From an uncultured bacterium (lineage in GTDB: Bacteria; Myxococcota_A; Polyangia; Polyangiales; Houyiibacteriaceae), in NCBI GenBank assembly GCA_938024995.1, contig CALJDU010000033.1, positions 62,001 through 126,000 on the forward strand: 64,000 bases of DNA. The letters run 5' to 3'. Made by a program: the position numbers and the translations under genes. Below the pieces are notes generated by a model, which saw only the letters and a program-made list of their open reading frames with translations, had not been told where the DNA came from and did no database searches. Below, piece after piece: positions 1 to 64,000 of the stretch (the first letter of the stretch is position 1; each line of letters begins with the position of its first letter).

Positions 1-19
1 GCTTTGCAGTAACAGTCAC
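1..19 (-). CDS. tsf: Elongation factor Ts, first codons only (partial)
   Basis: On the minus strand, 40 bases after the rpsB stop, a GTG opens a frame reading M-T-V-T-A-K before the window ends. This matches the usual start of EF-Ts (M-x-I/V-T-A-x), and tsf follows rpsB in most bacteria. A purine-rich stretch (GAGAGAAGAAATA) lies just upstream as a plausible ribosome binding site. EF-Ts exchanges GDP for GTP on EF-Tu. Only six codons are visible, so the call rests on position and this short match. Confidence 0.55.
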
Positions 20-59
20 TATTTCTTCTCTCTATCGATGAAGTTAGGGAAGCGTCGGC

Positions 60-905
60 TCAGCGACGACCGCCGCGACCGCGGCGACGGCTGAACTCAA
101 CCTCGACGCCTTCGGAGGTCTTGCCGCCCTGCTGCTGGAACTCGCGGCGGCGCTGCTGGCCGTCGATGCAAGCGTCAGCGATACGCGAGGTGATCAGCTT
201 GATGGAGCGGATCGCGTCGTCGTTGCCGGGGATGACGTAGTCAACCAGGTCCGGGTCGCAGTTGGTGTCGGTGAGCGCCACGATCGGGATGTGGAGCTTG
301 CGCCCCTCCTTGACCGCGATGTGCTCGTGGTTCGGGTCGACGACGAAGATGACCGACGGGAGGCCGTTCATCATCTTGATGCCGCCGAGGAACTTCTCGA
401 GCTTCTCGCGATCACGACGAAGCGAGAGGCCTTCCTTCTTCGGAAGCGCCGCGAGCGAGCCGTCCTCTTCCTGACGGTCGAGGTCGCGCAAGCGGTCGAT
501 GCCGTTCTTGACGGTGCGGAAGTTCGTGAGCGTGCCGCCGAGCCAACGGCCGGTGACGTAGAACTGACTCGCGCGGGTCGCCTCTTCAAAGATGACGTCC
601 GACGCCTGCCGCTTGGTGCCGACGAAGAGCACGTGGCCTCCCCGTGCGACGGCCTCGGTGACGAAACCGAACGCGCGCTTGAAGAGCTGCGCGGTCTGGT
701 CGAGGTCGACGATGTGGATGCCGTTACGGGCGCCGTAGATGTACGGGCGCATCTTCGGGTTCCAGCGCTTGGTCTGGTGGCCGAAGTGCACGCCGGCATC
801 GATGAGCGGCTTGAGACCAATGGGGAGGTCTCCGCTCGCGACGTCGCGGCTGCCGAGGGCAGCGAGTTCAGGGGCTTCTTCGATTGCGTGGGTAGGCGTT
901 GCCAT
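60..905 (-). CDS. rpsB: 30S ribosomal protein S2
   Basis: Small-subunit ribosomal protein S2, about 281 aa. The S2 signature is plain: [54 protein letters not shown], and [17 protein letters not shown] with the final [25 protein letters not shown] block. An upstream ATG-like frame reaches 1061, but the start at 905 (M-A-T-P-T-H) has a strong GGAAGGAG ribosome binding site and gives a normal S2 apart from a short extension before [13 protein letters not shown]. The C-terminus is Arg/Gly-rich. tsf appears to follow. The 235-base upstream region to the next gene holds a weak hairpin (CTCTC/GAGAG) but no confident promoter. Confidence 0.97.
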
Positions 906-1139
906 GGCTCGTTCTCCTTCCGGTTGTTTTCCGCCACCTCTCGCGATCGAAAACTCTCCAAACAGAGAGCACCGGTTCAATCGACAGAGCCTGAGAGGTG
1001 TGTGTGGTTTCGGACCTGGGGAGCAGGCCCGGCTCACGAATGAGCGCGCGGGATCTACCACGCGGTCTAAAGAGACGCCACGAAGAGCCTCAAACTCCCG
1101 TCCGCTCGCCGAAATTACTGCATTTAAGGAGCCATGGCT

Positions 1140-2300
1140 TTAGAGGACGCGCGCGATGACGACCTTAAGGTAATCGCCTTCGGGGAACGCCAAGAGCCGC
1201 GGATGATCGATCGGCGCGCCGAAGCGTCCGAGGACCTGGAGCATCTTCCGTGCGCGTTTGGCTCCCTCGGTCAGCGTCGCGTCGAACGCGGAACGATTGA
1301 CGTGACTCGAGCAGCTCGCGGCGACGTAGATCCCGCCCGGACGGAGGCGCCCCAAGCACTGTCGATGGAGCTCGCGGTACTTCTCCAGCGCGGCGCCAAG
1401 GGCGTCTTCGTTGGGCGCGAAGCTCGGCGGGTCGCAAACGATGAGGTCGACCGGGCGGCGCGTCTCTCCTTCGAGGTAGGCCGGGACATCGCTCGCGATG
1501 CCTTCATGGCGCGCGGCGGGGAGGTCGTTCGCCGCGAAGGTCTCGCTCGCGAGATCGATCGCGCGGGGAGCGATATCGACCGTCGTCACGGCGGTCGCGC
1601 CTCCGAGCCCGGCCGCGACCGAGAAGCCGCCAGTGTAACCGTAGAGATTGAGCACGCGCTTGCCGCGGGACATCCCGCGCACCAAACGTCGCGTCTCCCG
1701 GTGATCCAAAAAGAGCCCCGTCTTCTGTCCCGCCCGCGGATCAAAGAGCAGCTTCATCCCGTGTTCGCGCACCACGACTTGATCGGCGACCTCACCGAAG
1801 GCGACCTCCGTTTTGATCTGACGCTTCCGACCTTGGCGCGTGATCAACGCGGTCACTTCGAGCGACGCGAGGAGCGGCTGCAGCGCCGCGATGACGGCGT
1901 CCCGCCAAGCGGTGGCGCCTTGTCCATCAAAGCGCAGCGTCGCGTGGGAGCCGTAGCGATCGACCACGACGCCGGGGAGCCGATCGCCCTCCCCGTGCAC
2001 CAGCCGGTAGGTATCCGTGTCGCCCAGGCCACCACCTTCAAGGAGACCACGCCGCAGCTCGAACGCACGGGCGAGCCGTGACGCGAAGAGCGGCTCAAGC
2101 GGCTCGTCGCGCGTCGTGAAGACCCGCATGCCGATGGGCCCAGCGTCCGCGATCCCGCGACAAACGAAGCGCCCCTTGCGATTGACGACGGTGACGACCT
2201 CGCCAGGCGCCGCGTCGCCCGAGAGCGCGTCCCGATAGATCCACGGATGGCCGCTCGCGATCACTCGCTCGAGCGGCCTCAGGAGGCGCAGCTGACTCAT
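1140..2300 (-). CDS. Class I SAM-dependent rRNA methyltransferase, RlmI-like
   Basis: 386 aa. An N-terminal PUA-type domain (about residues 1-85, HPWIYRDAL near the start) precedes an EEHEE linker and a Rossmann methyltransferase domain. Motif I is VLNLYGYTGGFSVAA and the m5C-type catalytic loop is CDPPSFA, with a second conserved Cys in AASCSSHV near the end. This is the RlmI/YccW family, which makes 5-methylcytosine at C1962 of 23S rRNA. Exact target specificity is inferred from family only. It reads toward rpsB with a 235-base gap and is probably its own transcription unit. Confidence 0.9.
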   Translation of the reverse strand: MSQLRLLRPLERVIASGHPWIYRDALSGDAAPGEVVTVVNRKGRFVCRGIADAGPIGMRVFTTRDEPLEPLFASRLARAFELRRGLLEGGGLGDTDTYRLVHGEGDRLPGVVVDRYGSHATLRFDGQGATAWRDAVIAALQPLLASLEVTALITRQGRKRQIKTEVAFGEVADQVVVREHGMKLLFDPRAGQKTGLFLDHRETRRLVRGMSRGKRVLNLYGYTGGFSVAAGLGGATAVTTVDIAPRAIDLASETFAANDLPAARHEGIASDVPAYLEGETRRPVDLIVCDPPSFAPNEDALGAALEKYRELHRQCLGRLRPGGIYVAASCSSHVNRSAFDATLTEGAKRARKMLQVLGRFGAPIDHPRLLAFPEGDYLKVVIARVL

Positions 2301-2308
2301 GGCGGCGA

Positions 2309-2325
2309 GCTTGGCAGCCCCAAGC
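2309..2325. terminator. Short inverted repeat between two same-strand genes
   Basis: GCTTGG and CCAAGC flank a five-base loop in the 39-base gap between the PPC-like lipoprotein and the methyltransferase. There is no T-run, so intrinsic termination is doubtful. Confidence 0.25.
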
Positions 2326-2339
2326 CCGCCCGGCCAGTC

Positions 2340-4379
2340 CTACGGTCGCGAGACGTCGACCTCGAGACTGTAGCTCCCCGCGTTCCCGGCGCGGAAACCA
2401 TCGACGATAACGAAGTAGGTCCCCGCGTCGAGCGTCGACTCGATCCGTGAGTGTCGGTTGTCTTGATGATCGTCATTGCACGCGACCTCGGTCGACTGGT
2501 CGGCGCAATCACGACGCAGGTGAAGCGCAGCGTCGTAATCCGCCGAGAGGTCGATCCGCACGACCGAACGTCGCGCGACGCGCAAGCGGTAGAGGACGTC
2601 GTTGCTGGCCGCGCCGCCTGCGCAGCTCGCCTGGAAGTTGTCCTGCTCGTTGGTCGTGTTTCCGTTGACGGTTCGACCTGGGCGCAGCATCGGCGCGCGA
2701 CGACAGCTCCGCTCCAGAGCGGCGATGTCGGTGATGTTCACCTCGACGTTGGCCGCACCAAAGGCGTCTGGGCGCTCCCCGTCGATGACAAGGAAGTAGC
2801 GCCCGCGACCGAGCGTCGCCGTCATCGTAGACTCTTGTGAGCGCGGGTCCGACGAAGCGATGGGCGCGCAAGCTTCCTCGCTCGTGCGGTCGCCGCAGGT
2901 CGACTGGATGTACATCGCGCCGGCAAACTCCGCGTCGCGGACCTTCACCTCGACGGTCGAGCGACCGGTGAGGTTGAGCTCGTAGATCACATCGGCTCCG
3001 CCTTGACCGCCGCAGCTGCCGAGCGTGGTGTCGCTCGCGTCGATGGTGTCGACCGGGAAGACCCCCTGCCCAGGGGTCGCGGGCGAGCTGCAGCTGTCGC
3101 CGGTCGCGCCGCCACCGTTCACGTTTCCGAGGCTCGCGGTGAGCGTCACGTTGCCGGCGCCGCCTCGGGCGTTTTGACCGCTGAAGCCGTCGGAGTAGAC
3201 GAAGTAGGTCCCGGGATCGACGACCGCGGTGACAAGGGACTCGCTGGTGCTCGCGAAGTCGTCGTTGCACGCGATCTCGGTGTTCGGGTCATCGCAGGCG
3301 CGGCGAACGTAGAGCGCACCATCAAAGCTGGTCTGTTGGCGGACGCGAAGGCGCGAGCGCTGCGGAACGACGATCTGGTGAACGAGGTCCGGGGAACGCG
3401 CCCCACCAGCACAGGTCGCCTGGAAGTAGTCTGCGCTTCCCTGCGTGCTCGCGGTAACGGCGGCGCCAGGGCTCAGCACCGGTGCCGTCGTGCATCGGTC
3501 CGCGACGGTCTGGAGCGCCGTCTCGGTGATCGCGAGGTCATACGAGCCTGACTCACTGCCGTAACCATCGACGACGACGAAGTACGTCCCCGGCTCAAGG
3601 GTCGTCTCGATCAACGAGTGGTTCGTGTCCCCCGCGTCGTCGTTGCACGCGATCTCGGTGCCCATGTTTCCGCAGGTCCCGAGTACGTAGAGCGCGCCGT
3701 CAAACTGGGACTCGAGCGCGATGCGAACCATCGCGCGGTTCTCGATGGTCAGCTGGTAGACGACCTCGGGGGCAGCGCCTCCGGAGACGCACGACCCCGC
3801 CATGACGTGCTGGTTCTGCGCGGTCGTTCCGTTGGCGGGCTGATTGAAGGCGATCGGAAGCGGCTCGGCGCAGGTGCCGGTACCGCTCGACGCCACAACC
3901 GGTCGCGTTCCGCCCGCTGAGGGTCCGGATGACGCGACCGCCGTGCCGGACCAGCTGCTCAAGATGTAGCCGCCGCTTCCCTCGGTCGCCGTCACCACGA
4001 CCTGGAAGTCGCCCGACCGCGGCGCGCAGATCTGTGTCGCCGCGTGCGGGTCGTTCGTTCCGTCGGTCCCGAGCTCTTCGTCTCCTTCGCCGATCACGCG
4101 AACATCGATGTTGCTGATGCCCGATCCCAAGGCCACGAAGGTGGTGCACTCGCCGCCGTTGAGCGTGACGTTGACGCGCGCGTCAGCGCCTTGCGCGAGC
4201 GAACCTTCACTGATGGAACCGGTCTGGGCGAGGCCCACCGCCGTCATCGTGTTGTGAACCGCGACGTAGCGCGGCTCGAGCCCTTGGCTTCCGCCACAGC
4301 TCACGAGCGCCAACAGCGCAGCGGAGGAACAGAGCGTGGTTCGAACGAGGCTGCTTCGTCGCAGGGTGTTTCCGAGCAT
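2340..4379 (-). CDS. Secreted lipoprotein with five PPC-like beta domains
   Basis: 679 aa. The N-terminus is a lipoprotein signal ending in LALVSC, so the mature protein should be lipid-anchored. Five repeats of about 115-125 aa follow. Each of repeats 2-5 starts near a Cys, carries a TCGG/SCAGGA-type block and FDGALYV-like strand, then EIACNDD, and ends with GTYFVVVDGY-like text. This pattern is that of bacterial pre-peptidase C-terminal (PPC) domains, which fold as small beta-sandwiches and often bind calcium or matrix. No catalytic domain is attached, which is unusual for PPC arrays outside this group. Role unknown; adhesion or surface display is inferred. Confidence 0.8.
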   Translation of the reverse strand: MLGNTLRRSSLVRTTLCSSAALLALVSCGGSQGLEPRYVAVHNTMTAVGLAQTGSISEGSLAQGADARVNVTLNGGECTTFVALGSGISNIDVRVIGEGDEELGTDGTNDPHAATQICAPRSGDFQVVVTATEGSGGYILSSWSGTAVASSGPSAGGTRPVVASSGTGTCAEPLPIAFNQPANGTTAQNQHVMAGSCVSGGAAPEVVYQLTIENRAMVRIALESQFDGALYVLGTCGNMGTEIACNDDAGDTNHSLIETTLEPGTYFVVVDGYGSESGSYDLAITETALQTVADRCTTAPVLSPGAAVTASTQGSADYFQATCAGGARSPDLVHQIVVPQRSRLRVRQQTSFDGALYVRRACDDPNTEIACNDDFASTSESLVTAVVDPGTYFVYSDGFSGQNARGGAGNVTLTASLGNVNGGGATGDSCSSPATPGQGVFPVDTIDASDTTLGSCGGQGGADVIYELNLTGRSTVEVKVRDAEFAGAMYIQSTCGDRTSEEACAPIASSDPRSQESTMTATLGRGRYFLVIDGERPDAFGAANVEVNITDIAALERSCRRAPMLRPGRTVNGNTTNEQDNFQASCAGGAASNDVLYRLRVARRSVVRIDLSADYDAALHLRRDCADQSTEVACNDDHQDNRHSRIESTLDAGTYFVIVDGFRAGNAGSYSLEVDVSRP

Positions 4380-4510
4380 CAGTACCTTCCGACCCCGCGG
4401 TGGGGGCTTTTCCTTGGGTTCGCGCGTTCAAGCATACGAACCAATCGAGCGCGCGCGAACATTCACTCGGCGACGAATCTCCGCGCGGTGCAGATCGTCG
4501 ACCACAACGA

Positions 4511-5719
4511 CTAGAGCAATTTACGGAACAAGTAGAAGATTTTCTCCGAGATCTTCTCTGACATAGGGCGACGAGAGAAGTTTTCAGGGTTCATCTCCTC
4601 CGCCTTTTGGAGGTCTTCCAAGAACTTCTGTTCCATCGCGGCACCCACACCGCGATCGCTCACGGTCGCGACCACCTCGAGATTAAAGCGAAAGGACCGA
4701 TGGTCTAGATTGTACGTCCCGATCGCGCACCAGCTTCCGTCGATGACGGCGGTTTTGCTGTGAAGGACCGCGCCCTGCCACTCGTGGATGTGAACACCGC
4801 GGGCCATCAACGGTTCGTACAAACGGCGACTCGCCCACTGCACCGCCTTCACGTCGTTGTTACCGGGCAACAACACCCGCACCGTCACGCCGCGCGCATG
4901 CGCCGCCGCCAACTCGCGACGGATCTGTGAGTCCGGAATGAAGTAAGCGTTGGTGATGAAGATCGAGCTCGCGGCCGCGCGGATCCGCTCCAGGTACACC
5001 GAACGAATGTCGCGGCGGCGATCAAGGAAGTTCGCCAACACCGTGACCTTCTCGTTCGGCGGGAGCTCACCGAACGCGCGGTCGTGGACCTCTCTCCCGG
5101 CGAGCTTCGCGAACGTGTGATGAAACACGCGACAGAGCTGTAGCGCCGCGTCCCCCTCGATGCGGATCATGTCGTCGCGCCACCCCTCACCACCGTCCTC
5201 TTGCGCGGCCCAAGGGTCACCGATGTTGAGCCCGCCCGTAAACCCCAGCAAACGGTCGACGACGAGGATCTTCCGGTGGTCGCGGCGGTTGATCCCGATC
5301 AAACGAAAGCGCGCCCGCCACGGCCGGATGGGCCCATACGCGTATGCCTTGCACCCTGCGTCGCGCAGCGCGTCCCACATCTCGTCGGTCGAAGAGAGGC
5401 TGCCGATCGCGTCGTAGATGATCGAGACCGAGACCCCCGCCTTGGCGCGCTCGATCAACGCGTTCGCGAAGCGCCAACCTGCTCGGTCCGAACCGAACCA
5501 ATACATCTCGAGCAAGATCTCTTCACGCGCGCCAGCGATGGCCTCGAGCATCGCGTCATAGGTCTGCGCTCCGTCGTGGAGGAGCGTGACCGCGTTCCCC
5601 GCGACCGCCGCCGAGAAACCGGAGGTCGATCGCGACCAGTCTGCTTCGCGGCCTCGCATCTCGCGCAGACTACCTGAAGCGACACCCAGAAGGCCGACGA
5701 GCGCGCTCGCCCCGCCCAC
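4511..5719 (-). CDS. Phospholipase D family protein, cardiolipin synthase type
   Basis: 402 aa with two HKD motifs: HRKILVVD (about residue 147) and HSKTAVID (about residue 318), each followed by the usual G-F/N block (GFTGGLNIGD and IGTYNLDHRS). This layout fits bacterial cardiolipin synthases (ClsA/B type), which join two phosphatidylglycerol molecules. The N-terminus is short and weakly hydrophobic (ASALVGLLGVASGS), lacking the two clear membrane segments of ClsA. The listed start is a GTG; an internal ATG at 5659 is an alternative. It is divergent from yacG with almost no intergenic space. Confidence 0.85.
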   Translation of the reverse strand: MGGASALVGLLGVASGSLREMRGREADWSRSTSGFSAAVAGNAVTLLHDGAQTYDAMLEAIAGAREEILLEMYWFGSDRAGWRFANALIERAKAGVSVSIIYDAIGSLSSTDEMWDALRDAGCKAYAYGPIRPWRARFRLIGINRRDHRKILVVDRLLGFTGGLNIGDPWAAQEDGGEGWRDDMIRIEGDAALQLCRVFHHTFAKLAGREVHDRAFGELPPNEKVTVLANFLDRRRDIRSVYLERIRAAASSIFITNAYFIPDSQIRRELAAAHARGVTVRVLLPGNNDVKAVQWASRRLYEPLMARGVHIHEWQGAVLHSKTAVIDGSWCAIGTYNLDHRSFRFNLEVVATVSDRGVGAAMEQKFLEDLQKAEEMNPENFSRRPMSEKISEKIFYLFRKLL

Positions 5720-5749
5720 GAGCGCGAACCCTGCGTGCTAGGTTTGGGC

Positions 5750-5968
5750 GTGCCTGGGCCATCAGAAGTGAAGAACGACGCAAAGTGCTCGGTGTGCAAA
5801 CGAGGCTTCGTTCGAGCGGAGGGGGAAGGCGCGTTTTGTTCGAAACGGTGTCGGGTGATCGACTTCGGAAGCTGGCTGGGCGGGGACTATCGGATCGTCG
5901 ATCAGGAGACCTTCCCATCAAGCGACCTGGTCGGGCCGCCCGCCGGAGACAGAGAGGATCCTTCATGA
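5750..5968 (+). CDS. yacG: DNA gyrase inhibitor / zinc-binding protein YacG
   Basis: Short protein with a four-cysteine zinc site CSVC...CSKRC followed by the YacG hallmark RVIDFGSWLGGDYRI (family consensus RCxxIDLxxWxxxxYRI). E. coli YacG binds GyrB and inhibits gyrase; the role here is inferred from family. GTG codons at 5735, 5750 and 5768 are all possible starts; 5750 was chosen only for typical length. The stop overlaps the next ATG (ATGA), so the downstream barrel gene is probably translationally coupled. Confidence 0.85.
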   Translation: MPGPSEVKNDAKCSVCKRGFVRAEGEGAFCSKRCRVIDFGSWLGGDYRIVDQETFPSSDLVGPPAGDREDPS

Positions 5969-6618
5969 CGTCCCGCTCCCTCCTCCAGCGCTTGGCGCTC
6001 CCCGCCCTGCTCCTCGTGAGTCTCACGGTGATGAGCCTCGCCGTCACCGATACCGCCGAGGCCAAAGAAGATCGCAACCGCAACTTCTATCTCGACCTCG
6101 GCGCTGGCTACTCCTACGCGAACTTGGTCCAGCTCTCGGAGGACAACTTCGTTCCGGACGCCGAGCTTCTCCAAGGCAGCGGTATCAACCTGAGCGGCGG
6201 GCTCGGGGTCCGCATCTACATGTTCACGATCGGCGGCCGCGCGACCTTCTCGCGACACGGCGACTTCGATGTCGGAATGGTCGAGCTCGATCTCTCCGTG
6301 CGCATCCCGCTCAAGATCATTGAGCCCTTCCTCCGGCTTGGCATCGGCTACGCCTGGCTCGGACGCGGCGACATCTCTTCTGGGTCGCGAAGCTTTGACA
6401 CCCAGGTCAATGGGCTCGCCGTTGACGCGGGCATTGGCGTCGACGTGCGCATCCTGCCGATGCTGTGGATCGGGGCCGGGGTCGACGCGGTGTTCCTCAA
6501 CCTCACGCGGCAGAAGATCTCGGACGCGGGGTCGATCGCATCGGTCGACCTCGAAGAGGACGGTGACTCGGTTGGGTTTCAGCTCCGCGGCGCGGTCCGC
6601 ATGACCTTGCGCCTGTAG
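5965..6618 (+). CDS. Outer-membrane beta-barrel protein
   Basis: 217 aa. A signal peptide (MTSRSLLQRLALPALLLVSL, cut after about residue 32, AEA) is followed by alternating hydrophobic/polar strands rich in Gly and aromatics: FYLDLGAGYSYANL, VRIYMFTIGGRATF, LRLGIGYAWLGRGD, MLWIGAGVDAVF. The chain ends in GFQLRGAVRMTLRL, typical of a final barrel strand. Size suggests an eight-stranded barrel of the OmpA/OmpW kind. Start codon overlaps the yacG stop. No substrate can be assigned. Confidence 0.75.
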   Translation: MTSRSLLQRLALPALLLVSLTVMSLAVTDTAEAKEDRNRNFYLDLGAGYSYANLVQLSEDNFVPDAELLQGSGINLSGGLGVRIYMFTIGGRATFSRHGDFDVGMVELDLSVRIPLKIIEPFLRLGIGYAWLGRGDISSGSRSFDTQVNGLAVDAGIGVDVRILPMLWIGAGVDAVFLNLTRQKISDAGSIASVDLEEDGDSVGFQLRGAVRMTLRL

Positions 6619-6624
6619 CGAAGG

Positions 6625-6640
6625 CTGAGCTCGCGCTCAG
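6625..6640. terminator. Hairpin between convergent genes
   Basis: CTGAGC-TCGC-GCTCAG lies right after the barrel gene stop and contains the stop codon of the opposite gene. No T-run on either side; a bidirectional terminator is plausible but not certain. Confidence 0.4.
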
Positions 6641-7275
6641 TGCGGGTTGAACGAGTACGTCTGCATCACGGTCGCGCAGCCACGGCGCGGGCGCGGGAAG
6701 CGAACCGCGCGCAGGGTGTCGAGCATGCAGTCGAGGATCCCGCGGTCGGTGATGTCTCCAGACGCTGCGCCTTCGGACATCCGCCCATTGCGCTCAATCT
6801 TGAGAACCAAGCGGATGTCACCGCGTTGGCTGTTGTCACGCTCGAACCCGGTCGCGTAACACTGCGCGAGTTCACTCTCGACCCCAGAGATCGCGCGCTG
6901 GGCACGCGCGCGAGAGATGGTTCCGCGACACGCGTCAAAGGCCGCCAGGTTGCTCGAGGCCGCGGCGGGCGCAGCAGGTGCTGCTTCACGGGTCGACGCG
7001 GGAGGTGGTGCAGGTGCACTCGGCGACGTCGGTGCGCCAATGGTCGGGCTCGCCGCGGAGTGTGAAGGGGGAGCGGAGAGCGAGTCCGCGGGCGGCGTGA
7101 CCTCATAGGTGGAGCCCGTCGCGTCTTGGTTTTGCAACGCGACCGTCGACACTGGCACCGCGTGCTGCTGCTGTTGCGCTTGTGCTGGAGGGAGCGGCTC
7201 GACCGCGATGACCTCTGGCGAACCGCCACAAGCGACAGAACCGAACACGAGCGCAACCAAGACGATCTTCCACAC
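6637..7275 (-). CDS. AgmX/PglI C-terminal-like lipoprotein
   Basis: About 212 aa from a GTG at 7275, which gives a compact lipoprotein signal WKIVLVALVFGSVAC. An ATG at 7365 would add 30 residues but overlaps the divergent gene start. After a Pro/Ala/Ser-rich linker, the last 100 aa match the AgmX/PglI C-terminal domain: a CYATGFER helix, RGDIRLVLKIERNGRMSEGAASGD, ILDCMLDTLRAVRFPRPRRGCATVMQTYSF. The two conserved Cys (CY and DCM) are kept. AgmX relatives act in envelope or gliding functions in Myxococcus, and the fold resembles TonB C-termini. Function here is unknown. Confidence 0.75.
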   Translation of the reverse strand: MWKIVLVALVFGSVACGGSPEVIAVEPLPPAQAQQQQHAVPVSTVALQNQDATGSTYEVTPPADSLSAPPSHSAASPTIGAPTSPSAPAPPPASTREAAPAAPAAASSNLAAFDACRGTISRARAQRAISGVESELAQCYATGFERDNSQRGDIRLVLKIERNGRMSEGAASGDITDRGILDCMLDTLRAVRFPRPRRGCATVMQTYSFNPH

Positions 7276-7363
7276 GACCGCGAAGGTAGCGAAGAACGCG
7301 ACGTTGCGCTCCCCCACCGGAACGCCCACTGCCCCAGACCGGAAGCTGTGATAACCACGACGC

Positions 7364-9211
7364 ATGTCGACGCCTCTTTCTCGCGCGCTGGTGCGAACCC
7401 TTTCCACCCTGTTGTTCAGCGTTTTGGTCGCCTCGTGCGGCGACGACGATCGCCCATCTGGGGACAGTGGACGTGAGGACACCGCGCTGGCGATGTGCAT
7501 GCCCGATGGCATGTTGGGCTGCTCCGGCCGGGACGTGACGCGATGCGAAGGGGGCGAGCGCGTCGTCATCGAGACGTGCACCCTCTCGCAGACCTGCGTC
7601 GTCGGCGGTGGCTGCCGAATGTGCCAGCCCGGTCGCACGCTCTGCGTCGGCAACGAGATCCACACCTGCGCGGATGACGGAAACAGCACGACGTTGACCC
7701 GTGACTGCGGCGCCACCGAGGCCTGCATGAGCGGCGCGTGTGTCGACGCCTGCGCGGTCGCGCGAGACGCCCGCAGCAACGTCGGCTGTGACTACTTCGC
7801 GGTCGACCTCGACAACGAGTACGGGGAGGTCCTCGGGATGACGCTCGACGCCCGCGGGGAACAGTTCGCGGTGGTCCTCGCGAACCCGAGCGACACCCCG
7901 GTCGAAGCGCAGGTCTTCCGGAGCACCGGGACGGTCGGAGTGCCGGTGGAAGAGCTCGTGACGACCGCGACGGTCCCGCCGAACGATCTCGTGCGCATTG
8001 ACCTACCGTCGCGAGAGGTTGACGGGTCCAACGGCGTCGGCGAAGGCACCGCGACCTCCCTCAGCTCACAAGCCTATCGCGTGCGCACCAACTTCCCGGT
8101 CGTGGCGTACCAGTTCAACCCCATCGTCCAGAGCGAGAGCAACGACGCCTCCTTGCTCATCCCCGTTCCCGCGCTCGACACGAAGTACCGCGTCATCGGT
8201 TGGCCGACCGCGAACCCCGTCGAGATCCCGATCGGCGGCATGGACATCGTCGGCATCCCTGACCACTCGTTCGTCACGATCGTGGGGACCGCGTTCGCGA
8301 CGAACGTCACCGTCACCTTGGGCGGACCGATCGTCGGCGCGGGCACGATCCCCGCGACGCCCGCCGGCGGTACCCTCAACGTCGCGCTGGGCCCGTACGA
8401 CGTGCTCAACCTCGAGAGCGAGGGCGCGCCGGGCGACCTCAGCGGAACGGTGGTCGAGTCCACCCTGCCAGTCGCGGTGTTCAGCGGCGGCGAACGCGGG
8501 ATCGCGCCCATCGATCGGACGGCGATCTCCGCGCACCCCAGCGGCGTGCCGGATGACTTCTGTTGCACCGAGCACCTCGAGGAACAGGTCTTCCCGACCA
8601 GCTCCTGGGGACAGAAGTTCGTGATCACGCGGAGCGCGGTCCGCAGCGCCCATCCCACCTGGCGCGAGCCAGACATCTATCGCGTCATGGCCGACCAGCC
8701 GGGGACCACCATCACCACGAACCTCCCGGCGCCGAACAACAGCTTCACGCTCGGGGAGAACGAGTGGCGCGAGTTCAACACCGACCGCAGCTTCACGATG
8801 GAGGCGAGCGCACCGATCAGCGTCATGCAGATCCTCGTGAGCCAGGGCTGGGTCGTCGACTGGAAGCCAGGCCACGGCGGCGACCCCTCCATGCTCCTGT
8901 ACCCGCCGGTCGAGCAGTACCGCGACGAGTACATCTTCTTGGTTCCCGACACCTTTAGCGCCAACTACGTGGTCGCCTCGGCGCCGGTCGGCGCGACCAT
9001 TGAGCTCGACGGCGCGGCGATCACTTGCCCGCGCGAACCTGCCGGCACGATCAACGGCGTCGAACACGAGACCATCACGTGTCCGGTCGACGGGGGAACG
9101 CACCGTATCCAGGGCGCCGAGACCTTCGGGATCACGGTCTACGGCTACCACGGCGTCGGCAGCTACGCCTACGCGGGCGGCTCGAACCTCGAGCGAATCA
9201 ACCTCTTCTGA
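7364..9211 (+). CDS. Lipoprotein with IgGFc-binding-protein-like domain
   Basis: 615 aa. The signal LLFSVLVASC marks a lipoprotein. Residues about 25-130 form a Cys-rich module (pairs such as CSGRDVTRC, CTLSQTC, CGATEAC, CVDAC). The rest resembles the IgGFc-binding N-terminal domain found in secreted proteins of Myxococcota and Bacteroidota: FAVVLANPSDTPVEAQVF, VRTNFPVVAYQFNP, SLLIPVPALDTKYRVIGWP, and FPTSSWGQKFVIT. The family name comes from a mucin-like animal protein; binding to immunoglobulin is not implied. Probably a cell-surface beta protein. No ribosome binding site is visible before the ATG. Confidence 0.8.
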   Translation: MSTPLSRALVRTLSTLLFSVLVASCGDDDRPSGDSGREDTALAMCMPDGMLGCSGRDVTRCEGGERVVIETCTLSQTCVVGGGCRMCQPGRTLCVGNEIHTCADDGNSTTLTRDCGATEACMSGACVDACAVARDARSNVGCDYFAVDLDNEYGEVLGMTLDARGEQFAVVLANPSDTPVEAQVFRSTGTVGVPVEELVTTATVPPNDLVRIDLPSREVDGSNGVGEGTATSLSSQAYRVRTNFPVVAYQFNPIVQSESNDASLLIPVPALDTKYRVIGWPTANPVEIPIGGMDIVGIPDHSFVTIVGTAFATNVTVTLGGPIVGAGTIPATPAGGTLNVALGPYDVLNLESEGAPGDLSGTVVESTLPVAVFSGGERGIAPIDRTAISAHPSGVPDDFCCTEHLEEQVFPTSSWGQKFVITRSAVRSAHPTWREPDIYRVMADQPGTTITTNLPAPNNSFTLGENEWREFNTDRSFTMEASAPISVMQILVSQGWVVDWKPGHGGDPSMLLYPPVEQYRDEYIFLVPDTFSANYVVASAPVGATIELDGAAITCPREPAGTINGVEHETITCPVDGGTHRIQGAETFGITVYGYHGVGSYAYAGGSNLERINLF

Positions 9212-9228
9212 TCCGAGCGCTCGGATCA
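9209..9228. terminator. Perfect 20-bp palindrome spanning both stop codons of convergent genes
   Basis: TGATCCGAGC is followed by its exact complement. The first three bases are the TGA stop of the plus-strand lipoprotein and the last three are the TGA stop of the minus-strand RCC1 lipoprotein, so the arrangement is symmetric. As RNA it forms the same hairpin from either side. No T-run follows. Confidence 0.55.
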
Positions 9229-11061
9229 GTCGCAAGTACCGGCGTCACAGGTGCCAGAGAGACAGTTGGTCGGGTGAATGCAGTGCTCTCCCCGTTCCGC
9301 GAACGCGAACGGCACGGGCACATCGCCGGGCTCGTTGCCAACGGTGTCGCTCCCGACCGTGCCCCAGCAAACCACGTCCCCATCGCTCAGCTGCGCGCAC
9401 GGCCGCTCCGACGCGGACCCAAGGTAAATCCGCGACACGATGCCCAAGGGAAGCGCCCCGATCGCGCCTACTTCCCCGGGTTCGTCACCCACGTCTTGGC
9501 TGCTCTGAGAACCTAGGGCGCCCGCGGCGCCTTCGCCCCAGCAGCGGACGCCGCCGCCGACATCGATCGCGCAGCTAGAGCGGGCGCCCGCGAAGACCGC
9601 GGTGGCACCGGTAAAACTGATCGCGTCGAGGGTCCCCGGCGTCTCGTCGTCTCCCACGTCCAGGAGGTCCCCGGTCCCGAGTCGCCCGTTCGCTCCGCTC
9701 CCCCAGCAGCGAATATCCCGTCCGACCAGCGCACAGGTGTGGGCTCCGCCGACCGCGAGCGCGTCCACGTCGAGCCCGCCGAGCGAGACGACCGGGGCGA
9801 GCGCCAGAGACTCATCGTCGCCGATGCTGTCCACGCGACCAAAGCCGAGTCGACCGTTCGCGCCCTCTCCCCAGCACAGCACCCGAGCGTCAGCCAAGAG
9901 CGCGCAGGTGTGCGCGTCGCCCGCCGCGATATCGACGACCTCTTGAGCGATCGCGAGCGCGTCGCTGCGAGGCGTCTCGTCATCGCCAATGTTGTCCGTC
10001 GTCCCGTAGCCGAGCTGCCCGCTCTCGTTCGCGCCCCAACAGCGCACGACGCCGCCGCGAGAGAGCGCGCAGGTGTGGTTTCGACCGGCCGCGATCTTCA
10101 GCACCGCGCGACCCACTTCGACCGGCACATGCGGCTCGTCGATCGCGACGAAGGGCACCTCCCGTCCGAGCCCGAGCTGACCGAACGTGTTGTCGCCCCA
10201 GCATCGCACCTGACCATCGGAGAGCAGGCAGGCATGAGCGTCACCGCTCGTGATCTGCTCTCCGACCTCGCCTGCTGGCGTCGTGAAGGAGCCCTCGAGG
10301 CCATCGTCTCCAAAGCACCGAACAACGTCCTGAGACAAAGAGCAGATGTGCCCGCTGCCACCAGACATCATGCGCACGCGACACTTCCCCTCCTCGCCGC
10401 AGTAGCGGATCTCGAAGCCATACGCTCTTCCGTCGCACCGGGTCTGAGGCTCCATGTTTCCGTACACGCACTCGCCCTCGACGCAGAGATCGAGCGTGCA
10501 GACATTGTCGTCAGCGCAGTCGTCAGCGTCAGCACAAGGGGGAACCGGCGTGACTCCGCTGTCGGAAAAACGCTCGCGCGCGACGTCGGGGGAAACCGTG
10601 GCGACCTCGGCGCTCCCGCAAGCGCCGTCGACGCATGTTTCTCTCGCCAGACACGTCACGTCCCCACAAGCGTCTTCGAAGACGATCGCGACTGCGCGCT
10701 GTTCGCCCTCTACGAAATCGAAAATGGCGCGCTTCACGATCTGCACCCCGCGATCCGTGGTCGCGGTCACCTGAAGAAGCACGCGGCGCGATGCGTCGCC
10801 TCCGTCGGGCGTGATCGCGAAAGAGAGCGGAAGCGTATGTTCGCCCGACCGGATGTCCTCGGCCGAGGGAACGATCCGGTAGACCTCATCGGGCGGCGGC
10901 GGCGGCTCGTCGGGCAACGGAGTCGCTTCGCGAACGGACACCGCAATGCGCTCGATGACGAAGATCCCTTCCGCGTCGAGAACGACCAAAACCTGCGTGG
11001 GTGTTTTCCCACAGCTCACGACCAAGAGAAGAAGGAGCGAAGCCCACATTTGTCGGCGCAT
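9226..11061 (-). CDS. RCC1-repeat lipoprotein of kinase cassette 1
   Basis: About 611 aa, lipoprotein signal LLLLLVVSC. Residues about 20-170 form an N-terminal domain that is also present in the cassette 2 lipoprotein (16727-18535). Shared points are TQVLV/SRVLV after the lipid Cys, LPLSF, FVEGEQRA/FVPGEDRA, a C-x3-C...TC..G.C cluster, and ARER. A Cys-rich hinge follows (CADADDCADDNVC), then about seven RCC1-type blades (AGRNHTCALSRGGVVRCWGANESGQLG and similar) that should fold as a beta-propeller, and a final CIHPTNCLSGTCDAGTC. The ATG at 11061 has GGGAG nine bases upstream; a GTG at 11067 overlaps the PEGA gene stop. The propeller probably binds a partner outside the cell; this is inferred. 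Confidence 0.82.
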   Translation of the reverse strand: MRRQMWASLLLLLVVSCGKTPTQVLVVLDAEGIFVIERIAVSVREATPLPDEPPPPPDEVYRIVPSAEDIRSGEHTLPLSFAITPDGGDASRRVLLQVTATTDRGVQIVKRAIFDFVEGEQRAVAIVFEDACGDVTCLARETCVDGACGSAEVATVSPDVARERFSDSGVTPVPPCADADDCADDNVCTLDLCVEGECVYGNMEPQTRCDGRAYGFEIRYCGEEGKCRVRMMSGGSGHICSLSQDVVRCFGDDGLEGSFTTPAGEVGEQITSGDAHACLLSDGQVRCWGDNTFGQLGLGREVPFVAIDEPHVPVEVGRAVLKIAAGRNHTCALSRGGVVRCWGANESGQLGYGTTDNIGDDETPRSDALAIAQEVVDIAAGDAHTCALLADARVLCWGEGANGRLGFGRVDSIGDDESLALAPVVSLGGLDVDALAVGGAHTCALVGRDIRCWGSGANGRLGTGDLLDVGDDETPGTLDAISFTGATAVFAGARSSCAIDVGGGVRCWGEGAAGALGSQSSQDVGDEPGEVGAIGALPLGIVSRIYLGSASERPCAQLSDGDVVCWGTVGSDTVGNEPGDVPVPFAFAERGEHCIHPTNCLSGTCDAGTCD

Positions 11062-11063
11062 GA

Positions 11064-11966
11064 TCACCAGCTCCCTAGCGCCGCGAAAACGTCACCGGTG
11101 GTGCCGCCATCGACCGGATTGTCTCGGGTCGCCAAGATGCCCACGCTGATCGCGGCGCCCGCGGCGACGACGCCGACGACCGCCCACAAGATCGGGCTCT
11201 GGTAGGCGCGCCGCGGCGCTTCGACCTGGGTAAAGGTCGCGTCCACGGTCATTCGCGCGCCCGGCTCGACGTCGATGGTGCGCGTGTAGTCATCGTGTCC
11301 TTCTGCGTGGACCCGGATCACGTGCTCTCCCGCCGCTACCTCGACCTGCGCTTCACCGCGCCCCACCTCTTCGCCATCGACGGTGATCTGGCTACTCGGG
11401 ATCCCGGTACGAATGACGACGCTCGCGTCTAGCGGCTCGAGCCACACCGCGAGGGACGCTTCCCCGCCCACGCCGACGACTGTCTCTCGCTTGGTCGCGA
11501 AACCTTCCGCTCGAACGAGGATCGTGTGGTCGCCCGGATCGAGATAGAGCACTCGCGTGCCCCCCGTTCCGCCTTCCGCGACGCCGTCCACTTCGACGGT
11601 GGCGGAAGACGGCTCAACAGACATCGTGAGCTGGGTCAGCGTCTCGAGAAGCACCGTTCGCCGCGCGAGGGCGGTCGCGCGATCCGCCGCGTCGTTTTCC
11701 TCATTGGAGATCGCCATGAAGCGTTCGAGCGCGTCCATCGCCTCACGCGAGCGACCGAGGGCAGCGAGCGTCTCCATGATGTTGAAGACGATCACGGGGC
11801 GCTCCTCAAACTCTCGAGCGCGCTGAAAATGCCGGAGCGCTTCAGCGCGTCGACCTTCCGCCGTCAGCTCCATGCCGCGCTGAAACTCTTCCCGCGCGGA
11901 CTGCGCGAAGGCGGTTTCAGGAACGAAAAGCAAGAAGAGAGCGGCGCCCACAAGAAGCGTCTTCAT
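11064..11966 (-). CDS. Exported TPR/PEGA protein of kinase cassette 1
   Basis: 300 aa. Signal peptide ending AFA before QSAREEF. Residues about 23-110 are TPR-like (LTAEGRRAEALRHFQRAREFEERP, then ETLAALGRSREAMDALERF). Residues about 115-245 hold two PEGA-type beta repeats (ATVEVDGV..., SQITVDGEEVGRGEAQVEVAAGEHVIRV). A membrane segment (SPILWAVVGVVAAGAAISVGI) is followed by a short tail ending TTGDVFAALGSW. The same layout and tail occur in the cassette 2 homologue. The start at 11966 was chosen for the signal peptide. The gene lies 61 bases behind the kinase and its stop overlaps the next reading frame, so the three genes are probably one operon. Confidence 0.82.
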   Translation of the reverse strand: MKTLLVGAALFLLFVPETAFAQSAREEFQRGMELTAEGRRAEALRHFQRAREFEERPVIVFNIMETLAALGRSREAMDALERFMAISNEENDAADRATALARRTVLLETLTQLTMSVEPSSATVEVDGVAEGGTGGTRVLYLDPGDHTILVRAEGFATKRETVVGVGGEASLAVWLEPLDASVVIRTGIPSSQITVDGEEVGRGEAQVEVAAGEHVIRVHAEGHDDYTRTIDVEPGARMTVDATFTQVEAPRRAYQSPILWAVVGVVAAGAAISVGILATRDNPVDGGTTGDVFAALGSW

Positions 11967-12027
11967 CGCGCTAAGGTGTACACGCGCCTTCGCAAGAGCA
12001 ACAACCCCGAACTGGTCAGATGCGCCG

Positions 12028-13641
12028 CTAACGCCACTCGGAGACGGTCCCGATCGATCGTGGTCGTTCATCCGTCATCGCAGGCTCGGGGGACGCGGCC
12101 TCCATGCGGGCGGACCTTCTTCGAGCGCGTCGACGGCGCCTGCGTTCTTCGGGGGCCTCGTCCGCGGACGCCGTATCCTCATTTTGACGCGCGCCTTCCT
12201 CGGTCGCTTCGGCTTCCTCGGTCGCGTCGGCAACCGTCTCGCTCGCAACCGCCTCGGTCGCGACCTCCTCAGCATCGGCTCGCTGCTCCCCGGGAGCGAT
12301 CGCGCGGGTCGGGGTTACGCCTTCCGACACGCCTTCCGCTGCGTCTTCCGCTGGACCTTCTGGCGCGCCAGCTGCGGCGCCTTCAGCCCGAGCATTGCCG
12401 ATCGGCGCGGCAACATCTTCTGCGCTGGGCCCCGGCGACCCAAGAAGGAACCCGATCGCCGCGACGACCAGCACCGAGAGAACCGCGAACACCGCAAACC
12501 AAAGACCACGCCGCGGAGAACGCACCGGCTGAATCATCATGTCGCTGGTCCGCGCGGAGGTGCTCTCGTGAAGGACACTCTCATCACCGTCGTGATGGCT
12601 CGCGCGATGGACACCTGGAGGAAGGGACAGCGAGCGCTCAGAGACCGACGCCGCGTTGGGCATCGCGAGAAGCTCCGCGAGCGCCTCTTGCGCGGTGGGG
12701 CGCTCCTCGGCCGACTTCGAAAGCAGCCGCTCGATAAGCGCGGTCAGCGCATCACTGATCTCAAGCTCGGGATCGCGCGCGATCGGGCTCGGCGGCGGCT
12801 CGCTGCAGTGCTGACTGAGGAGCATGATCAGGGTTTCGCCGAGGAACGGCGGGGTCCCGGTGAGCATCTCGAAGAGGATCACGCCCAGCGCGTAGAGGTC
12901 GGCCGGCGCGCCCGCTTTCGCGCCGTTGGCCGCTTCCGGGCTCATGTACTTGGGCGTGCCGATCAGCGCGCCGGTGTTGGTCAGCGAGACCCCGCCCACC
13001 AGGTCGGGTTCCAGCATCTTCGCGATGCCGAAGTCGAGCACCTTGATCGGCTTCCGTTCACCCGCGCACAACATGATGTTGTCTGGCTTGAGGTCACGAT
13101 GAACCACCCCAGCGGAGTGCGCGGCGACCAACGCGGTCGCGATCTCCGTCGCGATCCGGATGCACTCTTTGCCCGTGAGCCGACCTCTCGCGAGCACCTC
13201 CCCTAAGGTCTCTCCGTCGATGAGCTCCATCGCGGTGTAGATCAGATCCTGCGCGCGACCGAAGCCGTACATCTTGACGATGTGCGGGCTCTCGATGCGA
13301 TGGGTCGCTTCGGCTTCGCGCCGGAACCGCGCGACAGCCGTCGGGCTCTCGTCGAGCCCCTTCATCAGGACTTTGATCGCCACATCGCGGTTCATGTCGA
13401 CTTGACGCGCGAGGTAGACCACGCCCATGCCGCCGCGCCCGAGCTCCGACTTGATCTCGTAACGGTCGATCACGGTCCCGATGAGCGGATCGATCGGTGG
13501 CTCGGGGAGGTCTGGCAACGAGCTTCGCCGCTGGACTCGCGACGGTTCTTCGCGCGTGTCGACTTGGCTCTGACGAGGAACGCTGAGCTTGTCGTGGCCG
13601 GCCACTGATGGACTGTAAGGGGGCGACTCAAAGTCCAGCAA
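12028..13641 (-). CDS. Transmembrane Ser/Thr protein kinase of cassette 1
   Basis: 537 aa. Kinase domain at about residues 60-330 with all key residues: GRGGMG loop, K90 (VAIK), HRDLKPDN with D183, DFG with D203, and GTPKYMSPE, so it should be active. One membrane segment lies at about 379-401. The outer part is Ala/Glu-rich, carries an unusual Arg run (EERRRRRRARRRSAR), and ends SIGTVSEWR. The cassette 2 kinase ends FGSIVEWR, so this tail is conserved while the linker is not. First gene of the operon with the TPR/PEGA protein and the RCC1 lipoprotein. Likely role: phosphorylating cytoplasmic targets in response to an envelope cue. Confidence 0.92.
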   Translation of the reverse strand: MLDFESPPYSPSVAGHDKLSVPRQSQVDTREEPSRVQRRSSLPDLPEPPIDPLIGTVIDRYEIKSELGRGGMGVVYLARQVDMNRDVAIKVLMKGLDESPTAVARFRREAEATHRIESPHIVKMYGFGRAQDLIYTAMELIDGETLGEVLARGRLTGKECIRIATEIATALVAAHSAGVVHRDLKPDNIMLCAGERKPIKVLDFGIAKMLEPDLVGGVSLTNTGALIGTPKYMSPEAANGAKAGAPADLYALGVILFEMLTGTPPFLGETLIMLLSQHCSEPPPSPIARDPELEISDALTALIERLLSKSAEERPTAQEALAELLAMPNAASVSERSLSLPPGVHRASHHDGDESVLHESTSARTSDMMIQPVRSPRRGLWFAVFAVLSVLVVAAIGFLLGSPGPSAEDVAAPIGNARAEGAAAGAPEGPAEDAAEGVSEGVTPTRAIAPGEQRADAEEVATEAVASETVADATEEAEATEEGARQNEDTASADEAPEERRRRRRARRRSARMEAASPEPAMTDERPRSIGTVSEWR

Positions 13642-13762
13642 CCCGACGAACGCGAATTCAACATCGAGCTAGCGCGAACGGCGATGAACAAAACCAAACG
13701 GAGACCGCGTCTCCTCTGCTCGGGTGAGACATACGCGTCGCGGCGGCGTGGAGACGCGATCG

Positions 13763-14140
13763 TCAGAACAACGAGAGCTGCGCTTCGTGTTGGCGAAGGT
13801 ATCTGACGAGCGCGAGTTCGAGCTCTTCGAGGTGCGCCGCCCACTCATCGAGGTCCGCGTTGTCGACGTCCCGGAGCGCGGTCGCCAGACGGTCTGCGGT
13901 ACGCGGCGCCCCCACTGCTCGGAGCGCGGCGATATGCTCGTCTCCTCGCTCGACCAGCTCTTCCGGACCGTCGTTGTTCATCGCGATGTCCGCGCTCATC
14001 GCGAGCCACAAAGTCTCGACGACCGCCGGGAACCTCTCCCCCGCGCGGTCGCGATCGTTGAGCTCCTCGAAGACCTCCATGAGCCCTTCCACGACGTCGC
14101 CGCTCTGCTCCATCTGGGCCATGATCGCTTTGATGTTCAT
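13763..14140 (-). CDS. Small acidic protein, weak DMP19/DUF4375-like pattern
   Basis: 125 aa from the ATG at 14140, which has GGAG six bases upstream; a longer frame to 14209 would overlap the kinase tail. The protein is helical, acidic and soluble (MNIKAIMAQMEQSGDVVEG, LWLAMSADIAMNNDGPEELVERG, HIAALRAVGAPRTADRLATAL). The order of an N-x-D/G segment followed by ALRxxGAxxTAxxL recalls the DUF4375/DMP19 family, but the match is loose. It follows the cassette 2 kinase with a 59-base gap on the same strand and may be co-transcribed with it. Function unknown. Confidence 0.6.
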   Translation of the reverse strand: MNIKAIMAQMEQSGDVVEGLMEVFEELNDRDRAGERFPAVVETLWLAMSADIAMNNDGPEELVERGDEHIAALRAVGAPRTADRLATALRDVDNADLDEWAAHLEELELALVRYLRQHEAQLSLF

Positions 14141-14199
14141 CTCCGACTCCAATTCCGAGACCCGAAACAACGTCTTCAAACAGATCGCTGCTCTGGCGG

Positions 14200-15711
14200 C
14201 TAGCGCCATTCAACGATCGAGCCGAACGCACGTTCCGACATCGTCGCGGACATCGTCACGGCCTCGGACATCGTTGCGGACATCGTCGCGGCCTCGGACA
14301 TCGTCACAGACATCGTCGCAGCTTCGGACACTGGCGCGTCTTCGGACACCGTCGCGTCTTCGGACACCGTCGCGGCTGCGGAGCGCCTCACGCGTGCCGT
14401 TCGCTTGCTCCGCCGCATCGCGGCCGTAGGGGCGTCGCCTTCTTCCGCGGACGCTTCTTCTGATGGCTCCGCTTGGGGTCGCTCCGCTCGTGACGGCGCC
14501 GCAAGGTCATTCGCGCCGTTCGCTTCTGCTGGCTCTGCGGACGCAGGTTCCAGGGCGACCTCTTGCTCCCCGCCGATCGGAGCCGGCTCATTCAGAACGG
14601 TGTCCGATGACGTATCGGTCGCGTTCGTCATGAACATGAGCGCCGCGATGGCGGAGAGGACCATCAACATGATCGCGGCGGTGATCCACTTACGCGAGGA
14701 CGAAGGGCTTGGGGGGCTCGGGACCACGTCCACCGTCGTCGTCGCGGTGGACGCCGACGGGTCGGTTTCGGGCGACGCACGGAAGCGTGATGACTCCACC
14801 ACCGTGTCGATCTCGTGCATGAAGTCTTCGCCGGTCTCGTACCGAACCGCCATCGGTCCCGGGTCCGCCATGATCGCGCGGAGCGACGTGAGCACATCCG
14901 CCGCGCTCGGGCGCGCCGTGGACGTCTTTCGCAACATGCTCAACACCAGCTCGTCCATCGCGCTCGGGATCGGCTGGCGCGCTCGCGCGGACACCCGCGC
15001 AGGCGGCTCGCTCATGTGACGGGTCAAGACCTCAAGCGTATTTGCACCGTCGAAGAGCAGCGTTCCGGTGAGCATCTCGAAAATCGTGATCCCCAACGCG
15101 TAGACGTCCGCGGGAGGTCCAACCTTTTCTCCGGTCGCCGCTTCGGGGCTCATGTAGTGCGGGGTCCCCATGATCATGCCGGTCTTGGTCAGCTTGGCGT
15201 CGACGCTCTGATCCACCTCGACCAGTTTCGCGATGCCGAAGTCGAGGACTTTGACCTGGTCGCCTTTTTCGGTGCAGAGCATGACGTTGTCTGGCTTGAG
15301 ATCACGATGGACCACGCCACCACGATGCGCCGCCGCGATCGCGTCCGTCATCTGCACCGCGACGCGCAGCCCGTCATCGAAAGAAAGCGCGCCATCGTCG
15401 AGGCGCTCGCGAAGGGTCTCGCCATGGACGCGCTCCATCGCGGCATAGAAGAGGCCGTCGGCGGTCTGCCCGAAGTCATACATCTTGATGACGAAATCGT
15501 TCTCGACGCGGCTCGCGGCTTCGGCTTCACGGCGAAAGCGCTCAGTGAGCCGCGGATTGAGCGCGAGCTCGGGTCGCAGCACCTTGATCGCGACCTCCCG
15601 CTTCATGAAGGTGTGCCACGCGAGGTACACCTTCCCCATCGCGCCTTCCCCTAGAACGTCGCGGATCTCGAACTTCCCCTCGAGGGTCGTTTGAAGAAGT
15701 GGATCGCTCAC
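14200..15711 (-). CDS. Transmembrane Ser/Thr protein kinase of cassette 2
   Basis: 503 aa. Kinase domain at about residues 14-285: GEGAMG, K43 (VAIK), HRDLKPDN with D137, DFG with D157, GTPHYMSPE. Single membrane segment at about 342-362. The outer region contains APIGG (cassette 1 has APIGN), a basic patch (RRSKRTARVRRS), a Thr/Ser/Met/Glu tandem repeat, and the tail FGSIVEWR shared with the cassette 1 kinase. Unlike cassettes 1 and 3, this kinase is transcribed away from its PEGA and lipoprotein partners, from an 87-base divergent gap (15712-15798) in which no clear promoter can be named. Confidence 0.92.
   Translation of the reverse strand: MSDPLLQTTLEGKFEIRDVLGEGAMGKVYLAWHTFMKREVAIKVLRPELALNPRLTERFRREAEAASRVENDFVIKMYDFGQTADGLFYAAMERVHGETLRERLDDGALSFDDGLRVAVQMTDAIAAAHRGGVVHRDLKPDNVMLCTEKGDQVKVLDFGIAKLVEVDQSVDAKLTKTGMIMGTPHYMSPEAATGEKVGPPADVYALGITIFEMLTGTLLFDGANTLEVLTRHMSEPPARVSARARQPIPSAMDELVLSMLRKTSTARPSAADVLTSLRAIMADPGPMAVRYETGEDFMHEIDTVVESSRFRASPETDPSASTATTTVDVVPSPPSPSSSRKWITAAIMLMVLSAIAALMFMTNATDTSSDTVLNEPAPIGGEQEVALEPASAEPAEANGANDLAAPSRAERPQAEPSEEASAEEGDAPTAAMRRSKRTARVRRSAAATVSEDATVSEDAPVSEAATMSVTMSEAATMSATMSEAVTMSATMSERAFGSIVEWR
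14236..14372 (-). repeat. In-frame 30-bp and 18-bp tandem repeats in kinase tail
   Basis: About three 30-bp units (encoding TMSxTMSEAx) and shorter 18-bp units (TVSEDA) sit just before the last ten codons of the cassette 2 kinase. All unit lengths are multiples of three, so copy-number change would alter tail length without a frameshift. Confidence 0.8.
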
Positions 15712-15798
15712 CGCGCGAACGTACGGGATGGCTCAGGCCTTGTGAAGTTCATCCCAAAGGGCGTTCTCTGATTCGCGTTTTGCCGAACAAGCGACCTG

Positions 15799-16737
15799 AT
15801 GCATCCTCTCCGGGTGAAACCGCTCCCTGCCCTGTCCGCGGTCTGCCTCGCGACGCTTCTGCTCTTCGCGTTGGTTCCGGTGGAGGTCCATGCACAAACC
15901 GCGCGGAGCGAGTTTGAAGAGGCGGCCCGGCTGACTCGCGAAGGACGTCGAGCGGAGGCGCTGACGCATTTTCAGCGCTCCCGGGAACTGGAGGAGCGAC
16001 CCGTTACGGTCTTCAACATCATGGAGACGCTCGCGGCGCTCGGCCGGTCGCGCGAAGCGATGATTGAGCTCGAGCGCTTCCTCGAGATCGCCGACGCGGA
16101 AGAGTTCGCGGCCGAGCGCGCGACCGCGGAGTCGCGGCGGTTGGTCCTGCTTGAGACCCTCGTGCACATCACGCTGGAGATCGAGCCGGCAGACGCGACC
16201 CTCTCGGTGGATGGCGAGGTCGTCTCGGGCACCGGTCGCGCGCGGACCTTCTACCTCGACCCAGGCGCGCACTCTTTAAGGGTCAGCGCGGAAGGTTACG
16301 CGGAGGTGACGCGAGAGCTCGCGGCGGATGAGAACGACCTGGCCATCGCGTTGACCGCGCTGCCGACCACTTTGGTCTTGCGGAGCGCGCTCCCTGACGC
16401 GGAGATACAGGTCGACGGCGAAGTGGTGGGACGCGGGAGCGCCGAGCTGACCGTTCCTGCGGGGGAGCATCTCGTCCGTGTCACCGCGCCGGCGCGAGAG
16501 ACGTTTCAGCGAAGCGTCACGACCAGCCCTGGAGAACGACTCGTGATTGACGCGACGCTGCCGAGCATCACGCAGCCTGCACAAGCGCGACCGCTGTGGA
16601 AGAGCCCGATCCTGTGGACGGTGGTCGGCGTGGTCGTGGTCGGGAGCGTCGCGACCGGCGTGTATTTTGGGACGCGCGGACCACCTCCGCTGCAAGGCAC
16701 CACCGGTGTCACCTTGGGAGCGCTCCATGCATTTTAG
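15799..16737 (+). CDS. Exported TPR/PEGA protein of kinase cassette 2
   Basis: 312 aa and clearly paralogous to the cassette 1 protein. Signal peptide ending VHA before QTARSEF; TPR-like helices (LTREGRRAEALTHFQRSRELEERP, ETLAALGRSREAMIELERF); two PEGA-type repeats (ATLSVDGEVVSGTG, AEIQVDGEVVGRGSAELTVPAGEHLVRV); a membrane segment (SPILWTVVGVVVVGSVATGV); and tail GTTGVTLGALHAF. The last 11 bases overlap the start of the following lipoprotein gene. A cleaved signal plus one C-terminal membrane helix puts the PEGA repeats in the periplasm and a tail of roughly 20 residues in the cytoplasm; this topology is inferred. Confidence 0.82.
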   Translation: MHPLRVKPLPALSAVCLATLLLFALVPVEVHAQTARSEFEEAARLTREGRRAEALTHFQRSRELEERPVTVFNIMETLAALGRSREAMIELERFLEIADAEEFAAERATAESRRLVLLETLVHITLEIEPADATLSVDGEVVSGTGRARTFYLDPGAHSLRVSAEGYAEVTRELAADENDLAIALTALPTTLVLRSALPDAEIQVDGEVVGRGSAELTVPAGEHLVRVTAPARETFQRSVTTSPGERLVIDATLPSITQPAQARPLWKSPILWTVVGVVVVGSVATGVYFGTRGPPPLQGTTGVTLGALHAF

Positions 16738-18535
16738 GTTTCGGTCCCTCGCGGCGCTCTTCCTGCTCATGTCGCTCACGAGCTGCAGCGACGAGGTGTC
16801 GCGCGTGTTGGTCTACGTCACCGCCGACGCCGAGGTCTCACCTGCACTTGAGACCGTAGAGGTCGCGGTCTTGCGCGATGGCGAAGCGCGCAGCGGACAG
16901 CGTTTCGAGATCGTCCAGGAAGACGACGAGGCGCCGCCCGACCGCGTCGCGCTCCCGCTCTCCTTCGTGCTCGAAGCCGACGACCCCGGCTCCTATGCGG
17001 TCACCGTCAGCGTGGTCGGGCTCACCGCGAGCGGGAGCGTTCAGCGCGACGCCACGCTCACCTTCGTCCCCGGCGAAGACCGCGCGGCAATCGTCCTGCT
17101 GACTGGAGACTGCCTCGACATCGCGTGCGAAGACGGTCTCACCTGCGCGAACGGCGACTGCGTCGGGGCGACCAGCGCGACCGTCGATCTCGCGACCGCG
17201 CGCGAACGCGTTCAGCAGTCCGACTGCGGCAATGGGTTGGTCGAGCTGACCGAGGGATGCGACGACGGCAATGCGGACGCGGCCGACGGTTGTGACGCCT
17301 GCATCATCGAGGAGGGCTACGCGTGCACCGGCGGACCATCGGTCTGCGGGCCGATCTGCGGCGACGGACGCCGGATCGACGGCGAGGAAGGCTGCGACGA
17401 CGGAAACCTGATGCCTGGGGATGGCTGCAGCGCGGACTGCACCGTCGAGGCTGGCTGGGGATGCGATGGGGAGACCTGCCTGCCGGTCTGCGGCGACGGG
17501 AACGTGACGGGCGACGAAGAGTGCGACGACGGCAACGACACCGCCGGCGACGGATGCCTCTCGTGCGTGACCGAAGAAGGGTTCATCTGTAACGAGAGCG
17601 GATGCCGACCCAACTGCGGAGATGGCGCGGTGGTGGTCACGGAAGAGTGCGACGACGGCAACGAAGACGAAGGTGACGGCTGCGATTCAGCGTGTCGCCT
17701 CGAACCTGGGTTCTTCTGCAGCGTCCCGGGCGAGCGGTGTGAACCTGATTGCGGCGATGGGAACATCATCGGCGACGAAGAGTGCGATGACGGGAACACG
17801 ATGAGCGGTGATGGCTGCTCCGCGAGCTGTGTCTCCGAGCCGGGATGGTACTGCGACTCGGGTCCATGCGTCACGCGATGCGGTGATGGAGTCGTCGCCG
17901 GCGAAGAAGTGTGCGACGAGGGCACAGCCGGGAACCCGATGTTCCCAGGCTGCGACCGAATGTGCACCGTGATTGTGTTCGGTTTTACCTGCGACGTTCC
18001 GGGAGAGGCCTGCCGCGGCACCTGCGGAGACGGCGTCTTGATCCCGCCCGAGGAGTGCGATGATGGAAACGCGATCGCCGGTGATGGCTGCACCGATACG
18101 TGCGCACTGGAGGATGGCTGGCACTGCCCTGGCGCAGGCGGAATGGCGTGCTCGTTCTGCAGCGACGGCGTGACCGGCGGGCGAGAGACATGTGACGATG
18201 GGAACCTGACCCCGGGCGATGGCTGCGACGCGATGTGTTCGATCGAGCCGGACTCGCGCTGCCCAGAAGCCGGCGGTGAGTGCAGTGTGTGTGGCGACGG
18301 CGTCGTCGGGTTCGGAGAGGAATGCGAGGTCGGTGGCTTCGTTATGGAAGACACGTGTATGAACTGCCTCATCACCCTCTCATGTTTGCCCGACGCGGCG
18401 TGTTGCGGCGACGGTGTCATCGGCGATGGCGAGGCGTGTGACGATCGGAACGTCTCGGCCGGCGATGGATGCTTCGGGTGCGCGGTCGAGGTCGGCTACC
18501 GCTGCATCGGCGAGCCCTCCATCTGCACGATGTAG
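16727..18535 (+). CDS. DUF4215 cysteine-rich lipoprotein of kinase cassette 2
   Basis: 602 aa, lipoprotein signal LFLLMSLTSC. Residues about 18-170 are the same N-terminal domain as in the cassette 1 RCC1 lipoprotein (see 9226-11061). Ten disulfide-rich repeats follow, each with the core CGDGxxxxxEECDDGNxxxGDGCxxxC, the DUF4215 or myxobacterial cysteine-rich repeat. Two repeats deviate: CGDGVVAGEEVCDEG and CGDGVVGFGEECEVG lack the DDGN core. The start has GGGAG upstream and overlaps the PEGA gene. Likely an outer-surface rod or binding array; the binding target is unknown. Confidence 0.85.
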   Translation: MHFRFRSLAALFLLMSLTSCSDEVSRVLVYVTADAEVSPALETVEVAVLRDGEARSGQRFEIVQEDDEAPPDRVALPLSFVLEADDPGSYAVTVSVVGLTASGSVQRDATLTFVPGEDRAAIVLLTGDCLDIACEDGLTCANGDCVGATSATVDLATARERVQQSDCGNGLVELTEGCDDGNADAADGCDACIIEEGYACTGGPSVCGPICGDGRRIDGEEGCDDGNLMPGDGCSADCTVEAGWGCDGETCLPVCGDGNVTGDEECDDGNDTAGDGCLSCVTEEGFICNESGCRPNCGDGAVVVTEECDDGNEDEGDGCDSACRLEPGFFCSVPGERCEPDCGDGNIIGDEECDDGNTMSGDGCSASCVSEPGWYCDSGPCVTRCGDGVVAGEEVCDEGTAGNPMFPGCDRMCTVIVFGFTCDVPGEACRGTCGDGVLIPPEECDDGNAIAGDGCTDTCALEDGWHCPGAGGMACSFCSDGVTGGRETCDDGNLTPGDGCDAMCSIEPDSRCPEAGGECSVCGDGVVGFGEECEVGGFVMEDTCMNCLITLSCLPDAACCGDGVIGDGEACDDRNVSAGDGCFGCAVEVGYRCIGEPSICTM

Positions 18536-18594
18536 CGGTGCGAGCGCGTCGAGCGCTGACTAGAGCGTGACAAACGGTTCGGACTCGGCGAGGT

Positions 18595-18611
18595 GTATAC
18601 TCGCGGTATAC
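18595..18611. promoter_or_regulatory. Inverted repeat GTATAC-N5-GTATAC upstream of the broken lipoprotein gene
   Basis: A perfect 6-bp dyad with a five-base centre, about 80 bases before the GTG start at 18689. It includes a TATACT that could serve as a -10 element. It may be an operator or promoter; no matching -35 at standard spacing was found. Confidence 0.35.
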
Positions 18612-18688
18612 GAATCTTACGTCGCGCGTGGCTGCGGAGTGAACCTCGCTCCGCCGACCAGCAACGAAGATGCGAAGGAGGGGCGCAA

Positions 18689-21600
18689 GTGTACGCACGT
18701 CTGTGGATGGTGGTTTTCGTGGATGGTCGTTGTCGCAGCGTGTGCTCCGCACGGGGGCGCTTCGGGTGGGTTGCCTTCGTTCGCGATCGAGGGCGAACGA
18801 TACGTCGCCCACCTCCCCGAGATGTGGGTCGAGGTCCGCGATGGGATCCACGTGGTCCGCGACGGTGTGGGGGTCTCGTTCCGAACGGTTCGCGTCGAAA
18901 ACGGAGCGCTCGACACGCGCTCTGCGTTCTCTCTGGTCGACCCGTTCGTGTTGGCGAGGCCCGGTGCCGTCACAGAGGAAGTCGAGGTCCGCGACGAGGT
19001 CATTGAACAGCGGTGGCGAATCGACGCGCCCGGGAGACGGCGGTCCATTGCGTGTGGAAGTGGAGGTCAGCGGAGCCTCGTTTCTGCACGCCGATGCGAA
19101 CGGTTTGATCTTCGGCAACCGACCAGGGGCCTGGGTTCGGTATGGGCACGGGACATTCATCGATGCCCAAGGCACCAGGACCGAGGTCCCCGCCCGCTAC
19201 GTCGGCGGGACCATTCGGCTTGAGGTCCCCGCAGACGTCCTCGCCCACGCGGCGTTCCCTGCGGTCCTCGATCCGATCATCGGTCCGGAGATCGATCTCT
19301 TCCCGACCGCGGTGCGACCGATGCGCGCGACAAGCGTCGACGTCGTGTTCGCCGCGGGACACTACGTCGCTGCGTATACGAGCCAGTTCAACGAGTTCGA
19401 GGTGCACATGCGGCGATTCCAAACCGACGGCACCCCGCTCGACCTCGGCGGCACCACGGTCGCGCGGCTTGACCGGTCGCTCGAAAACGTGTCGCTCGCT
19501 TTCAACGGGACGAACTTCCTGATCGCCTATGCGAAGAACGACCTCGCTCCTGGCAAGGGGATCTATGGCGTGATCGTCGCCGAGGACGGGACGGTCGTCG
19601 TTCCGGAGTTTGTCATCGCGTCTCCTCCTGGGGAGCAGAACGACCCATCCGCCGCCTCCGACGGGACGGACTTCTTCGTGGCGTATGCGGACGTGGGGAT
19701 CAGCAAGACCTATGGGGCGCGTGTCACCGCTGCGGGCGCCGTCCTCGATCCCGATGGGTTCGAGGTCTTCGATCGCTTGTCGTCAACCCCCTCCGTCGCG
19801 TTCGGAGGCGGTCAGTACATGGTCGCCGGATCTCGGTTGGTCCGGACCATCTCCACGTCGGGAACTCGTGGTGCAACCGTGCCGACCGGTTTTCAAGTCA
19901 CCGGCGCGTTTGGCGACGGGCAGTTTATGGCGACCGGCGACAGCCAGGCGATCCGGGTCTCTCCCGCGAGCGACGTCCTCGGAACGACAGTGCTGGATCC
20001 TGTCGCGCATCCCGCCACGGTGGCGCACGACGGGACCCACTTCCGCGTCACGAACCGCGCCGGCGAAGAGGTCCGCATCTTTTCGGTCGCTGCAGACGGC
20101 ACCATCATCGGAAGCACATCCCCGCTCCCCACCGGCGGGCGCACCATCTTGAGCATCGCGTCGGACGGCGCGGACGTGTTCGCCACATGGCTCCAAGCGA
20201 TCGACGATGTTGAGTTCTACGCCTTTGGCGCGCGGGTGGACGACGCGATCATCGATGACCCCCCGTTGTCGATCAGCCAGACCTTTGCGGCCGAAGAGTC
20301 CCCGACGTCGTCTTCGACGGCTCGCGCTACCTCGTCGTCTCGCGAGACGAGAGAGACTCCAGTCTGTTCGGGCACTTCTTCAGCCGCACCGGCGAGCCGT
20401 TAGGTGAACGGTTCACGATCGCCGACTACTCCGGCCCGGCGGCGTGGTCCGTCGCCTTCAACGGGTCGAGCTTCCTGGTCGCGTGGGAGGGACTGTCCGT
20501 CATGCGTTTCGTACGCCTCGATATGAACGGCGCCGCGCTCGGTCCGGTCACCGACGTCACGACGATTGGCCACGACCCGCGCGTGACCGCGGTCGGCTCG
20601 AACTTTGTGCTGACCTACACGCGACGAGTGTCGGGGTTCTGGGAGGGTGCGATCCGAATGGTGATGGCGGACGGAACCCTCACGCCGGGGTCGCTCCATG
20701 GATCGGACGCCGTCTGGGTGGATAGCGCGTACCTGGAAGACTCGTCCACGATCATGATGACCTGGTCGGAGCACGAAGAGGTCTTCCTCCAGCGGTTCAC
20801 GCCAACGCTTTCCCCGATCGGATCCGCGGTCATGTTGGCGAACGTGGAGACGCACGCGAGCATCCGCATCGCGGACGACGAGTCGATCGCTTACGTCGCG
20901 TTCTCGGCGGTCGAGCCGGCCGGCGACTCCCTCCAGTACGTTCGGGTCGGCGGCGACGGAATCCCGCTCGACGCGACGCCCCAGATCGCGTCGGGCTCCG
21001 GCGCGAACCAGCCCGACGTCGTCTTCGACGGAACCCATTTCGTTTCCGTGTTCGAGGTCGCGATTGTGAACGGTGCCTTCAGCACCGGTCGAGGGTTCCT
21101 CCGCGGGACGTCGGTCACACCAGGAGGGACGAACCTCTACCCGCCGTCGGGCTTCATCGTGGAGCGCGAAGATCCGATCCTCTCGTCGCCCGCGATCGCC
21201 TCTGCCGGGGATGGCTCAGCGCTCGTGGTCTACAACTCGACGGTCGGGCGACGGAGCGATCTCCGCGCGCGTTTCCTCGGGACGCCCACGACCGGTGCCG
21301 CGCTCGGCGCTTCTTGCGACGCGAGCGCGGAGTGCACCAGCGGCTTCTGCGTCGATGGAGTCTGCTGCGAGAGCGCGTGCATCGGGACCTGCGACGCCTG
21401 CGGTGAAGCCGGGATGGAAGGCGAGTGCGTCAACATCAGCGGAGCGCCGCGCGGCGATCGCGACGGGTGCATGATGTGTGTGGACGGAGTCTGCGACGAC
21501 GGCATGGCAGGCGCCTCGGCGACGCGTGCCTCGCGGACGCAGAGTGCGCGAGCGGAGAATGCGTGGACGGATTCTGTTGTGAGCGCTCCTGCGAAGGCAC

Positions 21601-22558
21601 GTGCGAAGCCTGCGACGTCACGGACGCGGAAGGCATGTGCACCCCGATCAGCGGAGCACCGCGTGGCGATCGGATGGGCTGCGATGTGTGCGAGACCGGC
21701 ACCTGTATTGACGACGGCGGCATGGGTGAGCTCGGCGACGCCTGCGCAACGGACATCGAGTGCGGAACCGGTCACTGCGTCGATGGCGTTTGCTGTGAAC
21801 GTGCGTGTCGCGGGACCTGCAAGGCGTGTGGTGAGCCCGGGTTCGAAGGGATGTGCACGCCGATCAGCGGCGCGCCCCGAGGTGGCCGAACGGGCTGCAC
21901 GACCTGCGACGCGGGCGCATGCGACGACGGAGCGGGCGCGGGCACGCTAGGGAGCGTGTGCTCCATCGACGGCGAGTGTGAGTCGGGCGAATGCACCGAC
22001 GGCGTGTGCTGCGAACGTGCGTGTCGCGGAGCGTGCAAAGGTTGCGCGGAGCCGGGCTTCGAGGGGATGTGCGTTCCGGTCAGCGGCGCCCCGCGCGGCG
22101 ATCGCGACGAGTGCTCATTCTGCGACGTCGGCGTGTGCTCTACTGCGGGCACCCTCGGGAGCGCGTGTTCGGACAGCGCGACCTGCGAGAGCGGCTTCTG
22201 CGTTGACGGCGTGTGCTGCGAGCGCGCCCGTCGCGGGACGTGCAAAGCGTGCGGAGAACCTGGCACGGAAGGAATGTGCGTCGTGGTCAGCGGCGCCCCC
22301 CGCGGAGATCGTGATGAGTGCTCCACCTGCAGCGCGGGGGTGTGCGTCGGCGCCGAGCCCTTGGGCACGGCGTGCACGATGGACGGCGAGTGCGACAGCG
22401 GCTTCTGCACCGACGGCGTCTGCTGTGAACGTTTGTGCGCAGGAACATGTAAAGCGTGCGGCGAGCCCGGGTCGGAAGGCATGTGTGTTCCCGTGAGCGG
22501 CGCCCCACGAGGGGACCGCACGGGCTGCGCGACCTGCAACGTCGGCGTCTGCATCTGA
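18689..22558 (+). pseudogene. Cysteine-rich lipoprotein gene broken by four single-base indels
   Basis: The coding text runs through five segments in changing frames. A GTG at 18689 has an excellent AAGGAGG site and starts MYARLWMVV. Frame breaks then occur at 18714-18717 (extra T in TTTT), 19029-19034 (extra base in CCCGGG), 20300-20303 (missing C) and 21514-21515 (missing C). Joined, the product would be about 1289 aa: a lipoprotein signal ending VVVAAC, a long beta-rich region with repeated AFNGTNFLIAY / AFNGSSFLVAW / VFDGTHFVSVF units (propeller-like), then six disulfide-rich repeats with the core GFCVDGVCCExxCxGTCKACGEPG. No stop codon interrupts the joined reading. Either a young pseudogene or local sequence error. 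Confidence 0.75.
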
Positions 22559-22678
22559 CGAGGTCGATCTGTCTCTGTGGCGGCTTGCCCCTTTTGGTGA
22601 TTGCGCTATCAGCCACTCATGTACCCGTTCTTACCGTCGTTGGGTTGGCAGGACCGCACGTGGCGATATCGTCTCGCC

Positions 22679-25066
22679 ATGCGCTCGCTGCTTCTTTCTT
22701 CGTTCTCGTTCAGCCTCTTGTTCGCGTCGCTGACCAGCACCGCGACGGCCCAAGACGTGACCCGTTCGTTCGAGCGTCTGGTCACTGGCAATGGCCACGC
22801 GATGGTCAGCTACGACCGCGAGTCGAAGAAGATCGACACCTTCTTGGAGCACCCCTTCCGCTTTCTAGAACCGCGCAACATGCCCGAGGACCTCTGCTAC
22901 GAAGCGGATGAGTCGCGGGACCTCGCGTACGACTTCTACTTCGGCGTTCGCGCAACGGAAGGCCAGTGGATGAACACGCAGCCGCTCGACGACGCGGAGT
23001 ACCTCGTCGGCACCAACGTGATCCACACCGAGCAACACGCCGGTCCTTCGCGCGCTCTCCTCGTCGACTCCTACATGTGGATGCCGAGCGAGCTTGAGCT
23101 CCCCGTGCTCGTCGCGGTCGCCAAGGTGACCAACGAGAGCACGAGCGCGGTCCCGCTCTCGATCTACTCGCTCTTCAACTTCCGGCTCGGCGACGCGAGC
23201 GGTGGCCGTGAGCCGAGCGCGGACGCGGAAGGCCTCGCTGGCGACGCGACGCGGCCGGGCGTGCTCTACGAGTTCTCCGATCGCAGCGCGGGCACCATGG
23301 CGTACGTCTCGCTCGGCGACGCAACCCCCGGCGTCACGGGCGTCTTCAACGCGCTAAACGACGAGCGCGATCTCGACGGCGCGACCGCGACCACGGGCAA
23401 CGATCTCGCGGCAGGATTTCAAACAGACCAGGTCACGCTCGCCGCAGGCGCGTCGACCTGGATGGCGGTCGCGATGGTGTGGGCGCTCGACGAAGACGCC
23501 GGTCCCAAGGTGGACCAGTTGCTCACCTGGGCGGGAACGCGCTCGCCCGAGCAGCTCCTCACGCGTGAGCAGAACGACTGGAACGCCTGGCACACGGATC
23601 CACCTGCGGGACTCTCTCCGGATCAGCGTGACCTCTGGCTACAGTCGAACGTGATCTTGCGGATGGGCCAGGTGCGCGAACCTGGCGGCGGCTTCGGCCA
23701 GATCCTCGCGAGCTTGCCGCCGGGCTTGGGCTTCGTGGACGCGCAGTGGAACATCAGCTGGGTGCGCGACATGGCGTACGCGGTCGCGGGACTGATCAAA
23801 GCCGGGCACATGGAAGAGGCCCGCGCCGCGCTTGAGTTCCAGGTGATGGGCGGGCCCGGTTTGCGAACGATCGAGGTCGGCGGTCCGTACCGAATCTCCG
23901 CGACCCGCTACTTCGGCGATGGCCAAGAAGAGACCGACTGCAACGACTTCGGACCCAACGTCGAATTCGACGGCTTCGGGCTCTTCCTCTGGACGCTCGG
24001 TGAGTACATCCGCGGCGGCGGGAGCCTCGACGAAGTGCGACCATGGTGGAGCGAGATCCGGACCGGGATCGCGGACGTGCTGGTCAACCTGATCGACGAC
24101 GACGGGATCATCGCCGCGGACTCGTCGATCTGGGAGGTGCACTGGAACGGACAGCAGAAGCGTTTCACCTACACCACCCTCGCCGCCGTCCGCGGCCTGT
24201 GCGACGCGGCGATGATCGCGGGCATGTTGGGTGAAGACGCGGACGCGGCGCGCTACGCGGAAGCCGGTGCGCGGATCCGAGAAGCGGTCGTCGAGCTCCA
24301 CACCGACGCCCGCGGCACCTTCGCGCAGAGCCGTGAAGATCTCGATCGCGGCTTCAACTACATCGACGCCGCGACGGTCGAAGCGATCAACTGGGGCGTG
24401 GTCGATCCGACCGGACGGGTCGCGACGCAGACCGTGTCGAGCATGCTCGACAACCTCACCGTCGAGACCGGCATCGGGCTCATGCGCAATGACGACGGCG
24501 GCTGGTACGACAGCCAGGAGTGGGTCTTCGTCGACTTCCGCGTGTTGCCGGCGCTACGCGCGCAGGCACGCGAGACCCGCTCGGACGCCTTGCAGACCTG
24601 GCTCGAAGACCAAGCGCTCGCGAACGATCTTCAGTTCAGCGAGCTCCACACCGCGGACGCGGGCGACTACGCCGGATCGATCCCGATGGTCGGCTTCGGC
24701 GCGGGCGCGTACATCGTGGCGCTCGACGGTTCGCTTAACGAGGCGGCCTGCGGTGCCTACGCCACGGAAGCGACGGTCATGATGCCCGACGGCGGCGTGG
24801 ACGCCGGGACCGACGCGGGCCCGGACGCCGGCACGGATGGCGGAACCGACGCTGGCGTCGACGGCGGCGGTTCCGACGACGCGGGCGCAGACGCTGGCGA
24901 CGCCGGGACCGTGGACAGCGGGCGAGACGGAGACGCTGGGTTCTGCTTCGGGGAAGCCTGCGACGACGACGGCTGCGGCTGCCGCGCGCCTGGCTCTTCC
25001 CAGAAGCTCCCGCCGCTCGTGCCGATGCTCTTCCTCGCGCTGCTCGTCTCTTGGAGGCGACGATGA
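22679..25066 (+). CDS. GH15-type glucoamylase with MYXO-CTERM-like anchor
   Basis: 795 aa from the ATG at 22679 (signal peptide MRSLLLSSFSFSLLF, cut after ATA-Q). Residues about 25-320 form a beta-rich N-terminal domain; residues about 320-690 an (alpha/alpha)6 barrel with FVDAQWNISWVRDMAYAVAG, DGFGLFLWTLGEY and DSSIWEVHW. The Glu of IWE (about residue 486) fits the GH15 general acid, which releases glucose from starch ends. A low-complexity Asp-Ala-Gly spacer follows, then CDDDGCGCRAPG, a hydrophobic stretch and WRRR, the layout of a MYXO-CTERM sorting signal. Its stop overlaps the alpha-amylase start (ATGA). Confidence 0.85.
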   Translation: MRSLLLSSFSFSLLFASLTSTATAQDVTRSFERLVTGNGHAMVSYDRESKKIDTFLEHPFRFLEPRNMPEDLCYEADESRDLAYDFYFGVRATEGQWMNTQPLDDAEYLVGTNVIHTEQHAGPSRALLVDSYMWMPSELELPVLVAVAKVTNESTSAVPLSIYSLFNFRLGDASGGREPSADAEGLAGDATRPGVLYEFSDRSAGTMAYVSLGDATPGVTGVFNALNDERDLDGATATTGNDLAAGFQTDQVTLAAGASTWMAVAMVWALDEDAGPKVDQLLTWAGTRSPEQLLTREQNDWNAWHTDPPAGLSPDQRDLWLQSNVILRMGQVREPGGGFGQILASLPPGLGFVDAQWNISWVRDMAYAVAGLIKAGHMEEARAALEFQVMGGPGLRTIEVGGPYRISATRYFGDGQEETDCNDFGPNVEFDGFGLFLWTLGEYIRGGGSLDEVRPWWSEIRTGIADVLVNLIDDDGIIAADSSIWEVHWNGQQKRFTYTTLAAVRGLCDAAMIAGMLGEDADAARYAEAGARIREAVVELHTDARGTFAQSREDLDRGFNYIDAATVEAINWGVVDPTGRVATQTVSSMLDNLTVETGIGLMRNDDGGWYDSQEWVFVDFRVLPALRAQARETRSDALQTWLEDQALANDLQFSELHTADAGDYAGSIPMVGFGAGAYIVALDGSLNEAACGAYATEATVMMPDGGVDAGTDAGPDAGTDGGTDAGVDGGGSDDAGADAGDAGTVDSGRDGDAGFCFGEACDDDGCGCRAPGSSQKLPPLVPMLFLALLVSWRRR

Positions 25067-27363
25067 AGCGCGGCCTTCGATGCGCCCTCCTGTTCGCCTT
25101 CGCAAGCGCGCTGGGTTGCGCCGCAGGAGACGACGACGCAGCCGACACCGGCGTCGACGCGCAAGACGCCACGGTCGACACGCGGGTCGATGCTGACGCG
25201 GGTGACGTTCAGGACACGGGTGACGACGCGGCGGACACAAGGGTCGACGCGGACATCCCGCTGCCCGACGTGTGCCCCGTCACGGTCAGCTTTCGCTCCA
25301 CCGCGGCGACCCCCACGGTTCACGTTGGGGGTGAGTGGAACGACTTCTCGGAGACCGCGGATCGACTCGTCGACGATGGAACCGGGAACTACCGCGCCGA
25401 GCTCTCGCTGCCGCCCGGTGTGCACGCCTATAAGCTGATCGTGGACGGAGACGGCGGCGAGCGTTGGCGTCTTGATCCAGACAATCCTTATCGGGCCTAC
25501 GTCGACGGGGTCGAGAACTCCGCGCTTGACGTTCCGAACTGCGCGCGCCCCGTTTGGGAAGTGGTCTCCGCAGGGCCGGTGAGCGGACGACTGGAAGCCA
25601 CGCTTCGCCTCGACCCGAGGAGCTCGGGCGTCTTGCCGGGCGATGTGACGCCGAGCGTGCGCCTGACCGGAGCCGAGGAGCGCGAGCTCAACGCCGACGA
25701 GTTCTCGTACGAGGACGGCTCCCTCAACATCACGACCGCCGGGCTCGGGGACGGCAAGTACACGATCGTGGTCGACGGCGAGACCGTCCCCGCGCGAGAC
25801 GTCGAAGAGCGGCTCCTCCCGATGTGGATCGAGGACGCCCCCTTCGATTGGAACGACGCCCTCGTCTACGTCGCGATGACCGACCGGTTCAAGAACGGCG
25901 ACCCGAGCAACGATCCCGCGGCGACCGACGCGAGCACCGGCGCGGATTTCCAAGGCGGCGATCTCGAAGGGCTCACCCAGAAACTCAACGAAGGCTACTT
26001 CGATCAGCTCGGCGTGAACGCGATGTGGATCACGCCGTGGATGGTGAACCCCGCCTCTACGTTCGCGGACAGCAGCGGCACCAAGCGCGTCACCGGCTAC
26101 CACGGCTACTGGCCGATCGATCCGCTTGGCGTCGACACGCGCTTCGGCGGCGAAGACGCGCTGCACGCGTTCATCGAGGCCGCGCACGCCCGCGGGATCC
26201 GCGTGCTGATGGATCTCGTCATCAACCATGTGCACGAAGAACACCCCTACGTTCGCGACCATCCGGAGTGGTTCAACACGGGCTGCGTCTGCGGCACCGA
26301 TGGATGCGACTGGACCGCGCGCGCGCTCGACTGTCTGTTCACGCCCTACATGCCCGACATCAACTGGGCGAACCGCGAGGCCGCGCGGCAGTTCGAAGAC
26401 GACGCCCTGGAGTGGCTCAAGCGGTACGACCTCGACGGCTTCCGGGTCGACGCGGTCAAGCACGTGGTCGACGGCGCGATGAGTAACCTACGGGTGCGCG
26501 TGCGTGACACCTTCCAGACCGCGGGCACGCACTACTTCCTGATGGGCGAGACGGCGATGGGCTGGGACGGATCGTCCGGACCGACCGAGGGCGGCAACCC
26601 GAACAACTACGGGACCATCTCGCGCTACGTCGGCGAGGACGCGCTCGACGGTCAGTTCGACTTCGTCCTCTACTACGCCGCTTCGCTGCAGTTCCTGGGA
26701 GACTACCCAGGCCGCGGCATGCTGCACGTCGACTTCTGGACCCGCGCGAGCATGGAGCAGTACCCGCGCGACTCGATCATGACGCCGTACATCGGTAGCC
26801 ATGACACGCCGCGCTTCATGTCGCTCAGCGCGACCCCCGACCGCGCGACCAACCAGTGGGACAACTTCCCGCCGCAACCCGATTGGGACGAGCCCTACGA
26901 CCGCATGTACGTCGCGTTCGGCTGGCTCTTCGCCCTTCCCGGCGCGCCGCTCCTCTACTACGGCGATGAATACGGACAAGCGGGCGGCGCCGACCCCGAC
27001 AACCGACGCATGATGCGCTTTGGTTCCGAGCTCAGCGCGTTGGAGTCGAGGCAGTTCGATCGCGTCTCCGCCTTGGGCCGCGCTCGCGCCGCGCTCCCGG
27101 GTCTCCGGAGCCGTCGTTACCAACCCCTCGAGGTCACGGAAGACCTCTGGGCGGTCGCCCGCGGCGAAGGCGACGACGTCGTCATCGCGATCGTGAACCG
27201 CGGAGCGTTCGGCATCTCGACGGAGGTCTCCGTTCCGAGCGAGGTCGCTCCGAGCGGGACGCGCTTCACCGACGCCCTTGGAACCACCCGCGCGACGGTT
27301 GCAGGTGGCGCGATCGACATCTCGATCGGGCCGCGCTCTGTGATGTACCTACGTCGTGAGTAG
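25063..27363 (+). CDS. GH13 alpha-amylase lipoprotein
   Basis: 766 aa. Lipoprotein signal FAFASALGC, Asp/Thr-rich spacer, then a starch-binding-like beta module (HVGGEWNDFSE, LPPGVHAYKLIVDG; about residues 75-160). The GH13 barrel has region I DLVINH, region II GFRVDAVKH (nucleophile Asp near 463), region III MGETAM (acid Glu near 495) and region IV IGSHDTPRF (Asp near 580), so it should be active. A beta C-terminal domain closes the protein. Endo-cleavage here plus the exo-acting glucoamylase upstream would degrade starch or glycogen outside the cell; start overlaps that gene. Confidence 0.92.
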   Translation: MKRGLRCALLFAFASALGCAAGDDDAADTGVDAQDATVDTRVDADAGDVQDTGDDAADTRVDADIPLPDVCPVTVSFRSTAATPTVHVGGEWNDFSETADRLVDDGTGNYRAELSLPPGVHAYKLIVDGDGGERWRLDPDNPYRAYVDGVENSALDVPNCARPVWEVVSAGPVSGRLEATLRLDPRSSGVLPGDVTPSVRLTGAEERELNADEFSYEDGSLNITTAGLGDGKYTIVVDGETVPARDVEERLLPMWIEDAPFDWNDALVYVAMTDRFKNGDPSNDPAATDASTGADFQGGDLEGLTQKLNEGYFDQLGVNAMWITPWMVNPASTFADSSGTKRVTGYHGYWPIDPLGVDTRFGGEDALHAFIEAAHARGIRVLMDLVINHVHEEHPYVRDHPEWFNTGCVCGTDGCDWTARALDCLFTPYMPDINWANREAARQFEDDALEWLKRYDLDGFRVDAVKHVVDGAMSNLRVRVRDTFQTAGTHYFLMGETAMGWDGSSGPTEGGNPNNYGTISRYVGEDALDGQFDFVLYYAASLQFLGDYPGRGMLHVDFWTRASMEQYPRDSIMTPYIGSHDTPRFMSLSATPDRATNQWDNFPPQPDWDEPYDRMYVAFGWLFALPGAPLLYYGDEYGQAGGADPDNRRMMRFGSELSALESRQFDRVSALGRARAALPGLRSRRYQPLEVTEDLWAVARGEGDDVVIAIVNRGAFGISTEVSVPSEVAPSGTRFTDALGTTRATVAGGAIDISIGPRSVMYLRRE

Positions 27364-27380
27364 CCTTGTGCCAGATGGGT

Positions 27381-27424
27381 GGTTGGCGGCCGTGGAGACA
27401 AACGCGATCTGCGGCCACCGAACC
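27381..27424. other. Long imperfect hairpin in the 221-base gap after the amylase
   Basis: GGTT-GGCGGCCG pairs with CGGCCACC-g-AACC around a 19-base loop. It begins 18 bases after the amylase stop. No T-run follows, so it may be a factor-dependent terminator or mRNA 3' stabiliser. Confidence 0.4.
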
Positions 27425-27459
27425 GTCACCAACCTCTAGGTGTGACCGGGTAAAGTCGC

Positions 27460-27474
27460 GGCCGTAAGACGGCC
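27460..27474. other. Second hairpin in the same gap
   Basis: GGCCGT-AAG-ACGGCC is a perfect 6-bp stem with a three-base loop. It lies 110 bases before the start of the 1401-aa lipoprotein and could be in its leader. Nothing else coding is visible in 27364-27584. Confidence 0.35.
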
Positions 27475-27584
27475 CACACATCGCAAAATCAGTCTCGCCC
27501 GTCCGGCTGAACGCGGCTGCCCTCTGGGCTACCCCCTTCGTGGAGGCCGCGGTCTCCCTTGACGGTGACAGCTAGGTTGCCCTC

Positions 27585-31790
<4,206 letters not shown>

Positions 31791-31837
31791 CTCATGAACC
31801 AACGAACCTGCGCGATCGCTTATCGAGAGAGACATTG

Positions 31838-33550
31838 ATGGACCACGCTACGAGCACCGCTGACACCGTGAGACCGGCCCAGCCCGGGCAAGAGGTCCCG
31901 CTCGTCGGACGCGTGCTCGAGGGGAAGTACAAAGTCATCCGCAAGATCGGCGAAGGCGGGATGGGCGCGGTCTACGAAGGTGAGCGCACCGTCATCGGCC
32001 GGCGCGTCGCGATCAAGACGCTCCACGCGCAGATGTCGAAAGACGCGCGAACCGTCGCGCGCTTCATCAACGAGGCCAAAGCGGCCAACAAGATCCTTCA
32101 CCCAAACATCATCGAGGTCTACGACTTCGGCCAGGTCGAAGACGGCAGCCTCTATCTCGTCCTCGAGTTTCTCGAAGGACACGACCTGGCGGACCTCGTT
32201 GAGAAAGAGGGCACGCTACCGCTCAAGCGCGCGGTCCACATTCTGGAACAGATGTGCGACGCGCTCTCGGTCGCGCACAAAGCCGGCATCGTCCACCGCG
32301 ACATCAAACCGGACAACGTGTTCTTGGTGGAACACGGCGGCGACCGCGACTTCGTGAAGCTGCTCGACTTCGGGATCTCGAAGATCAAACCCGAGCACAC
32401 GATCGACAACCTGACGCGTACCGGGGACGTCTTCGGCACGCCGTACTACATGGCGCCAGAGCAGGCGAAGGGACACCGCGCGATCGACGCGCGCGCGGAC
32501 ATCTACGCGCTCGGCGTCGTGCTCTTCAACATGGTCACCGGCCAGTACCCCGTGAACGGCGAGACCCTGCCGCAGCTCCTGCTGAACCTGATGACGGAGC
32601 CCCCGACCAACCTCTCGACCCTGCGACCCGACCTCCCCCGCGCGGTCGTGCGTCTGGTAGAGCGGATGCTCGCGAAGGACCCCGACGCGCGCCCCGCGAC
32701 CTGCGAGGAGATCAAAGCAGAGCTCAAGAAGATCCCGATTCAAGACGGTCCCACCGCGCCTCGACACACGGTGAGCGGGTACCCGATGCGGACGGATCAC
32801 AAGAGCGGCGTGACGATGCTTGAGGCGCCCAAACGCGCCGCAGAGTCCGAGGCGCCCGCGCTCCCGACGCGATCCCGCAAAGGTCTCATCGCAGCGGCGC
32901 TCGCGGGAGTGGCCGCGCTCGCCGTTGGCGGCGCGTTCCTCTTCTCGCAGGAGTCCGGCGAGCCGGCCGTCGTCGCGACGCCGTCCACGAACGTACACGC
33001 CCCCGACGACTGCAGCGGCCCAATGGTCGACGTCTACTTCGAGGCCGCGGGCGCGACGATCACCGTGGATGGACAACCTGTCACCAGCGGCGGGACCCAC
33101 GCCTTCCCCAGGTGCACCCAAGAGCGCGTCGTGATCGCGCGAGCGGACGACGGGAGCACGCGGCAGCTCCGCTCGGTCTTCAACGAAGACGCGCCTCGGG
33201 TGGTCTTCCCTGCCCTCCCCGAGCCCCCGACCGCCGTCGCGACCCCCGAGGAAGCGGAGCCGGAAGAGGTCGACAACTCGCGTGAGGCGCGACGGGAACG
33301 ACGCCGCGAGCGACGTCGTCGTGAACGCGAAGAAGCGACCGCGATGGCCGTGAGCCGCAGCGTTCCGGCACCAGTCGCGATGACAACCGTGATGACGCCG
33401 AGGCAAGCCGTCGCGCCGCAAACGGTGACGCCGATGGAAGCCGCTCCCGCCCCTCGCGAGGTCGTGCGCGTCGTCGAGGTGCAGCGAAGCCCTCCGCCCC
33501 GCTCCTCGATCACCGGCACCCAACGCTCGAACACGATGAGCCCCTTCTGA
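31838..33550 (+). CDS. Transmembrane Ser/Thr protein kinase of cassette 3
   Basis: 570 aa. Kinase domain at about 31-300: GEGGMG, K60 (VAIK), HRDIKPDN with D155, DFG with D178, GTPYYMAPEQ. One membrane segment at about 349-370. Unlike the other two kinases, the outer part has a folded-looking module at about 388-450 with two Cys (DDCSGPMVDVYF, ATITVDGQPVTSGG, FPRCTQER) that resembles a single PEGA repeat. A highly charged Arg/Glu helix (EARRERRRERRRREREE) and Pro-rich tail follow. The stop and the next start share one base (TGATG). Activation by envelope signals is inferred. Confidence 0.92.
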   Translation: MDHATSTADTVRPAQPGQEVPLVGRVLEGKYKVIRKIGEGGMGAVYEGERTVIGRRVAIKTLHAQMSKDARTVARFINEAKAANKILHPNIIEVYDFGQVEDGSLYLVLEFLEGHDLADLVEKEGTLPLKRAVHILEQMCDALSVAHKAGIVHRDIKPDNVFLVEHGGDRDFVKLLDFGISKIKPEHTIDNLTRTGDVFGTPYYMAPEQAKGHRAIDARADIYALGVVLFNMVTGQYPVNGETLPQLLLNLMTEPPTNLSTLRPDLPRAVVRLVERMLAKDPDARPATCEEIKAELKKIPIQDGPTAPRHTVSGYPMRTDHKSGVTMLEAPKRAAESEAPALPTRSRKGLIAAALAGVAALAVGGAFLFSQESGEPAVVATPSTNVHAPDDCSGPMVDVYFEAAGATITVDGQPVTSGGTHAFPRCTQERVVIARADDGSTRQLRSVFNEDAPRVVFPALPEPPTAVATPEEAEPEEVDNSREARRERRRERRRREREEATAMAVSRSVPAPVAMTTVMTPRQAVAPQTVTPMEAAPAPREVVRVVEVQRSPPPRSSITGTQRSNTMSPF

Positions 33551-34544
33551 TGATTCTCCGACACCTCCCACCCGTCATTTTCGGTGCGGCCTTTTTCGTC
33601 TCGTCGGTCGCGAGCGCGCAGGCGATCCCGGTTCAAACCGCGCCTGCTCCCCAAGCCACACCGCGACCGACCGCCCCGGCTGCGCAACCGGCCGCGCAAC
33701 CCGCGCCGACGGAGCAGGAGCTCGCCGCGCGCGAGCGGTTCCAGAGCGGAGAGCTCCTCTTCGAGAACGGAAACTTCGACGCCGCGCTCGCCGAGTACCA
33801 AGCCGTCTACGATCTCCTCGAAGGACACCCTCGTCGCTACAACGTCCTCTTCAACATTGGTCTCTGCAACGAGCGCCTCTTCCGCTACGACCGCGCGATC
33901 GAGTTCTATCAGCGCTACCTCGACGAAGGCGGCGCCGATGCCGAAGATCGCGCGACTGTCGAGGCGTCGATCCGAACGCTCCATGGCTTGCTCGGGACGG
34001 TCACCATCCGCTCCAACGTGAGCGCCTCTGTGTGGGCTGGCGATCGAGAGATCGGGCGCGCCCCCGGCGAGGTCATGCTCCCGGCCGGGACGCACGCGCT
34101 CTCGATGCGCGCAGACGGTTACGAAGAAGCGCGGGTCGAGGTGCAGGTCACTCCACGCGCCAACGAAACGGTCAGCGTCACGCTCGACGAGGTCTTCGAC
34201 GGGATCTCTCCAGCAGGCTTTGGCATCACGCTCTCGCTAGCGCTGGTCGCGGCTGGGGTCGGGGGCTACTTCGCGTGGGACGCCTACCAGCTCAACCAAG
34301 ACGCAGAGATGCGCGTCCCAGGTGACCCCACGGTGGAGCTTGACCGCGACGCGATCCGAGATCGCGCCCTGCTCGCGGACGTCTTCTTCGGCGTCGCGGG
34401 ACTCTTCGCGGTCACCGCGATCATCCTCCTCCCGTTCACGCGTTTTGGTGGCGGAGATGAAGATGAACCCGAGACGCGAGACTCGTTCGCGCTGACGCCT
34501 ACCTTCGGCCCGAACTCGGTCGGGATGAGCCTGCGAGGGACGCT

Positions 34545-34548
<4 letters not shown>
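33550..34548 (+). CDS. Exported TPR/PEGA protein of kinase cassette 3
   Basis: 332 aa. Signal peptide ending ASA before QAIP, then a Pro/Ala/Gln linker, TPR-like helices (ERFQSGELLFENGNFDAALAEYQAVY, FRYDRAIEFYQRYL) and one PEGA-type repeat (VWAGDREIGRAPGEVMLPAGTHALSMRADGY). Two membrane segments follow (ITLSLALVAAGVGGYFAW and ADVFFGVAGLFAVTAIILL), one more than in cassettes 1 and 2, so its C-tail should face the periplasm. It overlaps the kinase by one base and the next lipoprotein by four (GTGA), which indicates tight co-translation. Confidence 0.8.
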
Positions 34549-36266
<1,718 letters not shown>

Positions 36267-37578
36267 GCAGCGCGATGACCGCCAACGCGTGAAGCACGTG
36301 TTCACCTGAGGGTGCGCTCATCGCGCAGGATGACGACCGCTCGATCTCGTGCGCGGTGTGTGCACCGGGAGGAGGCGCGCTCATCAAGGCCGGCGTGGCC
36401 TCGTCCGTTCCTGGCCCGTCAGCGCGTTCGCTCGTCGACGCTTCGTTGGGCGCGTCGGTCGGAGACGCGGTCGGAGACGCCGTTGCATCGGCGCTCGGCC
36501 CCCCTTGCAGGCGCTGGTCGGTCCACGGAACCGACAGGTCCTCTGGCCACTCCGCGATCCCCTGCACTGCCTTGTTGTAGAGGACGGTCAGGTGAAGGGC
36601 ACCGGTCGGGCCGAAGCGGGTCTGCAGCGCGCTCCGCAACGCGCTGGGCGAAGCGTCGCGTTCAAAGCGGTGAACCCGGGTCCGGTAGCGTCGATTTTCG
36701 CGTGGAACGCGGAGGAACTCGCTCCCTTGAACGACCGCAAAGCCGCGGCGCGGAAACGTCTCCAGCGACGTCAAGGGGATCGCGTCGCGGGTGATCAACG
36801 TGAGCCGCGCCGCGAACGCGCCTTGATGCGTGGAAAACTTGAGCGGGTAGACCGGTTGCTCCGTCGCGAACGTGATCTTCAGAGGCGCGAGCCCGCCCTC
36901 CGTCGCGAGGTTCTCTTCTCCGTCCGCCGGCGAGATTTTGATCGCGAGAAACGTCCACTCGCGGTCGACGTAGTACTGCAGACTGGAGGGAGCGATTGGA
37001 GAGAATCCGTTCTGCTCCATCCACTCGCCAAGCGCGCTCGCCGCCGCCGCTCCGGTCGCCTGGATCGGCTGGATCGCGTACGGACCGACCGAGACCGCGT
37101 CGAGCATCCTGAGCGCTGCGGAGGAACTCCGTCCTCCTGAGCGCCCGCGACTGCGCGGACGGCGCAGCGGCTCATGCGTCAGCCCGACGAACCGATCGAC
37201 GTCGCCGAAGAGACCGGGAGCGAGCGTGTCGTAGGAGGAAGGCGCGGTAGGGACCGGGATGACCCACCCCAAGGAGGGCAGCGGTTCGCTCGTCGCGTAG
37301 TCGACCTTGAGGATCAGATCTTCGACCCCGTTGTCGTGAAGGACGATCGCGTGCTGGCCGCTCTGCGACACCGCGCGAGGACTGAACGCCCCCGGGGGAT
37401 GCATGCACGCGCGCGCGTCGTCCGACACGGAGAGAGCGCAGACAGAGAGGACAAAAACGAAGGCGATGCGGGAAGCGATCGAGGGGGTCATAGGCTCCTG
37501 GTCGAGTCTGCGAGATGGATGGTTGAGAGTGAGACCACCGTCGACAAGAAGTCTTGGCTGATGTCTGATGCGCGGCAT

Positions 37579-37602
37579 GAAGTTGGGGATCCTGAGAACT
37601 TC
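37579..37602. promoter_or_regulatory. Inverted repeat just upstream of the metal importer operon
   Basis: GAAGTT-N12-AACTTC ends eight bases before the ATG at 37610. Its place suggests an operator for a metal-responsive repressor or an mRNA hairpin, but the sequence is not a recognisable Zur, Fur or MntR box. Confidence 0.3.
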
Positions 37603-37609
37603 TTCTGAC

Positions 37610-38731
37610 ATGACTCAGCGTGGCGCTCCGCGCTCTCTTGCCTGCCTCGTGCTCGCTCTCGCCGCGATGCTCACATCGTGCTCGAGCTGCGACAAGTCGA
37701 GCGGCAGCAGCGGACGACCAGTGGTCGCGGTGTCGATCGCTCCGTTAGCCAACATCGCGTCGCGCATCGCCGGAGACCGGCTGGAGGTCAAGTGCGTGCT
37801 TCCCCCGGGCCGCTCCGAGCACGCCTACGACCCCACCCCACGGGAGGTCGCGGCACTTTCATCCTCGAGGATGAGCGTGAGCGTGGGCCTGGAAATGGAC
37901 ACGTGGCTCTCTCGCATCGTCCGCAACGCAGCCGGCGATGACGTCCGCGAAGTGGAGCTTGGGCCGCAGCTGGACCCGCGGCGAATGACGCTTCGCGAGG
38001 TCGGCTCTTTCGAGGAAGAAGAAGGCGAGCACGAAGAGCACGAAGAGCACGAAGAGCATGCGCACGAAGAGCACGAAGAGCACGAAGAGCATGCGCACGA
38101 AGAGCACGAAGAGCACGCGCACGAAGAGCACGCGCACGAAGAGCATGCCCACGAAGAGCATGCGCACGAAGAGCACGAAGAGCATGCCCACGAAGGACAC
38201 GCGCACCACCACGGCGCGTTCGACCCGCACTTCTGGCTCGATCCCGTTCGCATGCAGGACGCGGTGGACGTTTTGGTTCGCGAGTTCACCGCCCTTGACC
38301 CAGACGGTGCAGCAGGTTTCACCGAACGCGGGGACGCGCTGAAAGCGGAACTGAGTGCGCTTCACGCTGAGATCACCCGCGCGTCCGAGGGCTGGCAAAA
38401 GCACACCATCGTCACCTTCCACGGATCGTTTGGGTACTTCGCGGCGCGCTACGGGCTCGAGATCGCTGCCGTGGTTGAGCCCTTCCCAGGACGAGAACCC
38501 ACTCCTCGCTACATGTCCGACGTCCTCGGCGCGCTTCGCGGACATGACGTCGCGGCGCTCTTCAGCGAGCCGCAGCTCGACCCCCGCCCGGCGACCGTGA
38601 TCGCGCAGGAGTCCGGTGTTCCGCTCTTTGAGCTCGACCCCGTCGGCGGGACCGAGGGACGCGAGACGTATGAAGCCTTGATGCGACAGAACACCGCCGT
38701 CCTGACCGAGGCGCTCGGAGGCGCGCGGTGA
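37610..38731 (+). CDS. Zinc/manganese-type ABC transporter binding lipoprotein (ZnuA-like)
   Basis: 373 aa. Lipoprotein signal ALAAMLTSC. Cluster A-I metal-binding protein: VSIAPLANIASRIAGD, first ligand His in SEHAYDPTP, an expanded acidic/His loop at about residues 140-202, then HHHGAFDPHFWLDP (second His), VTFHGSFGYFAARYGL (third His) and a C-terminal acidic ligand near LFELDPVGG. Zinc is the likely substrate because His-rich loops of this kind mark ZnuA rather than MntC, but manganese cannot be excluded. First gene of a three-gene importer operon; its stop overlaps the ATPase start (GTGA). Divergent from DUF2330. Confidence 0.9.
   Translation: MTQRGAPRSLACLVLALAAMLTSCSSCDKSSGSSGRPVVAVSIAPLANIASRIAGDRLEVKCVLPPGRSEHAYDPTPREVAALSSSRMSVSVGLEMDTWLSRIVRNAAGDDVREVELGPQLDPRRMTLREVGSFEEEEGEHEEHEEHEEHAHEEHEEHEEHAHEEHEEHAHEEHAHEEHAHEEHAHEEHEEHAHEGHAHHHGAFDPHFWLDPVRMQDAVDVLVREFTALDPDGAAGFTERGDALKAELSALHAEITRASEGWQKHTIVTFHGSFGYFAARYGLEIAAVVEPFPGREPTPRYMSDVLGALRGHDVAALFSEPQLDPRPATVIAQESGVPLFELDPVGGTEGRETYEALMRQNTAVLTEALGGAR
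38026..38213 (+). repeat. Tandem 9-bp (Glu-Glu-His) repeat tract inside the ZnuA-like gene
   Basis: Units of CACGAAGAG, often interrupted by CATGCGCAC, encode EEH and AH steps. About 25 His occur in roughly 62 residues. All units are in frame, and mixing of CAC and CAT codons shows older duplication rather than one recent slip. Confidence 0.9.
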
Positions 38732-39525
38732 GCCGCGGCTCCAAGATCTACACGATCCCCGATCGCGAGAAGGAAGAGATCGTCTTCGAAGTCGCGAACA
38801 TCAGCAAGCGCTTCGGCGACCACGTTGTGCTCGACGACGTTAGCTTCTTCATCCCCAAAGGAGAGTTCCTCTGCTTGTGCGGACCCAACGGCGCCGGCAA
38901 GAGCACCTTCTTGAAGATCGTGCTGGGCCTCTTGGACGCCGACACCGGCACCGTCGAGATCCACGGGCAGCGACGCGCGAACAGCAAGCTCGTGGGCTAC
39001 GTCCCGCAGCGCAAGCGCTTCCATCGTGACTTCCCCGCGCGCGTCGAGGAACTGATCGCAGCGAACCTCCGCGGCAAGTGGCCGCTCCGGGTTCGCGCCG
39101 CGGAGAAGAAAGCCGTCGAGGAGGCGCTGGAGCGGGTGGGCGGATCTCACCTCTACGGCAAGATGCTGGCGGGCCTGTCCGGTGGCGAGATGCAGCGCGC
39201 GTTCCTCGCCCGGGCCCTGGTCACCCACCCTCCACTTTTGATTTTGGACGAGCCCACCGCTGGCGTCGACGTGAGCGGTCGCGAAGAGTTCATCGAGATC
39301 CTCTACCAGATCAGCAAGAGCGACGAGCTCGCCGCCATCTTGGTGAGCCACCACCTCGGAGAGGTCGCGAAGACCGCAGAACGTGTGCTCTACCTGCAGA
39401 ACCACGTGGTCGCCTGGGGGCTCCCGGACGAGCTGCTCGGCCACGAAGACCTCGCCGTGCTCAAAGGTGACATTCGCAGCACGCGCTACGACTCCGAGAT
39501 CCGGCACGCCAAGGAGAAGCGTTGA
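38728..39525 (+). CDS. Metal ABC transporter ATP-binding protein (ZnuC-like)
   Basis: 265 aa ATPase. Walker A GPNGAGKST, Q-loop YVPQRKRFHRDFP, signature LSGGEMQRAFLARAL, Walker B LLILDEP, D-loop AGVD, switch His in VSHHLGEV. Sequence order and the long Q-loop region fit the zinc/manganese importer family. GTG start overlaps the binding-protein gene and its stop overlaps the permease start. Energises import with the ZnuA- and ZnuB-like partners. Confidence 0.93.
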   Translation: MSRGSKIYTIPDREKEEIVFEVANISKRFGDHVVLDDVSFFIPKGEFLCLCGPNGAGKSTFLKIVLGLLDADTGTVEIHGQRRANSKLVGYVPQRKRFHRDFPARVEELIAANLRGKWPLRVRAAEKKAVEEALERVGGSHLYGKMLAGLSGGEMQRAFLARALVTHPPLLILDEPTAGVDVSGREEFIEILYQISKSDELAAILVSHHLGEVAKTAERVLYLQNHVVAWGLPDELLGHEDLAVLKGDIRSTRYDSEIRHAKEKR

Positions 39526-40346
39526 TGGACTGGCTCACGGAACCGCTCTCTCAAGGTTTCATGCAGCGCGCCATGATCTGCGGCGTCTTGGTCGGTGGGC
39601 TCTGCGCCGCGGTCGGTGTCTTCGTCGTGCAGCGCGGCCTCTCCTTCATCGGCGACGGACTCGCGCACGCGGCGTTCGGCGGTATCGCGCTCGGGCTCCT
39701 CCTCGACGTCAGCGTGGATCACTCTCACTGGGTCGCGCTCCCGTTCACGGTGTTCGTCGCGCTGGGTATCGCGTTCGTGCTCCGGAGCGGCCGGCTCGGA
39801 GGAGACGTCGCGACCGGCGTGTTCTTCAGCGTGTCCTTCGCGCTCGGCGTTCTCTTTCTTGGGCTACGTCCGCCGGACGCTCCGATCGTCAGCATCGAGA
39901 CGATCCTCTTCGGCAGCATCCTCGCGGTGTCTCCGACCGATCTCTACGTCGTCGCCGGGGTGACCGCCGCTTCCGCCGCGATCTTGCTCGGGACGTGGAC
40001 GCGGCTCGCCTACTCGACGTTTGACAAGGACCTCGCGCAGCTGTCCGGGGTCCCGGTCGCGTTGCTCGACTATACGCTCCTCGCCTTGACCGCGGTCATC
40101 ATCGTGGTCTCGGTCAAGACGGTCGGCGTCGTGCTGGTCAGCTCGTTCATCGTGATCCCGGCCGCGGCGGCCGGTCTGATCGCGCGCAGCGTGGTCCGAA
40201 TGACCGCCCTCGCGGTCACGCTGGGTATCGCGGGCGCGGGAGGTGGTCTCATCGCGAGCTTCCATCTCGATGTCGCGAGCGGCGCGACGATCATCTTGGG
40301 GCTCGGCGCGATGTTCTTCTTCGCGCTGATCATCGCGCGGCGGTGA
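39525..40346 (+). CDS. Metal ABC transporter permease (ZnuB-like)
   Basis: 273 aa integral membrane protein with eight to nine hydrophobic segments. It has the cluster family pattern: FMQRAMICGVLVGGLCAAVGVFVVQRGLSFIGDGLAHAAFGGIALG near the N-terminus and SFIVIPAAAAGLIARSV later (ABC-3 family). ATG at 39525 was preferred to the TTG just before it. Last gene of the importer operon; a hairpin followed by TTTC lies five bases after the stop. Confidence 0.92.
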   Translation: MDWLTEPLSQGFMQRAMICGVLVGGLCAAVGVFVVQRGLSFIGDGLAHAAFGGIALGLLLDVSVDHSHWVALPFTVFVALGIAFVLRSGRLGGDVATGVFFSVSFALGVLFLGLRPPDAPIVSIETILFGSILAVSPTDLYVVAGVTAASAAILLGTWTRLAYSTFDKDLAQLSGVPVALLDYTLLALTAVIIVVSVKTVGVVLVSSFIVIPAAAAGLIARSVVRMTALAVTLGIAGAGGGLIASFHLDVASGATIILGLGAMFFFALIIARR

Positions 40347-40350
40347 CGTT

Positions 40351-40375
40351 GGGGTCTCGTTTCGAAGACCCCTTT
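40351..40375. terminator. Intrinsic terminator-like hairpin after the metal importer operon
   Basis: GGGGTC(T) pairs with (A)GACCCC around a TCG-TTT-CGA inner stem with one bulged A, followed by TTTC on the plus strand. It lies between convergent genes and could serve both. Confidence 0.6.
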
Positions 40376-40437
40376 CGACGTTGTGGATACACCCCAAAAC
40401 GTTCCGCTTCGCTCTCGCCTCGGTGAGCTCTCGCGAG

Positions 40438-41514
40438 CTACGCGTGTGTGGTCTTGACCCGCCAGGTCTCGTACGAGGACTGGTCCATCGCGGCGCGGGT
40501 CAGGGCGTCCTGCTCGAAGGGGGCGGCCCAGGTCGGTGCCGCGCCCGTCGCGGTCATCGTGAGGAGCTCCGCGCCGAAGCCGGACCCGTACGAGTACGCG
40601 CCGATACGCGCGCCGCTCGGAGCGCGGGAGAGAACATCGGCGACCGCGATCCAGAGGCTCGCGGTGTAGCTGTTGCCGACCTGCCGGTTCCAGCGCATCG
40701 ACGGCTCGACCTTCGCCTCGAAGAAGCTCGACGCCTTCGCTTCGTCCCAACCGGCCTGCTCGCCGATGAACCGGACGGCCTTCTTGACCATCTTCGGGAA
40801 CGGGGTGTGGAAGCAGAGCGCGTGCAGCTCGTCGAGACCCGCGAGGTCATCACCGAAGCGCGCGCGCGTTGTCTCCCATGCGCCCCGCTTGTAGCAGTCG
40901 AGGCTGAGCGGTCCGTCGACGCGCGGGTGCGCCTCACCGACCGGACGCCAGAAGTCGAAGACGGGCTCGGACCAGCTGGTGGTCGCGATGTCGATCTCGG
41001 CGACCGTCGGAGCGCCGATCACCATCGCGACCGCGCCCGCGCCCTGCGTCGGCTCGCCTGGGTCCTTGGGTGCGTAGAGCGAGACGTCGCTGGCGATCAC
41101 CAGCGCTGACTTCCCCGCCGCCGCGCCGCTCGCGTGCCACTCCAAGGCCTGCCGGAGCGCGAGGGTGCCGCCGTAACAGGCGTGCTTCACCTCGTAGCTC
41201 CGCAGCGCACCGCTCAGCTCAAGCTTCTCGGCGATGAACGCGGAGAGCGGGCGCGACATGTCCGCGGCCGTCTCGGTGCCGACCGCGATGAGGCCGAGGT
41301 CTTCACGACGACCGCCCCACGCTTCAAGAGCTCGCTCTGCTGCTCCCGCGCCCAGCGATACCGCGTCTTCGTGATCGCCGCAGAGCGCGATCTGGTGGCA
41401 GCCGAGGCCCTTCGTGAACTTGTTCGGATCAACCGAGCGCAGCGTCGCGAGCTCGCGAACGTCGAGGTAGCGTGACGGGAGCTTGATCCCGATGGAGGAG
41501 ATTCCGGTCTTCAT
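40438..41514 (-). CDS. mvaS: Hydroxymethylglutaryl-CoA synthase
   Basis: 358 aa thiolase-fold enzyme that condenses acetyl-CoA and acetoacetyl-CoA to HMG-CoA. The catalytic triad is placed as in bacterial MvaS: E81 (VGTETAADMSRP), C113 (VKHACYGGTLAL) and H236 (CFHTPFPKM). Late motif GNSYTASLWIA and GSGFGAE are also present. In myxobacteria the HMG-CoA route feeds isoprenoids and, in some species, an alternative isovaleryl-CoA pathway. No polyketide synthase is nearby, so a beta-branching role is unlikely. Stands alone; 139 bases separate it from the TPR gene, with no promoter called. Confidence 0.92.
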   Translation of the reverse strand: MKTGISSIGIKLPSRYLDVRELATLRSVDPNKFTKGLGCHQIALCGDHEDAVSLGAGAAERALEAWGGRREDLGLIAVGTETAADMSRPLSAFIAEKLELSGALRSYEVKHACYGGTLALRQALEWHASGAAAGKSALVIASDVSLYAPKDPGEPTQGAGAVAMVIGAPTVAEIDIATTSWSEPVFDFWRPVGEAHPRVDGPLSLDCYKRGAWETTRARFGDDLAGLDELHALCFHTPFPKMVKKAVRFIGEQAGWDEAKASSFFEAKVEPSMRWNRQVGNSYTASLWIAVADVLSRAPSGARIGAYSYGSGFGAELLTMTATGAAPTWAAPFEQDALTRAAMDQSSYETWRVKTTHA

Positions 41515-41653
41515 GGGGCGGCATCCTATGGACGCAGCGCCATCCGGCCATGGGATCCGGGTGAGGTGGCCCGGAGGGCAGGCCAGCGATCCGTGAGAGC
41601 GGATGAACCGTCAAACTGCATCGCGCGTGCAGAGTTCCGAAGGGTCGACCGGC

Positions 41654-44600
41654 TTAGTCTTCGCCGCCGGCGATGTCCTCAAACGCGCGGCTCAGGTCGT
41701 TCTGCGGTGTGGGTAGGGCCACACTTCCTCCCGCTCTGAGCGCCGCGATGTGGCGAACGACATCGCGGAAGGTGTCGTCGCGCTTCTGAACTTTCTGGAA
41801 GTAGTAGAGCGCCTCTTCTTGGTCACCGAGCGCTTGGTAGGCAGCGCCGAGCTCAAAGTAGAGGCCGAGCTCTTCGCGCTCGCTCTTATTCTCTGCGTAG
41901 AGGCCCTTCTTGAAGTGACCGATGCCTTCGCTGATCTCCCCTCGCTCTGTGTGGCAGAGGCCGATCATCATGTGCGCGATGCACTCTCGCTGCGGGTTGA
42001 CCATCGCGACCTCGAACTCATGGATCGCGTCGTCGATGAGCCCCATTTCCTTGTACGCGATGCCCAGGTCGAAGTGCGTGTCACTGTCCTCGAGACCGAT
42101 CTGCTCTTCGACGCCCTTCTTGAACTGCGCGAAGACATCTTCGACGTCCAGCACGTCCGCGCCAGGCGCGTCGGCGTGACCGAAGTCTTCCGCGAGTCGC
42201 TCCGCCAACGCGAACGCGGGGTCCTCGGCCGCGGGCAGCGACACGTGGGACGGTGGAGGCGCCGCGGCGGACATCTCGTCCAGCTCGCCCAGCTTCTCGC
42301 GAAGGAGCGGGTGGTCGGCGAACGTTTTTTGCGCCTCGTCGAGGGTCGCGCGCGCTTCCGACCAGAGCCCCTGCGCCATGAAGAAGTCGACCTCTTCGAG
42401 CGCCTCTTCGATCTCGGTCGGCGGCCTCGAGATACGGCGCTCCGCCGCTTCACGCGCGCGCGCCTCTTCTTCGTCCGAGTGCGAGCTCGCGAACTCTTCC
42501 GGGGTCAGGACCAGGTCGTCAACCGACATCAACATGTCGGTTGATGAGCGATCGCTTGGCTCCGCGGGCGGCGCGGACGCCGGCTCTTCTCGGGACACGT
42601 CGATCGCGGCAGCCGACGCGGTCGACTCATCCGTGAACGGCGGGTCGAGCGGAGGCGAGGGATCCGACGCGGCGAGCAGGTTCGCGAACGACGCGGGGAG
42701 GTCCGACAGCTGCGTGAGCTCCTCGCGTGACTCTTCGGGTCTCGCGTCGAGGCTCACCTCGAGGGAGTCTTGCTCCACGACGCCGACCTCGGTTGTGTCG
42801 CGCGGCACCTCAGCGACTGATGTCGCCTCAACCGGAGTGACCGGCGCGGCGTCTTCGGCAACGGTCGCCGGCTCGGGCGCGATGGCGGCGGGCGCAACCG
42901 GCTCCGGCGCAACGGCCTCCGGCGCAACGGCCTCCGGCGCAACGTCCTCCGGCGCAACGGCCTCAGCCGCAACGGCCTCAGCCGCAACGGCCCCCGGCGC
43001 GATGGACTCTGCGATCCGGGCGGCCTCTTCGGCAGAGCGCAACGCGTCGGCCTCGATCGCCGCGACGTCGATCGCGGCATCGGTCGACTCGCCAAAATCG
43101 TCGGGGTCGGGCGCAGGCGGCGGGAAGCTCACGAGCGCGGTCTTCACATCTGCGAACGACATTTCGTCGCGCGCCGGCTCGACCGGCTCGGGGACCGAAT
43201 CCTCGGAGACGGCCTGGGCGTCATCCGTGGAGAGCTCATCCAGCAAGAACTCGGAAGACGCGATCATCTCTGCCGCGGAGATCGGCGCGGACGGCGTGGA
43301 GGCGGGAGCGGACGACGTCGAGACGGGAGTAATCGCGGGCGGCGGGAGCGAGTCGACGAAGTCATCGATCTCTTGCTGAACGACCTCGGGCCGCGGGGTC
43401 CCTTCCGTAGACTTCGCCGGCATGGCGGGAGGCGCGAGCGAGGGGATCATCTCCGGGAGGTCCATCTCGACTTCCGAGAGCGCCGCCTCTGCGCTCGAGA
43501 GACGGTAGGCACCTGGCTCGGGTGGCTGATCTGCGATCTCGCTCATCCGTCGCGCGATCTCCGCGACGTCGACCATCTGCGTGGTCTCGTTCTGCGCATC
43601 ACCATCGTCGCCATCGTCGATGCCGAACGCTGCGCGTGCTTGAGCGTCATCCGGATCGAGATCGAGGATCTGCCGACGGTACAGCTGTCCGAGTTGCGGA
43701 CGGTCTTCGCTGAAGATCGCCGCGAGCCGGTGAAGCGTTCGGACCGCGTCTTGGCGACGGCCCGCGTCCATGTAGGCGTCCTTCAATCGCTCGTGCGCTT
43801 CGACATGGTCGGGCGCGATCCGCGTGACCTCTTCCAGCTGCGAGATGACCTTGTCGCGCAAGCCATAGCGATGAAAGACGTCGCACTCCGTGAGCAGGCG
43901 CGCGATGGTCGCCTCCCGCGCGACGTCTGGCGGAATCGACGGCTCCTCGCTGGCGGGGGCCGGAGGCGCCGCGGAGCTGACGGGAACGGAGCGACTCGGC
44001 GGGAGCTCTGACTCCACGAAGAGGATGGGCTCGTCGTCGTCCTCGTCATCGACCAGTGCGCTGGCCTTAGAGACGTTTTCTTCGATGCTGTTGTACGCGG
44101 CGGAGGAGACCAACGAGAAGTCGTCTTCTTCAACCAACATCACGTCGGCATCCGCGTCGATGAACTCTTCGTCGTCCAGGTCATCGACGACCATGACGTC
44201 GTCGTCGAGCACGTCCGATGCGTCGATCGACATGTCTTCCACGTCGACATCGATCGAGAGCGAGGCGTCTTCATCACCGACGAGCGGGATCTCGGACAGT
44301 GGCTCTGGCAAGCCCACCGGTTCGCTCGCGCGGGACACGGGCTCCGGGAGGGATATGGGATCGCTCGGCCGCTCAAGCGAGGTGGGCAACCCAAGCGGCT
44401 CACTGGGTCGCTCTGACGGCGCTGGCTTCTTGGGGGCCGGCTTGGCCTCCTTGCGCGGCGCGTACTTCGCGAGGATCCGCCGCGCTTCCGCGTCGTTGGG
44501 ATCAAGCTCAAGGATCTGCTTGAGCACCTTGGCGCTCTGCTCCGGGCGCGCCGCGTCCTCATGAATGCGAACGATCTCGCGGAACACGCTGATCTTCTTC

Positions 44601-45355
44601 GGGCTCTGGTTCAAGATCCCGAAGGCCTCCGCGAGCATCTCGAGCGTTGAGACATCACGCGGTTCGCGTTTGAAGCAGACCTGAAGCTTGGTGAGCGCGC
44701 GCTTGGCGTCCTGCTTGTCCAGGTACATGCGCGCGAGCTCGCGGGAGAGCCCGACGTCATCCGGCGCGTGAAAGAGAAGGCGCTCGGCGACCTTCACATA
44801 GTCGTCGGTCCGACCTTGGGACTTGAGCAGCTGCGCACCGGCGCGGAACTCCGCGGCCGCCTCGTCCTTGCGACCTGCGCGCGAGAGCGTCTCCGCGAAT
44901 CGGATTCGAACCGGAACGTTGTCCGGATCGAGGTTCGCCATTTTCGCCAAGGTGTCGGCCGCGCCGCTGATGTCGTTCGCGCGGGCTTTGGCGCCTGCCA
45001 CTTGCTCGTAAGTCGCGAGCGCGTCGCTCACGAGCTGCAAACGTTCGTACATCTCTGCGAGGTCGAGGAGTACCGCCGTACGAGACGGATCCAGCTTCAG
45101 TACCTGCTTGTAGACCGCGACGGCCTTCAGGTAGAAGCCCTCGCTCGCGTAGAAGCCAGCGACCCGGAGATACGTCTCGACCGCTTCTCCGCGGGAACCT
45201 TTGCGCGTGTGCAGGTCACCGATCTTCAGCCAAGTTCGAACGTCTTTCGGGTTGTCCGCAACGAGCTTGCGATACTCCACGATCGCACGGTCAAAGTTGC
45301 CTTTGGCGACGTGCTTCTGGGCCGTTGCTATGACTTTACCGCGGTCGACGCTCAC
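41654..45355 (-). CDS. Very large TPR scaffold protein with acidic and Ala-Val-Ala-Pro-Glu linkers
   Basis: 1233 aa, cytoplasmic (no signal or membrane segment). N-terminal TPRs at about residues 1-300 (GNFDRAIVEYRKLVADNPKD, ERLQLVSDALATYEQVAG, SAKVLKQILELDPNDAEARRIL). Then a Pro/Ser linker and a very acidic stretch (VLDDDVMVVDDLDDEEFIDAD), a short TPR block at about 480-600, a long disordered region with a tandem AVAPE tract, and C-terminal TPRs at about 1010-1210 (EQIGLEDSDTHFDLGIAYKEMG). Such domain order fits a protein-interaction hub. It lies 177 bases behind accC on the same strand. Partners unknown; a motility or polarity role, known for other big myxobacterial TPR proteins, is only a guess. 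Confidence 0.88.
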   Translation of the reverse strand: MSVDRGKVIATAQKHVAKGNFDRAIVEYRKLVADNPKDVRTWLKIGDLHTRKGSRGEAVETYLRVAGFYASEGFYLKAVAVYKQVLKLDPSRTAVLLDLAEMYERLQLVSDALATYEQVAGAKARANDISGAADTLAKMANLDPDNVPVRIRFAETLSRAGRKDEAAAEFRAGAQLLKSQGRTDDYVKVAERLLFHAPDDVGLSRELARMYLDKQDAKRALTKLQVCFKREPRDVSTLEMLAEAFGILNQSPKKISVFREIVRIHEDAARPEQSAKVLKQILELDPNDAEARRILAKYAPRKEAKPAPKKPAPSERPSEPLGLPTSLERPSDPISLPEPVSRASEPVGLPEPLSEIPLVGDEDASLSIDVDVEDMSIDASDVLDDDVMVVDDLDDEEFIDADADVMLVEEDDFSLVSSAAYNSIEENVSKASALVDDEDDDEPILFVESELPPSRSVPVSSAAPPAPASEEPSIPPDVAREATIARLLTECDVFHRYGLRDKVISQLEEVTRIAPDHVEAHERLKDAYMDAGRRQDAVRTLHRLAAIFSEDRPQLGQLYRRQILDLDPDDAQARAAFGIDDGDDGDAQNETTQMVDVAEIARRMSEIADQPPEPGAYRLSSAEAALSEVEMDLPEMIPSLAPPAMPAKSTEGTPRPEVVQQEIDDFVDSLPPPAITPVSTSSAPASTPSAPISAAEMIASSEFLLDELSTDDAQAVSEDSVPEPVEPARDEMSFADVKTALVSFPPPAPDPDDFGESTDAAIDVAAIEADALRSAEEAARIAESIAPGAVAAEAVAAEAVAPEDVAPEAVAPEAVAPEPVAPAAIAPEPATVAEDAAPVTPVEATSVAEVPRDTTEVGVVEQDSLEVSLDARPEESREELTQLSDLPASFANLLAASDPSPPLDPPFTDESTASAAAIDVSREEPASAPPAEPSDRSSTDMLMSVDDLVLTPEEFASSHSDEEEARAREAAERRISRPPTEIEEALEEVDFFMAQGLWSEARATLDEAQKTFADHPLLREKLGELDEMSAAAPPPSHVSLPAAEDPAFALAERLAEDFGHADAPGADVLDVEDVFAQFKKGVEEQIGLEDSDTHFDLGIAYKEMGLIDDAIHEFEVAMVNPQRECIAHMMIGLCHTERGEISEGIGHFKKGLYAENKSEREELGLYFELGAAYQALGDQEEALYYFQKVQKRDDTFRDVVRHIAALRAGGSVALPTPQNDLSRAFEDIAGGED
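42891..42995 (-). repeat. Seven 15-bp tandem repeats encoding Ala-Val-Ala-Pro-Glu
   Basis: Consensus GGCGCAACGGCCTCC on the plus strand, seven near-identical units with one to two changes each, fully in frame within the TPR scaffold gene. Likely prone to copy-number change. Confidence 0.9.
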
Positions 45356-45532
45356 ACTTTGGGTCCGGTCTTCACCCTGAAATCATTCCAGAAAACGGGT
45401 GGCCTGGAAGCATAGTGGTCACCCCCATGGGAGATCAAGCGAGACGTATTGTCCGCTAACCCACGGGACGAAATCCCTCGCCCCTCGGGGTGTAGGATCA
45501 TCGCTTTTTCCGCGAAAAGCGGGGTCACGTCG

Positions 45533-46858
45533 TTAGAGCCGCTCTAGAAAGCGCGTGGAGAGCCGACCCGCCGAGAAGTCGGGGTGGTCCAAAATTCGTC
45601 GGTGGAGCGGGATGTTGGTGCGGATCCCGCCGACGACCATCTCGTCGAGCGCCCGCTTCATCCGCGCGATCGCGATGTCACGGGTGTCACCGTACGCGAT
45701 CACCTTCGCCAAGAGCGAGTCGTACTCCGCGGGAACACGGAAGCCTTGGTAGATGCCTCCGTCGATCCGGATGCCGAGGCCACCGGGCATGTGGAGCTCG
45801 GTGATCAAGCCCGGCCACGGCGCATACGTCTCAGGATCCTCGGCGTTGATGCGGCACTCGATCGCGTGCCCGTGGTGCTTGAGGTTGGCGGGCGTCTCCA
45901 TGGGCTCACCGGCGGCGATCCGGATCTGCTCCGCGACGAGGTCCACGCCAAAGATCTCTTCGGTCACCGGATGCTCGACCTGGATGCGCGTGTTCATCTC
46001 CATGAAGGAGAGCTGACCGCGTTCGTCCATGAGGAGCTCAATCGTTCCCGCGGACGCGTAGTCGCTCTCTCTCATCGCGCGGATGATCGTCTGCGCCATG
46101 TCGTTGCGCAGCTCTTCGCTGACCGCGACGCTCGGCGCTTCCTCGACGACCTTCTGATGACGACGCTGGATGCTGCACTCACGCTCACCAAGGACGCGTA
46201 CTCCGCCGCGACCGTCGGCGAGGACCTGAAACTCGATGTGACGCGGCCGCTCGACAAAGCGCTCAAGGTAGAGGTCACCGTTGTTGAAACCCGCGACCGC
46301 CTCGGCCTGTGCCTGCGGAAACACGCGCGCGAGGGTCTCGGCTTCGCGGATGATCTTCATCCCGCGACCGCCACCGCCACCTGACGCCTTCAACATCACC
46401 GGGAACCCGATCCGCTGCGCCTCGCTGACCGCGTGCTCGGCGTCGCGCAAAACCTCGCTTCCCTCCATCAATGGAAGGCCAAGGCTTTTCGCGAGACCGC
46501 GGGCGCGCACCTTGTCGCCCCACTGGTCCATATTCGCCGGCGAGGGCCCGATAAACGTGAGCCCGCACTGCGAACAGACGTCAGCGAACTCGGCGTTCTC
46601 GGACAGGAAGCCGTAGCCGGGATGGACCGCGTCCGCTCCGGTGATCTCGGCGGCCGCGATGAGCGATGGAATCTGGAGGTAGCTGCGGGTTGGATCGGCG
46701 GGACCGATGCAGACAGCTTCCGTCGCGAAACGCGCGTGAAGCGCATCTTCGTCGGCCTCGCTGTGAACCGCGACCGTTTCGATCCCGAGCTCATGACAGG
46801 CGCGGATGACGCGCATCGCGATCTCACCGCGGTTGGCGACCAGTACTCGTTTGAACAT
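45533..46858 (-). CDS. accC: Acetyl-CoA carboxylase, biotin carboxylase subunit
   Basis: 441 aa ATP-grasp enzyme that carboxylates biotin on AccB with ATP and bicarbonate, the first step of fatty acid synthesis. Typical blocks: [104 protein letters not shown] and ECRINAEDP. Length is slightly short of the 445-450 usual. The ATG at 46858 has AAGGGA upstream. Follows accB by 67 bases. Confidence 0.96.
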
Positions 46859-46869
46859 TGCGCTTCCCT

Positions 46870-46905
46870 TTGGAGGTGAGCTGAGAGTTGGAGGTGAGCT
46901 GAGAG
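46870..46905. repeat. 18-bp perfect tandem duplication between accB and accC
   Basis: TTGGAGGTGAGCTGAGAG occurs twice head to tail, 11 bases upstream of the accC start (minus strand). It lengthens the spacer without touching the ribosome binding site. Confidence 0.9.
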
Positions 46906-46925
46906 CGGAGGGCTACTCGCGAGAG

Positions 46926-47390
<465 letters not shown>

Positions 47391-47413
47391 TCCTAAACCT
47401 TACCTACTCGGCG

Positions 47414-47884
47414 TTACTCGGCGTTTCGGGTGCGGAGATATCCGATGAGGGCGCGCAAGCCAAGCGTATAGCTCGCGGCGCCGAACCCCGAGATGCTCCC
47501 GACGCACGCGCCAGCGGTCAACAAGCGGTGACGAAACGGCTCGCGGGCGAACACGTTCGAGATGTGAACCTCGACGCAGGGCACCGAGATCGCGGTGATC
47601 GCGTCCCGCAGCGCAATTGAGGTGTGACTTAAACCAGCCAAGTTGAAGAGCACCCCGTGGACGCCTTGATCCGCTGCAGCGTGAAGCGCGTCGATCAGCT
47701 CGCCCTCATGATTGGACTGAAGCGACCGCACGGACGCGCCGAGGTCGGCGGCCTCCGCGATGACAAGCGCGTCGATCTCACGCAGCGTTTCGGCGCCGTA
47801 GATCTCAGGCTCTCGGTTCCCGAGCAGGTTGAGGTTGGGCCCATGAAGGACCAACACAGAGAGCTCATCCGGGCGGAGCGCCAT
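47414..47884 (-). CDS. aroQ: 3-dehydroquinate dehydratase, type II
   Basis: 156 aa. Shikimate pathway enzyme turning 3-dehydroquinate to 3-dehydroshikimate. Motifs: LHGPNLNLLGNREPEIYG with the active Tyr, LQSNHEGELID, NLAGLSHTSIALRDAI, and PCVEVHISNVFAREPFRH with the acid His. aroQ next to accB-accC is a common bacterial order. Starts seven bases after the roadblock gene stop. Confidence 0.96.
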   Translation of the reverse strand: MALRPDELSVLVLHGPNLNLLGNREPEIYGAETLREIDALVIAEAADLGASVRSLQSNHEGELIDALHAAADQGVHGVLFNLAGLSHTSIALRDAITAISVPCVEVHISNVFAREPFRHRLLTAGACVGSISGFGAASYTLGLRALIGYLRTRNAE

Positions 47885-47891
47885 TCAGTGC

Positions 47892-48251
47892 TTACGAGAG
47901 CTCGGCGAGGATCTTCTCGCCGCGCGTTCGCAACAGGAACCGCGCTTTGCCGACGTTCCCGCCCGGCGCGAGGGTGACGGCGACGAAGTACTCTTCGTTG
48001 AGCAGGCGAATCACGGTGGTCATGCGCTCCGCTTGAATTGCGACCTCGTTGGCGCTCCCGACCTCGAGCATTTGCGCCGCGGTCTTGATGCTCTTCAGCA
48101 CGACGCTGTACTCGCTGCCAACCGTCGCGACGTCGACCGCGTCTTGATCGCGGATGTACTGATCGACCGGGATCCCGTCGAGGCCCATGAGCAACCCCGC
48201 GATGCCACCTTGGGTGCCGTCGACAACCTCTTTCAGAACTTCCTTGAACAT
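47892..48251 (-). CDS. Roadblock/LC7-domain protein
   Basis: 119 aa, single roadblock/LC7 domain: MFKEVLKEVVDGTQGGIAGLLMGLDGIPVD, then EYSVVLKSIKTAA, and NEEYFVAVTLAPGGNVGKARFLLR. In myxobacteria MglB, of the same fold, is the GAP of the polarity GTPase MglA. This protein differs from MglB in sequence and has no GTPase neighbour, so its partner is unknown. First gene of a run with aroQ, accB and accC, and the TPR scaffold further on. Confidence 0.85.
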   Translation of the reverse strand: MFKEVLKEVVDGTQGGIAGLLMGLDGIPVDQYIRDQDAVDVATVGSEYSVVLKSIKTAAQMLEVGSANEVAIQAERMTTVIRLLNEEYFVAVTLAPGGNVGKARFLLRTRGEKILAELS

Positions 48252-48381
48252 CGCGTCCTCGCTGATCCGTGAGCCGAAATCGGCCCTCCCGCCCAGGTTA
48301 CCGAACCCGGTACGGCCTCGGTCAAATTTGAATCGCGCGACGGCCTTTTGGCGAGCAGCGCTTCCCCGGCTTTAGGGACGC

Positions 48382-48415
48382 TTAAAAGCAAAACGCCCCG
48401 ACCGAAGTCGAGGCG
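48382..48415 (-). terminator. Intrinsic terminator of tRNA-Leu
   Basis: Read on the minus strand: GCCTCGAC-TTCG-GTCGGGGC (one G-U pair, stable UUCG loop) followed by GTTTTGCTTTT. It starts immediately after the encoded CCA end. Confidence 0.9.
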
Positions 48416-48502
48416 TGGTGCGGACGAGAGGAATCGAACCTCCACGGGATTTCTCCCACTAGATCCTTAGTCTAGCGCGTCTGCCAATTCCGCCACATCC
48501 GC
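48416..48502 (-). tRNA. tRNA-Leu (anticodon TAA)
   Basis: 87 bases on the minus strand. Acceptor GCGGATG pairs with CGTCCGC (one G-T), discriminator A and encoded CCA. D-arm GGCGGAATTGGCAGACGC; anticodon stem CTAGA/TCTAG with loop CTAAGGA, giving anticodon TAA; a long variable arm (GTGGGAGAAATCCCGT) as in class II tRNAs; T-arm GGAGG-TTCGATT-CCTCT. Reads UUA and probably UUG codons, rare in this GC-rich genome. Confidence 0.97.
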
Positions 48503-48564
48503 AAAGCAGGCCGGTGTTTTATCCGCCTCCCCGTCGTTGTCAAGAGAAGTCTCCTCCTCTGTCC

Positions 48565-48705
48565 ATGAACGAGAAGGAAACCCATAGACAAGCGCCTCGG
48601 GTTCCTGGTTCAACACCCGAGATGAGCCCAGCCGTCTACTGGATCGCTTTCGCGGTGACCTCTGTGGTGCTGCTCATCTGTGTCCAGTGGCTTCATCACG
48701 AGTGA
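48565..48705 (+). CDS. Small single-pass membrane protein (46 aa)
   Basis: MNEKETHRQAPRVPG..., then one hydrophobic helix (YWIAFAVTSVVLLICVQWL) and HHE at the end. The layout is of a real small membrane protein, but no ribosome binding site is clear and the chain is too short to match a family. It fills the space between the tRNA and the sugar importer. Confidence 0.4.
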   Translation: MNEKETHRQAPRVPGSTPEMSPAVYWIAFAVTSVVLLICVQWLHHE

Positions 48706-48753
48706 CCCGCCTCGCGCTGGCGCGTGGTCATCAGATGCGTTCTAGTCGCGGCC

Positions 48754-49800
48754 GTGGCCACCCTTACGCTGAGAGACGTTAGGAAGCAGTTCGGAGAGAC
48801 GCACGTGCTCCGCGGGATCGACCTCGACGTCGAAGACGGTGAACTGGTCGTGTTGGTCGGCTCGAGCGGCTGCGGCAAGTCCACGCTCTTGCGCACCATC
48901 GCCGGCCTGGAGATCCCGACCTCCGGCGAAGTCTCGATTGGTGACCGCGACGTCACCAAGCTGGCGCCGCGAGATCGCGACGTCGCGATGGTGTTCCAGA
49001 GCTACGCCCTTTACCCGCACCTCCGCGTCCGCGACAACCTGAGCTTCGGGCTGAAGCTGAAGAAGACCGATGCTGCGATCATCGACGCCCGCGTCAAAGA
49101 GGTCAGCCAGATGCTCGGGCTCGAGGCGCTCCTCGATCGCTTCCCGCGCGAGCTGTCCGGCGGACAGCGTCAGCGCGTCGCGATGGGGCGAGCGATCGCG
49201 CGGCGCCCTTCCCTCTTCCTTTTCGATGAGCCCCTCTCCAACTTGGACGCCGCGCTCCGCGCGGAGGTGCGGGTCGAGATCAAGCGGCTGCACGCCGAGC
49301 TCGCGGCGACCATGGTCTACGTTACGCACGACCAGGTCGAAGCGATGACGCTCGCGGATCGACTCGTGATCTTGAACGACGGGAAGCTCGAGCAACAGGG
49401 CCCGCCGCTCGAGCTCTACGATCACCCCGATAGCAAGTTCGTCGCGACCTTCATGGGGAGCCCCGCGATGAACATCTTCCCGGCCACCGCGACCGACTCT
49501 TCGCTCCGCGCCGATGGATTCACGCTGCCGTACGAAGGCCCTGCGCGCGGAGATGTCTTGATCGGGCTTCGCCCGCAGGATCTGGTCGCCGACGAAGAAG
49601 GGCCGATCACGCTCACCGTCGACGTGATGGAGGCGATGGGGTTCGAGGCTTACGCGCACGGGCGCGTCGGGACGCTTCCCTTTGTCGCGCGACTGGACGG
49701 GCAGACACGCGGCATCACGCGCGGCGACGCAATTCGGTTTTCGCTCCCCGCGGCGCGACTCCACGTCTTCGATCGGCAGACCGAGCGCGCGATCCGGTGA
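48754..49800 (+). CDS. Sugar ABC transporter ATPase, MalK/UgpC type
   Basis: About 348 aa from the GTG at 48754 (VATLTLRDVRKQFG, the usual start of this family); an upstream frame to 48724 adds ten unlikely residues. Walker A GSSGCGKST, Q-loop MVFQSYALYPHL, signature LSGGQRQRVAMGRAI, Walker B LFLFDEPLSNLD, switch VTHDQVEAM, then the C-terminal OB/TOBE domain (DVLIGLRPQDL). Drives uptake of maltose-, glycerol-phosphate- or oligosaccharide-type substrates. Its stop overlaps the next start (GTGA). Confidence 0.93.
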   Translation: MATLTLRDVRKQFGETHVLRGIDLDVEDGELVVLVGSSGCGKSTLLRTIAGLEIPTSGEVSIGDRDVTKLAPRDRDVAMVFQSYALYPHLRVRDNLSFGLKLKKTDAAIIDARVKEVSQMLGLEALLDRFPRELSGGQRQRVAMGRAIARRPSLFLFDEPLSNLDAALRAEVRVEIKRLHAELAATMVYVTHDQVEAMTLADRLVILNDGKLEQQGPPLELYDHPDSKFVATFMGSPAMNIFPATATDSSLRADGFTLPYEGPARGDVLIGLRPQDLVADEEGPITLTVDVMEAMGFEAYAHGRVGTLPFVARLDGQTRGITRGDAIRFSLPAARLHVFDRQTERAIR

Positions 49801-51980
49801 TCCGCCGCGCTCGCCAGATCACGCTGAACGCCGCCCTCGCGACGCTCGCGTTGTCGGCGCTCTTCGGCGCTCCTTCGACCGTTGCCGCGCAAGACCGGGA
49901 AACGGTGCGTTTGTGGCACGCCTACGCCGGCGCTGAGGAAGAAGCGCTCAAAGAGATCGCCGAGCGCTTTGAGGCGACGCACCCCGACGTCGACGTCGAG
50001 CTTCTCGCGGTCGCCTTTGGCGCGTACGCGGCGAAACTGGAAGCGGCGATCCCGACCGGGCGCGGACCAGACGTCTTCATCGACGCGCACGAACGGCTCA
50101 CGAGCTACCGCGAGTCCGGGTTGGTCCGCGCGATTCCGGCGGCCAACAACGCGGAGCTCTTCCCCGCCACCCACCTCGCCGCGTTGTCCGCAGAGGGCAC
50201 GCTCTACGGTCTTCCCTTGTCGGTGAAGTGCGCGGCGCTCTACTACCACCCGAGCCTCTTGTCCTCGCCGCCGAGCTCGCTTGAAGCGCTCGTCGAGATG
50301 TCGTTGCCGGAGGGCACCACCCCGCTCGTCTTTGAAGCCGAGAACGCGTACTACGTGGCGGCGCTCCTTCACGCCGACGGCGGCGCCATGATCGACGAGG
50401 CCGGCGACTACGGGTTCGTCGGAGACGCCGCGGAGCGAACGCTCACGACGTTGACCGAGTGGACGACGCGCGGGGCGATTCCAGAGGAAGCGTCCGGCGA
50501 ACTGGTGAAGCGGCTCTTCGCGAGCGGAGACGCGGCCGCAGCGATCAGTGGACCATGGCTCGCCCCCGACCTCTCCGGCGACGATTGGGCGGTCGTGCCG
50601 CTTCCACCCTTTCGCGAAGGCGGACTCGAGAGCGAACCCTACGCCACGGTCGAGGCGATCTTCTTCCCCGCGAACGCGCGAAGTGAAGCGCGCGGCCAGG
50701 AGCTCGCGCGCTTCATCGCGACGGGAGCGGGCGCGATGATCCGCGCGCGCACGGCGCGCCAAGTCGTCTCCGCGCGCGACGCCGTTCTCGACCCGGGCCT
50801 CGCGGCCGATGACTTCCTCGCCACCTTCCGTGACGCGGGCGAACGCGCGCGACCGATGCCGACTCACGCGAACATGCGCTACACGTTCGAGCCCGCCACC
50901 CGCGCGCTGCGAGCCGCGCTTCGAGGAGGCTTCGCGCCCCGCGACGCGCTCGCTTCCGGTGCACGCTTTTTCTCCGACGTCACCCGGCCGCTCCCTGAGC
51001 GACGCGACCCGATGTTCGCCTTGGTCCTCATCGGCCTCTTCCTCTTTGGTCTCGTGGTCCTCCTCGCGCGGACCGCCCGCGACCCCGTCAGGCGCGCCGC
51101 CATTCGCGATTCGCTCCCGGCCTACAAGTACATGGCGCACGCCTTTGTCGCGGTCGGGGGCCTGGTCATCTTGCCGCTCGCCGTCGGCGCAGCCGTTTCG
51201 TTCTTCTCTGGACGCGGTCGCGACCTCTACTTCGTTGGGTTCGCGAACTACGTCGAGATCCTCACCGCGAGGGGCGGGGACCTGCTCGGGTCAGGCTCGT
51301 TTTGGCTTGTGCTGCTGGTCACGGCGCTCTGGACACTCGCGAACCTCACGCTGCACCTCGTCATCGGCGTCGCGCTCGCGCTGCTGCTCAACCGCCCGAG
51401 CCAAGCGCTCAAGGGCCCGTATCGGGTTCTCCTCATTTTGCCGTGGGCGGTCCCGAGCTACGTCACCGCGCTCGCGTGGAAGGGGATGTTCCACCGTCAG
51501 TTCGGCGCGGTGAACGAGATCTTGATCGCGCTCGGCGCCGAGCCGGTCAGCTGGTTCGCGAAATGGAGCACCGCCTTCTCCGCGAACGTCGCGACCAACG
51601 TCTGGCTCGGCTTCCCGTTCATGATGGTGGTCACGCTCGGAGCGCTCAGCGCGATCCCGAAGGAGCTCTATCAAGCCGCGGCGGTGGACGGCGCAACGCC
51701 CTGGCAGCAGTTCCGTCACGTCACCGCGCCGCTGCTGATCCCCTCCCTCGCGCCTGCGGTCGCGATGGGCGCGGTCTGGACCTTCAACATGTTCAACGTG
51801 GTCTTTCTGGTGAGCGGTGGAGAGCCGGGCGGCGGAACCGAGATCTTGGTCTCGGAGGCGTATCGGTGGGCGTTCACTCGCTCTTCTCAATATGGCTACG
51901 CCGCGGCCTACGCGGTGCTGATCTTCTTCGTGCTCTTGCTCGCGACGCGGCCCTTCGCGAAGAAGCTGGAGGCGATGTAG
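49797..51980 (+). CDS. Sugar ABC transporter: binding protein fused to permease (MalE-MalF type)
   Basis: 727 aa. Signal peptide (ALATLALSALF, cut near VAA-QD), then a family 1 solute-binding domain at about residues 38-395 (VRLWHAYAGAEEEALKEIAERFEATHPDVDV, GRGPDVFIDAHERL, DAAAAISGPWL). A membrane helix (MFALVLIGLFLFGLVVLLAR) leads into a MalF-like permease with six further helices and the coupling motif YQAAAVDGATPWQQF. Binding protein and permease are usually separate genes; fusion tethers the receptor to the channel at 1:1. GTG start; one-base-scale overlap with the next permease (TAGTG). Confidence 0.9.
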   Translation: MIRRARQITLNAALATLALSALFGAPSTVAAQDRETVRLWHAYAGAEEEALKEIAERFEATHPDVDVELLAVAFGAYAAKLEAAIPTGRGPDVFIDAHERLTSYRESGLVRAIPAANNAELFPATHLAALSAEGTLYGLPLSVKCAALYYHPSLLSSPPSSLEALVEMSLPEGTTPLVFEAENAYYVAALLHADGGAMIDEAGDYGFVGDAAERTLTTLTEWTTRGAIPEEASGELVKRLFASGDAAAAISGPWLAPDLSGDDWAVVPLPPFREGGLESEPYATVEAIFFPANARSEARGQELARFIATGAGAMIRARTARQVVSARDAVLDPGLAADDFLATFRDAGERARPMPTHANMRYTFEPATRALRAALRGGFAPRDALASGARFFSDVTRPLPERRDPMFALVLIGLFLFGLVVLLARTARDPVRRAAIRDSLPAYKYMAHAFVAVGGLVILPLAVGAAVSFFSGRGRDLYFVGFANYVEILTARGGDLLGSGSFWLVLLVTALWTLANLTLHLVIGVALALLLNRPSQALKGPYRVLLILPWAVPSYVTALAWKGMFHRQFGAVNEILIALGAEPVSWFAKWSTAFSANVATNVWLGFPFMMVVTLGALSAIPKELYQAAAVDGATPWQQFRHVTAPLLIPSLAPAVAMGAVWTFNMFNVVFLVSGGEPGGGTEILVSEAYRWAFTRSSQYGYAAAYAVLIFFVLLLATRPFAKKLEAM

Positions 51981-52837
51981 TGCGTGCCCGAGAAGAATCC
52001 AAATGGTGGATCGAGCTCGCGTGCAACGCGGTCTTGGTGCTCGCGGTCGCGTTCGCGCTCTATCCGATCCTCTGGGTCGTGACGCTCGCGCTCTCGCCAG
52101 GGGAGGCGCCCCAGCGCGGCGTGATCCCGGTCCCGGTCGCGCCTTCCCTTGAGCATTTCGACGCGGTCGTGTTGGCGCGGGGCGACGATGGATCCTTGGT
52201 GTTCATACGTCAGATGATGAACTCGCTCGTGATCGCGTTGACGACTGCGACGACCGCGATCCTCATCGCGACGCCTGCGGCCTTCGCGATGTCGCGCTTC
52301 CGCTTTGTTGGGAAAGGGAGCACCACCCTCGCCCTGCTCGCGACACAGATGTTCCCAGGCGTGGCCGCGGCCATCCCGCTCTATCTGATCCTCGACGCGG
52401 TCGGTCTCATCGACACGCTGACCGGTCTCATCTTGGTCTACGCAACGTCCGCCGTTCCCTTCGCGATCTTCCAGCTCCGCGGCGCGTTCGATGGCATCCC
52501 GGTCGACCTCGAAGAAGCCGCGATGGTGGACGGCGCGACTCGCTTCGAGGCGTTCGTCCGCGTGGTCCTCCCCGCGGCGCGACCAGCTCTCGCGGTCACC
52601 GCGCTCTTCGCGTTCATGACGGCGTGGAACGAATTCATCTTGGCGGCGACGTTCTTGTCGCGCGAGGAGGTGTTCACCCTACCGGTTGTTCTCCAGCGCT
52701 TTGTGGGCGAGCACCACGCGCATTGGGGCCGCTTCGCTGCGGGCGCCATCGTCGTGAGCGTACCGGTGATGGCGCTCTTCTATTGGCTGCAGCGGCACTT
52801 GGTGTCAGGCCTGACCGCGGGCGGTGTAAAAGGCTAG
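51980..52837 (+). CDS. Sugar ABC transporter permease, MalG type
   Basis: 285 aa, six membrane helices. GTG start shares a base with the preceding stop. Conserved cytoplasmic loop LEEAAMVDGATRFEAFVRVVLP (EAA motif), plus NSLVIALTTATTAILIATPAAFAMSRF typical of MalG. Pairs with the MalF part of the fusion to form the channel. Starch breakdown products from the amylase pair at 22.7-27.4 kb are a plausible substrate, but this is inference. Confidence 0.93.
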   Translation: MRAREESKWWIELACNAVLVLAVAFALYPILWVVTLALSPGEAPQRGVIPVPVAPSLEHFDAVVLARGDDGSLVFIRQMMNSLVIALTTATTAILIATPAAFAMSRFRFVGKGSTTLALLATQMFPGVAAAIPLYLILDAVGLIDTLTGLILVYATSAVPFAIFQLRGAFDGIPVDLEEAAMVDGATRFEAFVRVVLPAARPALAVTALFAFMTAWNEFILAATFLSREEVFTLPVVLQRFVGEHHAHWGRFAAGAIVVSVPVMALFYWLQRHLVSGLTAGGVKG

Positions 52838-52887
52838 TCGTCCTTCACAGGGTCTTGTGAAAGACGATCGCGCAGGCGGCATCACAG

Positions 52888-53406
52888 ATGCTCGGCTTCG
52901 TGCCGGAGGGACACGAACCTTGTGCCCCGCTGGCGACGTGGTGTTTTGGACCGCAAGATGATCCAGTGCTCCCCCTGCTCTTCGCCGATGACGCTTTCTT
53001 TGTGTCCGTCGTGGATCGCGTCACCGTCTCGTACTTCTCCGGGGAGGTCCGCGACGTACATATCGACCACGCGGTGGACATCGTCCAGAAGCACCCGACG
53101 AACTACACCTTGAGCATCTTGGGGAAGCAATCGCTCCCGCCGTCCCCATCGCAACGCAAGCGAATCACCAGCGCGTACACGGAGGCGTGTCCCGGGATCG
53201 TCGTCGTGTTTCTACAGACCGGCTTTCGCGGCGCGGTCGCGCGGTCGGCCTCTACCGCGATGCAATTTCTCCTTCGGCCCACGTTTCCGATTCACTCGAC
53301 CGCCTCGATTCAGGAAGGCGTCGATCGCATCGGTCGGACGGTCGACGTGCCGACGGCAGCGACGATCGCGGCGACCATTCGCGCACACCAGCAACGCGCG
53401 GCCTAG
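52888..53406 (+). CDS. Conserved-looking small soluble protein, function not recognised
   Basis: 172 aa, no signal or membrane segment. It begins with a beta-rich half (VSVVDRVTVSYFSGEV, NYTLSILG), then an alpha/beta half ending GFRGAVARSASTAMQFLL...HSTASIQEGVDRIGR. The second half has the look of an STAS-like domain, where a helix after GFRG packs on the sheet, but this is a weak impression. A well-formed CDS by base composition. Neighbours are the sugar permease (50 bases upstream) and the convergent FHA regulator. Confidence 0.65.
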   Translation: MLGFVPEGHEPCAPLATWCFGPQDDPVLPLLFADDAFFVSVVDRVTVSYFSGEVRDVHIDHAVDIVQKHPTNYTLSILGKQSLPPSPSQRKRITSAYTEACPGIVVVFLQTGFRGAVARSASTAMQFLLRPTFPIHSTASIQEGVDRIGRTVDVPTAATIAATIRAHQQRAA

Positions 53407-53440
53407 CAGGGCTTGTACCCGCCGTCGTCGAACCGAGAGT

Positions 53441-53480
53441 CAGCGATGGCGAGCGATGGCGAGCGATGGCGAGCGGATGC
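53441..53480. repeat. 10-bp tandem repeat, about four copies
   Basis: GCGATGGCGA repeated head to tail in the 129-base gap between convergent genes. Noncoding microsatellite-like tract; nothing else is seen in 53407-53535. Confidence 0.75.
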
Positions 53481-53535
53481 GCCCACCTATCTCGAGTCAC
53501 GAACGAGGCTCCGCGCGCTGGGCTGGCCTGTCGGG

Positions 53536-55107
53536 TCAGCGCGACTTGCGACGGGTCGTTCGGGGCGGCGGCTTGAGCCCGTACTTCTCCATCTTGTAGA
53601 TGAGCGCGCGTCGGCTAATGCCGAGCTTCTTCGCGGCCTGCGTCTGGTTGTGGTTGCTGTCCGCGAGTGACTTGATGATCGCGTCCCGCTCCACGCTATC
53701 GACATGCTCCCGAAGTCGTCCTTGACTCGCGACGATCGGGACCGGCTCGCTCGGCAGATGCTCAGCGAGGATCTCTCCACCTCGGGACAGGCGCACCGCG
53801 CGCTCCATCGCGTTGCGAAGCTCGAGGACGTTTCCTGGCCACGGATAGCTGCGCATGCGCGCGATCGCGCCGGGCGTGATCTTCGGATCGGCGTCACCCG
53901 CTTCTGCGGCGAAGCTCCTGGCGAGAGGCAAGATGTCCTCCGGTCGGTTTCGCAGCGCTGGGATCTCGTATCGCGCACCATCGATGTGCGCGTAGAGCGA
54001 CTCGTCGAACGCGCCTCGCTCCAGCAGACCTTTCAACGCGCGTTGGGTCGACGCGAGCACGCGAACGTCGACCTTTGTGGATAGGTACATCGCGGCCGCG
54101 CGTTGCGCCGGGACGCAAAGGTCCGCCACCTCATCAAAGAAGAGCGTCCCCCCGTTCGCGCGCGCCGCTTCCCCCGTGTCGCTGAACCACTCATCGAACC
54201 CGCGGTCGAGCGTCGCGCACCGAACCGTCACGAAGGGGCCGGTGCGCCCGCTCATCTCGTGGACGTGTCGAGCGAAGATCGACTTCCCGCAGCTGAGCTC
54301 TCCCGTGAGCATGATCGGCCGGGGCGACGGCGCCGCTTCCCCGAGCTCGTCGATCAGCACTCGAGTCGCGCGATCGTGAATCTCAGCCTTCAGCTCTTCA
54401 AGCCGCGGGGGCGGAACGGACGCGCGTTTCCTGTTTCGCTGGGCAGACCGAAGCGCGCTTCGGACCGCGCGGATCAATCGCTCCGCGTGATCCCCGTCGT
54501 GCGGCGCGATCGCGATTCCATACGTCGCGTCTTTCCCCGCCGCGGCGAGCAAACGCTCGACCACCGCTTCCGCTTCTTCGCGACCCGCGCCGGGCAAGAG
54601 GATCTCGGGTTCGTCGGGCGCGTACGTCGCGATGAGGTCTCCTGCGCGAAAAGAAGAGAGCGCGCGTTGCGTGATCGCGTGCCCCGCGCCCTCTGCGTGG
54701 AGCGCCACGAGCGCGGTCGTCCTCCCCGCCCTTGCTGCCCTCGCGAGCTCCTCGTAGAGACGCTCACGAAACTCGCGATGAGTGAGCGTGCGCCGCTTCG
54801 CGGTCAGCGGGACGCTCACCCCGATCACCAGCTGGGCATCGGCACACGCAATGTCGTCGCCTGGCATCAGCGTCGCAGCCTCCGCCGCGCGGCGACCGTT
54901 GATGTGAACATCGCCGTCACCAGGGAGGAAGCGGACCGCTCCTTTGGTCCAGGAAAGCGTGAAGTGAACCGCCACGCCTTCGTCCAGCGCGAGGCTGGCA
55001 CCGCGCCCTCCCACGGTAAACGCGGTCCCCCGAGGCAGATCGACAACGAAAGTCTCTCCGCGCGCGCGAACCACGACGAACGCGCTGGTTACCTCCTCAT
55101 ACGCCAT
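53536..55107 (-). CDS. FHA / AAA+ / Fis-type regulator lacking the GAFTGA loop
   Basis: 523 aa. N-terminal FHA-like domain (about 8-100), a middle region with GGDEF-like spacing (about 105-225), an AAA+ domain (about 235-455) and a C-terminal Fis helix-turn-helix (NQTQAAKKLGISRRALIYKM, about 487-506). Walker A is altered to TGELSCGKS and Walker B is FFDEVADL. The segment that should hold GAFTGA, the contact to sigma-54, is missing between residues 300 and 320, and the arginine of the FRxDLYYRL motif is changed (FDESLYAHI). It therefore probably cannot remodel sigma-54 holoenzyme and may be a repressor, sigma-70 regulator or dead enhancer protein. Divergent from the Crp/Fnr gene. Confidence 0.85.
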   Translation of the reverse strand: MAYEEVTSAFVVVRARGETFVVDLPRGTAFTVGGRGASLALDEGVAVHFTLSWTKGAVRFLPGDGDVHINGRRAAEAATLMPGDDIACADAQLVIGVSVPLTAKRRTLTHREFRERLYEELARAARAGRTTALVALHAEGAGHAITQRALSSFRAGDLIATYAPDEPEILLPGAGREEAEAVVERLLAAAGKDATYGIAIAPHDGDHAERLIRAVRSALRSAQRNRKRASVPPPRLEELKAEIHDRATRVLIDELGEAAPSPRPIMLTGELSCGKSIFARHVHEMSGRTGPFVTVRCATLDRGFDEWFSDTGEAARANGGTLFFDEVADLCVPAQRAAAMYLSTKVDVRVLASTQRALKGLLERGAFDESLYAHIDGARYEIPALRNRPEDILPLARSFAAEAGDADPKITPGAIARMRSYPWPGNVLELRNAMERAVRLSRGGEILAEHLPSEPVPIVASQGRLREHVDSVERDAIIKSLADSNHNQTQAAKKLGISRRALIYKMEKYGLKPPPRTTRRKSR

Positions 55108-55170
55108 GCTCCTCGCAACTATAGCAACGGTGAACTCACAGAAGCTTTCATGAGGTGGTAGAGTCGCGTC

Positions 55171-55896
55171 ATGGCGATTGCCCCGCGCTCGGCCGAGGAA
55201 CTCCTCAAAGACGTCACCGTCATCAAGAACCTGCCCGCGACCGACTTAAAGGCGCTCGCGGATGCCGCAGAAATTCGAAAGGCGAACCGTGGCGCTCCGC
55301 TATTTAGCGAGGGACAAACCGCCGAAGGCCTCTGGGTGGTCCGGACCGGTGAGGTCAAACTGACCAAAAGCGGCAAAGACGGGCGCGAGCAGATTCTTTA
55401 TCTCGCGCGACCGGGTCGTTCGATCGTTGAAGGGCTCCGGTTCGATGGTTCGGGGTACCCGGCGAGCGCGATCGCGATGCGCGCGGCCAGCGCGGTGCTC
55501 TTTTCCAACGAGTTCCTCTCTCGCTTGGGAGAGCGGCGACCCAACATCATGCGGATGCTCGTCGACCTCCGCGCGCGTCGGTCTGACCGAACGCTCGCGC
55601 TCGTGAGTGACCTCTCGCTCCGGACGGTCCCGGCGCGGCTCGCTTCGTTCCTCTGTGCGCTCGTCGCGATGCGCGAAGCGAACGGCCAAGACTCACGGAA
55701 CCTCGTCCGAGACCTGACAACGGAAACGGTCGCGGGTCGATTGGGAACGGTTCGCGAGGAGATCTCTCGCGGGCTCGCGTACCTGGAGCGACAAGGAGCC
55801 CTCTCTGTCAGCCCGGACCTCATTGAGGTCGTTGACCTCAAGCGGCTCGAGCAGATCGCGTACGGCCCGAAAAAGAGCCGCTCGCGCAACAGCTGA
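55171..55896 (+). CDS. Crp/Fnr family transcription regulator
   Basis: 241 aa. Cyclic-nucleotide-binding fold at about 10-135 (IRKANRGAPLFSEGQTAEGLWVVRTGEVKLTKSG) and a winged helix at about 150-230 with recognition region TTETVAGRLGTVREEISRGLAYLERQGAL. The nucleotide-contact residues of Crp (E and R of the phosphate cassette) are not obvious (RSIVEGLRFDGSGYPASA), and no FNR cysteines exist, so the ligand is unknown. The 63-base gap to the divergent FHA regulator suggests shared control. Confidence 0.88.
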   Translation: MAIAPRSAEELLKDVTVIKNLPATDLKALADAAEIRKANRGAPLFSEGQTAEGLWVVRTGEVKLTKSGKDGREQILYLARPGRSIVEGLRFDGSGYPASAIAMRAASAVLFSNEFLSRLGERRPNIMRMLVDLRARRSDRTLALVSDLSLRTVPARLASFLCALVAMREANGQDSRNLVRDLTTETVAGRLGTVREEISRGLAYLERQGALSVSPDLIEVVDLKRLEQIAYGPKKSRSRNS

Positions 55897-55974
55897 GCGC
55901 GACCAACAACTGAGCAACCGCTGAGCGGGTTCTCCTACGCGTCTGACCGACTCACCCCTCGCCACACCCGACCA

Positions 55975-56898
55975 TCACCGGTCACGCGTCGCGAGCGCCT
56001 CCGCGATCATCGGCCAGACGTGCGCGCCAGGGCGGAAGCGGAGCTGGTGGCTCGGCGCCGTCGACAGGGCCGCGAAAAGAACATCCTCGAGCTCCTCCGC
56101 GAGCGCCGCGACGCGGTTCACGATCGGGCTCCCCGCGAGCGCGGTCGCGAACATCTTCCCGCGCGAGAGCGGCCTGAGCCCTTCGTCGTCAGACTGCGCG
56201 AGGTCAACAAACGCGATGACCTTTTCGTTCACGCGATGGGTGATCTCGTTCCCAAGATCGCCAGAGAACGGAGTGCCGTGAACCGTGCCGTCCGCGTCCA
56301 AGATATGGATCTCGTCTCCTAAGACCCGCAGCCCAGCATCGTGCGCGAGCTTGCTGAGCGTGCTCTTCCCAGCGCCAGAATGACCTGGGTAGAGCACCGC
56401 GCCTCCCTCTACCGCGACGCAGCCGGAGTGGAGCATCACGGAGCCGGTGCGCGGCAAGTGAAGCGCCAGGAGCGCGCGCGCAGTGTTCTCGATCGCTTGC
56501 ACCGCGAGCACCGGGTCACCGATCAGCAGCTCCCCAATCGCTCCCGTCAGCGTCGCGCAGAACGCCAGACCCGCGAGCTCCACCACCCCGTCCGCGCGCG
56601 TGGTGTCGAGCGCCATCTGGTACTCGAAGTTCCCCGCTGGGACGTCGTGAAACGAATCCGCGTCGGCGGCCTCAGCGCGCACGATGACATCGGCGGTCGC
56701 GACGTCTCCGGTCGTCGACACAGAGTCGCCATATCGTTGCCCGAGCGCGTCCGTGAGCGACGCGCTGAGCCCGGTCACCGCGACGCGCCGCGCGCCGATC
56801 GCTAAGACGGCGGCGCGCTCACCAAACGATCCTCGCGCGGTGACGTCCCGTGAGACGTAGTCCTCTCGTCGGTTCGCGATCCGAATCTCAGGCTGCAT
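55975..56898 (-). CDS. HPr kinase-like (HprK-related) serine kinase
   Basis: About 307 aa from the ATG at 56898, which has GGAGG four bases upstream. The C-terminal half matches the HprK fold: P-loop LYPGHSGAGKSTLSKLAHDAG, a helix with LGDEIHIL and PFSGDLGN. Such HprK-related kinases in myxobacteria and proteobacteria usually sit in clusters with peptide chaperones and S24/S26 peptidases and are not linked to the phosphotransferase system. Start overlaps the end of the S26 gene by 11 bases. Substrate unknown; a cell-surface peptide or protein modification pathway is an inference. Confidence 0.78.
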   Translation of the reverse strand: MQPEIRIANRREDYVSRDVTARGSFGERAAVLAIGARRVAVTGLSASLTDALGQRYGDSVSTTGDVATADVIVRAEAADADSFHDVPAGNFEYQMALDTTRADGVVELAGLAFCATLTGAIGELLIGDPVLAVQAIENTARALLALHLPRTGSVMLHSGCVAVEGGAVLYPGHSGAGKSTLSKLAHDAGLRVLGDEIHILDADGTVHGTPFSGDLGNEITHRVNEKVIAFVDLAQSDDEGLRPLSRGKMFATALAGSPIVNRVAALAEELEDVLFAALSTAPSHQLRFRPGAHVWPMIAEALATRDR

Positions 56899-57259
56899 TC
56901 CGCCTCCGCGCATGAGCTCGCGAAACGCGAGCGCGGATAACGTCAAAGACGCCCAACCGCCCCCCCGCGGGTACGTCGGGCGCGACCGCGACGATTTGGC
57001 TCAGGACGATCGCGGGGTCGGGTGACTCACTGGCGTCTCCTGCCGTGATCACGCGCCAACCACCCCACCAATAGCGAACGATACAGCGATGCAAAACGAG
57101 ACGCCCGCTCGCGTCCTCGAACAGAACGACCTGCCCCTTGTTCGGGAGCCCTCGCGGGCGTTCCAAACGCACGACGGAGCCAGCGGCGAGGGCTGGCGAC
57201 ATCGATGACCCAGACACCCGCAACGACGATTGGAAGTCGTCCTGTCCCTCGTGGAGCAT
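56888..57259 (-). CDS. S24/S26-type signal peptidase-like protein (Ser-His)
   Basis: 123 aa. Signal peptidase I core without the usual extra domain: SGSSMSPALAAGSVV with nucleophile S19, GQVVLFEDASGRLVLHRCI with H57 where bacterial LepB has Lys, and ITAGDASESPDP. The Ser-His pair is that of SipW/archaeal/ER signal peptidases. No membrane anchor is seen. It overlaps the HprK-like gene, so the two act together. The start at 57259 was chosen for the motif; the frame extends to 57364. Confidence 0.75.
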   Translation of the reverse strand: MLHEGQDDFQSSLRVSGSSMSPALAAGSVVRLERPRGLPNKGQVVLFEDASGRLVLHRCIVRYWWGGWRVITAGDASESPDPAIVLSQIVAVAPDVPAGGRLGVFDVIRARVSRAHARRRNAA

Positions 57260-57447
57260 TCCCTCCACGCTAGCAGGCCATCGGCTCGGTGCACCCACAC
57301 GAAAGTGTCGCTGCTCGCGCAAATGCGTCGTAAATGGATGGGCGCGCCGCGCTTGGGCGAGCAACCGTTCTCGAGAACCACCCCTACAAAGATGCGCAAC
57401 CTCAGAAAAGATTCACGGTCCCGCCGTGGTCGGCGTAAGCTGTCGAC

Positions 57448-58680
57448 GTGACCGGTCCCAAGGATCTCGTCGTCATCGAGGACGGCGCTGTCCGGGTCGC
57501 AGGAGGCGACGCCGAGCGGCGACTACGTGATCGCGCAGGGCGCTATCACCTGCTCGTTGATCTCCCGGGCTTTGTCGTATTCCGAAAGGAAGAGGACACC
57601 TCCAACATCCCAATGGCCGGTCAGGTGATCGGCCGGATGTCGATGATCGAGATCGTCAACATCATCGCGCAGGCAGGGTGGCAGGGTCTGCTGGAGGTCT
57701 TCGGCGAAGGTCACCATCGCGCGCTCATGTTCGAGCACGGCGCGCTTCGTTTCGCGCGTTCGGACGCCCCGGAAGACTTGCTCGGCGAAGTGCTCTTTCG
57801 ACGCGGTCTGCTCTCGCGCGCACAGCTCAACGAGCTGCTCCCGGAGCTCGGGCCCGAGCGACGGATCGGGGCCGTCGCGGTGGATCGCAACATCATCGAC
57901 CGCAACCAGCTCTTCGACGCGCTCAAGCGGCAGACCCAAGACATCTTCTTCTCGACGCTCTTGGTCACGGACGGCCACTACCTCTTCCGCACGCTCGGTG
58001 AAAACGACTCGCCGCCGCCCACCACGCTCCACCTTCCGATTCAGGGCCTGCTCATGGAGGGCGTGCAGCGCATCGACGAGATGGCGCTCTTCGAGAAGAA
58101 GATCCCGTCCAACCAGCTCTGCCCGATCATCAACCCGGGCGTGAAGCACTCGACGCTCAACGAGACCGCCTACGCGATCCTCGAGTACAGCAACGGCGTG
58201 CACACGATCGAGGAGATCGCGCGGCTCACCGGCCTTGGCGAGTTCGAGACGACCCGCGCCATCTATCACCTGATGCAGCAGAAGGTGCTGGGGCTCCAGG
58301 CCGCCACGCAGATCGACGAGGAAGCGGTCCGCGCGCTGGTCGAGAAGTTCAACGCGGTGATGCAGGACATCTTCGTCGCCGTCGCGACCTACGGCGGTCT
58401 CGACAACGCGAAGTCCTCGCTCGACCAGTGGATCGAGGCGAGCGGATACAGGACGTTCTTCACGCTTGGCGCGCTCGGCGAGGTGGAGCCCGAGGGTGTG
58501 CTCACGGGTCTGGAGACGGCCGTCATGGGCGGGACCAATCCCCTCGACCTGCTTCACCAGGCGCTCCATGAGCTGACCGCGTTCGCGTTGTTCAGCGCGA
58601 CCGCCACGTTGCCCCGAGACCAAGAGCTCGCCTTGGCGCGTGACGTCAACCGGCGCCTGAAGCGGATCTCCCAGGAGTAG
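57448..58680 (+). CDS. DUF4388 (PATAN-like) protein
   Basis: 410 aa, cytoplasmic. GTG start. Residues about 55-165 are a DUF4388 domain (MAGQVIGRMSMIEIVNIIAQAGWQGLLEVFG, RALMFEHGALRFARS, DLLGEVLFRRGLLSRAQL). A winged-helix-like part follows (ILEYSNGVHTIEEIARLTGLGEFETTRAIYHLMQQ) and a helical C-terminus. DUF4388 proteins are common in gliding and signalling loci of Deltaproteobacteria as polarity or response-regulator partners. Three bases before trpB, so co-transcription with trp genes is likely but the functional link is unclear. Confidence 0.85.
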   Translation: MTGPKDLVVIEDGAVRVAGGDAERRLRDRAGRYHLLVDLPGFVVFRKEEDTSNIPMAGQVIGRMSMIEIVNIIAQAGWQGLLEVFGEGHHRALMFEHGALRFARSDAPEDLLGEVLFRRGLLSRAQLNELLPELGPERRIGAVAVDRNIIDRNQLFDALKRQTQDIFFSTLLVTDGHYLFRTLGENDSPPPTTLHLPIQGLLMEGVQRIDEMALFEKKIPSNQLCPIINPGVKHSTLNETAYAILEYSNGVHTIEEIARLTGLGEFETTRAIYHLMQQKVLGLQAATQIDEEAVRALVEKFNAVMQDIFVAVATYGGLDNAKSSLDQWIEASGYRTFFTLGALGEVEPEGVLTGLETAVMGGTNPLDLLHQALHELTAFALFSATATLPRDQELALARDVNRRLKRISQE

Positions 58681-58683
58681 CAG

Positions 58684-59850
58684 ATGAACGATGGACGCTA
58701 CGGCGAGTTCGGCGGGCGTTACGTCCCCGAGACCCTCATCCCCGCGCTCAACGAACTGACCGCGGCGTTTGAGAGCGCGGTCGCAGACCCCGCCTTCTGT
58801 GGCGAGCTGACCGAGCTCCTGCGGACCTACGTGGGCCGACCGACCGCGCTCACCTTCGCGCCGTCGCTCTCGAAAGCGATCGGGCGCGAGGTCTTCCTCA
58901 AGCGCGAAGACCTCTGTCACACCGGCGCGCACAAGGTGAACAACACCATTGGGCAGGTGCTCCTCGCGAAGCGGATGGGCAAGACGCGCGTCATCGCCGA
59001 GACCGGCGCGGGTCAACACGGCGTCGCGACCGCGACCGCGTGCGCGCGTTTCTCGATCCCGTGCGAGGTGTTCATGGGCGCTGAGGACGTCCGACGCCAA
59101 GCGCCCAATGTGGAGCGGATGAAGATCTTGGGCGCGCAGGTCACGCCGGTGCAGTCGGGTTCGCGAACGCTCAAGGACGCGATGAACGAGGCCCTTCGAA
59201 ACTGGGTCACGCACGTGCGCGATACGTTTTACTGCGTCGGCTCGGTCGCGGGACCGCACCCGTACCCCGCGATGGTTCGCCACTTCCAGGAAGTGATCGG
59301 GAGAGAAGCGCGCGAGCAGTTCCTCGCCGCGACCGGTGCGCTTCCCGGTGCGGTCATCGCGTGCGTCGGCGGTGGCTCGAACGCGATGGGGATCTTCAGC
59401 GGGTTCCTCGCGGACCCTGACGTTGCGCTCTTCGGTGTCGAAGCCGCAGGAGACGGCGTCGAGACCGAGAGACACGCGGCGACGCTGACCGCGGGCTCCG
59501 TTGGCGTGCTCCATGGGTCGAAGTCCTACGTGCTTCAACGCGACGGTCAGATCCTCGAAGCGCACTCCATCAGCGCGGGCCTCGACTACCCCGGCGTCGG
59601 ACCCGAACACGCGCACCTGAAAGACGAAGGCCGCGCCGTCTACGCCGCCGTGACGGACCGAGAGGCGCTCGAAGCGTTTCAGTGGGTCGCGCGAGAAGAG
59701 GGCATCTTGTGCGCGCTCGAGACCAGCCACGCGTTCGCCTACCTTGATCGCGCCAAAGCGCAGACCGACGGTCCGCTCTTGGTCTGTTGCTCTGGACGTG
59801 GCGACAAAGACCAGAGCACCGCGCTCGCCGCGATCGAGGCGCTCTCGTGA
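58684..59850 (+). CDS. trpB: Tryptophan synthase beta chain
   Basis: 388 aa PLP enzyme joining indole and serine to tryptophan. [14 protein letters not shown] at the start, [19 protein letters not shown] with the PLP lysine K84, [40 protein letters not shown] and [13 protein letters not shown]. All catalytic parts are present. trpA overlaps by four bases (GTGA). trpC, trpF and trpE are not in the window. Confidence 0.97.
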
Positions 59851-60656
59851 GCGCGAACCGAGTCGAGAACGCGTTCACGAAGGCCGCCGAGGAGAACCGC
59901 GCTGCGCTCGTCATCTACCTCTGCGCGGGCGACCCGACTCCGGCCGCGACGGTGAAGCTGATCGAAGCGATCGCCGACGCGGGCGCGGACGTGATCGAGC
60001 TGGGGACCCCCTTCTCCGATCCCACCGCGGACGGCCCGACGATTCAGCGCGCCAGTGAACGCGCGCTCGCGGCGGGGATGAACGTCCCGACTCTCTTCTC
60101 GGTTGTGCGAGAGGTTCGCCGCGGACCGGCGCGGGACATCCCGATCGTTTCTTTTGGTTATTACAATCCGATCCTCGCTTACGGCGAAGACGCCTACCTG
60201 CGCGACGCCTCGGAAGCAGGGATGGACGCGCTGCTCCTGGTCGATCTTCCGCTCGAGGAGCTCGCCGCGCGCGAAGCCGCCGCGTTGCGCGCAGGCCTCC
60301 CTCTCGTGCCCCTGGTCGCGCCGACCTCGCCCCCTGAACGCGTCGCGAAAGCAGGCGAGCTCGCGAGCGCGTTTCTCTATTACGTCTCGATGACCGGGGT
60401 AACCGGCAGCAAGAGCGCGGATCTGGGAGACGCCAGTGAGCGCGCCGCGGCCATCCAAAAGAGCACCGGTCGTCCGGTCGCGCTCGGGTTCGGCGTGAAG
60501 ACCCCCGAAGACGTGCGAACGGTCGCGAAGCAAACCGCGGGGGTCGTCGTAGGGAGCGCGGTCGTTCAACAGATCGAGCAAGCCGACGACGTAGACGACG
60601 CTCTTCGCCGGGTGCACGCCTTGGTGTCCGCGCTCCGGTCGGCGACCTCCCGATGA
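59847..60656 (+). CDS. trpA: Tryptophan synthase alpha chain
   Basis: 269 aa. Cleaves indole-3-glycerol phosphate to indole. Catalytic E51 ([19 protein letters not shown]) and D62, [21 protein letters not shown], and [10 protein letters not shown] phosphate-binding loop. GTG start overlapping trpB and ATGA overlap with the next lipoprotein gene. Confidence 0.97.
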
Positions 60657-61591
60657 ACCATGGTTCGCTCTCGTCGCGCTCCTTCTCGGCGTGCGTTGTC
60701 CTCTCGCTGCTCTGCGGATGCGGTGCCGCCGCGCCGACCCCAGCCCCCCCGCCTGAGCTCCCGCTCAAGTCCCTCCTCGCCTACGCGAGCGGGTCACCCG
60801 ACTACGTCGTCGTGATTCGCCCTGGCGCGGTCCTCGAGACGACCGAAGCGCGTGAGATCACCGACGCGCTCATGCCGTCCGACTGGCTCGATCGCTTCGC
60901 CCGACGATATGGGGTCCGCTTTGAGACGCTCGAGGCAGCGGCCTACGCATCCTACCCGAGCGGCAGCGTGATGATGGTGCGCGGTGACGATGATCCTGAT
61001 GCGGTAGTCCGCGCGCTCGGGTCACGAATGACCGGCGTGGACGCGAGCCACGAAGAGCCTGCGCAGCGCGTGGGGTTCTTGGGCATGTCTCGACATCACG
61101 TCGCGACGCTGGACCGAGACACCGTGATGATCGCGCGCGGAGCCGCCCGCGAAGCGCAGAACACGCTCGAACGTGCGCGACACGCAGAGCCAGGAACGGA
61201 CGGGCGAGAGGGCGCTCCGATCTCGCTCCTGATTCCGCGTCACCTCAACCTCCCGCTCGACGTCGGCGCGTCGGTCCTCTTCGCTGGCCAACGCGCGGTC
61301 GCCGCGACGCTCACTCCCCGTGACGGTCGCGTGGATTGCGATGTGCGTTTCGCGGGGGAGTTTCCCGACGGAGCGGAGGAGAACTTCGCCGCCCTCTTCC
61401 GCTCACTCGCGGGCAGCGACCTGGGCCAGGTACTCGGAATGGATGAGGCGCTATCGACGTTGTCCATTCGCGGCTCTACAAACCGCGTCCAAGTGACGTT
61501 CAGTCTCTCGACGCAAGCGCTCACGCAAGGGCTCCGAATGCTCTTCGTGGCGGAAATGCCCGAGCTTCTGGATTCGCACGACGACCAGTAA
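60653..61591 (+). CDS. Lipoprotein of unknown function coupled to trpA
   Basis: 312 aa. Signal ending LSLLCGC marks a lipoprotein. The mature part has a short Pro linker and an alpha/beta pattern with a strand-rich beginning (SPDYVVVIRPGAVLETTEAREI), a middle block (RHHVATLDRDTVMIARGAAREAQNTLERARHA) and VRFAGEFPDGAEENFAALFRSL later. This resembles the duplicated half-domains of some DUF3352-like envelope proteins, but no family can be claimed. Translational coupling to trpA is odd for an envelope protein. Confidence 0.75.
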   Translation: MNHGSLSSRSFSACVVLSLLCGCGAAAPTPAPPPELPLKSLLAYASGSPDYVVVIRPGAVLETTEAREITDALMPSDWLDRFARRYGVRFETLEAAAYASYPSGSVMMVRGDDDPDAVVRALGSRMTGVDASHEEPAQRVGFLGMSRHHVATLDRDTVMIARGAAREAQNTLERARHAEPGTDGREGAPISLLIPRHLNLPLDVGASVLFAGQRAVAATLTPRDGRVDCDVRFAGEFPDGAEENFAALFRSLAGSDLGQVLGMDEALSTLSIRGSTNRVQVTFSLSTQALTQGLRMLFVAEMPELLDSHDDQ

Positions 61592-61629
61592 AACATTGAA
61601 AACACAAAGCAATACGCGCGAGACGATCA

Positions 61630-61659
61630 TTGACTCAAAGGGGTCAAGAGTGGTACCCT
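61630..61659 (+). promoter_or_regulatory. Probable sigma-70-type promoter of cdnL with dyad over the -35
   Basis: TTGACT, 18-base spacer, TACCCT, about 100 bases before the GTG start. A near-perfect inverted repeat (TTGACTC-AAAG-GGGTCAA, 61630-61647) covers the -35 box and could bind a regulator. Confidence 0.5.
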
Positions 61660-61698
61660 CCTCGCCCGAGCGGCTCAGTAGACGAGCAGCTCATTTTG

Positions 61699-61744
61699 GT
61701 GCGCCTCCCCTAAACGGGCGAGCGCACGCCTGGGGCTTCGCCCC
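61699..61744 (+). promoter_or_regulatory. Two hairpins in the cdnL leader
   Basis: GTGCGC (61699-61704) pairs with GCGCAC (61722-61727), and GGGGC-TTC-GCCCC (61732-61744) follows, ending 15 bases before the start codon. They may affect translation or mRNA stability. Confidence 0.45.
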
Positions 61745-61759
61745 TTCGCGGAGATTTGC

Positions 61760-62245
61760 GTGAAGCGCTTCAAAGTCGGCGATAAAGCCGTCCACCCCGC
61801 ACACGGTGTAGGCGAGATTACGAGCATCGAAGATCGAGAGATCGGCGGCTCGAAGAAGAATTTCTACATCCTCGGTATTCGTGAGTCGGGCATGACCGTC
61901 ATGGTCCCCACGGACGGAGCGGAGCGGCTCGGTCTTCGGCCGGTCATCTCCCGTACCGTCGCGAAGAAGGTCCTGGCGGAGCTGGAGAAGGACGAGGTCG
62001 CAGTCACGAGCCAGCCTTGGAACCGCCGCTACCGCGAGTACACCGAGATGCTCAACAGCGGATCGCCGATCGAGGTCGCGAAGGTTCTCCGAGATCTCTC
62101 GCGGCTCCGCAGCACCAAGGAGCTGAGCTTTGGTGAGCGTCGTCTCCTGGAGCAGGCGCGTGGCCTCCTGGTCGCAGAGCTCGCGCTCGCGCGGAAGGTC
62201 AAAGAGACCACGGTCGAGAAGGACATCGACGCCATCCTCGGCTGA
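61760..62245 (+). CDS. cdnL: CarD/CdnL family transcription factor
   Basis: 161 aa, GTG start. N-terminal RNA polymerase-binding Tudor-like domain (FKVGDKAVHPAHGVGEITSIEDREIGG, FYILGIRESGMTVMVPTDGAERLGLRPVIS) and a helical DNA-binding domain with the hallmark PWNRRYREYTEMLNSGSPIEVAKVLRDL and LSFGERRLLEQARGLL. In Myxococcus xanthus CdnL stabilises open complexes at rRNA and other sigma-A promoters and is essential. Length and the conserved Trp (PWNRRY) match CdnL rather than the longer CarD with AT-hooks. Confidence 0.94.
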   Translation: MKRFKVGDKAVHPAHGVGEITSIEDREIGGSKKNFYILGIRESGMTVMVPTDGAERLGLRPVISRTVAKKVLAELEKDEVAVTSQPWNRRYREYTEMLNSGSPIEVAKVLRDLSRLRSTKELSFGERRLLEQARGLLVAELALARKVKETTVEKDIDAILG

Positions 62246-62289
62246 TGTTCTCTGTCTCGAAAACAAAATCCGAACGCGGATGAAGAAAA

Positions 62290-62318
62290 GGCCCGAGCGG
62301 AAACGCTTGGGTCTTTTT
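62290..62318. terminator. Bidirectional intrinsic terminator between cdnL and the hydrolase
   Basis: GGCCCGAGCG-GAAA-CGCTTGGGTC followed by TTTTT on the plus strand and preceded by AAAA, giving a T-run on the minus strand as well. One G-T pair in the stem. Confidence 0.88.
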
Positions 62319-62345
62319 CGTTGATGCTTGTTTCGTTGATGCTTG
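62316..62345. repeat. 15-bp perfect tandem duplication after the terminator
   Basis: TTTCGTTGATGCTTG occurs twice head to tail, starting inside the T-run of the terminator. Confidence 0.85.
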
Positions 62346-62354
62346 CCGTCAGCG

Positions 62355-63512
62355 CTACTTCGGCTCGATGAGCTGAATGTCAGAGAGCATCTTCCCAACC
62401 GCGTCGAACGCGGCGCCTCGTCCCGCCTGGAGAAGGTGCGCGCCGTCGTAGGTCGTCACGTCGACGTCAAAGCGCCTCGCGATGCGCTCGGCGTGCGCAA
62501 TGGGTGTGATGCGATCGGCCGTCCCCGCGACCACCATCCGTCCGTCCCTGGGTACCAGCGGTTCACGGGAGAGCGGGCTGACCACTTCGTAGACCTTCTC
62601 GAGCATCTTGTGCTGCGCCTCGCGCTGAGAGTAGGTCCCGACGAGCTGATCCCCATCCCGCGCGAAGTCCGCGATCGACGCGAGCGGGATGAAGGGCACC
62701 GCGAAGCGCAGCCGAGGCTCTGCGGTCGCGAGAAGCGCGGTGGTGTACCCACCGAGGCTCATTCCCATGGCGCCGACCGGCTGCGCGCCGCGCTCGTGAA
62801 GCGCGGATGTGAGCGCCCGGAGATCAAAGATCGACTGGCGGAAGGCGTCGATCGTGACCCGCGGATCGCTCGAGGGATAGACCGGCGAGAAGATCCGTCG
62901 CGGGCTGGCGCGCAGTCCGTGGAACGGGAGAACCGCGAGCGCGACATTGAGGCCCCAGCGGAAGAAGGTCTTGATCGGCCAGACACGTTCTTCAAACGCG
63001 TGCGCACCGCCCATGTATCCATGGAGCAAGATGAGCGTCGGCCGCGGGGTCTCGTGAAGAAAGAGACGCGCGTGCGCCCGTCGGTTGTTGGGGTGTCGAT
63101 CGTAGCGATCGGCGATGTCCGAGAAGAAGAGCTCGTACTGGCTCGGGAACGAGACGTCGACGACCTCCCCTTGCCTCCGCCCTCTCCGACGGATGGTGCG
63201 CACCTTCTTCGTGCGCAGGCTCGGCACCGGCGGCTCTGTGAAAAACGTGTCGCGCTGCGAGACGTTCTGCTCGACGTCAAAGGTGCGGAGCAACATGCGA
63301 AGGGTCCGGACTCGCGCCTCGGGGCCGAGCTTGGTGTTCGGGCTCCGACGCGGGCGGTTCAACACGGCGTCGTGAAACAACCGGTCGACGCCCGCCACGA
63401 GCTTCTTTCGAGCACGACCACGACGGCTCACGCGAGGACGCTCCTCTTCGTGACCCTGATCTTCTTCTGGTTCCGCGCCCCCCTGCTGCGCTTGTCGCTG
63501 TTCTTCATGCAA
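62355..63512 (-). CDS. Alpha/beta hydrolase
   Basis: 385 aa. The first 60 residues are charged (Glu/Gln/Arg) and probably disordered. The hydrolase core has LILLHGYMGG (oxyanion), PFHGLRAS, nucleophile GMSLGGYTTALL, acid Asp in GTADRITPIAHAERI, and His in TYDGAHLLQAGRG, so the triad is complete. No signal peptide. Substrate unknown; the fold with a Pro-rich insert resembles esterase/dienelactone hydrolase-like enzymes. Confidence 0.85.
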   Translation of the reverse strand: MHEEQRQAQQGGAEPEEDQGHEEERPRVSRRGRARKKLVAGVDRLFHDAVLNRPRRSPNTKLGPEARVRTLRMLLRTFDVEQNVSQRDTFFTEPPVPSLRTKKVRTIRRRGRRQGEVVDVSFPSQYELFFSDIADRYDRHPNNRRAHARLFLHETPRPTLILLHGYMGGAHAFEERVWPIKTFFRWGLNVALAVLPFHGLRASPRRIFSPVYPSSDPRVTIDAFRQSIFDLRALTSALHERGAQPVGAMGMSLGGYTTALLATAEPRLRFAVPFIPLASIADFARDGDQLVGTYSQREAQHKMLEKVYEVVSPLSREPLVPRDGRMVVAGTADRITPIAHAERIARRFDVDVTTYDGAHLLQAGRGAAFDAVGKMLSDIQLIEPK

Positions 63513-63527
63513 GGTGAGCTCTGTCGC

Positions 63528-63953
63528 TCAGGTGCCCGGCGCCGGCGGCGGCGTCGTGACCTCGACCAACCACGCATCGCTCGACAAGAAAGACACGCCA
63601 TCGATGTCTTCTTGATCGGCGAGGTCGGGATGGTCGGTGATGACGCGCTTCACCTTGGCGGCCTTGGCGGCGGCGACCAGCGCGACGGTCCACGCGCCGG
63701 CGTCATGGTCGTCTTCCTCGATCGACTCCGTGATCGAGTGGATGGTCTTCATCTGCGCTTCCACCATCTCAGGCTTGAAGGCATCAACGCCGCTCAACAT
63801 GGCCTCGATACGCGCGAGGATCCACTTCGACGTCTTCGGCTTCGTCGCGCCGCCGAGAACTCGGCGGGTCACGTGCTCAGGAGGAGACCCGAGCGCTACG
63901 GATGCGTTCACGTACACGTCGGGTGCGAGGATGACTTCGTCCACGGGCAGCAT
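63528..63953 (-). CDS. PIN-fold-like protein
   Basis: 141 aa from the ATG at 63953; the frame continues to 63998 and possibly beyond the window, so the start is open. VILAPDVYVNASVALG near the start and VKRVITDHPDLADQ, GVSFLSSDAWLVE near the end give the D...E...D spacing seen in PIN/VapC-type RNases, but the first acidic motif is APDVYVNAS rather than the usual DTN/DAN. It may be a PIN relative without toxin activity. Lies 15 bases upstream of the hydrolase, same strand. No antitoxin seen. Confidence 0.55.
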   Translation of the reverse strand: MLPVDEVILAPDVYVNASVALGSPPEHVTRRVLGGATKPKTSKWILARIEAMLSGVDAFKPEMVEAQMKTIHSITESIEEDDHDAGAWTVALVAAAKAAKVKRVITDHPDLADQEDIDGVSFLSSDAWLVEVTTPPPAPGT

Positions 63954-64000
63954 GATGAAAAGCCCGCGCCGCCGGATCAAGCTCGATCTTGCGCTCAATG

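Follow-up and report, generated by a model that had tools for sequence, protein, structure and literature searches.

Bitopic Ser/Thr kinases encoded beside TPR-PEGA genes, mostly in Polyangiales, carry at their C-terminus a short aromatic motif that is robust, apparently new to the literature, and most likely in contact with the neighbouring protein through the TPR domain of the latter, not its PEGA part. Among such kinases are K1 and K2, encoded in the window (the whole stretch of 64,000 nucleotides that was analysed, positions 62001-126000 of the contig), which belongs to a 6.79 Mb draft myxobacterial genome.

Kinases K1 and K2 and their C-terminal ends

The features of the two kinase cassettes are as follows:

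11067..11966, minus strand: P1, TPR-PEGA partner with a signal peptide, two TPRs, a capping helix, two PEGA domains, a TM helix and a short GTTG tail (Pfam PEGA, E = 2.3e-18; AlphaFold2)
11640..11897, minus strand: two-TPR domain and capping helix of P1, residues 24-109, candidate tail receptor (AlphaFold2 model; Tah1 match)
12028..13641, minus strand: K1, Hanks-type Ser/Thr kinase with a single TM helix and the C-terminus SIGTVSEWR (ORF; Pfam Pkinase, E = 2.7e-53)
12676..13461, minus strand: kinase domain of K1, residues 61-322 (Pfam)
12439..12507, minus strand: predicted TM helix of K1, residues 379-401 (hydropathy and sequence)
12058..12438, minus strand: low-complexity linker of K1, putatively periplasmic, Ala/Glu-rich and then Arg-rich (sequence)
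12028..12057, minus strand: K1 tail SIGTVSEWR and stop codon (sequence)
14200..15711, minus strand: K2, Ser/Thr kinase and K1 paralog with a single TM helix and the C-terminus AFGSIVEWR (ORF; Pfam Pkinase, E = 3.1e-47)
14887..15669, minus strand: kinase domain of K2, residues 15-275 (Pfam)
14623..14688, minus strand: predicted TM helix of K2, residues 342-363 (hydropathy and sequence)
14230..14622, minus strand: linker of K2, putatively periplasmic, with Thr/Met/Ser/Glu repeats toward its end (sequence)
14200..14229, minus strand: K2 tail AFGSIVEWR and stop codon (sequence)
15799..16737, plus strand: P2, TPR-PEGA partner of K2, transcribed divergently (Pfam PEGA, E = 9.4e-15; 49% identity to P1)

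HRDLKPDN and DFG motifs in both sequences identify K1 and K2 as Hanks-type kinases, and a hydropathy scan placed exactly one TM helix in each, between the kinase domain and an extracytoplasmic low-complexity arm of ~130-140 residues. Given a cytoplasmic kinase domain, the arm and the tail would be periplasmic. The -EWR ends reported in the original prediction (SIGTVSEWR for K1, FGSIVEWR for K2) were confirmed in the ORFs, the K1 tail peptide being DERPRSIGTVSEWR. The outer linkers, described there as unrelated, are instead diverged: ~35% identity can still be aligned between them, and both have an API-G motif after the TM helix and an Arg-rich patch.

Among the 128 kinase matches of the genome, K1 and K2 each have the other as closest paralog (their catalytic domains are 51% identical), and P1 and P2 are likewise reciprocal best matches (49-51% identity), so that cassettes 1 and 2 represent a duplication, and the -EWR end is common to both kinases because both copies inherited it and not through independent recurrence. 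Owing to this shared ancestry, the chance that two unrelated proteins of such composition end in the same three residues (~4 in 10,000) is of little use, and the informative test is the set of 70 kinases described below. The tail codons of K1 (GAG TGG CGT TAG) and K2 (GAA TGG CGC TAG) differ synonymously, which indicates that conservation acts at the protein level.

Terminal aromatic residues across the kinase set

The set consisted of 70 distinct bitopic kinases adjoining a TPR-PEGA gene, mostly from Polyangiales, drawn from all kinases of this genome and from the regions around TPR-PEGA genes of relatives; 82 bitopic kinases without a TPR-PEGA neighbour, from this genome and two relatives, were used for comparison. 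When named genome contigs were scanned, P1 and P2 returned no matches, and the partners from one genus of relatives (g11) returned nine loci in uncultured Myxococcales/Polyangiaceae and related bins. Literal -EWR was not enriched among the cassette kinases, being confined to K1 and K2 (2/70), and was rejected as a general mark of the cassettes. The tally of kinase ends beside PEGA genes that had been proposed together with it did, however, bring out a broader enrichment, as an aromatic residue occupied one of the last two positions in 43/70 paired vs. 21/82 unpaired kinases (p = 1.5e-5), while 2000 shuffles with residues drawn from the same arms averaged 2.6 and never exceeded 9 among the 70. 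The very last residue was aromatic in 30/70, and by site the frequency of aromatics in the paired kinases was 43% at -1 and 19% at -2, compared with ~0.4% for each site between -40 and -12. An acidic-aromatic pair ([E/D][W/F/Y]) within the last five residues was found in 27/70 paired vs. 4/82 unpaired kinases (p = 3.4e-7), other tails being N/D-P-aromatic or basic-flanked, and 14 of the 70 lacked any aromatic among the last five residues. The tails fall into the groups -VTEW/-REW/-EWR, -DYP, -[N/D/S]P[Y/F/W], -MTEFE and others, with leucine-ended tails (e.g., -DPTHL) accompanying Polyangiaceae-type partners, and the disordered arms that bear them are roughly 80-230 residues long.

Cassette 3, for which the original prediction had noted a PEGA-like module in place of the conserved tail, proved to be another instance of the same phenomenon, since K3 ends in a tail of the [N/D/S]-P-[F/Y/W] subclass, and Pfam gave no score for a PEGA-like domain in it:

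31835..33550, plus strand: K3, kinase of cassette 3, with the C-terminus RSNTMSPF, S-P-F type (sequence; Pfam)
33550..34548, plus strand: P3, TPR-PEGA partner of K3 (Pfam PEGA and TPR)

Eight orthologous kinases of genus g11 share the C-terminus PPDLVTEW or one that closely resembles it (PPELVTEW, PPELITEW), with a pairwise identity of ~0.9 over the last eight residues vs. ~0.2 in the preceding linker. Two further groups, of kinases without a TPR-PEGA neighbour, keep their tails between genera (LNGYKAEPY/LMGYKAEPY and GSLSVDDF/GTLSVDEF), although in this genome the second does have a TPR-PEGA gene nearby. The near-invariant tail of g11 beside its fast-changing linker, the dozens of aromatic-tailed cassettes and the differing codons of K1 and K2 argue for selection on the peptide, and we regard the tail as, very probably, a selected functional element. 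A signal at the nucleotide level, such as a ribosome-binding site for a downstream PEGA gene, was considered and rejected, since the tail persists in every gene arrangement (kinase upstream 43/55, divergent 7/9, kinase downstream 5/5) and the codons differ.

Candidate receptors of the tail

The AlphaFold2 model of P1 (mean pLDDT 92.4) comprises a signal peptide, five helices that form the two TPRs and the capping helix (residues 17-36, 40-53, 57-69, 73-86 and 93-109) and two PEGA sandwiches, after which come a TM helix and a few disordered residues. In Pfam searches, PEGA scored in P1 and P2, and TPR scored only in P3. Profile searches matched a wide range of TPR proteins, STI1/Hop, SGTA and Tah1 among them, and the TPR part of P1 superposes on Tah1 with a bound Hsp90 SRMEEVD peptide (4cgu) at 1.6 Å rmsd over 85 columns. 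Judged by the modelled helices and this superposition, P1 has the two to three TPRs of a putative peptide groove. The carboxylate-clamp residues of Tah1 (Lys8/Asn12/Asn43) are not retained as a set, with equivalences taken from TPR numbering: concave Asn62, the equivalent of Asn43, is kept in 68/70 partners, the Asn12 equivalent is variable, and at the Lys8 position 54/70 partners have Phe28, which goes with aromatic tails, and 10/70 have Lys, for the most part beside tails that are not aromatic (8 of the 14 pairs without an aromatic tail have Lys here).

Across the pairs, tail similarity correlated with similarity of the partner's TPR domain at 0.25, of its PEGA part at 0.15 and of the kinase's own catalytic domain at 0.08. 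With kinase and PEGA accounted for, the tail-TPR partial correlation was 0.203 (p = 0.002-0.003), or 0.137 after dereplication (p = 0.003-0.004), values from Mantel-type tests, in which significance is overstated for related sequences. The partial correlation of the tail with the kinase catalytic domain was not significant, nor was that with PEGA once TPR was accounted for (0.036-0.046, p = 0.13-0.18), and for linker 8-mers taken 8 to 28 residues upstream the correlation with TPR was much weaker or absent (0.088 at the largest). That tail identity follows the partner's TPR domain points to this domain, and not to PEGA, as the contact. Among the TPR columns, W tails are set apart best by residue 35, where the side chain is small in 23/26 pairs with a W tail vs. 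6/44 others (p = 4.6e-10; next-best column p = 1.5e-5); it corresponds to TPR position 12, which we take to be a ligand-contact position generally lining the groove. On the partner tree, each of the eight independent contrasts between W and non-W tails comes out as a tie, so the size match is confounded with lineage and was downgraded as independent evidence; on the kinase tree, six contrasts ran in the expected and one in the opposite direction (p = 0.06). Lineage confounding of the tail-TPR association as a whole remains.

The proposed contact between tail and PEGA protein is partly supported, in a broader form, by the enrichment of terminal aromatics beside TPR-PEGA genes and by the covariation with the TPR domain, but neither the PEGA part nor AlphaFold2 docking bore it out. 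In the tethered model, built by read-through of the in-frame stop between kinase and TPR-PEGA gene at a relative's locus (L178), the tail was left undocked with pLDDT < 50, a test of low power in view of the intervening signal peptide and the few tail-bearing rows. On balance, we favour the TPR domain of the partner as the tail receptor, if by a cautious judgement.

The alternative that fares best, although we hold it to be rather unlikely, is a general periplasmic reader (peptidoglycan, the outer membrane, the BAM machinery, a DegS/Tsp-type protease or a PDZ protein) in place of the TPR-PEGA partner. Aromatic tails do occur on kinases without a TPR-PEGA neighbour, both in the 21/82 given above and in 14/46 non-paired bitopic kinases of this genome (last three residues), near whose aromatic-tailed members no TPR genes were found, so that either the partner genes lie elsewhere in some cases or something else reads the tail. 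Outer-membrane protein C-termini end in an aromatic residue, as do the 30/70 tails with an exact aromatic end, but K1 and K2 both terminate in Arg and so lack this signal. Moreover, aromatic tails are enriched beside TPR-PEGA genes, and their type varies by cassette and correlates with the partner's TPR domain, whereas tails that are specific to a cassette would not be needed for a general receptor.

Binding to another part of the cassette, be it the PEGA domains, the cassette lipoprotein or a second kinase copy, seems improbable. The partner does have two PEGA domains, a lipoprotein gene is present in each of the K1 and K2 cassettes, and Foldseek also aligns the P1 model with chains of RtkS-PpkA (PDB 9k1u), RtkS being a periplasmic regulator that binds the periplasmic domain of a kinase (PMC6082577); against this stands the lack of a significant tail-PEGA partial correlation once TPR is accounted for. 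Shared descent alone, with a tail devoid of specific function, would account for the -EWR match of the duplicated K1/K2 and P1/P2 pairs and for its restriction to them, yet it is improbable given the differing tail codons, the nearly invariant g11 tail beside fast-changing linkers, the dozens of other cassettes with aromatic ends, and position-specific tail conservation that is strong and found across many orthologous groups.

If the partner's TPR domain is indeed the receptor, each kinase would have a cytoplasmic catalytic domain, one TM helix, a disordered periplasmic arm and a conserved end peptide, i.e., an aromatic, often acidic-aromatic, C-terminal short linear motif. In the periplasm, this peptide would fit into the concave groove that the two TPRs form in the cognate TPR-PEGA protein, a protein usually encoded by a neighbouring gene and held in the inner membrane by a single TM helix. 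The linker would act as a tether whose sequence is of little importance and the peptide as a specificity tag, so that every one of the many paralogous kinases stays paired with its own partner, and binding could couple the partner's envelope state to kinase dimerisation or activity.

Proposed tail recognition and known systems

Myxobacteria have some of the largest kinase sets among bacteria, and most of these kinases have no assigned signal or partner; this 6.8 Mb genome has 128 kinase matches and two relatives have more than 150. A readable C-terminal tag, if true, would make it possible to pair kinases and partners from sequence, would offer a simple peptide-binding test and would show how many similar kinases stay insulated in one envelope. 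In the openly licensed literature we found no account of TPR-PEGA proteins as partners of such kinases, nor of their terminal aromatic tails. Tentatively, the Polyangiales may possess a periplasmic peptide code, in which distinct aromatic tags, borne on disordered arms by the many paralogous bitopic kinases of a genome, are read by the TPR groove of the cognate membrane-anchored TPR-PEGA protein. Such a code would insulate parallel kinase pathways and would be the bacterial equivalent of W-acidic/Y-acidic recognition by TPRs.

PASTA kinases (PknB/Stk1, NF033483) are likewise bitopic and Hanks-type and are the best NCBIfam match of K1 and K2 (290.8 and 294.8 bits), but both scores lie below the 450-bit cut-off, Pfam matched no PASTA repeats in either kinase, and the ectodomain is a disordered arm, so that K1 and K2 do not belong to this class. 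A membrane-spanning Ser/Thr kinase under the control of a periplasmic partner is also represented by PpkA, whose regulator RtkS is periplasmic and part of the complex matched by the P1 model (9k1u); the Serratia PpkA partner, however, binds a periplasmic domain of ~120 residues, and the available part of the source describes no aromatic tail or TPR partner (PMC6082577).

The carboxylate-clamp TPR domains of Tah1 and Hop bind the C-terminal MEEVD of Hsp90 (PMC4058522; PDB 4cgu). P1 resembles them in its two TPRs with an extra helix (1.6 Å rmsd), in the concave Asn (Asn43 in Tah1, Asn62 in the partners by TPR numbering, kept in 68/70) and in the ligand proposed here, a C-terminal tail peptide, but it differs in that Phe28 (54/70) replaces Lys8, that the kinase tails are aromatic and not EEVD, and that its location is expected to be periplasmic. 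In kinesin-1, the TPR groove is eukaryotic, cytosolic and formed by a longer array, and the bacterial tails are mixed in charge; the likeness, drawn independently of homology, is to its W-acidic/Y-acidic ligands, in which Trp/Tyr-centred peptides beside acidic residues are read, some of them C-terminal (JIP1 ...DIYLE), and with which kinase tails such as -VTEW, -VSEWR and -IREYE may be compared.

C-terminal peptide of the TPR-PEGA partners

A short conserved peptide, G-[S/T]-T-G, lies past the transmembrane helix in the TPR-PEGA partners of Trp-tailed kinases, and in P1 and P2, the partners of kinases K1 and K2, it was located as follows:

11067-11108, minus strand, G-[S/T]-T-G region of P1
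16737, plus strand, G-[S/T]-T-G at the end of P2

The peptide was found in the partner in 19 of the 25 pairs with Trp within the last four residues of the kinase, vs. 2/45 of the other pairs. It is expected to be cytoplasmic, and could be a kinase substrate or a docking site.

Other genes and segments of the cassettes

The cassettes of K1 and K2 are extended by two lipoprotein-like genes with similar N-terminal regions and dissimilar C-terminal parts (RCC1 repeats in one, Cys-rich DUF4215/myxo_disulf_rpt repeats in the other). K1 and K2 flank an ORF that appears to be a genuine gene.

9226-11067 and 16727-18535, lipoprotein-like genes
13763-14209, minus strand, ORF of 148 aa, likely start at MNIKAIMAQMEQ

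The periplasmic part of the third kinase, K3 (31835-33550), contains a short beta-rich stretch resembling PEGA (VDVYFEAAGATITVDGQPV...), for which a Pfam search of K3 gave no PEGA score.

A candidate unlinked pair

One kinase of the same genome, ending in LGMDIDLSYP, has no TPR gene close by, and a TPR-PEGA protein ending in LEGRLPTV... is encoded on a different contig:

C41:114960 (locus L111) and C98:10880 (locus L086), unlinked kinase and TPR-PEGA protein

The two are possibly an unlinked cognate pair; in relatives, this TPR-PEGA type is paired with -DLDYP kinases.
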